A stretch of 63,735 nucleotides of DNA from positions 1 to 63,735 of IMG/VR virus record IMGVR_UViG_3300022592_000004; one strand, written 5' to 3'. This DNA comes from a virus. Positions 1 to 63,735 of the stretch are shown piece after piece. The notes under the pieces are model-generated. The model searched no databases. It was not told the DNA's origin and was given only the letters and a program-made list of their open reading frames with translations. The translations under genes were made by a program, and so were the position numbers. Each line of letters begins with the position of its first letter. Position 1 is the first letter of the stretch.

Positions 1-7
1 GGTTAAG

Positions 8-193
8 GTGCTGGCGGGATTACTGGGATGGCGGCGGTGCGGGACGTGTGGCCGGTGGACGAGGAATGCGATTGTGTGTTCGGGGTGTTGGGAGGAGTCG
101 AGGACGAAGGCGGGCTGGGGTTGGCTGACGGTTGCGGAAGCGCTGAGGCGCCGCGAGGCTGCAGGGAGGGCGCGAAAGGGATGGAGACCATGA
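8..193 (+). CDS. Small zinc-finger-like protein, possibly 5'-truncated
   Basis: 61 residues from a GTG at 8; the frame stays open to the left edge, so the true start may lie outside the window. Two Cys pairs (CGTC near residue 11, CSGC near 25) suggest one zinc knuckle, followed by a basic helical tail. The stop overlaps the ATG of the next gene (ATGA at 190). I chose this frame over the alternative at 28 because of the Cys pairs and the coupled stop/start. Function unknown. Confidence 0.5.
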   Translation: MLAGLLGWRRCGTCGRWTRNAIVCSGCWEESRTKAGWGWLTVAEALRRREAAGRARKGWRP

Positions 194-444
194 AGGAGCT
201 GAATCCGAACCATCCGGTTACGCGGGAGTTTCACGAGCAGTGGCACAAGGTGTGCGCGTTGGTGATGATAAAGCTCGGGGTGCGCGAGGTTCACATCGAC
301 GAAGACGACATTCGGCGCCTGGCCGATGAGCCCGGCGGTTGCAACATCACGATGCGAGTCCGGAACGAGGTGATCATTCTGAAGTTGGTGGATGATGCGG
401 AGGCGGAGCGCCTGGCGCGTGAAGAGGGGGGACTGCCATCGTGA
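190..444 (+). CDS. Hypothetical protein, 84 aa
   Basis: Start at ATG 190, with GGAG just upstream and a 4-base overlap with the preceding stop. The product is acidic at the C-terminus and looks like a small alpha/beta protein. No Cys pairs, membrane segment or recognised family. It is coupled to the next gene by a GTGA overlap at 441, so it belongs to the same translationally linked run of small genes. Confidence 0.6.
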   Translation: MKELNPNHPVTREFHEQWHKVCALVMIKLGVREVHIDEDDIRRLADEPGGCNITMRVRNEVIILKLVDDAEAERLAREEGGLPS

Positions 445-656
445 GCGAGCTTGACGGGAGGGGCCGGTGCTGCAAGATAAAGCCGCTGGTGTACAAGCGA
501 CCGCCGATCACAGGGGAGCCGCCGCAGAGGTATTGCTGGAGATGCGACCGGGCGTATGACCTGGATACTGGAGCGCAGATACCGAACTGGGCCTGGATGC
601 AGATTGGCGAGGTTTTCGTGAGAAGAGGGAGCTACGGCTGGGCGAGGTTTTCGTGA
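441..656 (+). CDS. Small CxxC protein, 71 aa
   Basis: GTG start overlapping the previous stop. Cys10-Cys11 and a CWRC pair near residues 32-35 suggest a zinc site. The last 15 or so codons fall inside a 35-bp tandem duplication (606-674), so the C-terminus (EVFVRRGSYGWARFS) was probably created or altered by that duplication. No family recognised. Confidence 0.55.
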   Translation: MSELDGRGRCCKIKPLVYKRPPITGEPPQRYCWRCDRAYDLDTGAQIPNWAWMQIGEVFVRRGSYGWARFS

Positions 657-674
657 GAAGAGGGAGCCACGGCT
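606..674 (+). repeat. Tandem 35-bp direct repeat spanning a gene junction
   Basis: Two copies, 606-639 and 641-674, are identical except for one T/C difference. Each carries the purine-rich GAAGAGGGAG stretch. The second copy supplies the ribosome binding site of the gene at 676; the first lies inside the 3' end of the gene at 441. It reads as a recent slippage duplication. Confidence 0.85.
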
Positions 675-675
675 T

Positions 676-870
676 ATGAGCAACCTCTCCGAAGAGATTC
701 TGAAGGGTATCACCGCTGCCATGGGTGGCACGAGGGAAGGGACCGTCTTCAAGGTATCCATCGACCAGGATGCCAAGTGCAAAAGATGCGGCAAAGGATG
801 GGCGGCAGAATCAGGCTACTGCATGAAATGCATAAATAAGGCGCTCAAACTTATGAAGGGGAAACGATGA
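676..870 (+). CDS. Zinc-ribbon protein, 64 aa
   Basis: ATG 676 follows GAAGAGGGAG. Two CxxC pairs (CKRC near 36, CMKC near 50) form a treble-clef-like zinc ribbon, and the tail is Lys-rich. The last codons overlap the ATG of the next gene at 867. Such ribbons occur in many small phage proteins; the role is unknown. Confidence 0.65.
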   Translation: MSNLSEEILKGITAAMGGTREGTVFKVSIDQDAKCKRCGKGWAAESGYCMKCINKALKLMKGKR

Positions 871-2171
871 GCGGCGGGGACTGGAGAACGATCACGATTG
901 GTCGGGTGGAGACAGAAACCATGAGCGAGGAGCTGAAGAAGTGCCCATTTTGCGGCGGCCCGGCCTATTACACCGAGAGTGTGAACGGATCGCTGATAGT
1001 TACCGTCGGTTGTGATCGATGCGGCGTCCACGTAAAGGCCGTGAAGGATGGTTACGGCGAGAATCCCCGGATCAGCAAGGATATTGTGGCGGTGTGGAAT
1101 TCGCGAGCTGAGGTCGAGAGACTGCAAAAGTGGATCGGGGATCTGCAGTCGGGGATGTACGTCAACTGCGTGTATTGCGGATACCAGTATGGGCCGAAGG
1201 AAACGACGCCGGTTACGATGGCCGATGCGCTGAAAGCGCACATCGAGGTGTGCGAGAAGCACCCCATGAGTGCGCTGAGACAAGAGACCGAGAGGCTGAA
1301 AAGCGCGTTACAGGCGATAAAAAAGCACGCCCTGCATCCCTGGGAGACTACACACCCGCCTTATCTGTACCAAGCCGCGCTGCGAACGATTGCGATAGCT
1401 GTCGACGAGATCCTGGACCGTTCCAAGGGGAACCTAGCCGGAGAGGTATGCGGGAAGCAATCCATGAGCGCCCTGAAGCGGGAGTTCGAGGAGGCCCGTA
1501 AGAACCTGGAGATCATGGACTCTATGGCGGCCGACAAGAACCGGCTGACGCTTGAGCTTGCCGAGGCTCGGAAGTCCCTGGTGAACCTGATTCAGGAACT
1601 TGAAGACGAATATTCAGCCGATAGAGACATCATTGCGACATCGGCAAAGGTCCAGGAGGAGAACGACCATCTCCGCGGTGATCTCGAACAGCTCGAGAAG
1701 AAGTCAGCCTGCTACAGGGCGATATTGGAGGCGCTGGAATTCCCCCGCCTCGACGATTATTCCGACCCGGAATTTGCCAGGATGATTGGAAAGAAAACGC
1801 TCCAGGTGATCCAGGACAAGGATGCCACGATAGGCGTCCTGACTGCAGCTGTCGACACCCGAACCAGAGACAAAGAGACACTCCAGGAAGAGCTTGAGCA
1901 GCTGAAGCGCGATACCCGGGAGGTCTGCATCTGCGCCGCCGTCCGGTTGCCTGGGGGCTGCATTACCAGGGGGCATCGCCACGAAGACTGTTTCCAAAGG
2001 ATGCTGGATCGGAAGATAGATCGAACCGACAGCGTGCAGGGATTTATCACCTCGCGCAACAGATTTGTGGATCGTGCGGCAGGCCGGCGCCTGCAGGATG
2101 CGGCCGGCCTGACGAGCGCGGATCCGGAAGGATACGAACCAGGCACGTTGCTCAGCGAGGATCTATATTGA
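867..2171 (+). CDS. Lar-like zinc finger fused to a long coiled coil
   Basis: 434 residues. Residues 19-80 match the Lar restriction-alleviation zinc finger: KKCPFCGG, a second CxxC (CDRC) and a closing AVWNSR motif, which in the family is A-W-N-R. A second Cys/His cluster follows (CVYC near 98, with H and C near 130), then about 200 residues of heptad-rich coiled coil and a Cys-containing C-terminal part. Family Lar proteins are about 60-100 residues, so the extension is unusual. Classical Lar moderates host type I restriction; whether that holds here is inference. An internal ATG at 921 (MSEELKKC) with GGAG upstream could be the real start. Confidence 0.7.
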   Translation: MSGGDWRTITIGRVETETMSEELKKCPFCGGPAYYTESVNGSLIVTVGCDRCGVHVKAVKDGYGENPRISKDIVAVWNSRAEVERLQKWIGDLQSGMYVNCVYCGYQYGPKETTPVTMADALKAHIEVCEKHPMSALRQETERLKSALQAIKKHALHPWETTHPPYLYQAALRTIAIAVDEILDRSKGNLAGEVCGKQSMSALKREFEEARKNLEIMDSMAADKNRLTLELAEARKSLVNLIQELEDEYSADRDIIATSAKVQEENDHLRGDLEQLEKKSACYRAILEALEFPRLDDYSDPEFARMIGKKTLQVIQDKDATIGVLTAAVDTRTRDKETLQEELEQLKRDTREVCICAAVRLPGGCITRGHRHEDCFQRMLDRKIDRTDSVQGFITSRNRFVDRAAGRRLQDAAGLTSADPEGYEPGTLLSEDLY

Positions 2172-2263
2172 CACCCGCGATAAGTAGGTTGATTTCGTGT
2201 CTCGTATTGATGGGCCTGGCGGTCGGGTTTGGGTGGGTGCTTGGCCGGTTTATGAGGAGGTAG
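2168..2263 (+). CDS. Tiny single-span membrane peptide, 31 aa
   Basis: TTG start at 2168 overlaps the preceding TGA, with AGGA seven bases upstream. The product is nearly all one hydrophobic helix (residues 8-26) followed by GRFMRR, consistent with an inner-membrane peptide with a cytoplasmic positive tail. It fills an otherwise empty gap of about 95 bp. It could be a spurious frame; start codon and size keep confidence low. Confidence 0.4.
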   Translation: MTPAISRLISCLVLMGLAVGFGWVLGRFMRR

Positions 2264-2267
2264 GGTC

Positions 2268-2741
2268 ATGGCGCTGTTCATGGAAACGACGAAGATTTCG
2301 GCAAAGAGCACGGCTCAGGAGATCGCGACGATCCTGGCGGAGGCCGGTGCCACGGCCGTTCTGACGGAATACGATAGGGACCGGAAGATCTGCGGACTCG
2401 CGTTCAGGCTAATGGTGGGGGAAAAGCAGGTTCCCTTCACTCTGCCGGCGCGGATACCTCCGGTGTTCACATATCTGCAGAAGAAGCGGCCGGCGAAATG
2501 GCGCGTCAAGAGGGCCCAGGCGGATCTGGAGCAGGCTGAGCGGGTAGCGTGGCGGCAGTTGTATCGCTGGATCCTTGCGCAACTGGCGATGATCGACACC
2601 GGCATGGTCGCCGCGCAGGAGGTTTTCCTTCCGTACCTGCAGACCGGGCCGAAAGAGACGCTATACGATCGGATGACGGCAGGGGGGCGCCTGGCGCTGC
2701 CGTCCATAGGGCAAGCCGACGGGCACCTGGAGGATCGATGA
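2268..2741 (+). CDS. Conserved phage hypothetical protein, 157 aa
   Basis: Starts at ATG 2268 after GGAGG in the preceding stop region; ATG 2280 is an alternative. The pattern (an alpha/beta start, FTLPARIPPV, then a Trp/Arg-rich helix with LYRWILAQLAMIDTGMVAAQEVFLPYL) resembles a hypothetical protein seen in many tailed phages. No enzymatic residues are evident. It sits in the early small-gene run and overlaps the next ATG. Confidence 0.75.
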   Translation: MALFMETTKISAKSTAQEIATILAEAGATAVLTEYDRDRKICGLAFRLMVGEKQVPFTLPARIPPVFTYLQKKRPAKWRVKRAQADLEQAERVAWRQLYRWILAQLAMIDTGMVAAQEVFLPYLQTGPKETLYDRMTAGGRLALPSIGQADGHLEDR

Positions 2742-2938
2742 AAATCCAGATTCACAACAAGAAGGACCTGATCTGTGCGGAGATTATCATGGCGTGCTTT
2801 CCGGTAGCCCTTGTGGGGTTCGCCGGCTGGGCGCCGCGCCAGGGAATGGTGGTCGCGGTCGCGGTCACGATCGGGTATTGCATCGGTAAGTTCCACGAGG
2901 AACAGATAAGGCGGATGAAAGATGGGAATCGCGGATGA
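2738..2938 (+). CDS. Two-span small membrane protein, 66 aa
   Basis: ATG 2738 overlaps the previous TGA. After a short polar N-terminus there are two hydrophobic stretches (about 14-30 and 35-52) separated by a short polar turn, then a basic and acidic tail. The topology would fit a small holin, but nothing else supports lysis: no endolysin or spanin gene lies nearby. Its 3' end overlaps the next gene. Confidence 0.6.
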   Translation: MKIQIHNKKDLICAEIIMACFPVALVGFAGWAPRQGMVVAVAVTIGYCIGKFHEEQIRRMKDGNRG

Positions 2939-3461
2939 AATAGGCGGTGAGCTCGAGAAGAAGCCGGAGGCCAGGTTCAGGAAACTGCTGGCGGAGGTGG
3001 AGGGCGCCAGGCGTTTCTTCTCCCGGTGGCGCACGGAGGCGGATGAGGTCTCCGAGAGGATGCAGGAGGTCCAGAAGGTCCTCGAGCAAAACATGGAACG
3101 GCTCCAGGAGCAGGCCCAGAGGGTGGGCGAGGCCGAGGATGCCGCGAATGTTCTGGCGCTCCAGATCTCTACGATCGACGAATTCATCAACGAGAACTTC
3201 CGGGACGTCTTTCTCCGGCCGCCATCAGTAAAAAGGGCCACGGATGATCCGGGACAGGCCACCGATGAGAAGCCGACTGACTCGGCTCCCGAGGGTGCCT
3301 TTACTCCAAGCAAGCGCGATCGAGATGCGCTCATGGGGAAGACACCGCAGACGACCGCGGATAAGACGCTTTACCTGCTCGGGGAGCTGAAGAAGATCCG
3401 GGATAGGTTCGGAGGCAGCTTCGTGGAAAAGATGAATCGTATGGTTGGAGGCCAGGAATGA
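2922..3461 (+). CDS. Coiled-coil protein, 179 aa
   Basis: Residues 10-100 form one long amphipathic heptad region rich in Glu, Arg and Gln, followed by a disordered Pro/Thr/Asp linker and a short C-terminal helix pair. No catalytic motif. Overlaps both neighbours. Likely an oligomerising structural or scaffolding accessory protein, but the function is not recognised. Confidence 0.65.
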   Translation: MGIADEIGGELEKKPEARFRKLLAEVEGARRFFSRWRTEADEVSERMQEVQKVLEQNMERLQEQAQRVGEAEDAANVLALQISTIDEFINENFRDVFLRPPSVKRATDDPGQATDEKPTDSAPEGAFTPSKRDRDALMGKTPQTTADKTLYLLGELKKIRDRFGGSFVEKMNRMVGGQE

Positions 3462-4132
3462 GCAAATGCACTTTGTGTGGAACCATAGGAGAGACAACCC
3501 GGGTGGCAGACGATGAGTTCTGTGCGCGTTGCGTCGAACAATTCAAACCGTCACCTGTAGCGTTATCAGGAAAACCCGGTGAGCAGTTTATTTGGGAACC
3601 AAAGGATGAGGCCGATCTCAAGGACTCGTGGGATTTAGCGCACGGCCGAAACGATGCCAAACAGAAACTGAAGGAGTCCGGCCGATGTGAAATGAAGGAG
3701 CAGTTTAAGACCAAGGCATTTGACGGAAACTCACTGCTTCAGAACTTCTTTGGAGTGAACACGGAGAAGGCTGTTGCCTGGCTTACCCACGGCACAATCG
3801 ACAGAACCTTCCACACCCATGGAGATTTCGGGTGCGACATACTGAGTCCTTGGGGCCCGATCCAAGCCAAGGGAAGATCGAATCCCAAGGGAACTCTCTG
3901 GTTTGAGACGATGGAGCAGTTCCGCACCCCGTATGCAATTCAAGGGGTCCCTGTCATGCCAAATCCGGACTACGCACACATCCGCATTACCGGCTGGATC
4001 ACCCGGGAGGAGTTCGACAGGATAAAACACCCGGATGATTACGGATTCGGCCCCAGGGTGGCTGTATATCAGGTGGAACTCCATCCGATGCGGGAATTCT
4101 TTGAGCTTCCAAAGCTGGGAGGAAAAAAATGA
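3458..4132 (+). CDS. Zinc-knuckle protein with an uncharacterised C-terminal domain, 224 aa
   Basis: N-terminal CTLC...CARC (residues 4-26) is a four-Cys knuckle. The larger C-terminal part (80-224) contains GCDILSPWGPIQAKGR, where an Asp followed about eleven residues later by Q-x-K faintly resembles a PD-(D/E)xK nuclease core with the common Glu replaced by Gln. That resemblance is weak and I do not call a nuclease. Coupled to its neighbours by ATGA-type overlaps. Confidence 0.6.
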   Translation: MSKCTLCGTIGETTRVADDEFCARCVEQFKPSPVALSGKPGEQFIWEPKDEADLKDSWDLAHGRNDAKQKLKESGRCEMKEQFKTKAFDGNSLLQNFFGVNTEKAVAWLTHGTIDRTFHTHGDFGCDILSPWGPIQAKGRSNPKGTLWFETMEQFRTPYAIQGVPVMPNPDYAHIRITGWITREEFDRIKHPDDYGFGPRVAVYQVELHPMREFFELPKLGGKK

Positions 4133-4377
4133 CAGCAGGAGCGGCAAAATATGGGAGCAGCCGCTTTGGAGTTGTAAGTTCGGGCCCGGACAGGAAGAAG
4201 CTCGAGTATTACATGGCCGATTTTATACAGATCGATGCCAGCGGAAACCTGCTCCTTTGGGGACACACGGAAGATCGGCCGAAAACCCCTCTTCTCATGG
4301 TGGCCATATGGGTCGGTGCTTGGGTCGAAGTGTTTGCCGCCGGCCTCCTCGAGGGCGAACGACTCAACAAGGATTGA
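4129..4377 (+). CDS. Hypothetical protein, 82 aa
   Basis: ATG 4129 overlaps the preceding stop with AGGA upstream. The central segment resembles a beta-hairpin protein (DFIQIDASGNLLLWG), and residues 50-75 are hydrophobic enough to be a core helix or a weak membrane segment. No family recognised. Confidence 0.5.
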   Translation: MTAGAAKYGSSRFGVVSSGPDRKKLEYYMADFIQIDASGNLLLWGHTEDRPKTPLLMVAIWVGAWVEVFAAGLLEGERLNKD

Positions 4378-4380
4378 GAA

Positions 4381-4572
4381 ATGAAAACAGTAATCGTTCG
4401 AGGAGCCCTGGGAACGAGCTATCGGCACTTCTTCATGCTGCCTGGTGGGCCAGAAACCTGTGATCACGAGTGGAAATACATGATCATGAAACACGGGATC
4501 CGGAGATATGCCTACTGCAAGAGGACCGAGACGATGTTCGTGAGCCCGATGTTCCGCGAGGACAAGAAGTAA
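4381..4572 (+). CDS. Hypothetical protein, 63 aa
   Basis: Basic small protein starting at ATG 4381, three bases after the previous stop. It has Cys27, Cys45 and several His/Tyr residues but no clear zinc pattern. Its TAA overlaps the next ATG (TAATG). Role unknown. Confidence 0.5.
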   Translation: MKTVIVRGALGTSYRHFFMLPGGPETCDHEWKYMIMKHGIRRYAYCKRTETMFVSPMFREDKK

Positions 4573-4865
4573 TGGCCAACAACCGGATGTACCTCGTATG
4601 CACGCAGTGCCTGCAGACTCCCGACGTCCCGTGGGAAGACTGCCATCTATATCTGGCTAAATATTACCCGCACCAAGGCTGGTATTTCAACCGGGATCCC
4701 GGGAAAACCGAAACAGAGCTCGGCAAGTTCCTGGAGACTCACTCCCATAAGAGCCTGTTTGGCCAGGATTTCGCGGTCGTCTATGACACGATGATCCCCG
4801 GATTCCCCAAAGAGAAGTCAGACATACTACGGAAGGTCAGCAAATCTCTCTCGGAGAGGAAGTGA
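4572..4865 (+). CDS. Small Cys-containing protein, 97 aa
   Basis: Start taken at ATG 4572, where the previous stop overlaps (TAATG), rather than the upstream ATG at 4470. CTQC near residue 10 and a further Cys at 22 suggest a metal site. The rest is a compact aromatic-rich domain of unknown family. Stop and next start overlap (TGATG). Confidence 0.55.
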   Translation: MANNRMYLVCTQCLQTPDVPWEDCHLYLAKYYPHQGWYFNRDPGKTETELGKFLETHSHKSLFGQDFAVVYDTMIPGFPKEKSDILRKVSKSLSERK

Positions 4866-5032
4866 TGTCGGCCATGGACCCCATAATCGATCTTTGCGGG
4901 GCGCTCGTTGGGATCATCCTCCTTGGGCAGATCGCCTACCTCGTTGGTCGCATGATGGTGTCGCTCTATCGGTTCGTTCGATATCGCCAGGGAAATCATC
5001 TGGCGGGATCCAGATGGACCTTTGAGGAATAG
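4865..5032 (+). CDS. Single-span membrane protein, 55 aa
   Basis: ATG 4865 overlaps the previous stop. Residues 6-33 are strongly hydrophobic (an N-out helix), followed by a basic, soluble tail (RFVRYRQ...). The gene fills an otherwise empty 170-bp interval. Small inner-membrane phage protein of unknown role. Confidence 0.55.
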   Translation: MSAMDPIIDLCGALVGIILLGQIAYLVGRMMVSLYRFVRYRQGNHLAGSRWTFEE

Positions 5033-5035
5033 GAC

Positions 5036-5392
5036 ATGCATCTAAAACTTGTGGAACCTCTGAAGAACCTCCTGCGGCGGCAGCCGATAAACGAGATGGC
5101 AGTCGCGAAGCTCGAGCCAGGAGATTACATCATCGTCGTAAACAAAGGACAATTTGCCCGCAGCTCGACGGAGGTGCTCAGGGGACTACTGGAGCACCGA
5201 GGGATCACCGCGATCATGGTGCCCGCCGAGAACGTCGATCTGGCTCTCCGGATCTACCGGGTCGAGGGCGATCCCGACGAGCTTGTTAGGATCCAGGCGG
5301 AGATTGAGGCGAGGAAGAAGGGTTCTGGAGCTACATGGCTTGACCGCCTGTTTATCAGATCACGCAGCAACAAAGAAGGGAGTGAAAAATGA
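5036..5392 (+). CDS. Hypothetical protein, 118 aa
   Basis: ATG 5036, preceded by AGGA. An alpha/beta fold is likely: PGDYIIVV strand, a helix, then GITAIMVPAEN, ending in a basic amphipathic helix. No recognised catalytic residues. Overlaps the next gene. Confidence 0.55.
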   Translation: MHLKLVEPLKNLLRRQPINEMAVAKLEPGDYIIVVNKGQFARSSTEVLRGLLEHRGITAIMVPAENVDLALRIYRVEGDPDELVRIQAEIEARKKGSGATWLDRLFIRSRSNKEGSEK

Positions 5393-5613
5393 TCCATATT
5401 TTAGTAAAGAAAGTCAAGAACAAGAAGGGCCGTCCGGTGTCAGGCGCGGTTACGGTCCACGGAATCACGGAGGACATTGTTGAAGCTGGACGCTGGGTCG
5501 ATTGGGCCGGCGGCCAACTCATCACGGCTGATGTGAAAGACAAGGCCAATCCATCAAAGGCACTCTTGACATCCGATGAGGTTGGGGTGCCGATGGAAGA
5601 AAAACAGGGATAA
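5389..5613 (+). CDS. Hypothetical protein, 74 aa
   Basis: ATG 5389 overlaps the previous TGA, with GGGAG upstream. Very basic N-terminus (KKVKNKKGRP), then a short beta-rich acidic part. No family recognised. Confidence 0.5.
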   Translation: MIHILVKKVKNKKGRPVSGAVTVHGITEDIVEAGRWVDWAGGQLITADVKDKANPSKALLTSDEVGVPMEEKQG

Positions 5614-5616
5614 AAC

Positions 5617-6174
5617 ATGGAAAATGAACCTCCAAACAACGAACCGGGTCCAGTCCCAGGCATCAGCCACTCGCAACCCATAATGGCCAGGCTTGCCAAC
5701 CTGCTGGTCCAGGAATACGAAGACATAGTCGCTCAGCTCAATAAGATGCAATCTGTGGCTCACTATAACCACAAGACTGGTCTGCAGTGGAAGGAATTAG
5801 CCGAACATGAAACCGAAAGGCGCCGTCAGGCCCTGGTGAGCCTGGAATTCGAGACAGCCAAGGTATCTGCCGTGACGGCCGATATTGAGAAGCTGATGAA
5901 TAAGCTCCAGCGGATGACAGACGGCTGGGCGAAGGCCGAGGAAGAGAAAAAGGTTCTCCAGGAGGAGAAGCATCACCTCGCTGTTTGGCTTGAAGTGGCT
6001 CGGAGCCGCGAGCAGCAGTTAGAGAAGGACCTGCTTGTCGCGTCACAGCGCGTGGTTGAGAAAGAGGATCAACTCACCGTGGCACGGCAGCAATTATTGG
6101 CCCAGGGCATAGAGATTGGGGATAGGGACCTTCGAATCGCCAAGCTCGAGGGGCATGAGGATAAAACGTCATAG
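5617..6174 (+). CDS. Coiled-coil protein, 185 aa
   Basis: After a Pro-rich start, residues 20-175 are one continuous heptad-rich helix with abundant Glu, Lys and Gln. No catalytic motif. It resembles the coiled-coil proteins at 867 and 2922 in style rather than in sequence, so this early block holds at least three long-helix proteins. Confidence 0.6.
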   Translation: MENEPPNNEPGPVPGISHSQPIMARLANLLVQEYEDIVAQLNKMQSVAHYNHKTGLQWKELAEHETERRRQALVSLEFETAKVSAVTADIEKLMNKLQRMTDGWAKAEEEKKVLQEEKHHLAVWLEVARSREQQLEKDLLVASQRVVEKEDQLTVARQQLLAQGIEIGDRDLRIAKLEGHEDKTS

Positions 6175-6179
6175 ATTAT

Positions 6180-6292
6180 CCGGGGCCCCAGGTTTGGGGT
6201 TGGCGGCTGGGGTCGTGTGGGGCAACCCCCATGGTCAACGCATGCGGCCCGCCAGGCAGACGCCGGCACGGCCTCGACAGGCCGGGCCCCGG
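6180..6292 (+). ncRNA. Candidate GC-rich structured RNA element
   Basis: A 9-bp perfect terminal helix (6180-6188 with 6284-6292) encloses about 95 bases with two internal hairpins: TGGGG/CCCCA near 6217-6233, and GGCCT/AGGCC with a CGAC loop near 6270-6283. It occupies the 139-bp gap between two genes, immediately upstream of the start at 6314. It could be a leader element, a terminator-like structure or a separate RNA. No known class recognised. Confidence 0.4.
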
Positions 6293-6313
6293 ACACTGAG
6301 AGAGGAAAAGAGG

Positions 6314-6673
6314 ATGACAGGATCCATAATATTTGGCGGCATCGTCATTTGTGCGATCGTCATGCTGTTCATCGGGATGGACTGGTGGCACCCTCGCCGG
6401 ATGAAATCTCCGGTCGGGGAATTGCGAGCCAGAACCGGGGCGAACTTCATCGAGGTTAACGAAGAGAAGATGAATGAAACGCTCATTCTTTTTTCTTACT
6501 ACAGGTGTGCGCGTCTAGTGGACGGCAACGGGGGAAGAATGTATCATCCCTTGATCTACGATCAGTTAGATAGGCAGATCCAGGAGTTAGAAGCCAAACT
6601 CGTGAGGGAAAAGATCCTGGCGATCCTCGATATCAGCGCCCTCATCGAATCGTCCAAACACCAGGTAAAATAA
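6314..6673 (+). CDS. N-terminally membrane-anchored protein, 119 aa
   Basis: Start chosen at ATG 6314 (GAGG upstream), because the open frame above it runs through the structured GC-rich gap. Residues 3-21 form a hydrophobic membrane anchor. The rest is a soluble domain with a long amphipathic helix near 80-110. Stop overlaps the next ATG (TAATG). Confidence 0.6.
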   Translation: MTGSIIFGGIVICAIVMLFIGMDWWHPRRMKSPVGELRARTGANFIEVNEEKMNETLILFSYYRCARLVDGNGGRMYHPLIYDQLDRQIQELEAKLVREKILAILDISALIESSKHQVK

Positions 6674-6861
6674 TGAAGAGGGTTTGGAAGAAAGTCGCCG
6701 TCTCGCCGGAGGTCGCCAAGATCTGGGTGTGCAGATTCTGTGGGTTCGAATGCTATCAGAGTTGCGGTTGGTGGCGCGAGGCGAGACGCAGCAGGCAGGA
6801 TATTGATCTGATCTATCGATTCTGGGCAGGGCGTCCTGCTCCCAAGGGGGTATCTGACTGA
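6673..6861 (+). CDS. Small zinc-binding protein, 62 aa
   Basis: CRFC near residue 20 and Cys27/Cys31 (CYQSC) form a plausible four-Cys zinc site. Basic elsewhere. ATG 6673 and its stop both overlap neighbours, placing it in an operon with the ASCH protein that follows. Confidence 0.55.
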   Translation: MKRVWKKVAVSPEVAKIWVCRFCGFECYQSCGWWREARRSRQDIDLIYRFWAGRPAPKGVSD

Positions 6862-7409
6862 TGAAATATCATCCGATTATTTTCATCGGTCCGATGGTCC
6901 GCGCGATCCAAGAGGGACGGAAGACGCAGACACGGCGGATCGTGAAGCCGCAACCGGGCGCCGGAGTGCGCATAAGCGTGTTCGCCCCATCTGGTCTGGA
7001 AGATGGCCACGGCAGGAAAATAAAGCTAAAATATTGCGTCGGAGATCGCCTCTGGATTCGTGAGTGCTTCGCCCGCCGCATGGGTGGTTTCTACTACCGG
7101 GCCGACGCGAACCTCGCTGGGATTACATGGAAGCCTTCCATCCACATGCCGCGTTGCGCCTCGCGTATCACCCTGGAGGTCACGGCCATCAGACTGCAGC
7201 GGGTGCAGGAGATCAGCGAGGAGGATGCGATCGCAGAAGGCGTACAGCACGGAAACGTAGCGGGTCAGGATGTCGATATCGACGGCGATGTTTGGAACGG
7301 AGCCTATCGCAAGGCTTTCTCAATTCTATGGGACCAGATCAACGGTGCTCGCGCTTCATGGTCAGATAATCCATGGGTTTGGGCAATCACTTTCAGGAGG
7401 CTTGAATGA
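6861..7409 (+). CDS. ASCH-domain protein, 182 aa
   Basis: The N-terminus (PIIFIGPMVRAIQEGRKTQTRR) and the later GDRLWIRECF and ITLEVTAIRLQRVQEIS segments match the phage subgroup of the ASCH (PUA-like) superfamily, with the characteristic KT-x-TRR start. These domains are thought to bind RNA or modified nucleic acid; they are widespread in phages without a settled role. The product covers the whole domain at typical length. Stop overlaps the next ATG. Confidence 0.8.
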   Translation: MKYHPIIFIGPMVRAIQEGRKTQTRRIVKPQPGAGVRISVFAPSGLEDGHGRKIKLKYCVGDRLWIRECFARRMGGFYYRADANLAGITWKPSIHMPRCASRITLEVTAIRLQRVQEISEEDAIAEGVQHGNVAGQDVDIDGDVWNGAYRKAFSILWDQINGARASWSDNPWVWAITFRRLE

Positions 7410-7528
7410 AGCCGATATACGGGAAAAAGCATTGGAGAGACAGACTCACCGAGACGCAGCCCAAGTCCTGGACCAAAGAATTCGAGAAAATGATGAAACG
7501 CCTCCGCGAATGGATGGAGACCAGGTGA
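7406..7528 (+). CDS. Tiny basic protein, 40 aa
   Basis: ATG 7406 overlaps the ASCH stop and follows AGGAGG. Forty residues, strongly basic with several Trp, ending immediately before the GTG of the interrupted methyltransferase start at 7529. Predicted to be one or two amphipathic helices. Probably real because of the exact spacing and the good ribosome binding site. Confidence 0.5.
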   Translation: MKPIYGKKHWRDRLTETQPKSWTKEFEKMMKRLREWMETR

Positions 7529-7552
7529 GTGCTGATCCAGTGTGATGCCCGA
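7529..7552 (+). pseudogene. Orphaned 5' end of the DNA methyltransferase gene
   Basis: Eight codons (GTG start) encode MLIQCDAR. The intact methyltransferase start at 8071 encodes MLIQSDAR with mostly different codons. The homing endonuclease gene begins four bases beyond this fragment on the opposite strand. I read 7529-7552 as the original gene start cut off by the insertion; the frame continues only as noise through the insert. Confidence 0.7.
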
Positions 7553-7556
7553 TGGC

Positions 7557-8024
7557 TTATTTCTTCCTTGGTTTTTTGTTCAGCTGGAGGGATCGAAATT
7601 CTGCGAATAAAACATCTGCCTTTATTCCAAACTCCACGGGCAACGGGAGGAAATGGGGCGCTCCGTGATGCTTCCGAGAGGGGCTGTATGATCGACGGAG
7701 CGCATCCAACTCTAGGCAGATTTCTACCTGGCGCTGCTTTCCCTGTACATAAGGAAGGGCAAGCCTTAGAAGATTCAGTGCCTCTTGCTGGCATAACCTC
7801 AAACGATAATAAGCCGAGCGGCGGCCATGCGATCGCGTATAGAGCCGTTTGGCTCTCGGAAGTAGAGAATTTACAAAATCGATCGTCTTTTTGTCCACCA
7901 TCGTCAATTCGTAGCGGATTACATAGGCTGGAGTCCTTCTCCGGGGGCCTGTATCGCGCTGAATGCCAACATGGCTCTCTGCATCAATCATTGCGGCAAG
8001 ATATCCAAGATGCCATTGTTTCAT
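7557..8024 (-). CDS. LAGLIDADG homing endonuclease
   Basis: The only minus-strand gene. 155 residues from ATG at 8024 (AAAGGA upstream on the minus strand). LGYLAAMIDAES at residues 6-17 is the LAGLIDADG helix with its acidic active-site residue. The later YYRLRLCQQEALNLL and the LPYVQGK-(K/R)xQxE pattern are typical of the single-motif LAGLIDADG fold, which works as a dimer and cuts a long pseudo-palindromic site. It is inserted between codon 8 of the methyltransferase gene and a recoded copy of those same codons, so it is a free-standing mobile element rather than an intron or intein passenger. Confidence 0.85.
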   Translation of the reverse strand: MKQWHLGYLAAMIDAESHVGIQRDTGPRRRTPAYVIRYELTMVDKKTIDFVNSLLPRAKRLYTRSHGRRSAYYRLRLCQQEALNLLRLALPYVQGKQRQVEICLELDALRRSYSPSRKHHGAPHFLPLPVEFGIKADVLFAEFRSLQLNKKPRKK

Positions 8025-8070
8025 CGGAGTATCCTTTGCGTTGTCACCGTGCACACACACAGGAATATAA

Positions 8071-9131
8071 ATGTTAATCCAATCGGATGCAAGGGATATC
8101 CCGCTCAGATCAGAATGCGTTCAGCTGGTTGTTACGTCACCTCCCTACTGGGCCTTGAGAGTTTATCCGCACAAAGATCAGATCGGTCTCGAGCGGACGC
8201 CGCAGGAGTATGTGGCCGAGCTCGTGAAAGTCTTCCGCGAAGTCCGACGCGTTCTCCGGCCGGACGGAGTGCTTTTCATGTGCCTCGGCGACACCTACGC
8301 CACCGGCGCCGGCAAGGTGGGCGGCAGGCCGGGTGGCGGCCCTCGCGGGGAGAAGTGGCGCGGAGCGGGCCCTTACGATCAGGATCGCAAGAAGCGCTGT
8401 CCGCGGGGCCCCATGACCTCGCCGAATCGGATGCCGTTGCCCGGGCTGAAGCCGAAAGACCTAATAGGCATCCCCTGGCGCGCAGCATTGGCGCTTCAGG
8501 AAGACGGATGGTGGTTGCGTAGCGATATAATCTGGGAGAAGCCGAACCCGATCCCGGAGAGCGCCAAGGACAGAGTCTGCAGATCGCACGACTACATCTT
8601 CATGCTGTCAAAGTCCCGCCACTATTATTGGAACCGGGACGCCGTCAGAGAACCCCTGAGCGACGGGCCTCTTGGCGGCCGGCAGATGGCGGAAATGAGC
8701 GGCAAAACCGCAGCGCCGCGGAGAAAGGATTATCACGATGGCCGACTCGACAGATTCAGCGCTGGCAACGTGCCCAAGAAGCCGCCACTCGTCGGAGCTC
8801 ACGGCAGTCTTGCGCAGGACGGACAGGGAATGCGCATGCCCGGGAAATGGACAGCGCCAGGCGGCAGAAACGTGCGATCCGTGTGGACGATCGCCACGGA
8901 GCAGTATGGCGGAATCACTTTGCCGTGTTCCCTCGTCGACTCGCGGAGCGCTGCATTCTCCTCGCGAGCCGTCCTGGTGACCTGGTATTCGATCCCTTCG
9001 TGGGCTCCGGCACTACCGTGATGGCGGCGCAGAACCTCGGGCGCCGCGGGTGTGGCAGCGATTTAGCCTACCACGATCTGAGTCGCGAGAGGATCAACGG
9101 ACCTTTGTTTGCGGCGACGGTGAACCAATGA
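8071..9131 (+). CDS. Beta-class DNA methyltransferase, frameshifted
   Basis: Site-specific DNA methyltransferase using S-adenosylmethionine. TSPPYWAL near residue 28 is motif IV (S-P-P-Y is common in N4-cytosine enzymes); DPFVGSGTT near the C-terminus is the AdoMet-binding motif I, giving the beta-class order IV then I. The two halves are in different frames: the first runs to about 8912 (IATEQYGG), and the sense continues in the frame HFAVFPRRLAERC from 8914 to TGA 9131, as if one base were missing. Start ATG 8071 has its own AGGA. The frameshift may be real inactivation or a sequence error; no obvious slippery site. The 5' end is rebuilt after the endonuclease insertion. Confidence 0.8.
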
Positions 9132-9514
9132 AGAAGATCTTTGACATGGGACGAAACATGACCATCGACCAGATAAATGTGAAAATAGACGACATCGCCG
9201 AGCGGGCCAATAAGAAGGTCGACGACCTTATCCAGAGGACGTTCGAAACGGCCTACAAAGATCTTGACCGCGTCACGGGCATGAACATGGGAGCTGAAGG
9301 CAGTTTTGGCTTCAGCCCCTTCAGGGACCCATCCATTATTATCTGGGAACGCTTGGAGGATGCACAGCATGAGGCCGTGAGAAAGGCCGCGGGCGGGGCG
9401 CCCGGCCCCCCAGGCATCATTGACCTGGGCCGCGGGGACTATCGGGATGCGACGGGAGATGTCGAGCGAGAAGATCGGATGCTAGGGGACGGCCCACCAA
9501 AGGAAAAGGAGTAG
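9128..9514 (+). CDS. Hypothetical protein, 128 aa
   Basis: ATG 9128 overlaps the methyltransferase stop (ATGA). Helical first half (residues 10-50), then a Pro/Gly-rich and acidic tail (GAPGPPG near 95). No family recognised. Last gene before a promoter, so probably the end of a transcription unit. Confidence 0.55.
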   Translation: MKKIFDMGRNMTIDQINVKIDDIAERANKKVDDLIQRTFETAYKDLDRVTGMNMGAEGSFGFSPFRDPSIIIWERLEDAQHEAVRKAAGGAPGPPGIIDLGRGDYRDATGDVEREDRMLGDGPPKEKE

Positions 9515-9539
9515 AGAAATATCTCGTCGAAAGAATAAT

Positions 9540-9568
9540 TTGCTATACACCGGGCATGTCTCTATGAT
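9540..9568 (+). promoter_or_regulatory. Sigma70-type promoter
   Basis: TTGCTA (-35), 17-bp spacer, TATGAT (-10, five of six matches), in an 80-bp AT-rich intergenic gap, unlike its GC-rich surroundings. The expected transcript start is near 9575, about 20 bases before the ATG at 9596, which has GAGAGGAA upstream. Confidence 0.65.
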
Positions 9569-9595
9569 ATTACTCTACACGAGAGGAACCAACCC

Positions 9596-9814
9596 ATGGC
9601 AATCAACGGGCAGGAAGTTACTGAGACCGCCGAGCAAGAGCCGCCGGCGAAGACCGAAAAACAAGTCGACGACCTGATGCGCGGGCTGGTTGGAAAGCTG
9701 GTCACGGGTGCATCGTTCAGCTTGGAAGACGGCTTCCTCATCGAAATCGACGACATGATTCGATTTCGTTCCTGCTGCGAGCACACGCTGGTAATGCACA
9801 GGAAGGTTCAATGA
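9596..9814 (+). CDS. Hypothetical protein, 72 aa
   Basis: First gene after the promoter at 9540; ATG 9596. Polar, Glu-rich N-terminus and a small hydrophobic alpha/beta core. Shares the K-x-VDDL-x-R phrase with the gene at 9128 (KKVDDLIQR and KQVDDLMRG), which hints at a distant relation. Overlaps the next gene by four bases. Confidence 0.55.
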   Translation: MAINGQEVTETAEQEPPAKTEKQVDDLMRGLVGKLVTGASFSLEDGFLIEIDDMIRFRSCCEHTLVMHRKVQ

Positions 9815-10017
9815 CCTACAGGCTGGGCGCCCGCGTGCGCCTCAAGGAGATTCATCAGTTCCAGGCGCATTGGAAGAAAAATCGAGAGCGCCTTGGCACG
9901 ATCGTGAGACTGGCTTTGGACCTGAACGGCTGCGATGGTGCCTGCCTGGTGTTGTGGGACGGTAAAATGAGCCTTGACGAATATTATCTTCATGAACTGG
10001 ACCTGGTAGAGGCATGA
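9811..10017 (+). CDS. Small SH3-like barrel protein, 68 aa
   Basis: The arrangement GARVRL, GTIVRLALDL, LVLWDGKMSLDEYYLHELDLV follows the five-strand SH3-like barrel seen in many small phage proteins of about 65 residues. Coupled to both neighbours by four-base overlaps. Fold assignment is from pattern only; function unknown. Confidence 0.55.
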   Translation: MTYRLGARVRLKEIHQFQAHWKKNRERLGTIVRLALDLNGCDGACLVLWDGKMSLDEYYLHELDLVEA

Positions 10018-10340
10018 CAGAGGAATTTTTCGCGGCTGAAAAAGTGGTGTGGCAGTTATTCGAGAGAGACCATTTCCGGCATCTCCACCTCACGATTTTC
10101 AGAAAGCAGCGTGCCAATGTCCTTGTGCGGTCGTTTGACCCGTCGGAAAGCGCCCAGATGACATTCTGTACCATGGTTCCACAGTTCTGGGTCGTTCCGA
10201 TCACGGGGATAATGATCACCTGGTGCTACTGCCCGGTCGAAAAAACATTCTTCTACGAGACCAGACATTATGATTCGGATCCGCTGCAGAGGGCTCTTGA
10301 CGAGCGAAGGGACAAGGTGCGCAAATGGACGGCTATGTGA
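10014..10340 (+). CDS. Hypothetical protein, 108 aa
   Basis: ATG 10014 overlaps the previous stop. Aromatic-rich, with a hydrophobic central stretch (VVPITGIMITWCYC) that could be a buried beta sheet or a membrane segment; the flanking residues argue for a globular protein. No recognised motif. Confidence 0.5.
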   Translation: MTEEFFAAEKVVWQLFERDHFRHLHLTIFRKQRANVLVRSFDPSESAQMTFCTMVPQFWVVPITGIMITWCYCPVEKTFFYETRHYDSDPLQRALDERRDKVRKWTAM

Positions 10341-10645
10341 AGATCGGATTTGGGCCCACTGGCACAGAGGAAGACCCCTCTAAAATTCCCTCGAAGCTGA
10401 TGGAGAAGATCGATCTTGCCAGGGAGATGTGCGAGGATTTCGCCGGTATCATGTCCAAGGCCGGGTTCTTTGTTTTCATGCAAGTCGTTGCGGCACAGGA
10501 GTGCCCCGACGGTTTGGCGGTGTTTTTCAACAAGATCGTAAGGCCGGATCAGGCAGCAGTGCTCCTGGATAAAATATCGAATGGTTCAGGCGCGATAAGA
10601 AAAAGATTTGGGGTACAAGACGGTAATGAGCGAAAACCCAGCTGA
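10325..10645 (+). CDS. Hypothetical protein, 106 aa
   Basis: ATG 10325, overlapping the previous gene by 16 bases. Mainly helical with a hydrophobic centre (GFFVFMQVVAAQE). No catalytic residues or family recognised. Confidence 0.5.
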   Translation: MDGYVKIGFGPTGTEEDPSKIPSKLMEKIDLAREMCEDFAGIMSKAGFFVFMQVVAAQECPDGLAVFFNKIVRPDQAAVLLDKISNGSGAIRKRFGVQDGNERKPS

Positions 10646-10862
10646 TCGGATCACCCTGGAACGGAAGGTGGAGACGCTCGTTGACCAACTGGCGGGGTTC
10701 GACGAGAGGATACACCGGATCGAAAGCAAAGTTGAGGAGATCATTGACTGGATGAACAAGTTGTTCAAACAGGTCAATCCGATCGTCATCGAGTATACAA
10801 AAAACAAAGCCCTTTATGGGAATGGGACAGGAAATCCTCCACCAAGACAGGAGAAACCGTGA
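10626..10862 (+). CDS. Small coiled-coil protein, 78 aa
   Basis: Start at ATG 10626 (an upstream TTG at 10608 is possible). Residues 8-50 form a heptad pattern typical of a short trimeric or dimeric coiled coil (LERKVETLVDQLAGFDERIHR), followed by a polar tail. It overlaps the kinase-like gene by four bases, so the two are probably co-translated. Confidence 0.55.
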   Translation: MSENPADRITLERKVETLVDQLAGFDERIHRIESKVEEIIDWMNKLFKQVNPIVIEYTKNKALYGNGTGNPPPRQEKP

Positions 10863-11869
10863 CGAGAACAATATTCGAACCCTTTATGACTTATGCCAAA
10901 AAGATCGAGGCCGCCACAAAGTTCGGAAATCTCCTGGAACCCGGGGACGATCGCGATCGCATGTTCAAGAGGTATTCCAAGATTGTGCATCCGGATGTCG
11001 CGCCGGAGCCGCTCAAGGAGAGGGCTGAGGTCGTGTTCGCGAGACTGAACCAGCTCTACAGCGAAGAAACGAAGCCTCCCATTGTGCACCCGGTTGTAAT
11101 TGCTGGCTATGTCGTGATGGGGCCGCTCTCCAAAGGGGATATCGCAGATCTCTATGAGGCCCAGCACGCCGCCGGCGGAAGATTCGTGCTGAAGATTTCC
11201 AGGAGTCCGAAGGATAACGACCTCATGGATCGAGAGGCCGCGGCGCTCAAGGTTCTGCGTCCACCAAAGCCGAGTGTCAATGACATCGACTTTTTCAAAT
11301 ATATTCCAGAACTCCACGCCTCAACAAAAGCATCCGGCCGCCGCGTCAATGTGATCAGCGAGGCCGTGGATTGCATCAGCCTCAAGGAGATCGTTGCGTG
11401 TCAGGACGGAATAGGCGACTTCCGCCACATCGTGTGGATGGGGAATCGCGCCTTGAGCGCTCTTGGATATCTCCACCGGCAGGGCGTGATCCACGGTGCG
11501 GTGCTGCCACCGCACCTGATGTATCGGCCTGCAGACCACGGGTTTCAGTTGGTCGACTACTGCTACTCGTGCCAGGTCGAGAACAATGAGAAAGTGCCGG
11601 CGATGGCCAAGGAATATCAGGATTGGTACGCGCCGGAGATCATCAAGAAGAGGCCGGCTTCGGCCGCGACGGACATCTTCATGCTGATGACGACATTGAA
11701 AAAAGTCGCCAACAACATGCCAACTCGATTTCGGGATCTTATTACCTGGTGCACAGCAGGTTCGCCGGCCTCCAGGCCGGGCGACGCCTGGTTTGTCCAG
11801 GATAAGTGGGCGACCCTGGCGAAAGAAGAGTATGGGAAGCCCAAGTTCGTGCCGTTCACACTTAAATAA
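10859..11869 (+). CDS. J-domain protein kinase-like (probable pseudokinase)
   Basis: 336 residues from a GTG overlapping the previous stop. Residues 8-70 look like a truncated J domain: YSKIVHPDV carries the HPD tripeptide at 44-46. Residues 85-310 follow a protein kinase: LKIS (ATP-binding Lys112), HGAVLPPHLMY at 212-222 in place of HRD-x-K-P-x-N, VDYCYS at 232 in place of DFG, WYAPE near 256-260, and TDIFML at 271. The catalytic-loop Asp is Ala, while the DFG Asp and the APE are kept, so phosphotransfer is doubtful. Followed by a vWA protein. Confidence 0.75.
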   Translation: MTRTIFEPFMTYAKKIEAATKFGNLLEPGDDRDRMFKRYSKIVHPDVAPEPLKERAEVVFARLNQLYSEETKPPIVHPVVIAGYVVMGPLSKGDIADLYEAQHAAGGRFVLKISRSPKDNDLMDREAAALKVLRPPKPSVNDIDFFKYIPELHASTKASGRRVNVISEAVDCISLKEIVACQDGIGDFRHIVWMGNRALSALGYLHRQGVIHGAVLPPHLMYRPADHGFQLVDYCYSCQVENNEKVPAMAKEYQDWYAPEIIKKRPASAATDIFMLMTTLKKVANNMPTRFRDLITWCTAGSPASRPGDAWFVQDKWATLAKEEYGKPKFVPFTLK

Positions 11870-11885
11870 CGAAAGGAAATCACCC

Positions 11886-12923
11886 ATGGGTGGAAGTAGC
11901 TATTCAAAACACGATTACGACAGCCGAAGCAGCATGCGGTCGAGCCATGCCGCGATTCACCACATGTCCATCGATGACGCGACATTTGCCCACAGCCGCG
12001 ACATCAAGGACGGGACGATCGCCGCGAAAGTCCACGCAAGTCTGGATCCGAAGGGCGTGAAGATCCGCGAGGCTCGGGACTCAGACAAGCATCCGGTCAG
12101 CGTTCCGGTTGCGATCCTTTGTGACACGACCGGATCGATGGGCGGCGTTCCGAAGATCATCCAGAAGGAACTCTCCCACCTGATGGGCTGCTTCCTGGAT
12201 GACAAGGCGTCCGGCAAGAAATATCTCGGCGAGGGATATCCGGCGATTCTCATCGGCGCCGTCGACGACTACGACGCCATGGCTCACTTTGGCCATAATG
12301 GAACGTTGCAGGTCGGGCAGTTCGAGTCCGGAATCGAGATCGATGACAATCTCACCAACCTCTGGATCACCGCCATGGGCGGAGGAACCTACGACGAGGA
12401 CTATGAGCTCGGCCTCTATTTCATGGCCCGGCACACGGCTCACGATCACTTCGAAAAGCGCGGCCGCAAGGGATACATCTTCATGATCGGCGACGAACAC
12501 GCCTATCGGAGGCTTCGCAAGGCCGTGGTGGCGGACATCATCGGCGACACCCTTCAGGAAGACATGACCCTCGAGGAGATCCTGAAGGAAGCCCAGGAGC
12601 GCTACCATGTGTTCATGATCATTCCGAACATGACCAGCTACTACAACGATCCGGAACTGGAAAAGTGGTGGGTCGGTCATCTCGGACAGCAAAACGTGAT
12701 CAAACTCGCGGATCCGGAGAAGATCTGCCAGTGTATCGTTTCGGCCGTGGCGATCTGCGAGGAATACGTCGGTCTCGACGAACTCGTCGCGGACGGCGTG
12801 GCTGACAAGAACGTCTCGGGTGCACTGGTGCACCTGGCCAAGGCGGCCGGAGACATCAGCAGGTATTCCGCGGACGGTCTGCCGGCGGTCGCGGGCGCTC
12901 CGGGAGGAGTCGATCGCCTATGA
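11886..12923 (+). CDS. Von Willebrand factor A domain protein, 345 aa
   Basis: ATG 11886 follows AAAGGAAA; the open frame above it lies inside the kinase gene. ILCDTTGSM with Asp80 is a MIDAS motif (D-x-T-G-S) that binds a divalent metal. Later elements include a conserved Thr/Gly loop (AMGGGTYDEDYE) and the strand GYIFMIGDE. Gene order J-domain/kinase-like then vWA resembles the kinase-vWA pairs of bacterial stress systems, in which vWA proteins act as scaffolds. Substrate and role in the phage are unknown. Unlike the vWA protein at 22589 it has no TROVE domain. Confidence 0.8.
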   Translation: MGGSSYSKHDYDSRSSMRSSHAAIHHMSIDDATFAHSRDIKDGTIAAKVHASLDPKGVKIREARDSDKHPVSVPVAILCDTTGSMGGVPKIIQKELSHLMGCFLDDKASGKKYLGEGYPAILIGAVDDYDAMAHFGHNGTLQVGQFESGIEIDDNLTNLWITAMGGGTYDEDYELGLYFMARHTAHDHFEKRGRKGYIFMIGDEHAYRRLRKAVVADIIGDTLQEDMTLEEILKEAQERYHVFMIIPNMTSYYNDPELEKWWVGHLGQQNVIKLADPEKICQCIVSAVAICEEYVGLDELVADGVADKNVSGALVHLAKAAGDISRYSADGLPAVAGAPGGVDRL

Positions 12924-13258
12924 AAGTCAGGAAAAGGCCCGTCATCATCGATGCCGAGGAATTCGTTCTCGGGAAGGTTCCGCGACCGGATGGCGTTGAG
13001 GCCGTTTTGGTGTCCAGGCAGAACGAGCACATCTGCCTGGGGAGATATACCAAGGATACGGATCCGAACGCCTTTGACGCCGACGTAGCATTTGGGGTCT
13101 TCACCAGCGATGGGTGGAAGACCATCCACAGTGGAGACTTTGTCATGACAGGAGAAAAGGGTGACAAACGGGTCTGCACACGCCAAGTCTTTGAGGAAAT
13201 CTTCGAGATCGTGTCAGATGATGGAATAGACGGTCCGCCGTTCAACTGCGATCACTGA
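12920..13258 (+). CDS. Conserved phage protein of the KxRK-P family, 112 aa
   Basis: Begins MKVRKRPVIIDAEEF and ends in a GDFVMTGEKGDKRVCTRQVFEEIFEIV segment. This start and the later GD-(Y/F)-x-(I/V)-T-G-x-K-G phrase are recognisable in a very common tailed-phage protein of unknown function. Length is usual for the family. Overlaps the vWA stop by four bases and precedes the synthetase. Confidence 0.7.
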   Translation: MKVRKRPVIIDAEEFVLGKVPRPDGVEAVLVSRQNEHICLGRYTKDTDPNAFDADVAFGVFTSDGWKTIHSGDFVMTGEKGDKRVCTRQVFEEIFEIVSDDGIDGPPFNCDH

Positions 13259-13265
13259 GGAAAAG

Positions 13266-14597
13266 ATGAGAGCGTTTCTGGTTGCTGGTCTGGCCTTTGG
13301 GGACGAGGGCAAGGGATCGATGGTGGATTTCCTCGTCCGCCATTACGGCGCCAAGCTTGTCGTGCGCTATAATGGTGGACCGCAGGCGGCTCATAACGTG
13401 GTGACCCCTGACGGCCAGCACCACACCTTTTCGCAATTCGGGTCCGGCAGCTTTGTTCCCGAGTGCCGGACCCTTCTCTACAAAACAATGCTCGTGGATC
13501 CCTATGCGATGCTCAACGAGGCGGAAGTCTGGGCCAAGAACCATCCTGAACTTCCCGGCCTACTCGGGCGGATCACGGTCGATCCGGGCTGTGTTGTGAT
13601 CACGCCCTGGCATGCGATGGCGAACAGAATTAAGGAAGAAGCGCTTGGAACCGCAAGGCACGGGTCCTGCGGGCTGGGGATAGGCGAATCTCGATCCGAT
13701 CAGGAAAACGGACTGTGGTTTCAGGTTTCCGACATTTTCTCCGATGCCGGCACATCGACGAGACTGCTCGCGGCGATAAAGGGGAAAAAGATTGAGGAGA
13801 TGCGCGAGCTCTCGAATGAGACCGATTATGGGCGCAAGATGCTTCGGCGGATGAAGGATGTCGATCCCCACGAATTGCTGTTCTTCTATCGTGAGAAATG
13901 GGCCCCAAGGATACAACTCGCAAACGTGATGGATTTTCTGCGAGGGTCTTGGCATGAGACCGTTGTGTTCGAGGGGTCGCAGGGAGTTCTCATAGATCAG
14001 GATCTTGGGTTTTTCCCCTACGTGACCTGGACGGACTGCACATTTGGAAACCTGCGCATTCTCCTTGCCTGCATCGCCAGATACGCTGAACTCGAGGTTG
14101 TTAAGATCGGCGTCACCCGGGCCTATTTCGTGCGCCATGGTCCTGGCCCGTTCATAACCGAGACGAGCAGCCACGGGTATCCCGAGAGGTATAATGCGAA
14201 CGGCCCGTGGCAGGGCCCCGTGCGGAAGGGGGATATTGATTTCGTCGCCCTGCGGTATGCGCTCAAGGCGATTGGCGGCGTGGATCGGCTTGCCCTGACG
14301 CACATGGATTCGATCAACAAATACGGGACCCAATATTGCGACGGGTATCGAGCGGAGCATATGGGTTCTCTGATCAAGGACATTGCCGGCGTTCAGCTGA
14401 CCATGCTCGATCAGTTCCAGCCTCACCTAAAATCCACCGTCAACATGGTCGAAACCGCCGAAGAGCAACTCGGAGTTCGAGTGGGCTACACATCATGGGG
14501 GCCAACCGCAAATGACAAATTGGTTGCGAAATCTGTTGAAGAAGAAATACTCTCCGTACCAGTGGGCACGAACTCACATGAGAAAAGTCGAGTGTGA
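13266..14597 (+). CDS. Adenylosuccinate synthetase homologue (PurA/PurZ superfamily)
   Basis: 443 residues; ATG 13266 after GAGGAAAAG. GLAFGDEGKGS at residues 8-18 is the P-loop with the catalytic Asp13. RYNGGPQAAH places the second catalytic residue at His43, though PurA normally has GGHNAGH. FEGSQGVLIDQDLGFFPYVT and GPGPFITE match later PurA signatures. PurA joins IMP and aspartate using GTP; phage PurZ makes the 2-aminoadenine precursor from dGMP and typically lacks this Asp, to my recollection. Keeping Asp13 favours PurA-like chemistry. The unusual GGPQAAH and ARHGSCGLGIGE segments mark a divergent clade whose purine substrate is open. No partner genes of the 2-aminoadenine pathway occur here. 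Confidence 0.85.
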   Translation: MRAFLVAGLAFGDEGKGSMVDFLVRHYGAKLVVRYNGGPQAAHNVVTPDGQHHTFSQFGSGSFVPECRTLLYKTMLVDPYAMLNEAEVWAKNHPELPGLLGRITVDPGCVVITPWHAMANRIKEEALGTARHGSCGLGIGESRSDQENGLWFQVSDIFSDAGTSTRLLAAIKGKKIEEMRELSNETDYGRKMLRRMKDVDPHELLFFYREKWAPRIQLANVMDFLRGSWHETVVFEGSQGVLIDQDLGFFPYVTWTDCTFGNLRILLACIARYAELEVVKIGVTRAYFVRHGPGPFITETSSHGYPERYNANGPWQGPVRKGDIDFVALRYALKAIGGVDRLALTHMDSINKYGTQYCDGYRAEHMGSLIKDIAGVQLTMLDQFQPHLKSTVNMVETAEEQLGVRVGYTSWGPTANDKLVAKSVEEEILSVPVGTNSHEKSRV

Positions 14598-14778
14598 CAC
14601 ATTCGGTTTGGCAATTGACCGCGAAAATATGAAGGTCATGATGAAGTTCAGCGAGAACATAAGCCTGCTGACCATGGATCCGGACGAGGCGCAAAGGCTC
14701 GGAGTTGCCATAATCTACGCCGCGGAGAGTCTCAAACATATGCAGGCAGGAGAACCCAGTGGCCAAAAGTCACCGTAA
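14512..14778 (+). CDS. Hypothetical protein, 88 aa
   Basis: The open frame starts at ATG 14512, overlapping the synthetase by 86 bases; a second ATG at 14578 would leave a 20-base overlap and is equally plausible. From there the product is a compact alpha/beta protein ending in a helix (DEAQRLGVAIIYAAESL). No family recognised. Confidence 0.5.
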   Translation: MTNWLRNLLKKKYSPYQWARTHMRKVECDTFGLAIDRENMKVMMKFSENISLLTMDPDEAQRLGVAIIYAAESLKHMQAGEPSGQKSP

Positions 14779-15010
14779 CAACGCGAGAGCCGGGGAGAAG
14801 ATAGCATCGGTCGCCTACAGGAATAAGGAGCTGAGAAGGTCGAAAAAGGACTACGTGGGACCGTGGACCGTGACCTTCAAATGCGCTAAGATCGTTTTCA
14901 TCAGCATGGCAGGCAGCTCAGAGGTTCGGGACGTCGCCATGGACCTCCATTCGATGAGCAACTGCAAGTTGCCCGGGTGTCATCCGACGACCTTCAAACA
15001 GGAGAAATAG
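14759..15010 (+). CDS. Basic small protein, 83 aa
   Basis: GTG 14759 with AGGAG upstream. Lys/Arg-rich N-terminal third, then a short beta-strand core and a Cys pair near 67-72. Possibly nucleic-acid binding because of its charge; no family recognised. Confidence 0.5.
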   Translation: MAKSHRNNARAGEKIASVAYRNKELRRSKKDYVGPWTVTFKCAKIVFISMAGSSEVRDVAMDLHSMSNCKLPGCHPTTFKQEK

Positions 15011-15012
15011 GA

Positions 15013-15216
15013 ATGCCGTTCCCGAAGGATGAAAAGGAACTGGACGCGGCGGGCTATAAATTTCTGTTTTCCACTCAATGCCGGTCCTGCAGGGCGCCGA
15101 TCGAGATGTGGGAGACTCCCAACGGAAAGAAGATCCCTCTCAACGATGACTACACGGCCCACTTCAGCAACTGTCCCGACGCCGACAAATTTAGAAAGCC
15201 GCGAGGTAAATCATGA
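15013..15216 (+). CDS. Zinc-binding small protein, 67 aa
   Basis: ATG 15013, two bases after the previous stop. CRSC near residue 23 and a later His/Cys pair (HFSNC near 51-55) form a C-C-H-C zinc site around a short beta hairpin (NGKKIPLNDD). This pattern is found in many small phage proteins described only as hypothetical. Confidence 0.6.
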   Translation: MPFPKDEKELDAAGYKFLFSTQCRSCRAPIEMWETPNGKKIPLNDDYTAHFSNCPDADKFRKPRGKS

Positions 15217-15509
15217 GTGAAGAGATGCCTACGATCCAAATCGAGATGCGCGTGATCGAGCACATGCGCCAGACGATGATGGCGCACTTAATTACCCACC
15301 ACGCGGAGATCGACAAGCACATTTCGGCGGTAATCGAGCACTTTAATTACAAGAGGGCTGTAGAGCAGGAAACAATAAGATGTCTTGATTCCCAGATGCG
15401 AAAATCGGTAGAGTGGGCCGTATCCGAGGTCTTCTACGACAAAAAGGTCGGGGAAGCCCTCAAGGCCGCGGTCCTTGAAGTCCTCCAAAGGAGGGCAGAA
15501 AGCGAGTAA
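15213..15509 (+). CDS. Hypothetical helical protein, 98 aa
   Basis: ATG 15213 overlaps the previous stop. Almost entirely helical with several His, and alternating charged residues suggesting oligomerisation. Similar small helical proteins sit next to the phage metallopeptidase in other phages as far as I recall, but no specific family is assigned. Confidence 0.55.
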   Translation: MSEEMPTIQIEMRVIEHMRQTMMAHLITHHAEIDKHISAVIEHFNYKRAVEQETIRCLDSQMRKSVEWAVSEVFYDKKVGEALKAAVLEVLQRRAESE

Positions 15510-15511
15510 TC

Positions 15512-15994
15512 ATGGCAGCCGAATATCAGAAGTCAGATCGTCTCAAAAACCTTGGCGAGGATTTGGTCGCCCTGAATCATCCGCATCTTTCCACGGCCAA
15601 GATAGCGTACCTCATGAAAGAGGCGCCCGAGGATTCCACCGGACCGAAGACGCCGGCGAGGCTCGGCAAGCATCCGAAGATGGCAAGCGCCAGGACAGTC
15701 CCGCCTCTCTACCGGGCCCTGTATCCCTACGACTTCATCATCGACGTCGACGAGGTCTACTGGGACATTCTGGACCTCGACCAGCAGAACGCGCTCATGG
15801 ACCACGAGCTCAGCTACTGTGCCATGGATGACAAGGGCTGGTACATCAAGGATCACGACGTTGAGGAGTTCATCGCGATCATTCAACGCCATGGATGCTG
15901 GAACAACAACCTCCAGGCTTTGAGAGACGCGTACCAGATGATCCTTCCGTTTGACCAGAAATCTGCTGACGCGCCGACCGGGCAGATCCAGTAA
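15512..15994 (+). CDS. Putative phage metallopeptidase, 160 aa
   Basis: Matches the phage putative-metallopeptidase family across its length: an N-terminal helix with hP-x-L-x-x-A-x-I, a GK-x-x-K/A segment, a DF-x-I-x-(I/V) strand, the helix LDQQNALMDHELSYC (His and Glu of the degenerate HE metal site, near residue 93), and a C-terminal HDVEEF-x-x-I-x-RHGCW. Likely a small zinc-dependent hydrolase of unknown target. The family is common in phage accessory regions. Confidence 0.75.
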   Translation: MAAEYQKSDRLKNLGEDLVALNHPHLSTAKIAYLMKEAPEDSTGPKTPARLGKHPKMASARTVPPLYRALYPYDFIIDVDEVYWDILDLDQQNALMDHELSYCAMDDKGWYIKDHDVEEFIAIIQRHGCWNNNLQALRDAYQMILPFDQKSADAPTGQIQ

Positions 15995-16003
15995 GGAGGA
16001 TAA

Positions 16004-16309
16004 ATGGCGGTCCAACAATGCCCGAAATGTGCCATCCTGCAGGATGTAAGCCGTAACATGTCTGGGAAACTTGCCGTTCCCGGTGATGTTTTCATCTGTC
16101 CGAGCTGTGGCGGAATTCTTTCCTTTACGCTCACCCTCTCCGTCAGAAGCTTCACCTCGGAGGAGATTCGCCGCCTCGAGGCAGATGACCCGATGACCTA
16201 TGCGCACATAAAAGACAAATCGGATCAGGCTCTCGACGAAGCCACCAAACCGGAACGGCAATCGAGAAATACCGCAGATGCCAGACGAGGGGTGAGAAAT
16301 GCTACCTGA
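16004..16309 (+). CDS. Zinc-ribbon protein, 101 aa
   Basis: CPKC at residues 6-9 and CPSC near 34-37 form a classic zinc ribbon, followed by a beta strand and a long polar helix and tail. AAGGAGG sits upstream of ATG 16004. Function unknown. Confidence 0.6.
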   Translation: MAVQQCPKCAILQDVSRNMSGKLAVPGDVFICPSCGGILSFTLTLSVRSFTSEEIRRLEADDPMTYAHIKDKSDQALDEATKPERQSRNTADARRGVRNAT

Positions 16310-16910
16310 ATCCGGGCCGCCGTGGGAGCTCTATCACAGACTATGGACCACCGCAGTTGGAACAGAGGGTTACGATAAACGAGGTTGGCAACTTCTTGGG
16401 GAACTGCTCTTCAGGTTCCAGTCATATAGTCTAATCCAGGAGATCAAGGGTCACCTGGAAGAAGTAGAGAGGAGGGCCAGAGATGCCAAGCGAGGAAAGA
16501 TGGGTAATACCCAGAAAGAGGATCCCAACGCATGCGTTCAAGATGGTGTGGCCGGCGGCAGTCCTTTGGCTTTACCTGGATCGATACCATGCGCCGGCGT
16601 GGCTGATGGGAGTTCTGGGAACACTGGTGGGGATGACGTTCGTGGGACTCCTGACGCAAATGTTCCGAGAAAGGAGCAGGGAGATCCTGTTCAGGCCGGA
16701 CAGTCAGGAGGAGATCCAGGGTCGGCGCTTCCCGGATTCTTGGAAGAAAAACAAGATCAGCACGTAACCCACGGGGGATGCATGCACTTGGTGCTTGACA
16801 AGGTGGTCCAGAACCTGGATGGGATCGTGAGATACCGTTGCTATATCTGCGGGTCGCTGTTCACAATCCAGCCCTCCTCGCCGATCACGGAGGCTGAGCA
16901 CCATGGCTGA
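16299..16910 (+). CDS. Hypothetical protein with C-terminal Cys site, 203 aa
   Basis: The N-terminal 65 residues (helical) and the last 45 (CMH...RYRCYICGSLF, a zinc ribbon) look like genuine protein, but the middle 90 residues are low-complexity Gly/Asp/Pro/Ser. That middle section overlaps a well-formed membrane-protein frame at 16483. The gene may be two separate genes joined by an open frame, or one gene with another embedded in it. Confidence 0.5.
   Translation: MLPESGPPWELYHRLWTTAVGTEGYDKRGWQLLGELLFRFQSYSLIQEIKGHLEEVERRARDAKRGKMGNTQKEDPNACVQDGVAGGSPLALPGSIPCAGVADGSSGNTGGDDVRGTPDANVPRKEQGDPVQAGQSGGDPGSALPGFLEEKQDQHVTHGGCMHLVLDKVVQNLDGIVRYRCYICGSLFTIQPSSPITEAEHHG
16483..16767 (+). CDS. 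Two-span membrane protein embedded in another frame, 94 aa
   Basis: ATG 16483 has GAGGAGGG eight bases upstream, one of the best ribosome binding sites in the block. Residues 22-40 and 42-62 are hydrophobic segments separated by a short turn, with a basic and acidic soluble tail. It lies entirely inside the frame at 16299. Size and topology would allow a holin, but no lysis genes surround it. Confidence 0.6.
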   Translation: MPSEERWVIPRKRIPTHAFKMVWPAAVLWLYLDRYHAPAWLMGVLGTLVGMTFVGLLTQMFRERSREILFRPDSQEEIQGRRFPDSWKKNKIST

Positions 16911-17172
16911 CTGGATGCCGGTTTACGCGAGTTCAAATGTCATCGCGATTCGCTACCACGAGCCCAGCAGGGAGTGCTTCGTGAAGTTCACGGACGGCAC
17001 CGTCTACGTTTATGAGGACGTCCCCAAGGAAGTGTGGGATGATCTCGTACATGCTGGATCCAAGGGCCGCTACGTCAACATCGTGCTGAAGCGCGGCTAC
17101 AAATATCATCGCGCCACGGATGCACCGCAGAAGGAGCCGGATAGTGGGAGTGAAACTGGCGGTATCGGCTGA
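16903..17172 (+). CDS. KTSC-domain protein, 89 aa
   Basis: SSNVIAIRY, then FTDGTVYVYEDVPKEVWDDLVHAGSKGRYVNIVLK, matches the KTSC domain, a short beta-rich domain named for a related lysyl-tRNA synthetase C-terminus and common in phages. Residues 8-68 cover it. The role in phages is unknown. Overlaps both neighbours. Confidence 0.75.
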   Translation: MADWMPVYASSNVIAIRYHEPSRECFVKFTDGTVYVYEDVPKEVWDDLVHAGSKGRYVNIVLKRGYKYHRATDAPQKEPDSGSETGGIG

Positions 17173-17392
17173 AGAGATCGATGCGGTCAATGAGGTTCTC
17201 CACAACTTCGAAAGAGAGCTGGGAGAGACTGCAGCCGGCAAGATACGACTTCTTGGGATTCTGTTGGGCGTTCCCAATCCGGAAGGATCCTATGGGGTGC
17301 TCGCAGTCAAATCCAACCGCATGAATGACGAGGAATTCACCAACATTGTCAGGGGAACCGGGGAATGGATGTTCCAGAAGTCAGTCCAGTAA
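17144..17392 (+). CDS. Hypothetical protein, 82 aa
   Basis: Start set at GTG 17144, with AAGGAG upstream, rather than the ATG at 17120. Mixed alpha/beta, no Cys, no membrane segment. No family recognised. Confidence 0.5.
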   Translation: MGVKLAVSAEEIDAVNEVLHNFERELGETAAGKIRLLGILLGVPNPEGSYGVLAVKSNRMNDEEFTNIVRGTGEWMFQKSVQ

Positions 17393-17430
17393 GAGTTTCC
17401 ACGTATGCCTGTCCCACTGGAGGAACCGAT

Positions 17431-17715
17431 ATGGTTGTGCACATCGAGGATTCCCTGTTTCGTGAGCAGAGCGTGGCAATTAGGCTTGTTGAAGAGGCCG
17501 TGCGTGAGGTTGTCAAACGCTGGGTCGATGAGAACTATACCGAGGTCGTGAAGGGAATGGATCAGCAGGCGATCGCAAATCTTGCTGTGGCCGATGCTGC
17601 CGCTGCTGTCGGCAAGGCAATTAGGGAGAAAATCCCAGACAAAGTTCTCCACGTCGAAGGGCCCGGCGCGGTATACCAACGTGGGATCTTGGGAGGTCTG
17701 AGAAAGATTCGATGA
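17431..17715 (+). CDS. Hypothetical helical protein, 94 aa
   Basis: Start set at ATG 17431, preceded by GGAGGA; the frame is open from 17365. Largely amphipathic helix with an Ala-rich section (IANLAVADAAAAVGKAI). No known motif. Overlaps the next gene. Confidence 0.5.
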   Translation: MVVHIEDSLFREQSVAIRLVEEAVREVVKRWVDENYTEVVKGMDQQAIANLAVADAAAAVGKAIREKIPDKVLHVEGPGAVYQRGILGGLRKIR

Positions 17716-18029
17716 GCGACACCGTACCTCCACTGTCAGATGCAACACCTCCGTTCCCCCAATGCCCGGATTGCGGCCTGGAGTTTCAACCAGGGCATCT
17801 GTGTAAGGAAAGCATGATCGAGGAGATCTCGAGGATGCGTGCCGCCTTCCAGATCTCCGTGGGTACACTCGCCCGGGTCAGAAACGCAACCATGATGTGG
17901 CGCCGCGGGCAGGAAACTGAAAAGCTGCGCGAGGTGTCGTTGATGGTGAAAAAGGCGCTCGCCGATATCGAGGAACTGATCTGCAAGGAACAGAAAGGCA
18001 AGATACTCCCGGATGATCTTAGTCTTTAA
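17712..18029 (+). CDS. Zinc-knuckle plus coiled-coil protein, 105 aa
   Basis: CPDC near residue 18 and H29/C31 form a small C-C-H-C site, followed by a long amphipathic helix (35-95). ATG 17712 overlaps the previous stop. No family recognised. Confidence 0.55.
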   Translation: MSDTVPPLSDATPPFPQCPDCGLEFQPGHLCKESMIEEISRMRAAFQISVGTLARVRNATMMWRRGQETEKLREVSLMVKKALADIEELICKEQKGKILPDDLSL

Positions 18030-18062
18030 GTTTGTGGTTGTTGGTCAGATAAAGGAGAAGTG

Positions 18063-18461
18063 ATGGCAAAGACAGTTCCAAGTTTCGGCACAATCCACGC
18101 GGCTACCAGGATCGGATACAAATGGGCCCCCGATTTGCGGCTCTTTGTTCGCGTCACCCAGGTTGGCGCGTTTTATAAAGTTGAGATCCAGCCTCCAACC
18201 TTCGATGCCCGGATAGGGGTCCAGGTTGTGACAGTCGGCGATGCGGTCACGCATGCCAGTAGAGTCTCTCTTTGGCACGGCCAGGAGGGGATTCTCGGGT
18301 ACATGCCGGTGCTCAATAAATACATGGGGAAATCGACGCCGCACACCTTCTATATGGACGACGACGGTTTGGAACTCCCGCCGGAGATAGGCGGAGCTGC
18401 CGACCGGAAAACGGCTCCGATCGCCGACCTCAAGATCGCGGAGCCTCCCAAGGAGAACTGA
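18063..18461 (+). CDS. Hypothetical protein, 132 aa
   Basis: ATG 18063 after GGAGAAG; a GTG at 18060 is an alternative. Predicted beta-rich with several aromatic residues. No recognised domain. The adjacent gene starts one base after its stop. Confidence 0.5.
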   Translation: MAKTVPSFGTIHAATRIGYKWAPDLRLFVRVTQVGAFYKVEIQPPTFDARIGVQVVTVGDAVTHASRVSLWHGQEGILGYMPVLNKYMGKSTPHTFYMDDDGLELPPEIGGAADRKTAPIADLKIAEPPKEN

Positions 18462-18462
18462 C

Positions 18463-18675
18463 ATGTCCTGCTGCGGCCAGGCGCGACGCGCCGTATCCCT
18501 ACACAACAGATACGTGACCTATGTCCATCTCACTACCGGGAAGCTCTCCGTCCATGGAGGCGTGACCGGAAGCACCTACGTGTTTGACGGCCCCGGCGCC
18601 AGAGTGAGGATTGATATACGAGACGAGTCTGGCATTGTCCACCTCCTTTCGACGGCTCTCAAGAAGGTAGACTAA
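18463..18675 (+). CDS. Small Cys-starting protein, 70 aa
   Basis: Begins MSCCGQARR, then a beta-rich core (YVTYVHLTTGKLSVHG, TYVFDGPGARVRIDI). ATG 18463 follows AAGGAGAAC. It resembles small phage proteins with an N-terminal CCG motif whose function is not known. It closes a transcription unit before a 110-bp gap. Confidence 0.55.
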   Translation: MSCCGQARRAVSLHNRYVTYVHLTTGKLSVHGGVTGSTYVFDGPGARVRIDIRDESGIVHLLSTALKKVD

Positions 18676-18686
18676 ATAACTTTCTG

Positions 18687-18787
18687 TTGACAAGGTTACT
18701 CTACTGTGACAGCATAGAGCAGTCGTCGCCTGCGTGGGCGTGGGCGTGGATTGAAACAAACAAACAAGCAAACAAACGGGAAAGCGT
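18687..18787 (+). promoter_or_regulatory. Leader region with TTGACA and low-complexity repeats
   Basis: The 112-bp gap holds a perfect TTGACA at 18687, but no good -10 at normal spacing (GCATAG lies 19 bp downstream). It then has a GCGTGG-type triple repeat and an AAAC/AAAG-rich tract (18750-18779) that could keep the ribosome binding site unstructured. A promoter is likely in this gap, but the exact hexamers are uncertain. Confidence 0.3.
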
Positions 18788-19018
18788 ATGCAAGTAAGTT
18801 TTCGCTTCAACAGCCGCCGCGTTCAGATTGTCCTCGAGCCGACGAACCTGATCGACGAGTCCAATCTGGCAACCGCGTGCATGTTCGGCTCTAAACCAAT
18901 GGGAATCAAACTGGGCTCCGGGAAAGAGGTCATCATCGAATCGGAGCTGATCGCCGGGGAAAATGAGAAAGATAAGGAAACCAGGGCCACCCAACGCGGA
19001 CAAGACGCACTGTCCTAA
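18788..19018 (+). CDS. Hypothetical protein, 76 aa
   Basis: ATG 18788 with GGGAAAG upstream. Beta-rich first half, polar C-terminus. Its last 56 bases overlap the next gene in another frame, so the C-terminal tail (ETRATQRGQDALS) may be dispensable. No family recognised. Confidence 0.5.
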   Translation: MQVSFRFNSRRVQIVLEPTNLIDESNLATACMFGSKPMGIKLGSGKEVIIESELIAGENEKDKETRATQRGQDALS

Positions 19019-19199
19019 AGGGCATGCCTACGAGGGAGACAATGTTCTCACGTATGCCTCGAAGACTGGACAGGTCAGGAGGGTCTGTCGCACGTGCGCC
19101 CTAAAAAAAGCGCGGCAGTATTACAAAACGATCAAAAAAGCCAAACATCCGCGGAAGCCTGGCAGGCCTCGCAAGGATGTATTGAAAAAGAGAGGATAG
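18963..19199 (+). CDS. Zinc-finger DNA-binding-like protein, 78 aa
   Basis: CPKGHAYEGDNV, then VRRVCRTC, gives the C-x3-H / C-x2-C zinc knuckle common in small phage HNH-associated and AP2-like DNA-binding proteins. The rest is a strongly basic tail (KKAKHPRKPGRPRK, AT-hook-like). Likely nucleic-acid binding. Confidence 0.65.
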   Translation: MRKIRKPGPPNADKTHCPKGHAYEGDNVLTYASKTGQVRRVCRTCALKKARQYYKTIKKAKHPRKPGRPRKDVLKKRG

Positions 19200-19201
19200 C
19201 C

Positions 19202-19633
19202 ATGCGAAGTTTCCACGCCATAGAGCCCGATCATTTGTTTGTTTTCCACACGAGGCGGGATATGCCTCCCCGGAAGGGCGAGATCGGCAATGATGTCAAG
19301 CTGCGCGGATCCAGGGCAGCGACCGTAGTGATCGTGATCTGGGGGAATGAGATGGCCTACGGAATTGCGAGGTGCCAGTGGTGTCTGTCGTTCAATCGCA
19401 AGCTGGCTCGGGAAGTCGCGATCGGGAGAGCTAAGCAGGTTCTGGGGGCATCGGCCTGCGCGGTGGATTGGCTCAAGCAGGGGTTGCGTCCATTCGATAC
19501 GGAGATCAAGGATCCGAAGGCGGTCTTCCAGGTAGCCAGGAAGTTCGCCATAGATCTTGTGAGCCGGATCAGTCTTCGAGCCGATCAGGAAGGCTATTCG
19601 GAGGCAGACGCAGATTTTTGCTTGACAGGGTAA
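19202..19633 (+). CDS. Hypothetical protein, 143 aa
   Basis: Start ATG 19202, two bases after the preceding stop, instead of the longer frame from 19094. A CQWC pair near residue 60 and a helical C-terminal half. Its 3' end contains the TTGACA of the next promoter. No family recognised. Confidence 0.55.
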   Translation: MRSFHAIEPDHLFVFHTRRDMPPRKGEIGNDVKLRGSRAATVVIVIWGNEMAYGIARCQWCLSFNRKLAREVAIGRAKQVLGASACAVDWLKQGLRPFDTEIKDPKAVFQVARKFAIDLVSRISLRADQEGYSEADADFCLTG

Positions 19634-19650
19634 AAACCGGCGCATAGAGT
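19622..19650 (+). promoter_or_regulatory. Sigma70-type promoter ahead of the RNA island
   Basis: TTGACA (six of six), 17-bp spacer, TAGAGT (four of six). The expected start is near 19657, 13 bases before ATG 19670. This promoter could drive the HTH-like gene and read through into the Y RNA/tRNA cluster that begins at 20094. Confidence 0.6.
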
Positions 19651-19669
19651 AAGGCGCGAGGGTATCTAT

Positions 19670-20089
19670 ATGGACACCGTTCTGGGATCGGAAATGACGA
19701 CAAAACTGGCGGCGATCAGGTATGAACTAAACCTGAAATGCGGCAAGGTCGAATCGTTGATTGCCGAGATTGACAAGGTTCTCGGGAACGGATCAGAGGA
19801 AACCCAAACACCTACCTCAATTCCCGGTAGCCCATTTCAGGCCGCCGTCGAGCCCGGTCGGACACATTCTAAGCGGGACAGCATCATTCAGCAGGCGCTG
19901 CGTCAATTGCAGCGCGGACCATACGGCACCCGAGACCTGCTCAACGCACTCGCCCAAGAAGGTTATCCGATCAAGGGAAAGCGCCCGATACAAACCCTCT
20001 ACGGCATTCTTCACAAGGACATGAAGAGCGCCAAGCCGAGGGTGAAGCGCTCCAAAGATGGGCTCTGGCAGGAAATCAGAAATAATTAA
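19670..20089 (+). CDS. Possible winged-helix protein, 139 aa
   Basis: N-terminal 45 residues form a coiled-coil-like helix. Residues 65-135 (DSIIQQALRQLQ, TRDLLNALAQEGYPIKG, PIQTLYGILHK, then DGLWQE) have the spacing of a HARE-type winged helix, which binds DNA or RNA. It starts 13 bases after the predicted transcript start and ends five bases before the first Y RNA, so it is a candidate regulator or partner of the RNA island. Function is inferred from fold only. Confidence 0.6.
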   Translation: MDTVLGSEMTTKLAAIRYELNLKCGKVESLIAEIDKVLGNGSEETQTPTSIPGSPFQAAVEPGRTHSKRDSIIQQALRQLQRGPYGTRDLLNALAQEGYPIKGKRPIQTLYGILHKDMKSAKPRVKRSKDGLWQEIRNN

Positions 20090-20093
20090 GATC

Positions 20094-20222
20094 GTTCCCT
20101 GGCACTGAACAGCTTACATGTTAGCTCATTTGGTAGAGCAACAGCTTTTCAAGCTGTGTGTGACCAGTTCGATTCTGGTACATATCCCCGAAAGGGGAAA
20201 CGCTGATCGACTTCCAGGGAAC
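20094..20222 (+). ncRNA. Y RNA-like RNA 1 with tRNA-Glu-like module in normal order
   Basis: A 9-bp terminal helix (20094-20102 with 20214-20222), an internal loop of CACU opposite GACUU, an inner helix with one A-A mismatch (GAACAGC with GCUGAUC), then UUACAUG. Inside is an unpermuted tRNA-like body: D arm 20123-20139, anticodon arm 20141-20157 with UUC at 20148-20150, and a consensus T arm to 20179. The acceptor is only a partial helix (AUGU/ACAU), followed by an extra CCCC/GGGG hairpin. Unlikely to be charged as a tRNA. Confidence 0.75.
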
Positions 20223-20231
20223 ATAAAGTTT

Positions 20232-20319
20232 GGAGGAATGGCCGAGGGGTTGAAGGCGATGGTCCTGAAAACCATTATGGGGTGACTCATCGTGGGTTCA
20301 AATCCTACTTCCTCCGCCA
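20232..20319 (+). tRNA. tRNA-Ser(UGA)
   Basis: Complete class II cloverleaf: 7-bp acceptor (GGAGGAA/TTCCTCC), short D arm, 5-bp anticodon stem with loop CCTGAAA (anticodon TGA), long variable arm, T arm GTGGG-TTCAAAT-CCTAC, discriminator G and an encoded CCA. It lies between Y RNA 1 and Y RNA 2 and is the only ordinary tRNA inside the Y array. Confidence 0.95.
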
Positions 20320-20321
20320 AT

Positions 20322-20451
20322 CTTGGCGTCTACTGGAGTGCTTACATGGACTTGTAATCCAGAGGTTGGGAGTTCGAGTCTCTCACGGGACCTCGGTTCC
20401 GTTAGCTCAATTGGTAGAGCGCTTAGTTTAGCGCTCCGACTTGGCGCCAAG
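20322..20451 (+). ncRNA. Y RNA-like RNA 2 with permuted tRNA-Thr(UGU) body
   Basis: Outer helix CTTGGCGTC/GGCGCCAAG, loop UACU/GACUU, inner helix GGAGTGC/GCGCTCC, then UUACAUG. Between them the tRNA parts come in the order anticodon arm (UGU at 20353-20355), T arm (20368-20384), acceptor 3' strand ACGGGAC (20385-20391), CTCG loop, acceptor 5' strand GTTCCGT (20396-20402), D arm (GCTC...GAGC). The acceptor strands pair over all 7 bp. The chain break is between D arm and anticodon arm, and the acceptor end is closed by a tetraloop. Confidence 0.8.
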
Positions 20452-20468
20452 TAAATTCGAGGGTAAAC

Positions 20469-21044
20469 ATGGGCAGTGACGATCGTTTCTACCTGATGGA
20501 GATGCGCAACCGGCCGGTGAAGTATGGGGACATCGGATCGCTGATCAAGATCTGCGGGCTGGTGATCGGCGGCGCCGGAGAAGACAAAGCAATATTGATG
20601 CTCCCCGGCATGGACGCCCCAGCCGGCATATATCCCTCGAGGACCAAGGTATTGGAGTTGACCGTTGAGGAGTGGAGCGATTTCATCCGGAGATCCGACG
20701 ACCCCGAGATCCTGGTTGGGCCGGCAAGGATCTTCCAGCGCAAGGTGCGCTATGAGATCTCCGGCGCCATCCAGCAGAAGGTGTGGGCCGCGGATGGCTT
20801 TCAGTGCAGTTATTGTGGCGTTCGCATGGGGAATGCTCTCTTGACGATCGACCATTTCATTCCGCTCGAGCTGGGCGGAAAGAACGACGTGACGAACTAT
20901 CTGACGGCGTGCAAGAGATGCAACAAAGACAAGGGGTCACAGGATCCCTTTTTCTGGATCAAAGGGATGCAGGAAAAGCATCCTCTTAATTGCACGACCT
21001 ATGAAGTGTTCCTGGAATATCTGGAGCGCAGGATTGTGAAATGA
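20469..21044 (+). CDS. HNH endonuclease
   Basis: 191 residues. CSYC near 115, then ILTIDHFIPLELGG-style HNH core (DHF at about 128) and CKRCNKDKG, are the two zinc-binding CxxC pairs and catalytic His of a C-type HNH nuclease. The N-terminal 100 residues are a separate domain, probably for DNA recognition. It sits between Y RNAs 2 and 3, five bases from the latter, as expected of a mobile gene lodged in an RNA cluster. Confidence 0.85.
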   Translation: MGSDDRFYLMEMRNRPVKYGDIGSLIKICGLVIGGAGEDKAILMLPGMDAPAGIYPSRTKVLELTVEEWSDFIRRSDDPEILVGPARIFQRKVRYEISGAIQQKVWAADGFQCSYCGVRMGNALLTIDHFIPLELGGKNDVTNYLTACKRCNKDKGSQDPFFWIKGMQEKHPLNCTTYEVFLEYLERRIVK

Positions 21045-21049
21045 GAGAT

Positions 21050-21208
21050 TTGGCTGTTACTGGATAGCTTACATGTCTGTGGGACCGGCGTTCCCGAAAG
21101 GGAGCATGAAGGTGAAAATCCTTCTCCCCCTGCCAACCTTTTACAGTATGGGGGGATGGCGGAACTATCATACGCACCGAAAAAGTTAGCTGACCGACTT
21201 ACAGCCAA
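21050..21208 (+). ncRNA. Y RNA-like RNA 3 with permuted tRNA-Leu-like body and CCA
   Basis: Outer helix TTGGCTGT/ACAGCCAA, loop UACU/GACUU, inner helix with one mismatch, then UUACAUG. The 3' half comes first: a strand that can pair as one side of an anticodon stem, a long variable arm with GAAA loop, T arm 21108-21124, acceptor TCCCCCT, G, CCA (21133-21135). After a 14-base linker the 5' half follows: acceptor GGGGGGA (21150-21156) and a Leu-type D arm. The acceptor pairs over 7 bp (one G-U). Here the Y helix replaces the anticodon loop. Confidence 0.8.
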
Positions 21209-21218
21209 GATTGGTAAG

Positions 21219-21842
21219 ATGAAAATGAGAGTCTTTCTGGATGTCGGCGCACACATAGGGCAAACCCTCGAAGAGGTGATCAAGGAGGAATGGGGGTTTG
21301 ACCTTATCTACTCCTTTGAGCCCATGCCGGGGGAGTTTGCGAAGCTATCCGAAAAGTTCGGAAAACTTCGAAATGTCAGGCTGTTTAACTATGGGCTCCT
21401 GGACAGGACGGAAGAACTGCCGATGTATGGGGCCAACGACGGCATGGAGGCGACAGTCCTGCCGGACATGTCCACGATCCACCACCCGGAAAAGGTCACT
21501 ATGTGCCGCTTTGTCGAGGCGAGAGCCTTTATTGACTCGATCCCGCAGGAAGAGGGGATCATCCTAAAGTTGAACTGCGAGGGATCCGAGGTCGCGATTC
21601 TCGACAACCTGATCGACACGGGAAGGATCGGTCGCATTTTCTATGCCATGATAGACCCCGACTATCGGCACATGCCCCGCGGGATGGAGGAGATTCATCG
21701 TGTCCTGGATCGGTTAAAGGACGTGGGTTTTGATCGCTATTTTATGTGCGATGAGGTGATGATCGGTCCGACTCACCAAGAGAGGACGGCAAATTGGCTT
21801 AGAAAGATACCTTGGCCTGTTACTGGGAAAGGGTACATGTGA
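21219..21842 (+). CDS. FkbM-type methyltransferase
   Basis: 207 residues from ATG 21219, chosen because the longer frame runs back through Y RNA 3. VFLDVGAHIGQT is the AdoMet-binding motif I; YSFEPMPGEF (acidic loop after strand 2) and ILKLNCEGSEVAILDNL are the FkbM signature strands. FkbM enzymes usually O-methylate sugars or natural products; the substrate here is unknown. Its last ten codons lie inside the 5' strand of Y RNA 4, and the stop is within UACAUGUGA. Confidence 0.75.
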   Translation: MKMRVFLDVGAHIGQTLEEVIKEEWGFDLIYSFEPMPGEFAKLSEKFGKLRNVRLFNYGLLDRTEELPMYGANDGMEATVLPDMSTIHHPEKVTMCRFVEARAFIDSIPQEEGIILKLNCEGSEVAILDNLIDTGRIGRIFYAMIDPDYRHMPRGMEEIHRVLDRLKDVGFDRYFMCDEVMIGPTHQERTANWLRKIPWPVTGKGYM

Positions 21843-21936
21843 AGCGGATCGCATCCGCCCCCCTCCACAAAAGCACAGTATGGGGGGGCTCCCAGGTGGG
21901 AGACGCAATGAAACCTTTCGACGACTTACAGGCCAG
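21812..21936 (+). ncRNA. Y RNA-like RNA 4, YrlA-type with T and D arms only
   Basis: Outer helix TGGCCTGT/ACAGGCCA, loop UACU/GACGACUU, inner helix GAAAGG/CCTTTC, then GUACAUG. Inside: a T-arm-like hairpin (21844-21858), a C-run with U and CCA (21865-21867), a linker ending ACAGUAU, a G-run that pairs with the C-run, and a tight D-arm-like hairpin (21889-21902). There is no anticodon arm. This order, Ro stem-T arm-closed acceptor-D arm-Ro stem, is that of bacterial YrlA RNAs. Confidence 0.75.
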
Positions 21937-21943
21937 AGAGATT

Positions 21944-22086
21944 CTGGCTGCACACTGATAAAGGATACATGTTAATAAAGGTTCGAGTCCTTTATCCCCC
22001 ACATCTATGGGGGATTGGCCGAATGGTATAGGCGACAGACTTAAAATCTGTTTAACAGCAAAAACCTTTATCGACTTTGCAGCCAG
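21944..22086 (+). ncRNA. Y RNA-like RNA 5 with permuted tRNA-Leu(UAA) body
   Basis: Outer 9-bp helix CTGGCTGCA/TGCAGCCAG, loop CACU/GACUU, inner 8-bp helix GATAAAGG/CCTTTATC, then AUACAUG. Order inside: T arm (21977-21993), acceptor 3' strand ATCCCCC, discriminator A, linker, acceptor 5' strand GGGGGAT (22009-22015; 7-bp perfect pair), D arm, anticodon arm with loop CTTAAAA (UAA at 22042-22044), start of a variable arm. The chain break lies in the variable arm. The T stem repeats the inner-helix sequence, allowing alternative pairing. Confidence 0.8.
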
Positions 22087-22093
22087 GTAGAAT

Positions 22094-22234
22094 TTGGCCT
22101 GTCACGCCATGGGGCGTTACATGACTGGCTCCGGAAGGCCCGCGTCGCGGGGGCCTGCCAGTCTCCGCGACACAGGAGCAATCCTGGCTGGCTTCGGTCG
22201 GGCATTCGTAAAGCACATGCGACTTACAGGCCAA
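22094..22234 (+). ncRNA. Y RNA-like RNA 6 with non-tRNA insert
   Basis: Outer 9-bp helix TTGGCCTGT/ACAGGCCAA (almost identical to that of RNA 4), loop CAC/GACUU, an imperfect inner helix, then GUUACAUG. The insert folds as a long GC-rich hairpin (22124-22162) plus smaller hairpins and shows no T-loop or acceptor. It may be a non-tRNA effector domain, as in simpler bacterial Y RNAs. Confidence 0.65.
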
Positions 22235-22241
22235 GAAATTA

Positions 22242-22375
22242 TGGCGGTCACTGAGAACGGTTACATGGTTAAGACAATCGTTTGAAAAACGATCAATCTG
22301 GGTTCGAATCCCGGGCCCCCCGCCTCGAGGGGGGGTTCGTCAAAGAGCAACACAACCGTAGTCGACTTACCGCCA
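22242..22375 (+). ncRNA. Y RNA-like RNA 7 with permuted tRNA-Phe(GAA)-like 3' half
   Basis: Outer helix TGGCGGT/ACCGCCA, loop CACU/GACUU, inner helix with an internal G-A pair region, then UUACAUG. Inside: anticodon arm ATCGT-TTGAAAA-ACGAT (GAA at 22284-22286), T arm 22298-22314 with TTCGAAT, acceptor C-run closed by a short loop against a G-run (22316-22321 with 22329-22334). The D arm is not recognisable, so the 5' half is degenerate. Confidence 0.7.
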
Positions 22376-22384
22376 GTTAGGATT

Positions 22385-22457
22385 GTGGGGATCGCGAGAA
22401 GACTCTACGGTTTCCATCGCACGTAGACCCACGTTAAATCGGGGTAACGATCCCCAC
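22385..22457 (+). ncRNA. 73-nt cloverleaf-like RNA of unknown class
   Basis: A 10-bp perfect terminal helix (22385-22394 with 22448-22457) and three possible internal hairpins (GAG/CTC, CTACG/CGTAG, CGTTA/TAACG) give a tRNA-sized cloverleaf, but the T loop lacks TTC and the second loop is 12 bases. It lies between Y RNAs 7 and 8 and lacks the YACU/GACUU core. Possibly a decayed tRNA or a different tRNA mimic. Confidence 0.45.
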
Positions 22458-22465
22458 GAAAAGAT

Positions 22466-22567
22466 TCGCTGGCACTGATCAGGGTACATGCGTTTACCTT
22501 CTAAGTAAAAGTGCAGCTCCCGGTCTTTGCGGTCCGGGAGTTAAGTGACCTGGTCGACTTCCAGCGA
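22466..22567 (+). ncRNA. Y RNA-like RNA 8 with an isolated tRNA-Arg(UCU) anticodon arm
   Basis: Outer helix TCGCTGG/CCAGCGA, loop CACU/GACUU, inner helix GATCAGG/CCTGGTC, then GUACAUG. Inside, an anticodon arm TTTAC-CTTCTAA-GTAAA (UCU at 22500-22502) is followed by a 7-bp CTCCCGG/CCGGGAG hairpin with no T-loop sequence. It ends 21 bases before the Ro60 start codon, so it could also act as a leader structure for that mRNA. Confidence 0.7.
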
Positions 22568-22588
22568 TTTAATAAAGGGAGAACCGTC

Positions 22589-24061
22589 ATGGCAGAAGCA
22601 ACGAAGATCACGAAGAATCAGATCATCTCTGAACTGTCGAAATCGCCCCACGGCGACCTGAAGGAATACGTTCCTACAGGAAAGGTCGCTGCGTCCGCGG
22701 AGCCGGAGTTTTTTGCGCACCTCATCGCCTGGGACCGAACCAACGGCCAGGTAAGAGACGCGAAGGCCGCCCTGCCTGTGGTGTCTCTGAGCGTGGCCGA
22801 CTTCCCATCCGAGCTGGTGGAGAACTCACTGGCGCACCTTGCCAAGCTGAATCCCCGCGAGCTCCTCAAGGCATATCGCTTCGCGATCGCGATCAAGACG
22901 CCGGGGCATGGTAGGCGCCTGAAAAAGTTGGTTGCCGCCTATCTTCGGGAAAAGGAAGGCAACGGATGGGATCGAATCGCTATCCAACATCGTCACGTGT
23001 TGAAAGAATTGTATGCCCTTATTCACATCAAGCCGGGTCCTCATGCCGATGCGGTCTTGTTCAAGGGCCAGAGGCCCCCCAACTCGATTTTCGACCTGGT
23101 TGCCAGGCTGAAGGACATGAGTCCCCAGGAAGCAGCGGGGACCATCCTCGAGCGCAAGATTCCCTTTCTTATTGCGACCGGGGCGCTCGGAGCGAAGGCA
23201 AAAGAGCCAGACCTAGTTCTTGCGCTCATTGAGCGCATGAGCCCGACAGAAGTCGTCACCAACACCAAGATGTTGGAGAGGCTGGGCGTCAAGGATGTGC
23301 CTGCGCTCCGGGCGGCATTCGAGTCTGCTCTGGAGCGGGCGAGCAAGTCAAAAAAGACTACCTTCAAGGCCAGCGTGGCCATCGATGCGCTCGACGATGA
23401 CAAATTGAAGGCAAAACTCTCCGGCGTACAGGAGAAGCAGATTCAGGCTCTCGGCGGAGTCGAGGGCAACTGGCTGGTCTTGGGTGATAAGTCCGGATCC
23501 ATGCAGAACACGATTGAGATCGCACGCCAGGTTGCCGCCACTCTCGCCAAGATGGCCTTGGGACGCGTGATCCTGAGCTTCTTCGATATAACGCCCGAGA
23601 CCATTGACGTCACCAACCTGACCTACGACGAGATCAAGGATAGAACGAAGAGGATCACAGCCGCCGGCGGAACTTCGATCGGATGCGGTCTCATGGCTAT
23701 TCTCGATCGCAAGGTGGAAGTCGACGGCATCGCCATCATCTCGGATGCGCAGGAGAATACCCCTCCGGTGTTCGTGAATGCCTATAAGGAGTATTCAAAG
23801 TTTGCGGATAAAGAAGTGCCGGTCTATCTCTACCGCTGCGCGTATGAAGCCCAGGGTTGGGGGGACGTCGACCTGGCAAAGGCCATGAAGCAACATGGGT
23901 TTGATTTGCAGGAGTTCGATCTGAGAAAGGGAGTCGACTTTTATTCGCTCCCAAACCTTGTCAAAACCATGCGGACCAATCGGTATAGTCTGATCGATGA
24001 GATCCTGGCCACGCCGCTTCTGAGCCTGAGACAGGCGTTTCAGGAGACGGTGCAAGATTAG
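22589..24061 (+). CDS. Ro60-family TROVE/vWA RNA-binding protein
   Basis: 490 residues from ATG 22589 (AAAGGGAGAA upstream). Residues 1-270 are helical repeats of the TROVE type (HVLKELYALIHIKPG near 140 resembles the conserved segment that lines the Ro ring). Residues 295-490 are a vWA domain whose MIDAS begins at Asp300 (GDKSGSM) with a later TSIG loop. Ro60 is a ring that holds misfolded RNA ends in its pore and Y RNAs on its outer surface; in bacteria a Y RNA tethers it to an exoribonuclease. Directly downstream of eight Y RNA-like genes, which supports both assignments. Slightly shorter than animal Ro60. Confidence 0.85.
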   Translation: MAEATKITKNQIISELSKSPHGDLKEYVPTGKVAASAEPEFFAHLIAWDRTNGQVRDAKAALPVVSLSVADFPSELVENSLAHLAKLNPRELLKAYRFAIAIKTPGHGRRLKKLVAAYLREKEGNGWDRIAIQHRHVLKELYALIHIKPGPHADAVLFKGQRPPNSIFDLVARLKDMSPQEAAGTILERKIPFLIATGALGAKAKEPDLVLALIERMSPTEVVTNTKMLERLGVKDVPALRAAFESALERASKSKKTTFKASVAIDALDDDKLKAKLSGVQEKQIQALGGVEGNWLVLGDKSGSMQNTIEIARQVAATLAKMALGRVILSFFDITPETIDVTNLTYDEIKDRTKRITAAGGTSIGCGLMAILDRKVEVDGIAIISDAQENTPPVFVNAYKEYSKFADKEVPVYLYRCAYEAQGWGDVDLAKAMKQHGFDLQEFDLRKGVDFYSLPNLVKTMRTNRYSLIDEILATPLLSLRQAFQETVQD

Positions 24062-24071
24062 GAGATCGATC

Positions 24072-24608
24072 ATGCTTCCATGTCCTAAATGCGGCAGCCC
24101 CATGAAATGGGAGAAGATCGAATGTAGCGCTCATCTTGCGTGCACATCGGGCTGTTTATGGATCGATTGCCCGAGTGAGCATGTAGCCGTCAGTCAATAC
24201 ATAAGATATGTCGGCGAGGATCGAGCTACGAAACTTGGAGTGACACTGAGATTGAGTTCGTTTCCAAGAAGCTATAAATCTAAGAAAGGAGGTAAGGCCA
24301 TGTTTATTATCGACGAGATTCGCCGGTTCAATACCGACGGCACTTCGCTGGAAGACCTGGTCGCGATGTCTGCGTCTGCCCGGGCTATCCAGTCCGAGTT
24401 TGCTGCGGTCAGCGTGGAAGAGCCCGAGTGGCTCAATCCCAAGATCCGCGAGATCCGCCGGGAGATCGCTACTCGGCAGGCTGATCGTATCGAGAGGCTG
24501 ATCCGGGAGAAGAAGTCCCGGCTCGAAGCTCTGCAGCCAGAAGAGCAAAAGCGCGAGGCTCTCAAGCTTGAGATCGACCGGCTGGAGAAGAAACTTGCCG
24601 ACCAGTAA
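24072..24608 (+). CDS. Zinc ribbon/coiled-coil protein with internal start, 178 aa
   Basis: CPKC near residue 4 and further Cys (CTSGC, C) form a zinc ribbon in the first 40 residues. Residues 77-178 are an Arg/Glu-rich coiled coil. An in-frame ATG at 24300 has AAAGGAGG eight bases upstream, much stronger than a typical internal Met, so a 102-residue short form lacking the ribbon is probably made as well. Co-transcribed with Ro60 by spacing. Confidence 0.6.
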   Translation: MLPCPKCGSPMKWEKIECSAHLACTSGCLWIDCPSEHVAVSQYIRYVGEDRATKLGVTLRLSSFPRSYKSKKGGKAMFIIDEIRRFNTDGTSLEDLVAMSASARAIQSEFAAVSVEEPEWLNPKIREIRREIATRQADRIERLIREKKSRLEALQPEEQKREALKLEIDRLEKKLADQ

Positions 24609-24615
24609 CCAAGGT

Positions 24616-24644
24616 GGCGAGGAGCCGAACGTGGGCTCCTCGCC
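24616..24644 (+). terminator. Strong hairpin, probable terminator after the Ro60 unit
   Basis: An 11-bp perfect stem GGCGAGGAGCC/GGCTCCTCGCC with a 7-base loop begins eight bases after a stop codon. There is no U-run (TGTGCA follows), so it may act with a factor or as an mRNA 3'-end stabiliser rather than a classic intrinsic terminator. Confidence 0.5.
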
Positions 24645-24646
24645 TG

Positions 24647-24658
24647 TGCACTAGTGCA
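24647..24658. repeat. TGCACTAGTGCA palindrome
   Basis: A perfect 12-bp palindrome in an intergenic gap. Related inverted repeats occur at 37115 and 56731, each just after a stop codon. Possible operator or processing site. Confidence 0.45.
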
Positions 24659-24677
24659 TAAGATTGGGAATCAGGAC

Positions 24678-24887
24678 GTGGCAGAAAAGCCGGTTCTCAA
24701 ACACTTCATGTCCCTCGAGACGGTTGGAGAAAAATACCTGGTAAAGGTGTTCAACCGCACGAACTCTTCCGAGGAATTCTCCTGCCAAGACCTGCTCCTC
24801 ACAAAAGATGAAATTGCAAGCATAGCCATCGCCACTTTCGGCTATGATCCAAGGGTGTTTTCACGGAAGAGGACTCTCGTTCATTAG
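24678..24887 (+). CDS. Hypothetical protein, 69 aa
   Basis: GTG 24678 chosen (GGGAA upstream); a GTG at 24654 overlapping the palindrome is the alternative. Small alpha/beta protein without recognised motif. The next gene follows after AGGAGG. Confidence 0.5.
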   Translation: MAEKPVLKHFMSLETVGEKYLVKVFNRTNSSEEFSCQDLLLTKDEIASIAIATFGYDPRVFSRKRTLVH

Positions 24888-24897
24888 GAGGACACGG

Positions 24898-25221
24898 ATG
24901 AAAAAGACAGAAGAAATCACAAAGCATGCGGCGAAAGTCGGGCTCATCGGCGATGCTCGACTGGCAGTGCGCGATTATGAGGGCGCGGTCCGGCGCATAG
25001 AGATTATGATGGAGCCGGAAAGGAGGGAAGCCATTCTCGGTGACAAGGTGCACGTCGATTCTAACTTCGGTTACCTAGTCGTTTCCCGAGGGGGACAGAC
25101 AGTTTTTCTTGCTGCCGGCGGCCGCTGGAAGAATTATCGGATCATGGAAGAGACACCTGCGGTGGCACCAGCAGAACTCCTCCAGGAGCACGCTCCGATC
25201 GATCCAAACCAGCCCACGTAA
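24898..25221 (+). CDS. Hypothetical protein, 107 aa
   Basis: ATG 24898 follows AGGAGG. Helical N-terminus, central beta hairpin (FGYLVVSRGGQTVFLAAGG), Pro-rich tail. Its stop lies seven bases before tRNA-Pro. No family recognised. Confidence 0.5.
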   Translation: MKKTEEITKHAAKVGLIGDARLAVRDYEGAVRRIEIMMEPERREAILGDKVHVDSNFGYLVVSRGGQTVFLAAGGRWKNYRIMEETPAVAPAELLQEHAPIDPNQPT

Positions 25222-25227
25222 GAACAT

Positions 25228-25299
25228 CCGGGCGTAGCGCAGGGGTAGCGCACATGCCTTGGGAGCATGAGGGCGCCCGTTCGATTCGGGCCGCCCGGA
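25228..25299 (+). tRNA. tRNA-Pro(UGG)
   Basis: Acceptor CCGGGCG/CGCCCGG, D arm GCGC...GCGC, anticodon arm CATGC-CTTGGGA-GCATG (anticodon TGG), T arm GCCCG-TTCGATT-CGGGC, discriminator A. The acceptor pairing can extend by two more A-T pairs to 9 bp. No CCA encoded. Confidence 0.95.
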
Positions 25300-25309
25300 T
25301 ACCTAATGG

Positions 25310-25383
25310 GGGACCGTAGCTCAATGGTAGAGCATTCGGTTGTGGCCCGTTTGATGGCGATTCGAATCCGTCCGGTCCCTCCA
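25310..25383 (+). tRNA. tRNA-His(GUG)
   Basis: Acceptor GGGACCG/CGGTCCC with an extra G before position 1, D arm GCTC...GAGC, anticodon loop TTGTGGC (GTG), T arm with TTCGAAT, and an encoded CCA. The anticodon stem has only three good pairs and the discriminator is U rather than the usual C, so it is an unusual His tRNA. Confidence 0.85.
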
Positions 25384-25394
25384 GACATGATTCT

Positions 25395-25550
25395 ATGGCA
25401 GAATGGCTCAGGAGAAACAACCTCACCATGAAAAAGAAGCTCTGGCAGACAGAGAAGATGGTGATCTTCAGGGATGCCGAGGGCCGTCTCTGGCGATACA
25501 TGCCTGATTTCCACACCGGCTGGCCGGTAGAGGTGAAGAATGCGAATTAG
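25395..25550 (+). CDS. Small basic protein, 51 aa
   Basis: ATG 25395, 11 bases after tRNA-His. About fifty residues, rich in Trp, Lys and Arg, with a short beta hairpin (MVIFRDAEGRLWRYM). It overlaps the next gene by 11 bases. No family recognised. Confidence 0.5.
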   Translation: MAEWLRRNNLTMKKKLWQTEKMVIFRDAEGRLWRYMPDFHTGWPVEVKNAN

Positions 25551-25815
25551 AGTAGATACCCGAGATCGCGAGACGGGAGAAGTCGTGTCGCAGATGCTAG
25601 AATCGGGCGGCCAGATCTACATCGATCTGGATCCGGATCGGAAAACCCACAGGTGGGGCCCGGGCGAAGGGAATGGCTTTTTTGGACCGCAGCTCCTCGT
25701 TCAGCTCGAGTCGACCGACGTTCACGTGGTTGGCATCCGCGTGATCCCGGAGCCTGGCCGCGACGACAGCGAATTCATGGATTCCGTTGATATTCCTAGA
25801 AATCCAGTTGTATAA
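25540..25815 (+). CDS. Hypothetical protein, 91 aa
   Basis: ATG 25540 with GAGGTG upstream. Beta-rich, acidic, no Cys. Its 3' end contains the -35 and -10 of the virion-block promoter, so it ends the preceding unit. No family recognised. Confidence 0.5.
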   Translation: MRIRVDTRDRETGEVVSQMLESGGQIYIDLDPDRKTHRWGPGEGNGFFGPQLLVQLESTDVHVVGIRVIPEPGRDDSEFMDSVDIPRNPVV

Positions 25816-25816
25816 T
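25787..25816 (+). promoter_or_regulatory. Strong sigma70 promoter of the virion block
   Basis: TTGATA (-35, five of six), 18-bp spacer, TATAAT (-10, perfect, preceded by TG as in an extended -10). The expected start is near 25823. The 50-base leader includes a three-codon reading frame (ATG ATT ATG TAA at 25860) just before the GTG of the first gene. Confidence 0.75.
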
Positions 25817-25872
25817 CTTCGGCGGGAACCGTCAACGCCGTCAAACTGAGGTAGAGGAAATGATTATGTAAC

Positions 25873-26247
25873 GTGAACTGGCTCGTCTTTGCCGCTGCAA
25901 TAGCGGCATCAGCTCTCTTTATTGCTGCCATCTCGCTTCTCGTCTGGGTGGTTTCTACCCAGCTCTCCGTCCTCATCTCACAGTCCATCGCGGTCCTGCA
26001 AGAACTTCGGATCCGCACCGGCATAACAGCGGCCGGAGCGGCGCCCACCAGCGAGTCAATCCTCGGAAGCCAACTCAAAGACTTTATAGCAAACCGTCTA
26101 AAGCCGACAGACGGCGACTTTATCACCAATTCCGACGAGGAGTTGTACCTGCAGGAGCAGATCAAGGCTCTGCGGGATCAGGGGGGCTTGACGGAACAAG
26201 AGATAGAAGCGTTCGTGCGCCAGGGCGTGACAGAGCCAAAGGTGTAG
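25873..26247 (+). CDS. N-terminally membrane-anchored protein, 124 aa
   Basis: GTG 25873. Residues 1-37 are one long hydrophobic segment (possibly two short spans), followed by a soluble helical and acidic domain. First gene behind the strong promoter and three bases before TerL. The position suggests a small-terminase slot, but a membrane anchor argues against that. Confidence 0.6.
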   Translation: MNWLVFAAAIAASALFIAAISLLVWVVSTQLSVLISQSIAVLQELRIRTGITAAGAAPTSESILGSQLKDFIANRLKPTDGDFITNSDEELYLQEQIKALRDQGGLTEQEIEAFVRQGVTEPKV

Positions 26248-26250
26248 ACC

Positions 26251-28143
26251 ATGGAAGGCTTACCGCGCCGGCAGCCCGATCTCCAGGAGGCACTCGACGA
26301 GCTTGACAACAAGCTCTATGAGGAAGCGGGCGGAGATCCGCAAAAAGCCTTTGCGCTGCTCACCGAGACGGAATTGGAATTCGTCGAGGGAGAGATCCAG
26401 AAGTGCCTCGAAAGCCCGCGATACTACCTCGAAAACTACCACTTCATCCGCACGAAGAAACTCGAACTGATCCCCCTGTGGCCGTTTTGGGACAGCCAGG
26501 AGATGTTTCTCGAGGTCTTCGAACGTCAGCACAAGCTCGGCGAGCTGATCCGAATCATCGTTCTGAAGGCCCGGCAGTTGGGGCTGACAACCATCAGCGT
26601 CGCGCTCATGTGCTGGCTGGTCTTCCTCCATCCGAGGGCGCACGTCCTGGAGATGGCCGACGAAGAAGACCGCACTTTCGTCAACTTCGATATGGCCCGT
26701 ACCGCCCACGAATATCTGCCCTGGTTCATGAAACCAGAAAAGCGCTACGACGCCCGCGGCCGCCTGCTCGGGTTCGACCGCCCGAAGGCTGAGGAGAGGG
26801 ATAGGAGTAGTGGCCTGCAGAGCATGATCTATTTTGAGTCAGCGAACCAGCCTTCTGGCGCCGCATACTCAAAGGCTCTCTACGGAGTGCATCTCGCCGA
26901 GGTTGCGCGATTCAGGCAGGATGACTCAATCACAGAGGGAATCTACGGATCCCTGGGCAACATCCCGGGAACGATCGGGATCATGGAATCGACAGCTCGA
27001 GGCCGCGGCGGCTTGTGGCACAGGCTGTGCAAGGCGGCCGAGAGTGGCGACATGTCCTGGGAGTTCGTGTTCATCGAATGGTTCCGGGAGCCGGGCTATA
27101 CGATTTCCGTGCCGAGGAACTTCAAACGTGATGCGGACGATCTGGCCCTCGTGAAAAAAGTTATGAGGCATAGTCAGGTTGCGCTTACCGATGGACAGCT
27201 CGCCTGGCGCCGCAAGATGCAGCGCGACTTCGAGAAGACTTCCGGCGACTCTGAGAAATTCAAGCAGGAATATCCTGTGACGCCGGTGGAAGCCTTCATC
27301 GCCAGCGGTCGCACGGCGTTCAGCAAAAAGCGCCTTCAGACGATGATTACCAAATTCTGCCAGGATCCCATTTGGCGCGGCCAGATCGAACTGAACAAAG
27401 ATGACAAGACCTTCAAAATCATGCGGCTGATGGACGGGGAGTTCGAAGTCTGGGAGTTCCCGCATGCTGGCTGGACCTATTACCTCGGCGCGGATCCGTC
27501 GATGGGGGTCGAGGGAGGGGATCCGGCCTGCGCACAGGTCTTGGCTGTTCCCGAGAATCTGAATCATCCCTTGCGCCAGGTCGCCAGATGGCATGGGTAC
27601 GTAGGACCCGGGCGATTTGCGAGGATCATCGCGGCGATCGGTTATATGTATAACACGGCCGAGATCGCGCCCGAGTGCAACACCATCACGAGCGTAGCCT
27701 CCGATCTAGTAAAGGTTCTCCTGTATCCGAAATGGTATCGATGGATGCGTGAGGACAAGGCAAAGAACGCGTTCTCGAATTTCATTGGCTGGTTGACGAC
27801 CTTCCGCAACAGGAACGAGCTCATCGGGCGCTTCCGACAGGCACTCAATGAATGGACGGTCGTGATTCGGTCAGAAAAAGACGTCGACGAGATGTTTGAC
27901 TTCGTCGAGGTAGAAGAAGGAACGGAGAGATACGAAGCAAGGTCCGGCACTCATGACGATGCCACGATGGCTATCATGATCACTTACTACTGCGCAACCC
28001 AACTGCGTCCGCGGCTGGCTGAACCGCCAGATGACGAGAAGCCGCCCGAGGGCCAAGACTTTCAAAACACCGACTATTCCCCCGCATACGACAAAAACAT
28101 CCAAAATACGGATCAGGGAGTGTCGGATTTTTACATGCTCTAG
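26251..28143 (+). CDS. terL: Terminase large subunit
   Basis: 630 residues. LKARQLGLTT at 105-114 is the terminase-type Walker A, with the Walker B acidic pair in the segment GVHLAEVARF near 214. YYLGADPSMG near 410 and HDDATMA near 572 are the first and last Asp motifs of the RNase H-like nuclease. TerL pumps DNA into the prohead and cuts the concatemer. Length is somewhat above the family average because of an 80-residue N-terminal region. No small terminase is recognised beside it. Confidence 0.93.
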   Translation: MEGLPRRQPDLQEALDELDNKLYEEAGGDPQKAFALLTETELEFVEGEIQKCLESPRYYLENYHFIRTKKLELIPLWPFWDSQEMFLEVFERQHKLGELIRIIVLKARQLGLTTISVALMCWLVFLHPRAHVLEMADEEDRTFVNFDMARTAHEYLPWFMKPEKRYDARGRLLGFDRPKAEERDRSSGLQSMIYFESANQPSGAAYSKALYGVHLAEVARFRQDDSITEGIYGSLGNIPGTIGIMESTARGRGGLWHRLCKAAESGDMSWEFVFIEWFREPGYTISVPRNFKRDADDLALVKKVMRHSQVALTDGQLAWRRKMQRDFEKTSGDSEKFKQEYPVTPVEAFIASGRTAFSKKRLQTMITKFCQDPIWRGQIELNKDDKTFKIMRLMDGEFEVWEFPHAGWTYYLGADPSMGVEGGDPACAQVLAVPENLNHPLRQVARWHGYVGPGRFARIIAAIGYMYNTAEIAPECNTITSVASDLVKVLLYPKWYRWMREDKAKNAFSNFIGWLTTFRNRNELIGRFRQALNEWTVVIRSEKDVDEMFDFVEVEEGTERYEARSGTHDDATMAIMITYYCATQLRPRLAEPPDDEKPPEGQDFQNTDYSPAYDKNIQNTDQGVSDFYML

Positions 28144-28152
28144 GAGGGCAAA

Positions 28153-28710
28153 ATGGCTGCCGTCGTAAACAAACCGAAACCTCGCACTGTCTGTCCGCTT
28201 TGCTATAACGCTGGAGTTGAGAATGACCTTACCTTTCAAGGCAGGAGCCATAGTTGCTCTGCTGGCCACACGTTCGAGGACCGCGAGGTTCTCTCCGTTC
28301 TGGTCCTCGAGATGAACAAAAAGCGTAAAGCGCTCGCCGGCCCGGAGCCGGTTGCACCGGCGCCGGCGCAACCGCTTCCTCCTCCCGACAACAGGGTATA
28401 TATCGACGACATCGATCAGCAGCGCATTGCCTCGATAATCGGCGAGTTTGGCGACTCATCGACCCTGTTTGGAAACCTTTTCGCGATGAACGAATCGATC
28501 AAGGACCTGCGCGAGAAATTCCAGCGGGCCGAGGACCGGATCATGATCAGCCAGGTTCGGAAGGTTGGCGGCGATCACTCTGTGACCTTGAGCATCCCGG
28601 AACGGCACGTGCAGCCCATCAAGGATGTCGCCGAGGCTCAGAGCATGTCGATCGAGCGCTACATGCAGGCCATGTTTGAGGACGGCCTGGACAACCTCTG
28701 GTATTACTAG
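28153..28710 (+). CDS. Zinc-ribbon protein with C-terminal ribbon-helix-helix-like tail, 185 aa
   Basis: CPLC near residue 16 and the later Cys/His pair (SCSAGH) form a zinc ribbon. A Pro/Ala linker follows, then a helix, and a C-terminal SVTLSIPERHVQPIKDVAEAQSMSIERYM segment resembling a ribbon-helix-helix. It may bind DNA near the packaging genes. Function not established. Confidence 0.6.
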   Translation: MAAVVNKPKPRTVCPLCYNAGVENDLTFQGRSHSCSAGHTFEDREVLSVLVLEMNKKRKALAGPEPVAPAPAQPLPPPDNRVYIDDIDQQRIASIIGEFGDSSTLFGNLFAMNESIKDLREKFQRAEDRIMISQVRKVGGDHSVTLSIPERHVQPIKDVAEAQSMSIERYMQAMFEDGLDNLWYY

Positions 28711-28718
28711 GGAGCGTA

Positions 28719-29111
28719 ATGCTGGAACTCTATCGCGGATATCTGATCAGTTGGACCGGATGGAAACCTATCCCCAACCAGGATTATGAAGCATGTCAAT
28801 GGATTGGCCGACTGATGAGACAGTCGGCTATACCCATACTCCTCCACGCGTCCAGCCCAGGCTTCGAGGGATGCCATGTCCCCGGATACACCTTCAATAT
28901 TTGTCTTTTCCCGGGACAGAAACCGATCGCAAGCCAGTCATCGCCAGCCGAAAGGAAACGGGAATCAAAGCGCTGCAAACTAAGGCTCTTTGACTTGATT
29001 GATTGGGTTGTCGACTGTGGTTTGGATATCGCTGAATTTGAAGGTTACTTTGAGTTTTCCACGGCACTGTCGTGCCGGTGGAACTTTTCAAGAAGACAGG
29101 AGGCCGTATGA
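28719..29111 (+). CDS. Hypothetical protein, paralogue of the next gene, 130 aa
   Basis: Shares Y-R-G-Y-x-I-x-x-T-G-W-K and an A-C/A-Q-W-(I/V)-G phrase with the protein at 29108, so the two are tandem paralogues; this one lacks the signal-like N-terminus. Stop and next start overlap (ATGA). Function unknown. Confidence 0.6.
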   Translation: MLELYRGYLISWTGWKPIPNQDYEACQWIGRLMRQSAIPILLHASSPGFEGCHVPGYTFNICLFPGQKPIASQSSPAERKRESKRCKLRLFDLIDWVVDCGLDIAEFEGYFEFSTALSCRWNFSRRQEAV

Positions 29112-29716
29112 TCACAAGACGCGGTTTTTTTTCGTTTCTCGCTTCACTTCCGTTCATTGGCGCCATTTTCGCCAAACAAGAGATCCTCGAGAGGACGCCC
29201 CCGGATCTTGATGCTTCGGGGGGCTCTTGGGATACCCTTCAGCAATACCGAGGATACAAGATCAAATTCACTGGATGGAAACAATGCCAAAACACCGACA
29301 CAGAGGCGGCCCAGTGGGTCGGATATCCCATCCCACCAGAGCCGATCCCCGTTGATGTCGGTCCCCAATTCTTTGACGATGCGTTCCCCTATCTCGTTGC
29401 TCCGTGCCCCGGGTTGCCGGAGGCATTTCGTCGAGGGGCCAATTTCGACATCAAACCACGGCGCGGGGAGACGGAAATCGTATGGCTAGACGGCGAAAAG
29501 TTCAAAGACAAGTCTAAGAAAAAATCCGGTCGCCGGCTCATCCGAATGATCGACGCGGTGATGGACAGCGGCAAGCGGGGGCTGAAGATCAACGAATGGA
29601 ATGAGCTGCTTCAGAGCAAGGGGATCATTCCGCCACCGCAAACAGAGGAGGAAGCAAATGCCGATGTACGAAGACCAATGCAGGGTCTGCGGATACGTTC
29701 ACGAATACTTGTCTAG
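29108..29716 (+). CDS. Hypothetical protein with Tat-like N-terminus, 202 aa
   Basis: ATG 29108 (overlapping ATGA). MITRRGFFSFLASLPFIGAIF resembles a twin-arginine signal sequence, unusual in a phage structural region; the domain after it (YRGYKIKFTGWK...) is the one shared with the preceding gene. If exported, the protein would leave the cytoplasm folded. Its last 59 bases overlap the next gene in another frame. Confidence 0.6.
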   Translation: MITRRGFFSFLASLPFIGAIFAKQEILERTPPDLDASGGSWDTLQQYRGYKIKFTGWKQCQNTDTEAAQWVGYPIPPEPIPVDVGPQFFDDAFPYLVAPCPGLPEAFRRGANFDIKPRRGETEIVWLDGEKFKDKSKKKSGRRLIRMIDAVMDSGKRGLKINEWNELLQSKGIIPPPQTEEEANADVRRPMQGLRIRSRILV

Positions 29717-29966
29717 TTACACAGACAAAACGCGATCCTGCCCGAAGTGCGGGGGTTACGCTGATCGGCTCTATTCCCTGTCGGCCATAAACGTCTTCAA
29801 GGGATTCAGCACGAGGAACATCTCGCCGGACGGGAAAAACCTCCATATCGGCAGCCCGGGTGATCTCACGCGAGCGTGCCACGAGTTCGGAGTCGTGCCG
29901 GCGGCGGATTCTCAGGCCCCACAGACCCGCTTCCCATCGATGCAGCGCGAGGTCCCGAAGTGGTAG
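29658..29966 (+). CDS. FmdB-type zinc-ribbon protein, 102 aa
   Basis: MPMYEDQCRVCGYVHE is the start of the FmdB/CxxC regulatory-type zinc ribbon, with the second pair CPKC near 30-33. ATG 29658 follows GAGGAAG. Such ribbons are often found near phage packaging genes; the target is unknown. Confidence 0.7.
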   Translation: MPMYEDQCRVCGYVHEYLSSYTDKTRSCPKCGGYADRLYSLSAINVFKGFSTRNISPDGKNLHIGSPGDLTRACHEFGVVPAADSQAPQTRFPSMQREVPKW

Positions 29967-30005
29967 GGGCTTGACAGGGTCGGGTTACACTGCCCTTGGA
30001 GGAGT

Positions 30006-31901
30006 ATGGATCTACCGGGATGGTACAGTTACGATCCTCAAGGGCAGCAGTGGCCAATCCAGGAGTCCAGCCACGACGCGATCTTATCTCGTTGGTGCGA
30101 AGCGGTCTTCGAGGAGGCCAAGGATGACCTCGAACGCAATGACGAGATCGTCCAGATCGATCGCGCAATCAACTATCTGATGGGTAAGCAGTGGGTTGAG
30201 CGCCGGCCAAGCTACAAGGCTGCCCCGGTCGCCAACCGGCTATGGACCAACCTGGTCCAGCTGATCTCCTACCTCACCGACATCCGGCCTTCGTTCGAGA
30301 TAAAATCCAACAACAAACTCTACGACACCCACGCCAAAGTCCTCAACAAGATGATCACGGCCTGGTTCATGAACGAAGACATAGACATGAGCCTCGCGAT
30401 GATCATTATCCACGCCGCGCTGACGATCGGTTACGGGCGCCTGGTGTGGAACCCGGATCTGCGCAACGGCTCCGGGGAGCTCGAGCTGACTCCTCTCGGG
30501 GCAATGGATCTGATTCCGATCCGGCCGTCGCACACCCTGCAGCGCTCGATCGGATGCATTTATCGCTGTCCGAAGCCCCTGAGCTGGTTTAAGGAGAAAT
30601 ATCCTCTCAAGGGCTTCCGCGTCCCGATCGACAAGGAATATTCCCAATATACCAGCACGCCGAACCAGAACCTTTGGACCCGCGGAATGCAGGTAATGTC
30701 TCCGCAGATGCGGCGGCTCTTCGGCCAATCGTCGACTCAGATCAAGGAATCCGTGATCCCGATGGCCCTCTATCGAGAGTTTTGGCTGAGGGATAACCAG
30801 AGGAACACTTCCAACAAGGAAATCTGGGTGGGCAATGCCGGCGACTCCAGCGGTGAATATGGCTACATGGTTCGTCCGGGAGAAAAGATCTACCCTCGAG
30901 GGCGCCTGATCATCATGGGGGGCCCCGTACCCTTATTTGATGGCCCGAATCCTTTCTACCACGGACTGTTTCCGTTCTCTTGCCTCAGACTCAATCGTGT
31001 GCCGTGGCAATGGCCGGGCATCTCCGAGTTCCGCAACCAGATGCCTCTGCAGGATATCATGAACAATGTCCTGGCCGGGATCCTGGATGCGGTGAAGAAG
31101 GCGGTAAATCCTCAACTGCTCGCCCCGGACAATGCCTTCGGCGCTGCGGTAAAAAAGAACCTCGACCCGAACATGCCCAATGCGAAGATCTTTTACAGCC
31201 CGTCTTCGATCGCCGCGCCATTCTACGCGCCATCACCTGTGCTCCCCGGGTTTGTCTTCCAGACCATGCTGTATGCCCAACAGGAACTCGACAGCCAGTC
31301 GGGATTCCTGGACATGACCGGCATCAGCCGGCGCGGCGTAGTCCCGGCCGGAGATACTCTCGAGCAGCTCAAGGAAGGCCAGCAAACCCTGGTCCGCCTC
31401 AAGGTTCGATATATCGAGGATTTCGTCAAGCAGATGGGCACGCAGTGGGTTCCAAACGCGTTTCAGTTCTACACCATGGAGCGCCGGATGCAGATGCTCG
31501 GGAGCGATGGGCTCACCTGGGAAGACTTCGATTGGAACCCAGGAACCATGGTTCCGGCCGACATCCCTCCAGCAGAACATTGGAAGAGTTTCAGCTTCAT
31601 GATGGTGCCAGGATCTCTCCTGAAGTCAGCCCGGGAGCCGCAGCAGCAACTCATGCTTATGTTGCGGCGTATGGGAGATATGGACCTCAAGAACATGCTC
31701 GACTCGCTCGATCTGGGTGGCCTCTACCAATCCGTCGTCAAAGGAATCCAGGAGGAGGGAGCAGACATCCTGATCCAGGCGATGCGTGCGAAACATGCCG
31801 GTCAGGGAGGGGGTGGTGGACTTCTGCCTGGAGGTCTGGATCAGATCAGCGCTGCCACAACGGCGAATGCTGTCACTCCCAATCCGCAGGCAGTTCTGTG
31901 A
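30006..31901 (+). CDS. Portal protein
   Basis: 631 residues following TerL. Several features fit podovirus portals: the N-terminal NYLMGKQWVERR...APVANRLWTNLVQLISYLTDIRP segment, a core rich in alternating strands and helices, and the helical SQSGFLDMTGISRRGV...DTLEQLKEGQQTLVRLK stretch that corresponds to the stem/tunnel region. ATG 30006 follows GGAGGA. A portal dodecamer forms the DNA channel at one vertex. Confidence 0.85.
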   Translation: MDLPGWYSYDPQGQQWPIQESSHDAILSRWCEAVFEEAKDDLERNDEIVQIDRAINYLMGKQWVERRPSYKAAPVANRLWTNLVQLISYLTDIRPSFEIKSNNKLYDTHAKVLNKMITAWFMNEDIDMSLAMIIIHAALTIGYGRLVWNPDLRNGSGELELTPLGAMDLIPIRPSHTLQRSIGCIYRCPKPLSWFKEKYPLKGFRVPIDKEYSQYTSTPNQNLWTRGMQVMSPQMRRLFGQSSTQIKESVIPMALYREFWLRDNQRNTSNKEIWVGNAGDSSGEYGYMVRPGEKIYPRGRLIIMGGPVPLFDGPNPFYHGLFPFSCLRLNRVPWQWPGISEFRNQMPLQDIMNNVLAGILDAVKKAVNPQLLAPDNAFGAAVKKNLDPNMPNAKIFYSPSSIAAPFYAPSPVLPGFVFQTMLYAQQELDSQSGFLDMTGISRRGVVPAGDTLEQLKEGQQTLVRLKVRYIEDFVKQMGTQWVPNAFQFYTMERRMQMLGSDGLTWEDFDWNPGTMVPADIPPAEHWKSFSFMMVPGSLLKSAREPQQQLMLMLRRMGDMDLKNMLDSLDLGGLYQSVVKGIQEEGADILIQAMRAKHAGQGGGGGLLPGGLDQISAATTANAVTPNPQAVL

Positions 31902-31911
31902 GGAGGAATAA

Positions 31912-32148
31912 GTGCTGGATCTCAGCCAGTATAGGGAGAAGGCCGCCTGGTATCACATCAACGTGGAGCGCGACAAGATCGAACCTTGCCATAAGTGCCC
32001 AATTTGCGGAAAGCCGGCTGTGAAAAGAGTTGTCGATGTCGGGGTCTACGCCGCGGATCCTATGTTCGTCTTCATGCATGAGTTTCTGGTGAGCGTGTCC
32101 GATGCGCCCATTGGATGCATCGGGATAACAGCGTGCCAAGTGAGGTAG
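31912..32148 (+). CDS. Zinc-binding small protein, 78 aa
   Basis: GTG 31912 after GAGGAG. CHKCPICG near 26-33 gives two Cys pairs. The rest is a hydrophobic beta core. Unknown role in the packaging block. Confidence 0.5.
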   Translation: MLDLSQYREKAAWYHINVERDKIEPCHKCPICGKPAVKRVVDVGVYAADPMFVFMHEFLVSVSDAPIGCIGITACQVR

Positions 32149-32152
32149 GTCA

Positions 32153-32560
32153 ATGCCAGGGATTGTTCTTCAGACCAACGCGATCGATGTGGTGAACAAG
32201 GGCGGCGGCTACCCGACCAAGACGTTCTATGAAACGGTGGAGACCGGCATTCTCCGCAAGAAAATCAAATTCTCTCGGCACATGGAGTCGACAGAACATC
32301 TGCCTGGGAGCGACTACGTCGTCTTCAAATGCCCGGCCCCGGACTGTGGCCAGAGAAACAAACAGTCCGTCTACCGCGCCAAGGGGCAGACGAAGGACGG
32401 CAGGTTATCACTTATTTGTAATAAGTGCCGGCGCGAGATCGAAGTGCAGAGGCCGATGGGCCAGGTTCTTAAAATTGAGGCGCCGCCGAAGCACGAAGCA
32501 GGACGCCCCGTAGCCCCGGGAATCATCCTCGGGCCAAACGGACTTCCGATCAGGAGATAA
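32153..32560 (+). CDS. Zinc-ribbon protein, 135 aa
   Basis: CPAPDCGQR near 59 and CNKCRR near 88 form a zinc ribbon flanked by polar segments. ATG 32153 lies close behind the preceding gene. Function unknown, but it continues a run of zinc proteins around the portal gene. Confidence 0.55.
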   Translation: MPGIVLQTNAIDVVNKGGGYPTKTFYETVETGILRKKIKFSRHMESTEHLPGSDYVVFKCPAPDCGQRNKQSVYRAKGQTKDGRLSLICNKCRREIEVQRPMGQVLKIEAPPKHEAGRPVAPGIILGPNGLPIRR

Positions 32561-32562
32561 AA

Positions 32563-32937
32563 ATGGCATCGAACAAGATCATCAATTTTGGCCCTGTTGC
32601 TTTAACGAACACCCTGACTACAAACATTCTCAACCCGTTGATCACATCGCTGTCCGGTCCGATTGGCTTCACGATGACCCAGCCTTACCTGATCATCCGG
32701 CACATCAGGGTAGTGAATAAGACGGCCGGAGCGGTGACGTTTTCCCTCTGGAAAGGCGGCACTGGCGGAAACGTCGCCGGCACCGAGGTCATCGGCCAAG
32801 GTTTATCGGTCCCAGCCAATTCGGCTTTTGACTGGTATGGCATGATGCGCTTCGACGCGGCAGACTTCCTGGTCGGCGGAGCAAGCGCCGCCACGTCGCT
32901 GACAATCGAAGGTGAGGGCGAAATCGGAGTCTCCTAA
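32563..32937 (+). CDS. Small beta-rich virion protein, 124 aa
   Basis: All-beta pattern (a jelly-roll-like run: YLIIRHIRVVNKTAGAVTFSLW...) common in minor head or fibre-base proteins; Ala/Gly-rich C-terminus ending GEIGVS. Stop and next start overlap (TAATG). Probably a trimeric head-fibre or decoration base. Confidence 0.6.
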   Translation: MASNKIINFGPVALTNTLTTNILNPLITSLSGPIGFTMTQPYLIIRHIRVVNKTAGAVTFSLWKGGTGGNVAGTEVIGQGLSVPANSAFDWYGMMRFDAADFLVGGASAATSLTIEGEGEIGVS

Positions 32938-33818
32938 TGGAGTTAGCGGCAGACTTTCAAATTGGGAATAGCGGCGGTGGCGGGCAAGGGTCAGTATCCA
33001 CCTATCAGATGCTCATAGCCATGGGCGAAGATGGGGATGAAGGCCCTCCCGGACCCCCCAGCATTACCCCCGGAGCCCCAGGAAGCGCCGGCATACAGGG
33101 ATTGGCCGGACTCCCAATATTCCTGCCTGCGGAGGACGGTGAGGAGGGCCAGGCTTCCTGCGTACCAGGTCTGCAGGGCATCCCAGGGGTTCCCGGAATT
33201 CCGGGAACCACGGGCCCGCCGATATTCCTGGTCGGGGAAGATGGTCAGGATGGCGAACCAGGAATAAGGCAATCGCCGGTCGTAGTCACAGCCACCGCTC
33301 CCTTGACGATTGACGGCGCCGCAGCAGCAGACCTGTCCGCTAACCGGACGCTTGCAATGGCAAAGGCCACCGCAGCGGTTGACGGGTATCTTGCCTCTGG
33401 GGACTTTGCCATTTTTTCTGGGAAGCAGAGCGTTCCAACGGGAGTAAACGTCCCCTATGCCGCGGGTGACTATACCGGCTACGGATCGATGACCTGGACC
33501 GTCGATCTGGGTGACATGCTTACGAATAGATACATGTTGATCGGCAAGCTGCTGATCTGGACGGTCTACATCTCGACGAGCACCGTAGGCGGGACGCTGA
33601 ATCTTTATCTGTTGGTTAATATCCCGAATTCCATGCGCCCAAAGGGAGCCTTCGCGGGAGCCGCTTATGTCATTCAGGCGGGCGCGACCAAGGTGGCGGC
33701 GGTAAGTGGAGGCAACGCGTATGCAAACCTCTTTGTTGAGCTCGTGCCCTCGGCGAATTTCGCCGCATCAACCAATGCAACCGATGTGGCCTTCGTGGCG
33801 ATTTTCGAGATAGCCTGA
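32937..33818 (+). CDS. Collagen-like fibre protein, 293 aa
   Basis: Residues 30-115 are Gly-x-y repeats with Pro-rich triplets, interrupted by three acidic E-D-G-x-E/D-G units. Residues 120-165 (TAPLTIDGAAAADLSANRTLAMAKATAAVDGYL) are the head-fibre motif also found in the tail protein at 50619. The last 130 residues form a beta-rich knob. A trimeric fibre is likely, located on head or tail. Confidence 0.75.
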   Translation: MELAADFQIGNSGGGGQGSVSTYQMLIAMGEDGDEGPPGPPSITPGAPGSAGIQGLAGLPIFLPAEDGEEGQASCVPGLQGIPGVPGIPGTTGPPIFLVGEDGQDGEPGIRQSPVVVTATAPLTIDGAAAADLSANRTLAMAKATAAVDGYLASGDFAIFSGKQSVPTGVNVPYAAGDYTGYGSMTWTVDLGDMLTNRYMLIGKLLIWTVYISTSTVGGTLNLYLLVNIPNSMRPKGAFAGAAYVIQAGATKVAAVSGGNAYANLFVELVPSANFAASTNATDVAFVAIFEIA

Positions 33819-33832
33819 CGGAGAGAACGGAA

Positions 33833-34021
33833 ATGAGATTTGATTCGAACCTTGGCCTGGAGGAGATGTCGACGAGGCAGCAGACCCGTGCTGTATTCCA
33901 CATCGGCCTAGTAGCCAGGGTACCTTGGTGGAAAGCGATCATCATAAGGGGCGCGGGGACCTGGTCCAACCTCTTGAGCGCCTGGAGGAAATTCCTGTGC
34001 AGGATTCGCTGGGCAAGATAA
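33833..34021 (+). CDS. Small basic protein, 62 aa
   Basis: ATG 33833 with GAGAGAA upstream. Trp/Arg-rich with a short hydrophobic middle. It overlaps the next gene's start by 25 bases. Could be spurious, but the spacing and ribosome binding site are good. Confidence 0.4.
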   Translation: MRFDSNLGLEEMSTRQQTRAVFHIGLVARVPWWKAIIIRGAGTWSNLLSAWRKFLCRIRWAR

Positions 34022-34323
34022 TCGTAGCGACCCCTGGAGTGCCGGTGAGGGCGACCTCAAATCGCCCCAATCCTGCTGCGCGATTCGAAGTCCATGCCTA
34101 TGCCGTTCAGAGACTTAAGGCTTCAAAGGGGGACATTTATGTCAGTCTGTCCTCGGTTGATGACAGGACGGTTATGGCCAGAATCCTGTGCCGCCTGGAT
34201 ACCTCTCAACCGTCCTTCAGCGCCGGGATCGGGATCGAGCTCAACGGAACGAATATGGCGGATGTCTGGTTCGATGCGGATAACGCCGGCGACGGCGTTA
34301 CCGTCGGGGTGTTAATCAGTTAG
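33997..34323 (+). CDS. Beta-rich structural protein, 108 aa
   Basis: GTG 33997 chosen because of GGAGGAAA seven bases upstream; ATG 33925 would add 24 poorly structured residues. Mostly strands, no Cys. Similar in style to head decoration or fibre-adaptor proteins. No family recognised. Confidence 0.55.
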   Translation: MQDSLGKIIVATPGVPVRATSNRPNPAARFEVHAYAVQRLKASKGDIYVSLSSVDDRTVMARILCRLDTSQPSFSAGIGIELNGTNMADVWFDADNAGDGVTVGVLIS

Positions 34324-34335
34324 AGGAGGCGAGAG

Positions 34336-34551
34336 ATGGCAGAAAAGTGGATGAAAAAGGCGTTCGGAAAGAACCCGGGCAAGCTTCACCGCAGGCTCGG
34401 GGTTCCTGAAGGAGAGAAGATCCCAGCTGGGAAGATCGCGCAAGCAGCTGGCAGCAAGGATCCCAGCCTGCGCAAGGAAGCTGCGTTGGCGAAAACCGGA
34501 AAACGATATGCCGGCAAGCGCCACAAATCCAGGGGCGCCTCGAGGAGGTAG
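34336..34551 (+). CDS. Small basic protein with Arg-rich C-terminal tail, 71 aa
   Basis: Very basic (Lys/Arg near 30 percent). Ends HKSRGASRR, one of a family of at least nine small products here and at 56756 whose C-termini end in an Arg-rich S/A-x-RR-type tail. N-terminal half has a helical motif also seen in phage small basic proteins (LHRRLGVPEGEKIP). Probably DNA- or capsid-binding. Confidence 0.6.
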   Translation: MAEKWMKKAFGKNPGKLHRRLGVPEGEKIPAGKIAQAAGSKDPSLRKEAALAKTGKRYAGKRHKSRGASRR

Positions 34552-34553
34552 TT

Positions 34554-34943
34554 ATGGCAGAGGGCGAACTTCTACCGAAATCGGGAAAGTCGTCGGACTG
34601 GCTGGCCTACGCGGACGGGAAGCTGAAGGAGTTCCGAAATTACCACAGCGCTACGAACGTGTTTGGCCAGATCAAGAATCCTCCGCCGCTCCAAGACGAC
34701 TACTCCAGGCTGATCTCTCAGCAGGAAGTGGACGCTCGGAAGATGGGGATGCAACTGCTCAGAAATGAGAAGGCAGTTGAAGCTAAGAGGGCCCCCCAGC
34801 AGACCCCCCAATACCGGAAGGGCGGTCGAGTAGCGCGAACGGGCTCTGCCAAATTACACAAGGGGGAGGCTGTCGTTTCCGGATCCAGCCGTAAGTTGGC
34901 TCGGAAGAAAAACAGAAGCAAATCCAGATCGGCCTCGAGGTGA
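34554..34943 (+). CDS. Basic protein with GGRV-x-HKGE motif and Arg tail, 129 aa
   Basis: YRKGGRVARTGSAKLHKGEAVVSGSS near 88-115 is a motif repeated in the genes at 34946 and 56756. Ends KNRSKSRSASR (Arg tail family). First half is helical and polar. The HKGE motif is seen in many phage structural genes but has no assigned function. Confidence 0.6.
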   Translation: MAEGELLPKSGKSSDWLAYADGKLKEFRNYHSATNVFGQIKNPPPLQDDYSRLISQQEVDARKMGMQLLRNEKAVEAKRAPQQTPQYRKGGRVARTGSAKLHKGEAVVSGSSRKLARKKNRSKSRSASR

Positions 34944-34945
34944 CC

Positions 34946-35122
34946 ATGGAATCGACAACGAGAATGGGATCGGCGCCAGCAGGCGATGCGGTGAGCTCAG
35001 CCAACCCGGCGCAATACAAACGGGGCGGCCGCGTCAAAAGGGGCGGATCCGCCAAACTTCACAAAGATGAAGCGGTTATTCGCAAGGAGAAGCGACATGG
35101 CGGGAGAGCCGGTAGGCGTTAA
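34946..35122 (+). CDS. Small basic protein with GGRV-x-HKDE motif, 58 aa
   Basis: ATG 34946 after GAGGTGACC. Contains YKRGGRVKRGGSAKLHKDEAVIRK, the second copy of the motif, and ends HGGRAGRR. Overlaps the next small gene. Member of the Arg-tail family. Confidence 0.6.
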   Translation: MESTTRMGSAPAGDAVSSANPAQYKRGGRVKRGGSAKLHKDEAVIRKEKRHGGRAGRR

Positions 35123-35228
35123 GGCGGGTTCATCTTCTTCACTGAAGGAGATCAAGGTCAAAGTCAAAGTGAAGATGGATCGACCTCCGAAGAGGCATCC
35201 ATCTGGACGCAAATCGAGTCGTCGATAG
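35097..35228 (+). CDS. Very small basic protein, 43 aa
   Basis: ATG 35097 with AAGGAGAAG upstream, overlapping the previous gene by 26 bases. Ends RHPSGRKSSRR and contains a run of alternating Lys/Val. Probably real because of the ribosome binding site and the conserved tail. Confidence 0.55.
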   Translation: MAGEPVGVKAGSSSSLKEIKVKVKVKMDRPPKRHPSGRKSSRR

Positions 35229-35237
35229 GGGGGGGGC

Positions 35238-35267
35238 TTGACAAGCACCTTGTAAGCTATTTATGAC
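35238..35267 (+). promoter_or_regulatory. Sigma70-type promoter
   Basis: TTGACA (six of six), 18-bp spacer, TATGAC (four of six), just after a G-run. The expected start near 35274 is ten bases upstream of a strong hairpin, so the transcript begins with a structured leader. Confidence 0.6.
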
Positions 35268-35283
35268 GGCAATCCCGAATTGG

Positions 35284-35328
35284 CCGGCCCGGTCGAAGGT
35301 TTTATCTACCTCCCTTCGGCCGGGCTGG
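35284..35328 (+). other. 16-bp leader hairpin
   Basis: CCGGCCCGGTCGAAGG pairs with CCTTCGGCCGGGCTGG over 16 bp with two G-U wobbles and a 13-base loop. It lies between the promoter and ATG 35343. It may stabilise the mRNA 5' end or regulate translation of the scaffold-region genes; there is no following U-run, so termination is unlikely. Confidence 0.6.
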
Positions 35329-35342
35329 TCCCGAGACTCGAA

Positions 35343-35669
35343 ATGAAGGGGAAAGCAGTGAAGGTCAAAAGCCCATCGAAGGAAGTCGCAGCGGCTCCAT
35401 CGATGGCTCCGAGGATGCCAGAAATGACAAAACAGAGCCCAGAGGAAAAGAAGCGTGAGGAGAAATACAAGCTCGAGGACGATTCGAGGACCGTCAAGAG
35501 CTACCTGGATCTGCGCAAGGATCCACCTCGTCACGCAAGAACCGTAAATTACATGCGCGACCAGGCCGCCGATCTCGAAACGCTCGACACTCCTGGTGCG
35601 CAGGACGCGATGCCGCGCAAGGCCACCCGTGTGACCGCCAGGAAATCCGGGAGACCAAGGGGAAGATAA
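35343..35669 (+). CDS. Basic Arg-tail protein, 108 aa
   Basis: ATG 35343 follows the leader hairpin; the longer frame from 35280 would include the hairpin. Polar and helical with a middle Lys/Glu-rich region, ending ARKSGRPRGR. Role unknown; position in the head-assembly block suggests a virion or assembly component. Confidence 0.55.
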   Translation: MKGKAVKVKSPSKEVAAAPSMAPRMPEMTKQSPEEKKREEKYKLEDDSRTVKSYLDLRKDPPRHARTVNYMRDQAADLETLDTPGAQDAMPRKATRVTARKSGRPRGR

Positions 35670-35670
35670 A

Positions 35671-35952
35671 ATGGCGATATCCAGAGAGTCCATTGTTCAG
35701 GTTACCGAGGCTGTTCTTCTCGTAGGCGCCAGGAAGGCGACCAAATATCTCAGTCCCCATGAAACCGTGAGGGCTACATTTTGTGGAAAGCGCGATCGCC
35801 GCCGTCCTGTGTCACACATAGTCCTCACTGCCGGCAGGCCAAACTATGATGAGCGAATGTTCATCAAAAAGGCGCTACAGTCCGGGATGAAATTCCCAAT
35901 GTCCCACGTTGTTGTGAAGTTTGATAAGCCGGTCAAGGCGCGGGCCGCGTAG
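35671..35952 (+). CDS. Hypothetical protein, 93 aa
   Basis: ATG 35671 after GGGGAAG. Mixed alpha/beta with a CGKRDRRR basic patch. Unlike its neighbours it does not end in an Arg tail, so it is probably a different type of protein. No family recognised. Confidence 0.55.
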   Translation: MAISRESIVQVTEAVLLVGARKATKYLSPHETVRATFCGKRDRRRPVSHIVLTAGRPNYDERMFIKKALQSGMKFPMSHVVVKFDKPVKARAA

Positions 35953-35961
35953 GAGGGGGAG

Positions 35962-36186
35962 ATGCCAGCTCTCAAGGCCGGTGCCTCAAAGACGGCAAAA
36001 CGGTCCATGATGAAACACGAGATGGACAAGTGGAAGTCGGGCACCATGCATTCGGGATCCGAGAAAGGACCGATCGTCCACGATCAGAAGCAGGCCATCG
36101 CGATCGGGCTCAGCATGTCCGGACAGTCGAAGCGCAGCAAAAGGAAAGCGGCCCGTAAGGGAGCCCGCGGGGGAGGAAGACGATGA
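35962..36186 (+). CDS. Basic Arg-tail protein, 74 aa
   Basis: ATG 35962 with GGAGG upstream. Contains SMMKHEMDKWKSGTMHSGSEKGPIV followed by Lys/Arg-rich C-terminus ending GARGGGRR. The N-terminal phrase is typical of a small basic phage protein family whose role is not established. Overlaps the next gene. Confidence 0.6.
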   Translation: MPALKAGASKTAKRSMMKHEMDKWKSGTMHSGSEKGPIVHDQKQAIAIGLSMSGQSKRSKRKAARKGARGGGRR

Positions 36187-36299
36187 AGGCAGCGAAGGAA
36201 TGCAAGACCGACGAGAAAATCGAAAAGAAGGAAGCCAAAGCCGAAGAAAAAGGCCGAAAGAAGGTCCGGAAAGCCGGGAGATCCTCCAGCCGGAGATAA
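36183..36299 (+). CDS. Tiny Lys/Glu-rich Arg-tail protein, 38 aa
   Basis: ATG 36183 overlaps the previous stop (ATGA) and follows GGAGGAAG. Charged helix ending RKAGRSSSRR. Too short for a fold; interesting mainly as a minimal member of the Arg-tail set. Confidence 0.5.
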   Translation: MKAAKECKTDEKIEKKEAKAEEKGRKKVRKAGRSSSRR

Positions 36300-36301
36300 C
36301 C

Positions 36302-36499
36302 ATGATTGCCGAGAAGAACGGTCATACCACGATCAAGCTGCCCAAAAGCGAGCTGGTTAGCGAGCATAAGCACCTCGTCGGAGTTCTCCGGTCCGGATCC
36401 AGAAAGCAACGGTCCAAGGAAGCCAAGGAACAGTCCCACGAGTTGGGACAATATCGGAAAGCGAAGCCCAGGAAAGCGGCGCGGGCGTCGGGCAGATGA
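36302..36499 (+). CDS. Basic Arg-tail protein, 65 aa
   Basis: ATG 36302 with GGAG upstream. N-terminal TTIKLPKSELVSEHKHLVGVLRSGS is a helical DNA/virion-type segment, followed by a Lys/Arg-rich C-terminus ending RKAARASGR. Member of the same family of small basic proteins. Confidence 0.6.
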   Translation: MIAEKNGHTTIKLPKSELVSEHKHLVGVLRSGSRKQRSKEAKEQSHELGQYRKAKPRKAARASGR

Positions 36500-36540
36500 T
36501 TTCGGGGAAGCCGCAATAACAAACCAAGGAGGCAAGCATC

Positions 36541-36711
36541 ATGGCCGATGAAAAGAAAACGACCAGTGGGCCTGGCCAGGAATACGAAGGCCACGGGGAC
36601 AACACGCAGCCGGCGGGGATTCAGTCTCCCGCTACGTTTGTGCCCCTGGCGACAGAGCCCACCAGCGTCAACCAGAAGAGCGATTCAGGGAAGAAGGGTA
36701 AGGTGACCTAA
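36541..36711 (+). CDS. Hypothetical protein, 56 aa
   Basis: ATG 36541. Polar and disordered, Gly/Thr/Pro-rich, no Cys and no hydrophobic core. Precedes a second Pro-rich gene; the pair may encode flexible head-assembly proteins. Confidence 0.45.
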   Translation: MADEKKTTSGPGQEYEGHGDNTQPAGIQSPATFVPLATEPTSVNQKSDSGKKGKVT

Positions 36712-36713
36712 CC

Positions 36714-37112
36714 ATGCCGGTTCCAGGATTGGATCGACCACCGTTGCCGTCGCCTGACATTCAGAGTCAGCAAGGAGCAGCTCCGACACCGCCTCCGGGC
36801 ACAGGATTGGGGTCCATTGTTGCCGGAAAGTCGGGACCGGGAGGTCCAGCGCCAGGTGCGCCGGATCCCAATGGAGCGATCGTCGCGCAGGTAGAGGCGA
36901 TCAAAAAGGTCCTGGAGAGCATGGCAAACACCGAGCCTATGATGGCGCCGTTTGCAAGTCGAGCGACAGCCATTTTAGATTCTGGAGTAGCAGCCGTCAG
37001 GGCCGCTCCGAAAGCCCCGCAAGGGACAGGAGGCGACACGGGTCCAACCAGCCCGGCCGGATCTCCACCTCCAGCACCTGGAGGTCCCGGGCAGGGGCCG
37101 CCGATGGCCTAG
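36714..37112 (+). CDS. Pro/Gly-rich protein, 132 aa
   Basis: ATG 36714, two bases after the previous stop. N- and C-terminal thirds are Pro/Gly/Ala-rich and likely disordered around a short helix (AIVAQVEAIKKVLESMAN). Probably a minor structural or assembly protein upstream of the scaffold. The stop is followed by an inverted repeat at 37115. Confidence 0.5.
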   Translation: MPVPGLDRPPLPSPDIQSQQGAAPTPPPGTGLGSIVAGKSGPGGPAPGAPDPNGAIVAQVEAIKKVLESMANTEPMMAPFASRATAILDSGVAAVRAAPKAPQGTGGDTGPTSPAGSPPPAPGGPGQGPPMA

Positions 37113-37114
37113 TC

Positions 37115-37130
37115 TGTGCACTGATGCACA
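37115..37130. repeat. TGTGCA-CTGA-TGCACA inverted repeat
   Basis: Perfect 6-bp arms with a 4-base spacer, three bases after a stop codon and 57 bases before the scaffold ATG. Related to the elements at 24647 and 56731. It could be a regulator site or a small hairpin in the mRNA. Confidence 0.5.
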
Positions 37131-37186
37131 CGACACTGGCGGATTTGGGATGCCGAACCAGAGGTAGATAGTAATGGAATGCTCAA

Positions 37187-38032
37187 ATGCCGTTATCAGC
37201 GGAACTCGAGGCGTTGCTCGCCACTGAAAAGGACGCAACGAAGCGAGAAGCGATGCGAAAAGAGCTTGATGATGGATACCGTCGTCAGGCCGACTATTCA
37301 CGTGCGATGAACGATCTGGCCGCTTCGAAGAAAGAGTGGACGACGTGGCATGCCACCGTGGATAAGGAATACAAACAGGCCAAGACAGACGCCATCCAGC
37401 TCAAGCAGACCATCTTGGAGCTTCAGGCGGCCAAGGACGCTCTTGGCGGAGGCGGCGGAGGAACGGGAGATGAGAATCCTGATCTGGACAAAGCGCTCAG
37501 AGAAGCTCGTCGGGAACTCACGGAAGCCAACACCAAGAGCAGACAGCTCGAGGAAAGGATGACCGCGATCGACGACCAACTCAAATCGGGGAAACTCATC
37601 ACAGCCGAAAAGTTTGAAGAGGAAATCACCAAGCGCGGTGATGGACTCGGCGCGGCTATCTTTGAAGTGATCGACAAGCAGAACCTCTACCGGACCACCT
37701 ACGGTAAGGAACTGGATCGCAACACGTTGATCGCGGAAGCTCAGAAGCGCGGCGGAGATCTGAATTCGGCCTATGAATTCCTGACCACGAAGGACAGGGA
37801 AGAGAAGCTCCGCAAGGATATCGAAGCCGAGTATGAAAAGAAATATCAGGATAAGCTCAAGAATTCAAACCTGTCTGTTGACCAGACCGGCGGAGGGGAA
37901 CCAGGACTGGGACCTCTGCAGCAAAGGATCAAGAAGCAGGAGACGGGCATTCCTGACAGCATTCCAGCAGACGGAAGTGGTCAGCTGGCATCCGCCATGG
38001 CCCAGGAGCTAAGGGCGGAAGGGAAGTATTGA
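37187..38032 (+). CDS. Scaffolding protein
   Basis: 281 residues directly upstream of the capsid gene. An acidic, helix-dominated chain with coiled-coil heptads (residues 85-130), a poly-Gly break near 88-93, and a basic-acidic C-terminal segment; no Cys and few aromatics. This is the usual composition and position of a phage head scaffold, which fills the prohead and is lost before packaging. Confidence 0.75.
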   Translation: MPLSAELEALLATEKDATKREAMRKELDDGYRRQADYSRAMNDLAASKKEWTTWHATVDKEYKQAKTDAIQLKQTILELQAAKDALGGGGGGTGDENPDLDKALREARRELTEANTKSRQLEERMTAIDDQLKSGKLITAEKFEEEITKRGDGLGAAIFEVIDKQNLYRTTYGKELDRNTLIAEAQKRGGDLNSAYEFLTTKDREEKLRKDIEAEYEKKYQDKLKNSNLSVDQTGGGEPGLGPLQQRIKKQETGIPDSIPADGSGQLASAMAQELRAEGKY

Positions 38033-38044
38033 AGCTTGGTAGTG

Positions 38045-38070
38045 GGAGGGCCGGCACGCGTCGGCCCTCC
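38045..38070 (+). terminator. Hairpin between scaffold and capsid genes
   Basis: 9-bp perfect stem GGAGGGCCG/CGGCCCTCC with an 8-base loop, 13 bases after the scaffold stop. It lacks a U-run. The 219-bp gap it sits in has no other recognisable feature except the ribosome binding site of the capsid gene; it may tune the capsid-to-scaffold ratio. Confidence 0.45.
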
Positions 38071-38251
38071 GAAGCGGCACGCGCCCCATTGGCGGCCGCC
38101 CGAACCAGAAGTGGAACCGAAAGCACCCGGGGAGCCACCGATGGAAGGCAGCAAGGCAGAGGCGAGTGTAGATTGGCCGTGAAGCATCGTGCTCATGGCA
38201 GGTCCGCATTAGCGGAAACTTGTAACCTTTACATCAACGGAGATAGCTCCT

Positions 38252-39226
38252 ATGGCTCTTACCTGGGACGACATCACAGGCAAGGTGAACAAGCACATTG
38301 TCCCGAGATTAGTGGATAACGTGTATAAATCATCGCCTGTCTTCACCCGGCTCCGGACGAGGAATGCAGAACGGTTTGAAGGCGGCACGACCATCCGTCA
38401 TCCAATCGCCTATGCGGAGTTGAACGGCGGCGCTTTCCAGCGCGGCGGAACCTTCAACATTTCCTACGTCCAGACCGACACCGCAATCGAGGTCAATCCG
38501 AAGTTTTACTATGTGAACGTCACGTTGTTCGGTACGGACAACGTGCTGGCTCGCGGGCCCGACGCAGCGATGAACTACGTCGAGTCGAAGATGGTAAACG
38601 CTTCGGGGAAAATGGCCAAGCTCTTGGGCACGGATATCTTCCTCGACGGCACCGGGGTTCTCTCGGCGACCATCAACATCGATGGATTTCTCCAGGCCCT
38701 CAACAACGGCACGCTTTACACCTCCTATGGCGGCATCACGCGCACCGACCTTGGCGTGCTCGCGGGCACGAACAACCAGGGGATCAACGGGTACGTCAGC
38801 GCACTCAATCCATTTACCATGACGGGTTTGCAGACCGCATACGGCGCGGCATGGTTCGGCAATGAACACATCGACCTCATCGTCACCACCCAGCTCATCT
38901 GGGACATGATCTGGAACAAGGTCCAGCCGCAACAGAGGTTCCTCGAGGAATCCTCGGACGTGGCGAAGATCGGATTCCAGAGTCTCCGATGGAATGGGGC
39001 CTCGATCACCGTGGATCAGTATTGCCCAGCCGGATATATCTTCGGTCTCAACACCAAGTATATCCAGTTCTGGATCAGCACTTTAGCCAAATACCAATTT
39101 GGCTTCACGGGTTTCAAAGAGGCTCAAAACAGCGATGACGTGGCCGGCCAATACCTGTTCTCCGGTAATCTCTTGATTCCGGCGCCCAGACTGTTCTTCA
39201 CCCTGAGTGGGGTAACTACCCTGTAA
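38252..39226 (+). CDS. Major capsid protein
   Basis: 324 residues; ATG 38252 after GGAG. Sequence pattern (VNKHIVPRLVDNVYKSSPVFTRLRTR start, FEGGTTIRHPIAYAEL, long helix with VESKMVNASGKMAKLLGTDIFLDGTG, C-terminal YLFSGNLLIPAPRLFFTLSGV) matches HK97-fold capsid proteins of the small-protein type. Position directly after a scaffold is typical. Expected to form the icosahedral shell. Confidence 0.85.
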   Translation: MALTWDDITGKVNKHIVPRLVDNVYKSSPVFTRLRTRNAERFEGGTTIRHPIAYAELNGGAFQRGGTFNISYVQTDTAIEVNPKFYYVNVTLFGTDNVLARGPDAAMNYVESKMVNASGKMAKLLGTDIFLDGTGVLSATINIDGFLQALNNGTLYTSYGGITRTDLGVLAGTNNQGINGYVSALNPFTMTGLQTAYGAAWFGNEHIDLIVTTQLIWDMIWNKVQPQQRFLEESSDVAKIGFQSLRWNGASITVDQYCPAGYIFGLNTKYIQFWISTLAKYQFGFTGFKEAQNSDDVAGQYLFSGNLLIPAPRLFFTLSGVTTL

Positions 39227-39255
39227 CCAGAGGAATTCTCGAAAGGATAAATTCG

Positions 39256-39789
39256 ATGACTGTATACGCAAAAGATGGTCTTTACGCGTTCGGTTCACTC
39301 GAGACCGTCGAAGTTCCTTCTGGCGGTCCAGGGTTGGCGAATGATGCCGTGGCCAAGGCGCCTGTCGGTATCCTGTATCGGCATCAGGGCGCGATCTATC
39401 GGTACGTCAAGTTCACGTCGCCGTTGGTCGCTGCCGTGGCCGGTGGGGTAACCTATTGGCTTGTTGCCGGACTGGATCCGGCGAACGGCATCTTCATCGC
39501 CACCAGCGACATCAGCACGGCGATCGCAGCGGGTATAAACCTGGTTGCTGGAGTGCTGGGCTGTGTTGTCACCGACGGAAACTACACCTGGATTCAGGTC
39601 GGCGGAGTCGTGACGGCCCTCACTGCGGCGAGCACCGCCGCGGGAGACATGGTCTCCTACGGGACCGACTCAACTTTCGGCCGGATGGTGCCTGGTTCCC
39701 AGGTCAACGTGAATTACGGCGTTGCTCTGGATGCCAGAAACACCACGAACGGGACCAACACGGTCTTACTCCAGAATCTGGCCTGGTAA
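39256..39789 (+). CDS. Capsid decoration-type protein, 177 aa
   Basis: Follows the capsid gene. A beta-rich chain with several short repeats (KAPVGILYRHQGAIYRYVKFTSPLVAAVAGGVTYWLVAG). The C-terminal QVNVNYGVALDARNT... resembles head-stabilising or decoration proteins of podoviruses. No enzymatic motif. Likely on the outer capsid surface. Confidence 0.6.
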   Translation: MTVYAKDGLYAFGSLETVEVPSGGPGLANDAVAKAPVGILYRHQGAIYRYVKFTSPLVAAVAGGVTYWLVAGLDPANGIFIATSDISTAIAAGINLVAGVLGCVVTDGNYTWIQVGGVVTALTAASTAAGDMVSYGTDSTFGRMVPGSQVNVNYGVALDARNTTNGTNTVLLQNLAW

Positions 39790-39801
39790 GGGGGGCGACC
39801 A

Positions 39802-40059
39802 ATGGGAGCGATAACTCCAATTACCGGAAGCAAGATTCTCCTCAACAGGGGGAATCGAAATGAGGTCCTGGTGAAGTTCACGACCATTACGGACGGTGAC
39901 ACCTGGGACGCGGGTATGGGAAAAGTCGAGGTCATCCACGCGACAGCTGGAGCCTCCGGCTTCACCATCGGCGCAACCTACAGCGCGGGTACAGTAACCT
40001 TCCTTGTAGGAGGCGGTCCGGCAACCAATGTCATGGTTTCCGCAATAGGTCTAGCTTAA
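39802..40059 (+). CDS. Small beta-rich virion protein, 85 aa
   Basis: ATG 39802 after GGGGG. Strand-rich, Gly/Ala/Thr content, no Cys. It stands between the decoration protein and the connector; probably another small head decoration protein. A strong hairpin follows five bases after its stop. Confidence 0.55.
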   Translation: MGAITPITGSKILLNRGNRNEVLVKFTTITDGDTWDAGMGKVEVIHATAGASGFTIGATYSAGTVTFLVGGGPATNVMVSAIGLA

Positions 40060-40063
40060 TCAG

Positions 40064-40094
40064 GCGGGGCTGGGATGCATGCTCCCAGCCCCGC
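40064..40094 (+). terminator. Strong terminator-like hairpin
   Basis: A 12-bp perfect stem GCGGGGCTGGGA/TCCCAGCCCCGC with a 7-base loop, then TGACTTTAAG. The tail has only a weak T-rich section. Its position at the end of the capsid gene cluster makes it the best candidate terminator in the virion block; partial readthrough into the tail genes would be expected. Confidence 0.65.
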
Positions 40095-40118
40095 TGACTT
40101 TAAGCCTCGGAGTTTGCC

Positions 40119-41306
40119 ATGGCCGTCGTCGGCCCGATCCAGCCCTATGCTGGGGGCGGGGCGGTGCAGGAAAATTTCCGGGCCATGGTCGATCACATTC
40201 TGACCTATAACCCGGACTGCCCGCCGCAGCTTGCAAAGAGAAGAATCAATACCCGTCTGCGTCAGGTTCTCGATCGCAGAATGTGGGCTGGCCTGCTTGT
40301 CCGTGGCCAGATCGTTATACCTCCGGTCTACACGACGGGGAGCGTCCAAGTCCTTCAGGGATCAGATGTGATCACCGGCGTAGGCACGGTATGGCCGGTG
40401 AACGACCTTGTCAGCACCACCCTCTCAACCGCGATCACGATCGTAAATGAATATCAGGATGTCACTCCCGCCTCGATGGTGGGTATCGGCGCCGGAGACT
40501 TTGTCACCCTTGACGCTGGGGGAGCCAACGAAGAGTTTCTCCTCGTTATCAGCGTGGGGCTCGCAACATTCAAAGCAAAGCCCACCCTGATCCACAGCCC
40601 CGCGGAAACGATAACGAAGAGCTCCCTTGTGCGCCGGCAGTTTCGCGTGGGGACCACAACCTCTTTTTATGGGATCATCGGCGTCAGTTCCGCCACGAGC
40701 CTGAAGCTTGATTTGGTTTGGGGACATCAGGACTTCGGCCCTGGGGCCACCTACCAGATCATGCGGGCATACGTGTCCTTGGAGCAGAATCTCAGGATGA
40801 TCTGGTCGGTCGTCAACAATAAACAGGGCTGGCGCCTCAGACTGAACATGCCCCAGGAGGTCGTCAACACTTATGACGCCTGGCGCCAGACGACCGGATT
40901 CGTTTACATGATGATCGACTTTGTGCCAGACGAAATCGGACGGTTTCAGTATGAACTCTATCCGACTCCCAGTATGCAGCAGGGATTTCCTTACCTAGCC
41001 TACCGGACGGTGCCCAGCCTCGAAAACGACGAGGACACACCGCCGCCGGCGATTCCCAGCCACGTGCTGGTCCACGGTGCCTTGTCCGACGTGCTTAAGT
41101 TCAATCCCAAGAGCCCGTATTATGATCCCGCCACAGCCAAGGAGTTTGGCGCCCAGTTCGAAGCTGACGTGCTGACCGCGGCGATGTCGGACGACTCCGT
41201 CTACATGCAGAACCTTCAGTGGGCGTATAGCAGATATCCTTTCACACAGCATGGTGCCAATTATTGGCAATCTCACGACGTTGACTCAGTTTTTGGCTAT
41301 GTATGA
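40119..41306 (+). CDS. Connector or head-tail adaptor protein, 395 aa
   Basis: Starts with a helix (AVQENFRAMVDHILTYNPDCPPQLAKRRINTRLRQVLDRRMWAGLLVRG), then a long beta region, and ends with a helical segment (VLTAAMSDDSVYMQNLQWAYSRYP). The helical start resembles podovirus connector/adaptor proteins that attach to the portal bottom. Position after the capsid genes supports this. Exact family not assigned. Confidence 0.6.
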   Translation: MAVVGPIQPYAGGGAVQENFRAMVDHILTYNPDCPPQLAKRRINTRLRQVLDRRMWAGLLVRGQIVIPPVYTTGSVQVLQGSDVITGVGTVWPVNDLVSTTLSTAITIVNEYQDVTPASMVGIGAGDFVTLDAGGANEEFLLVISVGLATFKAKPTLIHSPAETITKSSLVRRQFRVGTTTSFYGIIGVSSATSLKLDLVWGHQDFGPGATYQIMRAYVSLEQNLRMIWSVVNNKQGWRLRLNMPQEVVNTYDAWRQTTGFVYMMIDFVPDEIGRFQYELYPTPSMQQGFPYLAYRTVPSLENDEDTPPPAIPSHVLVHGALSDVLKFNPKSPYYDPATAKEFGAQFEADVLTAAMSDDSVYMQNLQWAYSRYPFTQHGANYWQSHDVDSVFGYV

Positions 41307-41312
41307 GGAAAG

Positions 41313-41966
41313 ATGCTCGAAAAGAGAATCCTATGCTCCGTTCCGACCTACCACGCAGTTGAACCGCTACCCTTTGCGCACTTTCTCTCTGTCAGCCAGG
41401 AATCAGGCCGGGCCGAAGCGGTCGGCAAATATGAGATGCGCTGGTTGGTGGGGGGCCCCAAGGTAAAGACCCAGATTGTCAGAAACATGTCCTGCAAGGT
41501 TGCGCTCGACACCGACGCCACGCATCTGGCGTTCATCGACGATGACATGCTTCCGGATCCCAAGGATATCCTTGAGCGCCTGCTTGCGCACGACGTAGAC
41601 ATCGTGGCGCCGCTTTTCTTCAGATCCTCGGGGAATTTTGATCCCTTGGTTTTCAATCTGGACGAACTCGGAGAGCCGATGCCAATCCTGGACTATCCGA
41701 GAAACAAGCTCTTTGAGGTGACGGGCGGCGTCGGTACCGGGGTCATCCTAATAAACACCAGGGTTCTCAGGGGCATGTGCGATCCTTGGTTTTATTATCC
41801 TCCGAACTCCACCAGGTCCATGGATGTGCACTTCTGCATTCGCGCTATCGGAAATGGTTTCAGGGTCTGGTGCGACAGTTCGATCATCGTGAGACAGATG
41901 GGGCTGCCGAAGCCGGTCGGTGAGGATGATTTCCTGCGGAGCGGGAAGGTGTTGACAGCACGCTGA
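41313..41966 (+). CDS. GT-A-type glycosyltransferase, 217 aa
   Basis: The segment THLAFIDDDMLPDPKDILERLLAHDVDIVAPLFFR carries the DxD-type metal-binding motif (DDD near residue 75) of GT-A fold glycosyltransferases, and the later VTGGVGTGVILINTRVL and FCIRAIGNGFRVWCD follow the family. The donor and acceptor are unknown; phage enzymes of this type may modify DNA bases or the host surface, and the position among tail genes permits virion glycosylation. Confidence 0.75.
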   Translation: MLEKRILCSVPTYHAVEPLPFAHFLSVSQESGRAEAVGKYEMRWLVGGPKVKTQIVRNMSCKVALDTDATHLAFIDDDMLPDPKDILERLLAHDVDIVAPLFFRSSGNFDPLVFNLDELGEPMPILDYPRNKLFEVTGGVGTGVILINTRVLRGMCDPWFYYPPNSTRSMDVHFCIRAIGNGFRVWCDSSIIVRQMGLPKPVGEDDFLRSGKVLTAR

Positions 41967-41990
41967 TAGAATCAGTCTGGAGGTGGATCC

Positions 41991-42227
41991 ATGTCAGATC
42001 AAAGGAAAGAAATCCCCAGGGAGCAGTGCCGGCCAGATCCGGAATTCAACCAGGCGCCCACGGGACACAAGATTCCAGACGGGCGCTCGCCGGACGACCC
42101 GCAGATGGCTTTTCACGTCCCGGATTGCGGCGTCAAGGCGGGCGGCCAATTCATCACGCCCTACGTCATCGACGAGAGGGATCTTCCAACCAAGGATGAA
42201 GACGACCGCAACCGACAGGGATTTTAA
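41991..42227 (+). CDS. Hypothetical protein, 78 aa
   Basis: ATG 41991 after GGAGG. Polar, Pro/Asp-rich with little hydrophobic core, possibly extended. No family recognised. Next gene starts after a nine-base gap. Confidence 0.5.
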   Translation: MSDQRKEIPREQCRPDPEFNQAPTGHKIPDGRSPDDPQMAFHVPDCGVKAGGQFITPYVIDERDLPTKDEDDRNRQGF

Positions 42228-42236
42228 GGAGGCGAA

Positions 42237-42539
42237 ATGGCTTGGGCGCTACTCGAAAAGGTTTTGGGTTCCTCTGCCGCTGAGCAGCTGACGACGGTAA
42301 GCACCAAGGCTTCTCAGTGCTTCATAGAACAGAAGCGAGCCAACGGTAACAAGATCGAGATTGGCGACAGCACCCTTGTGGCAACAAAGGGACTCGAACT
42401 TGTTGCGCCCACCTCGGGCCTGCCGCTGGACAAGGTACATCTCAAGGCTAAGGGTGGGGGAAGCCCGATGGACCTCTCAACGATCTATGTGATCGGAACG
42501 TCAAGCCAAGGCGTTAACGTGTATTACGAGATTTTCTAA
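42237..42539 (+). CDS. Small beta-rich virion protein, 100 aa
   Basis: ATG 42237 after AAGGAGG. Mixed helix and strands, no Cys clusters. In position and style like a tail connector or decoration protein. No family recognised. Confidence 0.5.
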   Translation: MAWALLEKVLGSSAAEQLTTVSTKASQCFIEQKRANGNKIEIGDSTLVATKGLELVAPTSGLPLDKVHLKAKGGGSPMDLSTIYVIGTSSQGVNVYYEIF

Positions 42540-42572
42540 CACAGATCGTCCCGAGTTGCAGAGGAGATCCAG

Positions 42573-42950
42573 ATGTCTAGGATCATCACAAACAAAGGTC
42601 TGGGGATCATCACAGGCAGGATCAAGGGAACCGGCACGGAGCCCCTGAAGATCGGCTGGGGCATTGGGACGACTGATGCTGCGGCCGGAGACACAACCCT
42701 GGAGACAGAAGACACGACCGGAGGATACGCTCGCGCCTCTGGCTCGAGCACCGTAACAACGACCTCGGTCACCGGAGATACCTATCAGGTCAGTGGATCG
42801 CTTACAGCCCTCGCAGCCCTGGCGATCACAGAATGGGCTCTCTTCAACACCGCTGGAGACATGATCTGTCGGGAGGTGCTCGTCCCAGGATTCTCTCTGG
42901 ATCCAGGCGACATCCTGAACTTCACCTTCAAATTCCAGGACATTCGGTAA
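42573..42950 (+). CDS. Beta-rich structural protein, 125 aa
   Basis: Thr/Gly-rich beta pattern with several TTxxET repeats; helix-free. Resembles a phage tail or fibre-base module. The two larger paralogues follow 9 bases downstream. Confidence 0.5.
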   Translation: MSRIITNKGLGIITGRIKGTGTEPLKIGWGIGTTDAAAGDTTLETEDTTGGYARASGSSTVTTTSVTGDTYQVSGSLTALAALAITEWALFNTAGDMICREVLVPGFSLDPGDILNFTFKFQDIR

Positions 42951-42959
42951 GGAGAAGAA

Positions 42960-44024
42960 ATGGCTCGATATACAACTCTCTCCTTCACATCGGCCTCGAT
43001 CGGCGCAAATACCTCCCTGGTGATCAACCAGGCAATCCTGAGCGACATCATCAACGTCTACAAGATCAAGGTCACTCAGGGAACGCCGGGGGGAACCACT
43101 CAGGTGTCGATCTTCAAAAAGTCGACAGCCCTGGCTGCAGATCTGATCTACAACACCGTGGCCTTCGCCGGCGATCTTGTTGACCCGGTCAACGACGACG
43201 GCTCGAATCCTGTGACCGAGGTGAACGAGGGATTCCTGTTCCCCTACGAGGATCTGGACGCTGGGAAAAAGCTTCACATCAAAATCTTCAACAACGACTC
43301 TGTCGGCAAAACCTTTGCCATCGAGATCGTCTATGAGGAAATGGTGATCTCCGTCGGTACGCTTTTCACTGACTTCACTGACACCAAGTTCTGGGTGCCG
43401 GTTTATCCGCCGGCTCCATGGGGCACACTCGCTTTCAACGGGAGCAAGCAGGCCGTCCTGACAAGCAACGCAAACGCCCCAAACAAGGGCGGCGCCGGCG
43501 GCATGTCCGCACGGTTCCGGCTCTATCCGGATGCGACGACATTTGAGCTCAAGATCAGAGCCAAATTCATCAACATGAATCTTCCGCTCAGAGCGGCTCT
43601 CAACCAGGATCAGCGCTGGGGTCTCATGCTCGGAACCATCGGAATCACTTACAACGGCGCCGCGATCCACGTAAAGGACACATCAAACACGGTCGAGGTC
43701 CTGACGATGGCTATCGACAGCGGCGTCCTTGCGGACCTGGAAGCGCTCGCCATAGGAACGATCGCCGCCTCGCTCGAGTTGAGACTGACCATTGGCGCCG
43801 ACCCGAGCGGAACATTCAACTTCGGCAGCCTGCTTTTCGAATACAACATCGACGGCGCCGGATTCGTTACGCTCACACCGTCGACGTCGCTTCAGTTTAA
43901 GACGGCTATCGTTGCCGGCCTGCGGCCATTCATCGGTGTGATGGCCAATGGAGCCAACTCCAATACCTTTGGGACATTGAGCGAATTCGAGGTCATCGAG
44001 GGACTGATCAGCCTGGGTCAATAG
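42960..44024 (+). CDS. Beta-rich virion protein A of a tandem pair, 354 aa
   Basis: The N-terminal 130 residues align with the next protein: T-x-S-x-x-I/V..., I/L-S-(D/E)-I-(I/F)-x-V/L-K..., Q-(V/I)-S-(I/V)-F-K-(K/R)-(S/A)-T, LVDPV-x-DDG and NEGF-(L/V)-F-x-YEDLD. The remainder is beta-sandwich-like, with a concanavalin-like feel (FNGSKQAVLTSNANAPNKGGAGGMSARFRLYPD). A carbohydrate-binding tail protein is possible. Confidence 0.6.
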   Translation: MARYTTLSFTSASIGANTSLVINQAILSDIINVYKIKVTQGTPGGTTQVSIFKKSTALAADLIYNTVAFAGDLVDPVNDDGSNPVTEVNEGFLFPYEDLDAGKKLHIKIFNNDSVGKTFAIEIVYEEMVISVGTLFTDFTDTKFWVPVYPPAPWGTLAFNGSKQAVLTSNANAPNKGGAGGMSARFRLYPDATTFELKIRAKFINMNLPLRAALNQDQRWGLMLGTIGITYNGAAIHVKDTSNTVEVLTMAIDSGVLADLEALAIGTIAASLELRLTIGADPSGTFNFGSLLFEYNIDGAGFVTLTPSTSLQFKTAIVAGLRPFIGVMANGANSNTFGTLSEFEVIEGLISLGQ

Positions 44025-44026
44025 CC

Positions 44027-45124
44027 ATGTCGAGATACAAGACGGTCACCGCCAGCCAGACAGTGGGTGCGTTTGCCACGGTCATGGTAAATCTGCAACT
44101 GTACCTGAGCGAGACCGATATCTTCAAACTGAAGGTCGTGCCCAGTATCGGCGGCGGCACATGCCAGATATCTGTCTTTAAGAGGGCCACTGGACTGCCG
44201 GCCGATCTGGTCTATGAGACCGTGGAATTCTCCGGCACCCTAGTTGATCCAGTTGAAGATGATGGCGGCGGAGTTGTCTTTGAGAGAAACGAGGGCTTCG
44301 TATTCGCCTACGAGGATCTCGACGGGACCGGCCAACTGCACCTCCAGATCTACAATAACAACGCGGCATCCAAAACCTTCACCATCACAGTGATGCACGC
44401 GCAGGAAATCCAGGGATTCGGACACTTCTCCCGCGGTCTCATGACGGATTTCATCGATCCGGATTTCTGGGATATAGTATTTGCAACTACCCCGATGGGA
44501 ACAACGGTCGGCAATGCACTCCAGCAGATCGTAACCACAACGCCACTGGATGCGCCGAACCAGGGGGGAGCCGCCGGGATAAGTTCGAACTTCAGAATCT
44601 ACCCGGATCCGCTTACCACGAGGATCGTGATCAGGTCAAAATTTGTGGATGTCACGATCCCCCTGCTACATGCACTGGATCAGTTCCAAGCTTGGGGCAT
44701 GTACCTCTTGACCATGGGGCAGATGGCTCGCGGAATCGCTTATGCCACCGGGCCGCTTGTTGGCATAATCAACAACATCGGGCAAGTTTATAATCCAACG
44801 ATCGATACGACGGACATCAGCCAGATCTTTTTCAGCTACCATGAGCCCGCTATTTCTGCGGGGACGCTTGAGTTTCGTTTGACCTTTGGCGCATCCATAG
44901 GCGCGGGCATTAACTGGTTTGGACTTCTGGACTTTGAGTTCAACGTCAATGGATCCGGATGGGTTAGCCTTGGCAACTACAACAACGGAATCAGCTTGTA
45001 TTACTCCACCATTGACGGGTTCCGGATCTTCCTGGGGCTGCAGTCCACGGGGCAAAATGCCGGATGCACGGCCGCGATCGCGGAGTTTGAAATAATCGAG
45101 GGTCTGGTGGTGATGGGGCCATGA
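44027..45124 (+). CDS. Beta-rich virion protein B of a tandem pair, 365 aa
   Basis: ATG 44027, two bases after protein A. Aligned regions include Q-I-S-V-F-K-R-A-T, LVDPVEDDGGG and NEGFVFAYEDLD, and both proteins end with F-E-(V/I)-I-E-G-L. The copies differ mainly in the central sandwich domain. The pair likely arose by tandem duplication and may assemble together at the tail. Confidence 0.6.
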   Translation: MSRYKTVTASQTVGAFATVMVNLQLYLSETDIFKLKVVPSIGGGTCQISVFKRATGLPADLVYETVEFSGTLVDPVEDDGGGVVFERNEGFVFAYEDLDGTGQLHLQIYNNNAASKTFTITVMHAQEIQGFGHFSRGLMTDFIDPDFWDIVFATTPMGTTVGNALQQIVTTTPLDAPNQGGAAGISSNFRIYPDPLTTRIVIRSKFVDVTIPLLHALDQFQAWGMYLLTMGQMARGIAYATGPLVGIINNIGQVYNPTIDTTDISQIFFSYHEPAISAGTLEFRLTFGASIGAGINWFGLLDFEFNVNGSGWVSLGNYNNGISLYYSTIDGFRIFLGLQSTGQNAGCTAAIAEFEIIEGLVVMGP

Positions 45125-45444
45125 TCAGGACGGTTGGAAGAACTTATCCGAGACAGAGTCCCTATCGAAGCGCTCCTTTTGATCCGGCGGCGGAAGGACA
45201 GGGAGATGGAGATAGAATTGCTCCGCTTCCGTTCCAGAACATCCAGGCCGGCGGCGGCTCCGTCACTTCGCCGTATACGTACAAGCAGATCTTCCAAACG
45301 GTGGTGACCAAGGTTAGCTCCGGAGGAGGAGCTGCGGTCACGATCGGCGGATGTAGCACAACGGACAATCTCTTCTGCGTGCCGACAGCGACGATCTCCA
45401 TCGCTACCAGGCCGACGGCATCCATAAGGTGCTCTATAACATAA
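45121..45444 (+). CDS. Hypothetical protein, 107 aa
   Basis: ATG 45121 overlaps the previous TGA. Arg/Pro-rich start, then a Ser/Thr/Gly-rich beta segment with isolated Cys. No family recognised. Confidence 0.45.
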   Translation: MIRTVGRTYPRQSPYRSAPFDPAAEGQGDGDRIAPLPFQNIQAGGGSVTSPYTYKQIFQTVVTKVSSGGGAAVTIGGCSTTDNLFCVPTATISIATRPTASIRCSIT

Positions 45445-45456
45445 GGGGGCGCAACT

Positions 45457-45810
45457 GTGACAGACTTCACAATAACCAGAGGAGACACAATCGGTCTCAA
45501 TGTCGCTGTGTCGGCGGGAGGAACAGTCTATCCCCTTGTCGGCGTGAAGATGTGGTTCACAGCCAAGAACTCCTACAATGACCCCGACTCCTCGGCAGTG
45601 TTTCAAAAGACGATTGGCAGCGGCATCGTGATCACAAACACGACCCTGGGATTGGCGACAGTGACGATCGATCCGACTGACACATATGGACTTCCTAGCT
45701 CGAAAACGCTTCTTGTCTACGATCTCCAGGTGGAGGACGCCAGCGGAAACGTCTATACGGTGGCTTCGGGAAATCTGATAGTGCTCCCGGACGTTACTAG
45801 GTCAACATAA
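45457..45810 (+). CDS. Phage receptor-binding-adjacent beta protein, 117 aa
   Basis: GTG 45457. ITRGDTIGLNVAVSAGGTVYPLVGVKMWFTAKNSYNDPDSSAVFQKTIG is like the N-terminal beta domain of baseplate upper proteins (BppU-like), a two-sheet fold that mediates attachment of fibres. About 115 residues is normal for it. Its partner is unclear. Confidence 0.6.
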   Translation: MTDFTITRGDTIGLNVAVSAGGTVYPLVGVKMWFTAKNSYNDPDSSAVFQKTIGSGIVITNTTLGLATVTIDPTDTYGLPSSKTLLVYDLQVEDASGNVYTVASGNLIVLPDVTRST

Positions 45811-45824
45811 TCCAGTGAGAGACG

Positions 45825-46511
45825 ATGGCCACGACCGCCCAGATCATAGACCAGGCAATCCGGAGACTCTCCGAGCTCAGCACGAGCGCACCGGTGCACT
45901 GGACAAGGCAGGAGCTTACTGACTATCTCACGGAGGCCGTGAACGAACTCAACCTCATCGCGGCCGAGATCCAGACCACGGAACCTATCTCGACGGTCAA
46001 CGACATAAACGTCTTCGACCTTGGCGACTCCACGATCGCCCCTATGGCCATCAGCGTCGACGGCTACTATCTCCAGAAGCAACCCGTTGTCGAACTTGAT
46101 AATGAAATGGATTGGGAAGCTGACGACCAGGAGCGCATGAGGATTCAAAACTGGTCACCGCTCGGCTTGCAGAGGATCATCATCGCACCCCGCCCGATCA
46201 CCCAACCGACGACCCTGATGGTTGAGGAACTCTCGCTTCATCCCCCGATCTCGGACAGCAGCATGACCCTTAGCATTCGCCCGGAATACGAATCGGCGAT
46301 CGAGGATTACATGGTGCACCGAGCGATGTTTCGTGAGGGCGGACCTGAGATAGATCAGATGGAACCCTTCTATGGAAGATTTCTCGACCAGGTCCAGCAA
46401 CTGAGCGGTCGGAACATAATTCGGCGCTATCCCGCCTGGGATGTGGAGCCTGAAACCAAGACCTCGGATACGACGCTTCCCGCATCCACGGACCCGGGGG
46501 CTAAGCAATGA
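45825..46511 (+). CDS. Head-completion/adaptor protein, 228 aa
   Basis: N-terminal helix pair (AQIIDQAIRRLSELSTSAPVHWTRQELTDYLTEAVNELNLIAAEIQ) is the layout of phage head-tail adaptor (gp6/gp4-type) proteins that bind the portal. The rest is beta-rich with a final helix (YMVHRAMFREGGPEIDQMEPFYGRFLDQVQQL). It overlaps the next, similarly built gene. Confidence 0.65.
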   Translation: MATTAQIIDQAIRRLSELSTSAPVHWTRQELTDYLTEAVNELNLIAAEIQTTEPISTVNDINVFDLGDSTIAPMAISVDGYYLQKQPVVELDNEMDWEADDQERMRIQNWSPLGLQRIIIAPRPITQPTTLMVEELSLHPPISDSSMTLSIRPEYESAIEDYMVHRAMFREGGPEIDQMEPFYGRFLDQVQQLSGRNIIRRYPAWDVEPETKTSDTTLPASTDPGAKQ

Positions 46512-47179
46512 CGACCGTAGGGGATCTTCTCACGAGGGTTGCAAGGGACCTGCACCAGAAGGACAACACCTTCAAGCTGGGCCTCGAGGCTCCCTACTGG
46601 AGTCCCAATGAAATGATCGGCTACGTGAACTATGTCGAAAGGGATTTCCTTCGGCGTACCGGCATTCAGATATTCGACATCGCTCAGGTAATGGGCGCGG
46701 GCAGCACGATAGCTTTCACAAAGCCTGTCGGAACGATGGACATCGAGAGGCTCAGCTTCAACAAGGTGCGCATGAGGCGCCAGTCGGTATGGGACCTGAC
46801 TCGGGAAAACCCAAATTGGAGGAACAACCTTCCAGGGCGGCCGCGGTATTGGCACGAGGATCACCTGGGCGTGAATAACCTCGAGGTGGATCGTCGACCG
46901 GCTGCGGGTGGCACCCTTCGCTTTTTTGTGAGTATGGTGCCGCCAGTGCATGCCGCCTACCCGGGTGGATACATTGAAAACATCAGCGTCATCGATTGCT
47001 GGGAGCCATACATCCGCTGGGATGTTCTTTCGCTCGCGCTCGGTAAGGATGGCGACTTCCAGGATGTGAAGAGAAGCGGATACTGTCACCAGAGATACAT
47101 GCTGGGCGTCTCGCTCGCAAAGCGTCTGGTGCAGTCTACCGGGGCTCAACAGGGACAAGTCCCTCAACAGGCAGGGTAA
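46508..47179 (+). CDS. Second head-completion/adaptor-like protein, 223 aa
   Basis: ATG 46508, four-base overlap. Same helix-strand-helix plan as the preceding gene (GDLLTRVARDLHQ... YVNYVERDFLRRTGIQIF), suggesting they occupy consecutive rings between portal and tail. The two probably derive from one ancestor, but clear sequence identity is limited. Confidence 0.6.
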   Translation: MTTVGDLLTRVARDLHQKDNTFKLGLEAPYWSPNEMIGYVNYVERDFLRRTGIQIFDIAQVMGAGSTIAFTKPVGTMDIERLSFNKVRMRRQSVWDLTRENPNWRNNLPGRPRYWHEDHLGVNNLEVDRRPAAGGTLRFFVSMVPPVHAAYPGGYIENISVIDCWEPYIRWDVLSLALGKDGDFQDVKRSGYCHQRYMLGVSLAKRLVQSTGAQQGQVPQQAG

Positions 47180-47180
47180 G

Positions 47181-50100
47181 ATGGCGGAAACGACTAAATC
47201 CATCCCCGTGACATTCGCGAATACCGGCCTGGTTCTGAAGTCCTCGCCGGACGAGATCCCGATCACTGCCTACACAAAGCTCGTGAACATGTTCACGGAT
47301 CTGGAGAACTCCATCTCCGTGCGCAACGGATTCACGCGCCTGAATGACGGCCTTCCGACGCCACCGCACTCTTCGTATCTGCTCAGGGACTATCAGGGCA
47401 TCATCTGGCGCTACGCCATTACAGGATCGAAGCTATATATCGCTCAGGTCTCTCCGGTCACGGGAGTCTTCTCCCCTGTACCTGGGGGAGATCTGCTGTC
47501 GGCCGCGGACGATCCTCGAGCGATGTTTGGTAATTACACGCTTAACGGCGCCGAGATCAAGCCCTACATCTTTCTGGCCGATGGCAAAGCACTCCTCAAG
47601 CATCCTGGGGGATCGGCGCCGGCCAGGCGCGTAGGCATTCCAATGCCGGCGTCTGGGCTTGCCGCTGTGGCACTCGGATCTCCCAGCCTTACCTCCATCG
47701 AAGCCTTCGAGGATTCCACGGATTGGACCCCGACCGATTCGTCTGTGTCGACGGTGACAGGAGTAATAAGCGACGCCGTGGAGATGGATGTCACCGGCGC
47801 TTCGGTTCTGGGAACAGCCTACAAGGCTCTTGACCTCACCACGATGGATCTCGACAACACCAAACTCGACGAGCCCATCCAATTCTATGTTCAGTTTCCC
47901 TTCCAGGCCGATCTGGCAAACTGTCAGGAAGCTACGATCGAGTTCAATCTGAGCACGACGCCGTCGGACGTGTCCTTCCTGACTATCATGAGGGCAACGA
48001 TCGACCTCAGCGTAGTCAGCCCGGGTGTCTGGAGTCTCCAGCAGATCGCCAAGAAGGCGTTTACATTCCAGGGCGTCGACCCTTCGCTGAACTGGTCCAA
48101 TGTCACTGCCATACGCATCGGTTTGCTTATGAGCGATGCGCCGATCGCGAATCCAGATCGCGGCGGCGCGCTGGCTTCGGGAATAATTTGGGACGAGTGC
48201 AACCTGAATGTCGACGGCGGCGTCTCTGCAGATGCACCCGACTTGCAGTGGACTTTTACCTATTACAACTCAAGGACCGACACGGAGAGCGATTTTGCAA
48301 CGCCAGTGTTTGGTCCTCAGTCCGGCGCGGTTGGCTACGCGCTTTTTGATCTGACGTTTCCGATCTGCCCGCTGACAACCCCGCCGCTCGCGGATCCCGA
48401 CAAGATCCGGATCTATAGGATGGGAGGTACGATCGAGCAGTTCCAGCGCGTGGATGAGATTCCGTATACGCCTGGCACCGCTCCTCCCGTTTATCACGAC
48501 GGCACACCGGATGAGCAGCTTGGCGATGTCCTCGAGCTGGATAACCAACTGCCAGCGGACGCCGTCTTAGGCCTGGAATTCTCCGACAACAGGCTCTGGA
48601 CGTGGGGAGGAACGGTCACCGATTCTCTGGGCAATGTCGTTCCCGAGCCGCCAAATAGGCTGAGATTCTCAAAAAGAACACGCGTCGAGCTCTTTCCGGC
48701 CGAGAACTATATCGCCGTGGGCACGGGATCCGAGGCTATCCAGCGCGTTCTCGAGCATGACGGGGAGCTATTTGTCTTTACTCTGACCAGAGTTTATCGC
48801 GTTGTCGGCAGTGATCTGACCAACTATCAGGCTCCCTCGACCGCGGTGAACCAGGGACTCATGAGTCCCTTTGGTGTTTGCCGCGGAACACGCCAGCTCT
48901 TCATGTATTCCTACGACGGCGTATATGAGTTTCCGTCCGGAACCAAGGTAAGCGAGCCCATCAACCCGGTCTTCTTCGGGAAGACCATCAATGACTATCC
49001 GCCGATCCAGAAGGGAAGAGAGCACGAGATCGCGATGTCCTTCTGGAATTCCAAACTCTATTTCAGCTACCCGATGACCAGCGACCCAAGCATTCGAAAC
49101 GATGCCATGTTTGTGTGGGATATCATCTACAATCGCTGGCACTTCTATCTGTACGGCTGCCAAGGACTCTATACGGAGCCAGAGACCAAGATTCTGGGTG
49201 GCTCGAACATAACCCAGTGGGATGCCTTTGTCGACGGGTTGCCAGCAGACTTTGCCAACGCCGGCGCATGGGTCATGCACCTGGAAGATGGTTTCTTTGA
49301 TCAGTGCGAACAAGAGAACCGTGGAATCTTTTATGATATGGGCACCAAGGAGTTTGACCTTGGTTTTCCCGATCAGGAGAAGAGATTTATCGACTATGTC
49401 GTCGATGCCAATACCGGCGGCTCCGCGCTCATCCTGCTGGTCGTCTTTGACGGCACCACAAGGGAAACCCTCGGAACAATCCGAACGACTCAGCGTGATC
49501 AAGTTGTGTTTCCGGTGCTCGTTGGCGAGGGCGAGGGATTTCTGGCGCGGCGCATCGCCATCACCATAATCGGACGTCAGGACGCCGCGGCAACGTCATC
49601 GATCCAGCTATACAAAGTGATTCATCGAGTGCTTCTGGAGCCGATGAAGCACCGGATGTTCGTCACGGAATGGTCCGACTACGGAACGCCAAGTCCGAAG
49701 TTTTTCCGCGAACTCTGGGTTGAGCTGGATACCTTCGGCTTTCCTCTCGATCGCATCGAGGTCCAGATCGATCAGGCGCTTGGCGCGGTAATCCAGGCCA
49801 ACACGTTGGCAAACGGAAGACAGAAGTTCTTCTACGGGCTGCCTCCGGATCTCCGCGGCACGCTGGCACGACTCAAGATCGTTCCCAAGGGCGAGAATGA
49901 GGTGAAGCTCTGGGATCACAACTTCCAGATGCAGGCCGAGCCACCGTCGGTCAACACGTATCAGATGCCTTGGTCCGAGGAACAGTGGCCCTATCCTAAG
50001 CTTTGGAAGGAAGTCGTCTTTGACATCGACACGAACAATAGTTCGATTGATTTCGATTTCTGGCTGGATGGATCCATAAAGCAAAGCTTTTCCATTCGCA

Positions 50101-50609
50101 CCCAGGGCCGGCGCCTGATCACAAAGTCGCTTGATCAAGATCTCTTTGGCAAGCTCGGACGCGTCACCGTCGACGAAAGTTTCCTGGATCCCTTCTGTTG
50201 CCTGCCGATTGGTGTCAGGATTTACTCGATCCGTTACGTGATTGACAAAGACCCGGCAGACGTGACCTTCTCCGACACTTACGAACAACTCATGTCCTAC
50301 GATCGCACGAAGATCATCAGGCGGTTCTGGCTCGCCATGAAGAATCCGGATGCCGATGTAACCATGCAGTTGTACGTTGACGACATCCTCGCTTCCACTA
50401 AAACCATCCCGATCGATGTCAGGCCCACGGGGCACAGCAAGAAGCGCGTCGACCTCGAGAGCGCGATCGAGGGGCGGCTTGTCCGAGCCTTCTTCACGTC
50501 GCCCTTTCCCTTCCAGCTCTACTGGGAGAAGAGCGAAATCGAGATGAAGGGAACCAACCCCGAAGACGGCTACGGGCGGTATAAACTCGCTCCGCCTCAA
50601 ACCATGTGA
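47181..50609 (+). CDS. Large tail stabilisation/hub protein, 1142 aa
   Basis: The N-terminus (LVLKSSPDEIPITAYTKLVNMFTDLENSISVRNGFTRLN) and repeated strand blades fit a podovirus tail protein: a long beta-propeller-like domain (residues 20-620) followed by more beta domains. No obvious enzymatic motif; it probably forms the central tail hub or needle base attached to adaptors. Family assignment by position and length. Confidence 0.65.
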   Translation: MAETTKSIPVTFANTGLVLKSSPDEIPITAYTKLVNMFTDLENSISVRNGFTRLNDGLPTPPHSSYLLRDYQGIIWRYAITGSKLYIAQVSPVTGVFSPVPGGDLLSAADDPRAMFGNYTLNGAEIKPYIFLADGKALLKHPGGSAPARRVGIPMPASGLAAVALGSPSLTSIEAFEDSTDWTPTDSSVSTVTGVISDAVEMDVTGASVLGTAYKALDLTTMDLDNTKLDEPIQFYVQFPFQADLANCQEATIEFNLSTTPSDVSFLTIMRATIDLSVVSPGVWSLQQIAKKAFTFQGVDPSLNWSNVTAIRIGLLMSDAPIANPDRGGALASGIIWDECNLNVDGGVSADAPDLQWTFTYYNSRTDTESDFATPVFGPQSGAVGYALFDLTFPICPLTTPPLADPDKIRIYRMGGTIEQFQRVDEIPYTPGTAPPVYHDGTPDEQLGDVLELDNQLPADAVLGLEFSDNRLWTWGGTVTDSLGNVVPEPPNRLRFSKRTRVELFPAENYIAVGTGSEAIQRVLEHDGELFVFTLTRVYRVVGSDLTNYQAPSTAVNQGLMSPFGVCRGTRQLFMYSYDGVYEFPSGTKVSEPINPVFFGKTINDYPPIQKGREHEIAMSFWNSKLYFSYPMTSDPSIRNDAMFVWDIIYNRWHFYLYGCQGLYTEPETKILGGSNITQWDAFVDGLPADFANAGAWVMHLEDGFFDQCEQENRGIFYDMGTKEFDLGFPDQEKRFIDYVVDANTGGSALILLVVFDGTTRETLGTIRTTQRDQVVFPVLVGEGEGFLARRIAITIIGRQDAAATSSIQLYKVIHRVLLEPMKHRMFVTEWSDYGTPSPKFFRELWVELDTFGFPLDRIEVQIDQALGAVIQANTLANGRQKFFYGLPPDLRGTLARLKIVPKGENEVKLWDHNFQMQAEPPSVNTYQMPWSEEQWPYPKLWKEVVFDIDTNNSSIDFDFWLDGSIKQSFSIRTQGRRLITKSLDQDLFGKLGRVTVDESFLDPFCCLPIGVRIYSIRYVIDKDPADVTFSDTYEQLMSYDRTKIIRRFWLAMKNPDADVTMQLYVDDILASTKTIPIDVRPTGHSKKRVDLESAIEGRLVRAFFTSPFPFQLYWEKSEIEMKGTNPEDGYGRYKLAPPQTM

Positions 50610-50618
50610 GGCTAAGCG

Positions 50619-51812
50619 ATGGCAGACTTTTACCAGTTGGATCCAGGGTTACAACAAAAACCCCTTATCGAAAAGCTCAACTTCATCCTGCGCCAGATCT
50701 TCAAGCGTCTGGATTCCACGGATTCCACCAAGGGGCCCGTGAAGTTTTACAACAACATCGACATGCTGGGCAACGCGATCGTCGATGGCCCCAAAAAACA
50801 GGACAATATTCCCGACACGGATTTCATCACAGCTGGATACCTGAAAACCAAGGCCGCAGCGCAGGCCGTCCAGAGTAGCGGCGTGATCACAGGGGGCGGA
50901 GCGCCTCCCCCACCGAGCGTACCGCCAACCAGACTCATCAACACCACGGCTCCTTTGACCGGCGGCGGTGATCTCTCCGCGGACCGAACCCTCGGGATTA
51001 CACAGGCAACAGCCACCACTGACGGATATCTGAGCGCCGCGGACTGGACGACGTTCTTTGGAAGGATGTCGAACCCAATGAACGCCCTCGGCGATATCAT
51101 CTACGGGGGAGCGGCCGGGACGCCCACGCGTCTGGGGATCGGCGTGAGCGGCACGGTTCTCCATGGTGGTGCGACACCGACCTGGTCGGCGGTTGTCGAA
51201 ACCGACATCCTCCTCGCGGTAGGCAGCACCGTCAATAATGCCAGCACCACAAAGCACGGGTTTCTTCCGACCTTATCAAATAATGCGGGCCAATTCCTCA
51301 ACGGCCAAGGTAACTGGGCAACGCCTGCTGGCCAGGCAAACGGCTATACCTCTCAGGGATTCATCTCGCAGACCACGGTGACGGTGACTCACAATTTTGG
51401 CGCCTACCCAGCCGTGCAGATCATCGACTCCGGAGGGAAGATCATCCAAGCGAAGGAGGTGACACATACCTCGGTCAACGCTTTTACGGTGACCTTTGTC
51501 GTCTCGACGACCGGCACCGTGATCGCTACGATCGGTAGCCCGCAGGCCCAGGCCGTCATCGTAGTGACGAACAACTACCTGATCCAGGTGACCGACCGGA
51601 TTATCGAGTGCTCCGTCGCGGGCAAAACCATTACCCTTCCCACGGCTGTAGGTCACACCGGCATGGAACTCGCAATCGACAACTCCGCCGTGCTAGGGGA
51701 TATAACGCTCGACTCGGCCGGAGGAACCATAGAAGGGGAAGCTTCCCAGGCGATCCCCCCGAACTCCGCGATTCACTGCTATAGTGATGGGACCAACTGG
51801 AGGATCTGGTAA
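50619..51812 (+). CDS. Tail fibre/adhesin protein, 397 aa
   Basis: Helical N-terminus (YQLDPGLQQKPLIEKLNFILRQIFKRLDST), then TTAPLTGGGDLSADRTLGITQATATTDGYLSAADWTTF, the same motif as the collagen-like protein at 32937, and a beta-rich C-terminal domain. The motif is a trimerising fibre segment. Probably part of the tail-fibre set with the next genes. TAATG overlap with the next start. Confidence 0.7.
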   Translation: MADFYQLDPGLQQKPLIEKLNFILRQIFKRLDSTDSTKGPVKFYNNIDMLGNAIVDGPKKQDNIPDTDFITAGYLKTKAAAQAVQSSGVITGGGAPPPPSVPPTRLINTTAPLTGGGDLSADRTLGITQATATTDGYLSAADWTTFFGRMSNPMNALGDIIYGGAAGTPTRLGIGVSGTVLHGGATPTWSAVVETDILLAVGSTVNNASTTKHGFLPTLSNNAGQFLNGQGNWATPAGQANGYTSQGFISQTTVTVTHNFGAYPAVQIIDSGGKIIQAKEVTHTSVNAFTVTFVVSTTGTVIATIGSPQAQAVIVVTNNYLIQVTDRIIECSVAGKTITLPTAVGHTGMELAIDNSAVLGDITLDSAGGTIEGEASQAIPPNSAIHCYSDGTNWRIW

Positions 51813-53173
51813 TGTCATTCTTTTCGCGACTAAAGCAAGACGTTCTGGTCTCGGCCAACAACAGCTCCAATGCAAATCTCGGGGGTGGCGCCTCCTTCAC
51901 GGGGACGTCAGAGGGAACGCTCGGGATCAATGCCGTCCAGGTCGCTCTCAAAGCTGACCAAAACTGCCTGGTCCAGATAGAACAGTCCATTAACGGCTCC
52001 GACTGGGATATCATCGATACCCTCGGCTACGTGATCATAAAGCCAGGTGCCTGGACGGTCATGGCGGTGGCATCGTTCGTCAGGGTCGTTGTCACCAACA
52101 TGAATGCTACAACCGCGACGACCTTCTTCAGACTCCAGACCCTGCTCTGCCCGATCGCCAATCCACTTCCCAATTCGCTGAGCGACGAGGGGAATCTGAT
52201 GGTCGGCGTTTATGAGATCGAGGGAGACTTCGCGACCAGAGTAGAGGTGACTCCGCACTCGGCTCTCAGGACGGTTTCACCTCTGAGGCTCGTCGGCGGG
52301 GAATTCGAACAAGCCTTTGACACGAGCTTTTGGACCAAGACAAGCCAGGTAGGAACGGGAGATTCTGTCGTCGCGAATTGCGTCAACATCCTCTCGACGG
52401 GGACTACGAACGCTTCCAGCATTATCGTAAACTCCGCGAGGGTTGGAAGGTACGCCTCCGGCACGGACAATTATTTCAACGGCGAGATCCGATTGCCGGC
52501 CGTCACCGGAATAAACACCCGCAGATGGGGCGCGTTTAACACGAATGACGGATTCTTTTTTGAGCACGACGGCACAACGCTGAAGGTGGTCACAAGAAAG
52601 GGTGGATCTCCTACATCCGTATCATCGGGTTCCTTCAACGGGTATCTGGGGGCGACCTACGTCCCGGGAACCAATGTCCACTTTTACGAGATTCATTATA
52701 CAAGGGATGGCGTCTGGTTCTTCATCGACAACAGACTTCTCCATCACATTGCGGCAACAACCGCTACCCTGACCAACGAAGTAGCGCTCCCTGTCGGCCT
52801 GGAGAACACTAACGGTGCGAATATCAATAACAACCAGCTCGAGGTATGGAGCGCGTCGATCTATAGAAATGGGCCGATCAGCACTCAGGCACAGTTCCTT
52901 CACCTAAATGCCCTGGCAACGACCACACTCAAGAAGGGGCCCGGGAACCTCCAGAGGGTCATAATCAACAACGTCGGGTCGGCGACGGATACGTTGACGC
53001 TATATGACAACACCGCGGCCTCCGGACTCATCATCGGCATCATTCCCCTTGGGGGCACGGCGATAGTGGTTCCTGTTTCCTTGGATTATGGTGGACTGAG
53101 CTTCAACATCGGCTTGACGGCCGTCATCGCCTCCGGCGTAACACCTGGAGACGTAACGATCTTGTTCGAGTGA
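51812..53173 (+). CDS. Beta-rich tail protein, 453 aa
   Basis: ATG 51812 overlaps the previous TAA. Strand-rich throughout, with a central segment of concanavalin/LamG-like type (FEQAFDTSFWTKTSQVG ... RWGAFNTNDGFFFEHDGTTLKVVTRKGG ... HFYEIHYTRDGVWFFIDNRLLHHI) suggesting carbohydrate binding. Probably a receptor-binding or fibre-tip protein. Confidence 0.65.
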   Translation: MSFFSRLKQDVLVSANNSSNANLGGGASFTGTSEGTLGINAVQVALKADQNCLVQIEQSINGSDWDIIDTLGYVIIKPGAWTVMAVASFVRVVVTNMNATTATTFFRLQTLLCPIANPLPNSLSDEGNLMVGVYEIEGDFATRVEVTPHSALRTVSPLRLVGGEFEQAFDTSFWTKTSQVGTGDSVVANCVNILSTGTTNASSIIVNSARVGRYASGTDNYFNGEIRLPAVTGINTRRWGAFNTNDGFFFEHDGTTLKVVTRKGGSPTSVSSGSFNGYLGATYVPGTNVHFYEIHYTRDGVWFFIDNRLLHHIAATTATLTNEVALPVGLENTNGANINNNQLEVWSASIYRNGPISTQAQFLHLNALATTTLKKGPGNLQRVIINNVGSATDTLTLYDNTAASGLIIGIIPLGGTAIVVPVSLDYGGLSFNIGLTAVIASGVTPGDVTILFE

Positions 53174-53176
53174 ATC

Positions 53177-53536
53177 ATGCGAGAAGACGACGTACAGATG
53201 TTTGGGCCGATAAAGCCAGCAGTGGTGAACCTTGTCTATGGAGCGACCGTCGCTACTGATTGCTCGCTTGGCAATCACTTCAGGCTCACGGCCACCGGAA
53301 ACTTCACCCTGTCCAACGTGTCGAACCCGACCGATGGCCAGAGGCTCCTTTGGGAGATCCTGCAGGACGGAACCGGAAACCGGCTGATAAGTTTGGACAC
53401 AAACTTCACGGTGCCGTCGAATCTGCCGGCCATAATCCTCAGCACGAGCCCGAACGTAAGCGACATGCTCAGCGGGATCTACAACTCGGCTCTGGGAAAG
53501 GTCGTCATAACGGGTTTTGGAAAGGAGTATTTCTGA
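53177..53536 (+). CDS. Short tail-fibre-associated protein, 119 aa
   Basis: ATG 53177. A beta-strand series of fibre-type (TDCSLGNHFRLTATGNFTLSNVSNPTDGQRLLWEILQDGTGNRLISL) that is common as a shaft or tip domain in phage fibres. Stop overlaps the next start. Confidence 0.6.
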   Translation: MREDDVQMFGPIKPAVVNLVYGATVATDCSLGNHFRLTATGNFTLSNVSNPTDGQRLLWEILQDGTGNRLISLDTNFTVPSNLPAIILSTSPNVSDMLSGIYNSALGKVVITGFGKEYF

Positions 53537-54360
53537 TGTCAGTTCCAACTTTTCTGGTGGGGGTGCTGAACACGGACTTCAACTATCTCTCGCACCTAGC
53601 CGTGACCGACACGATCACGATCCTGAACGACCTGAACACGCAGCTGACGGCGCTAGGCTGGACCTGCTCGGTAGCCGGCGCGAGCCCGAATGCAGTGGGC
53701 ACCTATACATCCCCCGTCAGGTCCGACGGCGCATCAATCAAGGTTGTAGCCACACAGGTTTCTGCGACCGCCGTAAAATATGTGGTTACCGATCATACGG
53801 GGCTTCAGGTCAATAACGCCACGAGCACTCAACAGCAGATTGCCGTTGCCGGAAATGAGGTGAGGCTCTATTGCAACATGTTCGGCTTCTTCGTCGACAG
53901 CATCCAAGCGACTCCCGAGTGCTGGGGCGCTGGAATCCTTGACCAGACTCCCGAAGCTATGACTGTTCCGAGAGCCAATTACTTCGCCACCGGCGGTCCG
54001 AGGAATAATGCTGGGACGATCAACTCTCAGGCGTGGGAGGCGCTTTGGGTTCTCGCGCCTGGAGGGACGGCCTATGCGTTGGGGGCGGCTGCCGGCAGTC
54101 GGCGGGCGCCATCCGTGGGGACATTTACCAGGACAACATTTACCGGAGCCCTGATGTTTGCGCCCATGGAGATGGGCAAGGGCGGTGGCGATCCTCTTCT
54201 TTATCTTTTAGGCAGAGTGTTTCAGGCCCTCATGCTGGATGGCGCACAGATATTCGGGGCGGAGTTTACAGTCCCCATCGATGTAGCCGTCACCGGGGTA
54301 TTTAAGGTCATCGGGCTCGCCACGGCATCAGCCGCGAGAATTTGCGCACGAAAATCTTAG
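53536..54360 (+). CDS. Virion protein A of a second tandem pair, 274 aa
   Basis: Start ATG 53536 at the previous stop, not the longer frame from 53260. Matches the next protein at several places: DTITILNDLNTQL... with VATIITNFGTEV, the G-x-G-I-L-D-(Q/E)-(T/S)-P-E-A core, and the C-terminal YQ/FQALM-(L/V) segment with I-D-(V/I)-(A/G)-V/T-T-G-x-F-K-V. Probably a fibre-tip or neck protein. Confidence 0.6.
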   Translation: MSVPTFLVGVLNTDFNYLSHLAVTDTITILNDLNTQLTALGWTCSVAGASPNAVGTYTSPVRSDGASIKVVATQVSATAVKYVVTDHTGLQVNNATSTQQQIAVAGNEVRLYCNMFGFFVDSIQATPECWGAGILDQTPEAMTVPRANYFATGGPRNNAGTINSQAWEALWVLAPGGTAYALGAAAGSRRAPSVGTFTRTTFTGALMFAPMEMGKGGGDPLLYLLGRVFQALMLDGAQIFGAEFTVPIDVAVTGVFKVIGLATASAARICARKS

Positions 54361-54369
54361 GAGGATTCT

Positions 54370-55167
54370 ATGGCAGTCCAGGCGTTCCTGGCCTCAAGTT
54401 TCAGATTTCTGGAGATCAGAGGAGTTACCGACGTTGCGACCATCATCACCAATTTTGGAACGGAGGTGCTGGCGAATAGCCCCGCGTGGACGGGCGCGAA
54501 TCCTTACACGTCACCAACGGATATTGGCGACCCGAGATTTATGGTCGTTACTCTGACCCGGACCTCGCAGTTCAAGCTGGACGTCGCGATCGCGGATCAG
54601 CTCGGCAATACGATATGCACTCGGCGCCTAACCATTCCTTCTGGCCCGCTAGTGACGGTCAGGATCTACACTGGCAGGTATCACTTTCACATCGACGCGG
54701 ACAACGGAAACGCAGCGCCGGGATATGTCGGTGGAGGGATCCTGGATGAGAGCCCAGAAGCGCAGAACGCCCACAACCATTATGTGTTTGGGAATGGATC
54801 GTTTAGCACGGCTGACGCCAGCACCCTCGCAGATGTCTCCTATGCATTTATGCTGGACAATGTCACCCCCGCCGGCACTCAGAGGGTGAATCAGTGGAGC
54901 TGCGGGGATTCGACCTCACCGGCGATCATGACTCCGAACGGCGCCAGAGTCTACAGACCGAAGGAACTTTACTGCATCCCTGCCGGTGGCGGCGCAAATC
55001 TATACGCCGGAAGGGCATACCAGGCGCTTATGGTGCCTGATTCCCTGGTGCTGGGCGATGAGGTGGTTGTCCCGATAGATATAGGAACGACCGGCACTTT
55101 TAAGGTCTGCGGCGTTCCCGGATCTGCAAACGCCAACAACCGGCTCCTGGCGATGAGGAAGGCCTGA
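54370..55167 (+). CDS. Virion protein B of a second tandem pair, 265 aa
   Basis: ATG 54370 after AGGAGG. Shares the G-x-G-I-L-D-E-S-P-E-A and YQALMVP...EVVVPIDIGTTGTFKVCGV phrases with protein A. The pair suggests a tandem duplication giving related but diverged virion subunits, parallel to the pair at 42960. Confidence 0.6.
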   Translation: MAVQAFLASSFRFLEIRGVTDVATIITNFGTEVLANSPAWTGANPYTSPTDIGDPRFMVVTLTRTSQFKLDVAIADQLGNTICTRRLTIPSGPLVTVRIYTGRYHFHIDADNGNAAPGYVGGGILDESPEAQNAHNHYVFGNGSFSTADASTLADVSYAFMLDNVTPAGTQRVNQWSCGDSTSPAIMTPNGARVYRPKELYCIPAGGGANLYAGRAYQALMVPDSLVLGDEVVVPIDIGTTGTFKVCGVPGSANANNRLLAMRKA

Positions 55168-55168
55168 A

Positions 55169-55543
55169 ATGTCGCTGCCCATCAACCTCTGGCAAAACAT
55201 AAGGCAGGAGGACACTGTCAGCAACATTGTTTCGCTCGTGGATACGGTGCCCAATCCGGACACGATCCTGCAGGATTTCTTGGTCCAGGATAAGGTCCTT
55301 GCCTTCTCGGAGATGGCGGCGCTCGAGAACACTGACATGAACATCTTCGAAACCAGGGTCTATCAGAATTTCACCTTTGGCCCTGAGTCCAGATCTCTCG
55401 TGGATACGGTCCCGGCGCCCGACACGATCTTTCAGGATTTTTTCTGCATGGACAAGCCTGACATCCCGATCTATCCGGTAGCCCAGATCATCAACCCGGG
55501 CACCACGCTTTACGCTGGAGATTTTGGAGGGTATATCTGCTAG
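55169..55543 (+). CDS. Protein with an internal repeat, 124 aa
   Basis: ATG 55169. The segment SLVDTVP-N-PDTILQDFLVQDK near 25-47 recurs as SLVDTVP-A-PDTIFQDFFCMDK near 76-98, a direct duplication of about 23 residues. No fold recognised. Last of the tail genes before the internal virion block. Confidence 0.55.
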   Translation: MSLPINLWQNIRQEDTVSNIVSLVDTVPNPDTILQDFLVQDKVLAFSEMAALENTDMNIFETRVYQNFTFGPESRSLVDTVPAPDTIFQDFFCMDKPDIPIYPVAQIINPGTTLYAGDFGGYIC

Positions 55544-55595
55544 GATTGGCCGGGGGTTGACACAACAATGTTAAGCTGAAATTTGGGAGAGCCTT

Positions 55596-56216
55596 ATGCT
55601 AGAAGCAATTCCTGAGGTAAACACCGTTCCTGAAGTCAAAACCGGGTTCGAGCCGCGCCGCGGCCCTTACCTGATGATTCCATACTGTGCGCAGGGTGGG
55701 ACCGACCAGCACAGAGCGCTGATCGATCTTTACTCCCGGCTGCAAGCAGAGGGGCTTGCCGAGATCGTGTTTCATGAAAACCCAGAGACAACGCTTCTCG
55801 ACTTCATGAATTTCTTTTCCGGGCCCAAAGTCGCGCTCCAGATCTTCGCCCTCATGGATGGAGACAAGGTGGTCGACATCATCGCTATGACGTGGTTGGC
55901 GGACCTGGTGTCCTGCAGCAATGGCGCCCTGATCAAGGGTGTGGGCAGCTTCGTGTTCTTCAAGGATTACCAGAAACCGGCCTACACGGATCCGGTCAGT
56001 AAACTCGTCCTCGATTATTGGTTCGACGTGCTTCTTTTGCAGACCCTTGTTGGCCTAACGCCGGCGCCAAACCGGGCAGCCTCTCTCTTCACCAAGAGGC
56101 TTGGTTTTCAGGAAGTCTGCCGTATTCCCAACTACACGACCTTTGACGGTAAGGTCTGCGACGGGATTGTCTCTTGGATGTCCAGGGAGCTGTATCACGA
56201 CACTAGATTGGAGTGA
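55596..56216 (+). CDS. GNAT-like acetyltransferase of the internal virion block, 206 aa
   Basis: Region 140-206 contains PNRAASLFTKRLGFQEVCRIPNY, the typical end of a GNAT fold, while the centre contains KVALQIFALMDGDKVVDIIAMTW strands. GNAT-type proteins occur next to internal virion proteins in some podoviruses. Whether it acetylates anything is open; the acetyl-CoA loop is not clear. Confidence 0.6.
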   Translation: MLEAIPEVNTVPEVKTGFEPRRGPYLMIPYCAQGGTDQHRALIDLYSRLQAEGLAEIVFHENPETTLLDFMNFFSGPKVALQIFALMDGDKVVDIIAMTWLADLVSCSNGALIKGVGSFVFFKDYQKPAYTDPVSKLVLDYWFDVLLLQTLVGLTPAPNRAASLFTKRLGFQEVCRIPNYTTFDGKVCDGIVSWMSRELYHDTRLE

Positions 56217-56218
56217 TC

Positions 56219-56731
56219 ATGGGGAAAACCGACCAGACTGCAGCTCGGATGACAGCCCAATCCCAGGCACAGATTGGACAGAGCCTCGTCGACTTCTCGA
56301 AGCAGATGTGGGGCGAAAGCGCTCCGTATCGCAAGCAAACCGGAGACTTCTGGTCCAGCATCATGAAGGGAGGCCCCTCTCTTCAGAAGGCGGTAGCTCC
56401 GCAGATCAACAGCGCAACCCAGCAGTTCGCCGTGGCCAAGAAATCCGCGGCTGAACTTCCGCCCGGGGGATTGCGCGACATCACCGCCCGCAATCTCAGT
56501 GTCGCGGAGGCAGGGGCCAAGACCGGAATCTATTCAAGCGGCGTGAATGATGCGGCCATGCGACTTGCCAACCAGGCCGCCCAGGGGACCCAGGCCGGCC
56601 TCAGTGGGATGAGTGGCGGAGCCAATGCCTACGGTGGAGCGGGTGGAACCTATATGAATCTTGCCCAGATGGGAATGCAACAAACGACCGGCTTGGCCAG
56701 TGGTCTCGGTTCCATGGTCGCTATGATTTAG
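56219..56731 (+). CDS. Internal virion protein-like, 170 aa
   Basis: ATG 56219 with GGAG upstream (the frame also allows GTG 56213). Helical, Ala/Gln/Gly/Met-rich with GG motifs, as in the small internal core proteins of podoviruses that are ejected with DNA. The stop codon TAG is shared with an inverted repeat. Confidence 0.6.
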   Translation: MGKTDQTAARMTAQSQAQIGQSLVDFSKQMWGESAPYRKQTGDFWSSIMKGGPSLQKAVAPQINSATQQFAVAKKSAAELPPGGLRDITARNLSVAEAGAKTGIYSSGVNDAAMRLANQAAQGTQAGLSGMSGGANAYGGAGGTYMNLAQMGMQQTTGLASGLGSMVAMI

Positions 56732-56744
56732 TGCACCAGTGCAC
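56731..56744. repeat. GTGCAC-CA-GTGCAC inverted repeat
   Basis: Perfect 6-bp arms with a 2-base spacer; the first base is the last base of the preceding stop. It lies immediately before the AAGGAGG of the next gene, so the hairpin could also affect that ribosome binding site. Related to the elements at 24647 and 37115. Confidence 0.5.
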
Positions 56745-56755
56745 AAGGAGGCTTT

Positions 56756-57127
56756 ATGGCAGGAGCAGGGGACGCGGCAGGAGCATTTCTCGGAGCCCTA
56801 GCCGGAGGCGGCGGCGATTCGGATGATCAATCAAATCTCAGTCGTACCATAGGCAGGAAGGTAGGGGCACCTGCGGGATCTGGATCAAACCTCTCGCGGT
56901 GGCTTGGATCCAAGTTTGGGAGCAAGGGGGACGCCAAGGCCCCGGGCGAAGTGACCGACAACGCAACGACCATGAAGGGCGGCGGCCGCGTCAAGAAAAC
57001 GGGCGTCTATCGCGTCCATAAGGGCGAGGTTGTCATCCCGGCCAAGATCGTCAAAGCGATGGATAAGGTCGCACGCGGTAAACGCAAGCCAGTCCGTAAG
57101 TCCAGCCGAGCCAGCAGCAGGAGGTAA
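56756..57127 (+). CDS. Small virion protein with GGRV-x-HKGE motif and Arg tail, 123 aa
   Basis: ATG 56756 after AAGGAGG. N-terminal Gly/Ala-rich segment (GAFLGALAGGGGDSDD), then GGGRVKKTGVYRVHKGEVVIPAKIV near 77-102, the third copy of the motif found at 34554 and 34946, and the C-terminal tail VRKSSRASSRR. It links the small-protein cluster near the scaffold with the internal virion block, suggesting a shared structural function. Confidence 0.65.
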   Translation: MAGAGDAAGAFLGALAGGGGDSDDQSNLSRTIGRKVGAPAGSGSNLSRWLGSKFGSKGDAKAPGEVTDNATTMKGGGRVKKTGVYRVHKGEVVIPAKIVKAMDKVARGKRKPVRKSSRASSRR

Positions 57128-57129
57128 CA

Positions 57130-58725
57130 ATGGGCGCCCTCGGGAATATCTTCGGTGGGTTCATGCAGGGATATCAAAATACCCTACTGCAGCGCCACGC
57201 TGAGCGCGAGAGACAGTTCACCCAATACATGGATGCAGCTAAGACATACCGGGGCTGGGCGGATCAGGAGAAGCAAAAACCCGTCTGGAATCAGGCTCTG
57301 GTCACCGAAGCCGAGACCAATGCGCAAAAATATGAGGCAATGGCGGAGAAAGCCATCAATCAAAAGATCGGCGGGCTCGCCAAACTCGGCAGCATGATCA
57401 AGGGGATGGGGGGCGGTAAGGGGGTAGGCGCGTTGGGACAAGGTCAGCAGACTTCTCAGGCCGCACCGACGTCAGACACTTCCGGAGTCGGGATGCCTCC
57501 ATCGGCGTCCGGTCCGGGGCCGGAAAGCGTGGGGGGGATGCAGGAAGCTCCTCCGCAGTCTCCTGGAGCTTCGCTATCTCCGGGGCTTCCGGCCGCTCCA
57601 GCTGCCCAGCCGTCCGAGGAAGCGCCGCCACAGGAAGCGCCGAAATCCTCCGCATATGATATGTCTTCGCTGCCAGCCCCTCCAGGCCAGCAACCTTCCG
57701 GTCCGGTCGCTGCGCCGGCGCCGGCGCCATCGATAAGCGTAGCGGCAGCTCAGACTGCTCCTGCAGAAAAGACCGGGCCCATCGGACAGGAGGATCTCGG
57801 CCTGCCAAAGGGATACAGCGTCAACCCGCTCTATGCAACCCAGCAGAGGATGATTCTGACGGCCGAGCAAGCCAAAAACAAAATGCTTACCCAGGATCAG
57901 ATCGAAAAAGCGGACGCGATGCACAAACAGCAGAAGCAATACGCCGACGAGGACGCCGCTGAAATCCAGAAGACACCAGGATGGGATCAGCTCTCGCCGG
58001 CACAGCAAGTGCAGGCGCTCGCTGAAATCAAGACGGGGAGAAGCCTTGGGCTCCTGCAGAATTACGCGGGACGAATCGCCAGGACCACCAAGAACGTGAA
58101 GGATGAGGACGGTCTCTACGATTACCACTACGACATGTTCGGAAACTTTGTCGGGAAAACTCCTTCCGGGCAGACTGCGGGTCAGATCAACATGAGCGCA
58201 AGATATCAGCAGGCTGTCGACGTCTTCAAGAAGGCGAACCCCCAGGCTTCTGATGACGAGGCGAACCAGGCCGTCGCTGGGGCGCAGTCTGGCATTCTCC
58301 AGAACCGCGCAGCTCTTCTGAAGCTGCAACTCGTGCGCGAGCAGGATCTCATAGACATCGGCAAACAACAGTTCCAGTGGAAGAAAGACGCTGAGGCTCT
58401 CAAGAAGACCGGCACCATGTCGTCTGCTCAGGCTCTCGAAACCATTCGGCACTACGACAACATGGCTCAGTTTGAACTCTTCGGTGACCCGCTGAACAAG
58501 GTTCGCCTGACGCAGGGCAAGACTGGAGATGAAGTAGCCGAAATGATCGTAGAGCGCTCTAAAGCACTCCTCGCGGCCTCGGGATTCAACAGAGACGATC
58601 TTATGAAGACCTCGACGGGGAAAACTCCGCCGAGCGTAGAGCAGCAAACCCAAAATGCGGTAAAGAGCTTAACAGCGCCGCCGGGTACGACGAAGAAGAC
58701 AGGAACCATTAAACCCCCAGGATAA
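57130..58725 (+). CDS. Internal virion protein, 531 aa
   Basis: ATG 57130. N-terminal helical segment (MGALGNIFGGFMQGYQNTLLQRHAERERQFTQYMDAAKTYRGW...), a long Pro/Ala/Ser/Gln linker (residues 110-215), then long helices to the C-terminus. Composition and position between two other candidate ejection proteins fit an internal core protein. No enzymatic motif recognised. Confidence 0.65.
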   Translation: MGALGNIFGGFMQGYQNTLLQRHAERERQFTQYMDAAKTYRGWADQEKQKPVWNQALVTEAETNAQKYEAMAEKAINQKIGGLAKLGSMIKGMGGGKGVGALGQGQQTSQAAPTSDTSGVGMPPSASGPGPESVGGMQEAPPQSPGASLSPGLPAAPAAQPSEEAPPQEAPKSSAYDMSSLPAPPGQQPSGPVAAPAPAPSISVAAAQTAPAEKTGPIGQEDLGLPKGYSVNPLYATQQRMILTAEQAKNKMLTQDQIEKADAMHKQQKQYADEDAAEIQKTPGWDQLSPAQQVQALAEIKTGRSLGLLQNYAGRIARTTKNVKDEDGLYDYHYDMFGNFVGKTPSGQTAGQINMSARYQQAVDVFKKANPQASDDEANQAVAGAQSGILQNRAALLKLQLVREQDLIDIGKQQFQWKKDAEALKKTGTMSSAQALETIRHYDNMAQFELFGDPLNKVRLTQGKTGDEVAEMIVERSKALLAASGFNRDDLMKTSTGKTPPSVEQQTQNAVKSLTAPPGTTKKTGTIKPPG

Positions 58726-58732
58726 TAATCGG

Positions 58733-61700
58733 ATGGCCACGCAACCAGAACAGACGCCGGATCCGTTGCAGCCACCCCAGGGGCAAGGTCCTTCTGACGA
58801 AGATCTCCTAAAGCAAAAGTATAAGAGCCCAAGAGATCTACTGCTAGATCCGAACTTCCACAGCATTAAAAATGCCGAAGTGAGGAGGAAACTACTCGGG
58901 ATGATCTATCCCGATTTCAACAATTACGACACGCCGAGCCAAAACGATGCTTTAGGGAAGAAGGTCACTGATTGGCAGAAGTATTACTCGGATCTGGACG
59001 CCGCGGCCAAGCCAAAGACTCCTGCGATTTCAGACAAGGCGATCAGCGCTCTCGCAGGCGGCCTGCCGCCACCGCCCGGGACTGTGCCCTTCAAACCAAA
59101 GTCTACCGCGGGAATCCCCGGAGCGCTGCCGCCGGAGGGAACGCCGCTGGAGTCGATCTGGGACAAAGCCGATACCTACGCCAAAAAGTTCGGCATTGAC
59201 CCTCAGATCAACCGCGCAATTATCCTGGCCGAGTCTGGGGGGGATCCAAATACCAGTCGCACTGACTCCAATGGGCTCCTTTCGCGTGGGCTCTATCAGT
59301 GGAACGGAGCTGGCCGCGGTAAAGGGGTTCCGGATAATCTGGCATTCGATCCCGATTATGTCATTCCAAAGTCCCTCGAGTATATCAAGCCGGTCTATGA
59401 TGATGGTGTGGCGCAAGGTCTATCCGGACAAGATCTGTTGCTCTACATTGGGAGAAACGCACAGAGATATCAGCAGAACGTCGGCGACCGATCCTATTCC
59501 AATGCCTGGGAAACGATACAGACTGGGCAGGAGTTGCCGCAGCGCATAGTGACGGCAACCAAGACCGCGCAAGCGCCGGGAACCACTGCAGCCGTGCCAT
59601 CTCTGCCGGCGCCCCCATCAGCCGGTGGCCGAGCGGCTGGCCCGATGCTTCCACCTCCTCCAGGTGCCGGAGTTCGTGCTACGGGAATCGCAGCTCCGGT
59701 CGCCGCTGAGCCCGCGGCTGGGGCTCGGGCGGCGGGGATCGCGGCGCCCACACCAGCACAGACCCAGAGGCCAGTTCCCGCTGCGCCAACCCCGTTCGAT
59801 CAGATCACGACGCAGATTGCCAACCAAAGGAAGGCCCTCGAGGATCACCTCCAGGAGGGGAAGAACAAGATCGACGCCTTGAAGAAGGAAGTGGAAACCC
59901 CTCCCGCGGCAGATGCCCCGTTCCAGGAGCGCGAGGACTGGCAGCACAAGCAGGGGGTGCTGTCCGATATGGTAGATTCCTACAACGCCGATCAGGAGCA
60001 AAGAATCGCGGCGTTCAACAAGATGATTGCCGACGCGCAGCCACAGTTTACGAAGGCACCGGCAAAATATGCGACTCCAAAGAAGATCTCCTCCGATACG
60101 ATCAGGGCTGTCTATGACTTCTTCCAGCCTGGCCTGGTCGACAAGATGGCAGGTTTTTACGACCTGCATCCGGCCTTGAGACCATTCGCGCAGGGTCTCG
60201 CAGAGGGCACCACATTGGGATTCGCCGGCAGACAGCAGGGAATGCCAGAGCCAACCGGCGCCTACGCGAAGAGCATGGAATGGGTCGGCGAGCAGGCGGG
60301 ATCCCTGCCTTACTACTACCTCGGTGCTCGACTTCTCGGCCTCGCCGGCGGATTGCTGCCGAAGTTACCGATCGTCGGAAGATATCTCGGCATACTTGCC
60401 AAGCTTCCCGAGGCTGTTGGCGTGAGAACCGCCGCCGCGAAGACCGCGGAAGAGGCGGCGGAGATTGCCAGCAAGATGGTTGCGGCTGGCAAGACGATCG
60501 AAGCTCCCGCGGCGCTGGCCGACGCGCTCAGGATCGCAAGTGAGAATCCAAACCTGACCAAATTCCTCACGGTTCCCCTTATCAAAGCCGCAAACGTCGG
60601 AACGGTTATGGCTTCCGTTGGCGCAATCCATGCTATCGCGAACGGCGACGATCCAAAGATAGCCGCTCTTCATGGGTATGAGCTCGCTCTGGCTGGAGAG
60701 ATGATCGCAGCGAGTCCTCCGATGCGGGCACTGGTGGACAAGCTGAGAATGAATATCAAGGATCCGAGCGTCCAGGCGATGCTCCAGAAGATCGGCATCC
60801 CGAAGGCCGCTTTTAAGGATTATGTCGACCAAGCCGGTGAAGCCTTCAAGGAACAGCCTGAAGTTAAAAGGCTCGTCGATGAGGGCGAAGTCCAGTATGC
60901 CGAGGAACTGAAGAGGCATACCGAAGCGGGGACCCTGCACGAACTTCCGGAGAAAGATGATTTTGTCTGGAAATATATCAATCAAAATCTTCCGGAGGGC
61001 ACAAGCGCAGGGGGTTTCATAACAAATTTCACGAGGGGGAAGATCGCTAACGAACATCCGGAGTATGAGGTTCTTCGGACTTTTCTCAATAACTATCTCA
61101 CGCAGCGCCACGCTGCGGCTTTAGGAGAGGCGGCCGCGGGGGCCACGAGCTACGGTTTAGCTGCAGCTGGAATTCAGATCGCCTACACGCCTGGCGATAT
61201 CATGACCAGGCTCAAAGCTGGCGGGCGCGACGGGTTGTCCACCTTCCTTGCTGTAGGGGCATTCCATCTTCCGTCCTTGATCGATGCATTGCAGATCCGT
61301 GCAGGACGCGACCTGGATCCGACGGAAGCCGCCACCGAATACAACAACATGACGACGGCAGAGCGCAAGTTGCTCGTCGGGAAGATAGCGCAGCCGGACA
61401 TCGATCGGGCGGTCGAGAACATCAACAATGAGGCCGGCCAGACGCCGGCGACGACTGAGCCCAACCCTATTCCTCCCGAGGTAGGCGCGACGCCGATTGA
61501 ACCAACCCCAGCTCCAGCCCCTCCGGCCGAGGTTCCTACTCCTCCGCTTCCAAGGCCGCCGACTACCGAAGTGACCGCGCCTCCAGAAACTCCAGAAGCG
61601 GTTCCCGGTCCGATAACGGGCATTGCCCCGGGGGGCACGGTCGACAAGACCCCGCCGCCTGGGGGGGAAGCGCAACAACCAGGTCGCTCTGAAGAACTTG

Positions 61701-63735
61701 TCCGCGGCAGCATATCCACAGATCTTAACCAAAATGGGATGCGCGAGACCGCGGATAACGCGGAGGGAATGGCACAAAAGCCTCTCTCTCCTGGCGTCCA
61801 GTTGATGGGCATCTTTTCCAGTGATTGGAGTCGGGCGATTCAGACGGCGCAGATCTACTCCGATCGTCTTGGCATTCCGATTCTGGCACAAACGAAAGGC
61901 TTGCAGGCATGGCACCTCGGACCATTCGAGGGCCAGAAAACCACGGATGTCATCGACGAAATTCACAATTATGTGAGAAATCCCGACCGGAAGATTGACG
62001 GACGCAGTCTGGATTCGACCGAAGATGGAGAATCTTTCAACGAGTTCAAGAACCGCGGCCTGCAGTTCTTCCAGGATATCCTGCAACGGGCGATACACAA
62101 TCCGGATGGGGCCTACTTCCTTGTAACGCACTATCGTTATATTAAGTTGCTGCAGTCTTTCATCAGCGCGGGTGCGAACGGGCAGACGCTCGAGACTGAC
62201 CCCACGGAGATGGAGCGCAAGGACGGCGACCCGGGCGCCGTTTATCACATCGCGATCACTCCCAACGGCCTTCAGATGCGCAGGATCGATCCCAAGGCCG
62301 ACGATCCCTTGCAGTCCGGGATCTATATCATTCGCCACGGCACGACCGATTACAACGAGGGCAAGCCTGTGGCGCCGGCTATCGGAACTCCCGGAGCGAT
62401 TGAGCAGCCCACCTATCCTGAGACGCTCGAGACGATCGGAGCCCAAGTCCAGGCGCTTGGGTACGGCGGTCGCAAGGTTGTCTTCGTCCCGAATGAGACA
62501 CTCAACAGCTGGATGACCGGCGCGGATCCGGACCAGCTGACCGCCAAGCTGCAGGAGATGGCGGACCCACAGGTCTACGGTGCGCTCATTCTGCCGGGAA
62601 AGGGACTCTACATCTACCGCAAGGACATGATCAGCGGAGACGATATCCAGTCTGCCGTCGACGAAGGCCGCGACCAGGATCTGATGGGCATCGTCCAGCC
62701 CAAGAGTGAGAGCACCACGATCGGCGTCCGAGCGGAAGTCTGGGACGATCCGAATCAGAGGTGGATTGAGGCTGCAACCGCAGTTGTGAGTCCTGAGAAT
62801 CTGGCCGAGCAGGTGGAGAAGTTCCGACAGCAGTTCGTTGGTGCCGGCTACACCGGAAGCAAGTTGCGCATTCGCACGGGGCCGGCAGAGGCAATTGCGG
62901 CTGGCACGATCGAGAAGCGCGGCGGCCCAGAGGGGTTGGCTCCTCCTCCTGAGCCCACGGAGAATCTGCCGGAGAATATCTGGCAGATGACGCGCCAGGA
63001 GTTCATCGACTCCGGCCTGTCCCAGCAGCCGTCCGGCAATCCTCCTGTCAATGGCGTGGTAAATGACTTCAGGGATAAATGGCAACAAGTCGCCAATGCG
63101 AACCTTGCTGACCTTCCTGCATTTCCCGGTGAGACAGCGATCGTCGCGAGAATGGGAAAGCTCTGGAACGATCTTCAGAGCTATCCGTGGCTGCTGGACC
63201 GCAAACTAACATCCCCGGATTATCTCGATCGCACCAAGGCAGAGCTCTTGCGCACTCTCGATCAGTGGTCCGCCGCGATCCCAGAGGAATACGCATCTCC
63301 GGAGATCGTGACTTCGATAGGCAAGCTGATGGATCTCGCCACGAGCCTGGCAAGTGAATATGAAAGACTGGCCACCGAAGGCGACATGTGGGTGGATCCG
63401 CATCGCCACGCCGTTGAGCAGGCGCTTCGTCAGGGCCTGCAGGTTCCTGACAAGGTGATGGTGGACTATCCAGACCTGCAACATCTGGTCAATGGGCCGC
63501 CCGAGAAAGCGCCGGCGCCAGAGACCGAACTGCAACCGATCGAGCCCCTGGAGCCATCGCCGCCGACATTCCCGTCGACGCATGTCCCTTATGCTGCGCA
63601 TGTGGAGCTGCAGACTTTGGGCTATACCCCGGCCGAGACCTACATGATGACGCCCGCTCAGGCGCAGATGAGGGTGAAGTCAAAAATTCCTCGCGAAGGA
63701 TCCAACCCGATCGTCGGTACAAGGTACACGGTCCA
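58733..63735 (+). CDS. Giant internal virion/polyvalent protein with lytic transglycosylase domain (3' end outside window)
   Basis: Over 1,667 residues, 3'-truncated by the window edge. Residues 145-260 are an SLT-type lytic transglycosylase (FGIDPQINRAIILAESGGDPN with catalytic Glu167; then RGLYQWN). Long Pro/Ala linkers follow, a hydrophobic stretch near 520-560 could be a membrane-crossing segment, and residues 990-1215 carry all histidine-phosphatase motifs in permuted order: LNQNG at 998-1002, SSDWSRAIQTA with Arg1034, VTH with His1133, and only then RHG at 1201-1203. A later segment QALRQGLQVPDKVMVDYPDLQ resembles a common polyvalent-protein linker motif. Such proteins are injected with DNA; SLT digests peptidoglycan during entry. 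Confidence 0.8.
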   Translation, partial: MATQPEQTPDPLQPPQGQGPSDEDLLKQKYKSPRDLLLDPNFHSIKNAEVRRKLLGMIYPDFNNYDTPSQNDALGKKVTDWQKYYSDLDAAAKPKTPAISDKAISALAGGLPPPPGTVPFKPKSTAGIPGALPPEGTPLESIWDKADTYAKKFGIDPQINRAIILAESGGDPNTSRTDSNGLLSRGLYQWNGAGRGKGVPDNLAFDPDYVIPKSLEYIKPVYDDGVAQGLSGQDLLLYIGRNAQRYQQNVGDRSYSNAWETIQTGQELPQRIVTATKTAQAPGTTAAVPSLPAPPSAGGRAAGPMLPPPPGAGVRATGIAAPVAAEPAAGARAAGIAAPTPAQTQRPVPAAPTPFDQITTQIANQRKALEDHLQEGKNKIDALKKEVETPPAADAPFQEREDWQHKQGVLSDMVDSYNADQEQRIAAFNKMIADAQPQFTKAPAKYATPKKISSDTIRAVYDFFQPGLVDKMAGFYDLHPALRPFAQGLAEGTTLGFAGRQQGMPEPTGAYAKSMEWVGEQAGSLPYYYLGARLLGLAGGLLPKLPIVGRYLGILAKLPEAVGVRTAAAKTAEEAAEIASKMVAAGKTIEAPAALADALRIASENPNLTKFLTVPLIKAANVGTVMASVGAIHAIANGDDPKIAALHGYELALAGEMIAASPPMRALVDKLRMNIKDPSVQAMLQKIGIPKAAFKDYVDQAGEAFKEQPEVKRLVDEGEVQYAEELKRHTEAGTLHELPEKDDFVWKYINQNLPEGTSAGGFITNFTRGKIANEHPEYEVLRTFLNNYLTQRHAAALGEAAAGATSYGLAAAGIQIAYTPGDIMTRLKAGGRDGLSTFLAVGAFHLPSLIDALQIRAGRDLDPTEAATEYNNMTTAERKLLVGKIAQPDIDRAVENINNEAGQTPATTEPNPIPPEVGATPIEPTPAPAPPAEVPTPPLPRPPTTEVTAPPETPEAVPGPITGIAPGGTVDKTPPPGGEAQQPGRSEELVRGSISTDLNQNGMRETADNAEGMAQKPLSPGVQLMGIFSSDWSRAIQTAQIYSDRLGIPILAQTKGLQAWHLGPFEGQKTTDVIDEIHNYVRNPDRKIDGRSLDSTEDGESFNEFKNRGLQFFQDILQRAIHNPDGAYFLVTHYRYIKLLQSFISAGANGQTLETDPTEMERKDGDPGAVYHIAITPNGLQMRRIDPKADDPLQSGIYIIRHGTTDYNEGKPVAPAIGTPGAIEQPTYPETLETIGAQVQALGYGGRKVVFVPNETLNSWMTGADPDQLTAKLQEMADPQVYGALILPGKGLYIYRKDMISGDDIQSAVDEGRDQDLMGIVQPKSESTTIGVRAEVWDDPNQRWIEAATAVVSPENLAEQVEKFRQQFVGAGYTGSKLRIRTGPAEAIAAGTIEKRGGPEGLAPPPEPTENLPENIWQMTRQEFIDSGLSQQPSGNPPVNGVVNDFRDKWQQVANANLADLPAFPGETAIVARMGKLWNDLQSYPWLLDRKLTSPDYLDRTKAELLRTLDQWSAAIPEEYASPEIVTSIGKLMDLATSLASEYERLATEGDMWVDPHRHAVEQALRQGLQVPDKVMVDYPDLQHLVNGPPEKAPAPETELQPIEPLEPSPPTFPSTHVPYAAHVELQTLGYTPAETYMMTPAQAQMRVKSKIPREGSNPIVGTRYTV

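Follow-up and report, generated by a model that had tools for sequence, protein, structure and literature searches.

The methyltransferase locus

The window analysed here is the IMG/VR virus record IMGVR_UViG_3300022592_000004 over its whole length of 63,735 bp. An operon that includes an ASCH-like gene leads into an N6/N4 methyltransferase (MTase) gene with two candidate starts, and a homing endonuclease gene (HEG) lies on the opposite strand between them (Table 1). The stop of the upstream ORF and the first MTase start adjoin directly (TGA|GTG, 7526–7531). The remnant that follows is short, with only 8 codons, and its end at 7552 is separated by 4 bases from the complement of the HEG stop codon. 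The second start opens with ATG TTA ATC CAA TCG GAT GCA AGG at 8071 and continues with DIPLRSECVQLVVTSPPYW. In the MTase read from this start, the motifs MLIQSDARDIPL and TSPPYW are intact.

Table 1. Coordinates of features at the MTase locus of the window.
Feature	Position	Strand	Evidence or remark
phrog_874 (ASCH-like) gene, upstream in operon	6861..7409	+	PHROG E 2e-59
40-aa ORF	7406..7528	+	ATGA overlap with phrog_874 gene; TGA abuts putative native MTase start; sequence
Putative native MTase start, 8-codon remnant VLIQCDAR	7529..7552	+	GTG CTG ATC CAG TGT GAT GCC CGA
Putative relay ORF (native MTase frame)	7529..8077	+	Open through HEG antisense; 0 stops vs 5.4 expected
Predicted I-CreI/I-MsoI-type LAGLIDADG HEG	7557..8024	-	155 aa from ATG 8022–8024; phrog_5046 E 1.6e-7 (about 2e-7)
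Alternative HEG start	GTG 8058–8060	-	167 aa
AGGA, putative ribosome binding site of restored MTase	8061..8064	+	Sequence
Putatively restored N6/N4 MTase, diverged 5' end	8071..9021	+	Pfam N6_N4_Mtase E 9e-27
C-terminal part of MTase (HFAVFP...DPFVGSGTT), other frame	8905..9131	+	ORF 8628–9131: Pfam N6_N4_Mtase E 1e-18

The two stretches GTGCTGATCCAGTGTGATGCCCGA (VLIQCDAR) and ATGTTAATCCAATCGGATGCAAGG (MLIQSDAR) are identical at 15 of 24 nt, and with both first codons taken as starts 7 of 8 residues agree. The original prediction had located them at 7529–7552 and 8071–8094 and described one peptide with a Cys/Ser exchange, which we confirm. Its wording that almost all synonymous positions were changed is slightly strong because two of the six codons for shared residues are identical (ATC and GAT), while the other four differ as described. 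Over the whole window and both strands, 0.075 matches of at least 6/7 to LIQSDAR are expected by chance. The sole such match beyond the MTase itself begins at 7532, immediately before the HEG, in the reading frame of the GTG that abuts the stop of the previous gene. In a relative (L101), the ASCH gene is followed after ~110 bp by an uninterrupted MTase. The sequence thus supports an arrangement in which the native MTase start is broken up by an antisense LAGLIDADG gene, and the MTase would be rebuilt from a second start that has its own ribosome binding site.

The window MTase may not regain function because its frame is broken by one base near 8905, where relatives read through in one frame. 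The apparent one-base loss lies within 8890–8930 at a conserved YxGAHFATFP motif (TATGGCGGAATCACTTTGCC) and is either a true mutation or an assembly error. Elsewhere in the window, a protein encoded at 13266–14597 matches phrog_1211, an adenylosuccinate-synthetase-like family whose name refers to 2-amino-adenine synthesis; this hints that the phage might carry modified (Z) DNA.

The endonuclease

The start of the HEG is more likely the ATG, which has AAAGGA upstream, than the GTG (Table 1). The 155-aa protein contains one LAGLIDADG motif, is without intein-like or zinc-finger domains and scores 17 against Pfam LAGLIDADG_3, under the curated cut-off of 22.5. When an alignment of the HEG and its relatives was compared as a profile with PDB sequences, I-MsoI was matched with E 1e-17, and I-CreI was matched as well. 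The same two enzymes are the best fold matches of an AlphaFold model of the window HEG (pLDDT 84; Foldseek against I-CreI: E 8e-7, TM 0.7). Based on these profile and fold matches, the window HEG product is a single-motif, I-CreI-type LAGLIDADG protein, in agreement with the LAGLIDADG gene originally proposed on the opposite strand between the two MTase starts. In its motif LAAMIDAES, the acidic catalytic position is kept as an E that aligns with D/E of the relatives, and two glycines are lost. The HEG also sits on a long tree branch (2.94). The enzyme thus appears very diverged, and its activity is uncertain: it may be inactive.

The HEG is stand-alone, with its own start and stop, beside a single target gene. 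A comparison of 6800–9600 with Rfam returned no match and no intron family. The HEG is not housed in a group I intron or an intein, since it is antisense to the host gene and there is no Rfam match. A scan of the MTase copy for a HEG promoter gave nothing above shuffle level.

Recurrence of the arrangement

The same layout is found in four other IMG/VR contigs. For two of them the HEG was found by alignment query (L148, whose contig also carries the label L164, and L154, likewise L162), and the other two (L163, L167) were found via a DNA pattern. Their HEGs are divergent members of the window HEG family, and the common order is an operon-coupled native start, an antisense HEG and a diverged full-length 5' end that leads into the MTase body. 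The remnants comprise 12–26 codons and end at SPPY in L167, at SPP in L163 and earlier in L148 and L154. Remnant and copy are MILRGDARSIPLADGCVQTCVTSPPY and MIIRADARNIPLADSSVQTVVTSPPY in L167 (protein agreement 19/25) and MTILQGDAPAMLRTLPDECVHMVVTSPP and ILMGDAVQMLRTLPDESVHCVVTSPPY in L163 (21/26); L148/L164 and L154/L162 have similar pairs with shorter remnants. The remnant start meets or overlaps the stop of the upstream gene in all five loci, window included, which marks the remnants as native starts. The interruption and the restoration by a second start with its own ribosome binding site, as first read from the window, thus recur with the same anatomy and longer remnants in four unrelated contigs.

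Two further records (L006, L150) have an MTase of this family that contains, at the HEYLFLLAK motif, an antisense HEG related to the window HEG at the family level. Here, complete MTase frames (L006 2984–4407; L150 2048–3829, minus) contain the HEG nested antisense and in frame, and the host protein would hold ~160 residues encoded by the reverse strand of the HEG. The seven MTase-associated HEGs cluster on the HEG tree (2 label changes vs 5.7 when shuffled; 1 of 500 shuffles as low), on which the placement of the window HEG is unsure. The lineages of L006, L150 and L167 are related, as are those of L162, L163 and L164. As a separate observation, L138 (Streptomyces phage Faust gp7/gp6) has another LAGLIDADG gene of this family immediately before a C5-cytosine-type methyltransferase gene and in the same direction.

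A close relative with an empty site was not found in the collections searched. Close relatives by terminase are without MTase and HEG and the whole region is absent. An almost identical record, G002 (IMGVR_UViG_3300022653_000002), cannot show an empty site because it begins at window position 12628, and in G003, also closely related, the MTase/HEG interval is occupied by quite different genes. A plain protein scan of IMG/VR, phages and plasmids for HEG relatives gave none at E<=1e-3, and bacterial and archaeal genomes scanned with the L148/L154 HEG pair gave no match. Among 50 related records, phrog_5046 is present only in the window and in the record of L006. Two differences among these relatives concern other sites. 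Window 17771–18205 corresponds to ~433 bp missing from the otherwise identical G002, with the direct repeat ATGCCCGGAT at the bounds. In the terminase relatives L115 and L116, the tblastn match spans 2664 bp vs the usual ~1890, so their terminase genes may contain an inserted intron, intein or HEG.

Four extra bases at the SPPYW motif

In four SPPY-site relatives the restoration is not clean, because the restored gene holds 4 extra bases at the junction (SPPY-TGAC-W). The exact form is present in 9 MTases of an IMG/VR scan and in one Verrucomicrobia MAG. TGAC lies between the TAY (Tyr) and TGG (Trp) codons in ten contigs (L156, L157, L158, L160, L161, L162, L163, L164, L167 and L176), such that UGA-C directly follows SPPY in ten MTases; the frame beyond it remains open over the stretches read. 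A nuclease gene adjoins 5 of the 10 TGAC MTases. At the same place, a scan for gaps of 1–9 nt with a narrower codon context returned only TGAC (2), TGAAT (1; L169) and TGGTGACCA (2 contigs with the same sequence, L168 and L170). The window MTase is without the TGAC insertion. TGAC may be a HEG-resistance insertion or scar, a +1 frameshift site (UGA C) or something else. The HNH nuclease beside the TGAC MTase of L156 was considered as a further case and rejected, since re-reading gave no reliable remnant.

Origin of the second 5' end

Among codons for the same residue, remnant and copy share 7/19 in L167, 8/21 in L163, 2/6 in the window, 3/7 in L154 and 7/9 in L148, i.e., 33–43% in four loci and 78% in L148, where the comparison is short. 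MTase 5' ends of different phages with 65–90% protein identity share 33–38% of codons (SD 13). The difference between remnant and copy is therefore consistent with ordinary ortholog divergence, the short L148 comparison excepted, and the 5' end brought by the element is probably foreign. No special recoding would be needed, because the codon divergence matches that of MTase 5' ends from unrelated phages. Hence, the originally proposed recoded copy of the insertion-site codons is not supported as stated. By analogy with the WHO elements of yeast, it is plausible that the carried copy is immune to the enzyme's own cut.

An open frame opposite the endonuclease gene

The plus-strand frame from GTG 7529 is open across the entire HEG antisense, and its stop (TAA, 8075–8077) overlaps the new ATG (ATGtTAA). 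When the window HEG is resampled synonymously with phage codon use, the MTase frame has a mean of 5.4 stops vs 0 observed (P ~3e-4). The host frame through the HEG antisense has 0–1 stops in 7/7 MTase loci and, if the HEG in another gene (L143) is counted, in 8/8 antisense-oriented HEGs (combined P 4e-9, a value that overstates independence because some HEGs are related). Per-locus P values are 7e-5 for L154/L162 (41% GC), 0.01 for L006, 0.05 for L167, 0.08 for L163, 0.13 for L164 and 0.48 for L150, whose open frame is accounted for by GC-rich codon use alone. In L143 (2390–2872, host strand), the antisense HEG lies between UDP-glucose-dehydrogenase-like and glycosyltransferase-like genes. The ORF opposite it begins at an ATGA shared with the stop of the upstream gene and extends 16 nt into the following gene (40% GC, P 0.004). 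Nine other HEGs of the family served as controls; nearly all of them point the same way as the adjacent genes, and each of their antisense frames contains two or more stops.

Relative to the new start, the ORF ends as ATGtTAA in the window, as ATGA in L167 and 5 nt before it in L162; in L163 and L164 it ends 114–142 nt short. This pattern suggests that the open MTase frame is a translated relay that preserves coupling to the operon. We infer that ribosomes cross the relay and re-initiate, which would keep the MTase coupled to the operon. In a more general form, phage antisense HEGs would be selected for an opposite strand on which the host frame is open and is translated as a relay. The relay would either end on the replaced start and preserve operon coupling (window, L167, L162 and the glycosyltransferase operon of L143), or the host protein would read through it as an internal segment of ~160 residues (L006, L150). 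We give this general form an even chance. If true, the relay would add a third mode, next to introns and inteins, in which a homing gene can reside inside a host gene, and the open antisense would be a testable rule for finding further elements and predicting harmless insertions.

Proposed course of events and alternatives

We read the anatomy of the locus, its recurrence, the enzyme fold, the divergence level and the open frame as the traces of a homing event. An antisense, stand-alone I-CreI-type HEG would have homed into the 5' part of the MTase, replaced this part with its own version and left a fragment of the old start, with the relay keeping the coupling (probability about 0.7). The enzyme would cut sensitive alleles of the MTase within their conserved 5' coding region, and the element-bearing phage would serve as the repair template, with the operon genes and the old-start fragment as left arm and the MTase body as right arm. 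The recipient would keep its own start as a stub, gain the HEG on the opposite strand and receive a new, diverged 5' end with its own ribosome binding site, which would restore the MTase and presumably remove the cut site. The HEG antisense might have been kept stop-free in the native frame owing to translational coupling between the native start and the preceding gene. Ribosomes would then translate across the HEG antisense and stop at the new start codon.

The origin of the stub and the copy might be explained differently. Phage genomes are mosaics, and a complete foreign block of HEG and MTase could have been acquired by ordinary recombination at the old MTase start, not driven by the HEG, with the stub as a replacement scar. 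Copy and stub are indeed as unlike as orthologs of different phages, and the interval holds quite different genes in G003. However, the order of stub, antisense HEG and new start recurs in five contigs with divergent HEGs from different phages, and two further HEGs of the clade lie inside the same MTase family, so we consider mosaic exchange unlikely. Less probable still is a local duplication of the native start upon HEG insertion, followed by drift and by selection that recoded the functional copy to escape cleavage. It would fit the similar proteins of stub and copy (7/8 residues in the window, 19/25 in L167, 21/26 in L163) with their differing codons, but their codons agree as often as those of independent orthologs with equal protein identity (0.33–0.38, SD 0.13), and an unselected stub is not expected to retain its protein sequence while synonymous sites saturate. 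That the match at 7529 is due to chance, with an MTase that simply starts at 8071 and a stand-alone intergenic HEG, is very improbable: the stub is only 24 nt long, yet it lies at the exact operon-coupled start with 0.075 matches expected in the whole window, and homologous loci have stubs of 12–26 codons. A split gene of the T4 type is ruled out, as the copy has a complete N-terminus including SPPYW.

The open frame itself could be a by-product of GC-rich codon use or of an ancestral HEG nested in frame, without a maintained relay. This is a possible, if somewhat doubtful, explanation. Codon use explains L150 (P 0.48), L163, L164 and L167 are weak on their own (0.05–0.13), and the open frame is mostly the codon-aligned one. 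It leaves unexplained, however, the window (frame 2, 50% GC, P 3e-4), L162 (41% GC, P 7e-5) and L143 (40% GC, P 0.004), as well as the controls without an open antisense frame and the three relay ORFs that end on the new start.

Comparison with known systems

If the homing reading is correct, the replacement of gene ends by homing, which is known from fungi, also takes place in phages and at 5' ends, and a phage modification gene is a recurrent homing target. It would also explain how a stand-alone HEG can insert into coding sequence without killing the host gene. In a full-text search of the open-access literature, short of a complete survey, no gene-end-replacing homing gene was described from a phage. 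Restoration of the interrupted gene had seemed unfamiliar when the locus was originally read; it is in fact known at 3' ends, from WHO elements and mORFs, and what differs here is the 5' end and the phage host.

I-CreI and I-MsoI are encoded by introns in algal chloroplast rRNA genes. The window HEG shares their single-motif LAGLIDADG fold, whereas it is stand-alone and antisense in a phage gene. Among T4-like phages, stand-alone HEGs split genes, as in Aeh1 nrdA/mobE and T4 gene 60/mobA (PMC2988022). These likewise are stand-alone phage HEGs inside a conserved part of a host gene, but the gene is left as two pieces that reassemble, whereas in the window it would be made whole by the carried 5' end.

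By mechanism, the closest known systems are mORFs and WHO elements. Fungal mitochondrial mORFs carry foreign C-termini (Allomyces atp6; Glomus atp6, atp9, cox2 and nad3; PMC3630166). As proposed for the window, a LAGLIDADG (or GIY-YIG) gene supplies a foreign gene end in place of the native one; mORFs are C-terminal, mitochondrial and within the host-gene transcript, whereas the window element is N-terminal, in a phage and antisense. WHO elements of Torulaspora and Lachancea replace the 3' end of FBA1 with a diverged version and make FBA1 resistant (PMC7282813). Both WHO and the window combine a LAGLIDADG homing gene beside one host gene, without intron or intein, with a full-length gene whose end is replaced and diverged on one side and a fragment of the old end on the other, and for both, homing through the leftover fragment is proposed. 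WHO elements, however, act at the 3' end and have intein-like and zinc-finger domains, whereas the window element is of the small I-CreI type at the 5' end of a phage MTase and, unlike WHO, lies antisense and leaves the host frame open across the HEG. By analogy, the window element might thus be regarded as a mirror image of WHO in mechanism, and not as a member of WHO, given its 5' position, its other protein architecture and its phage host.
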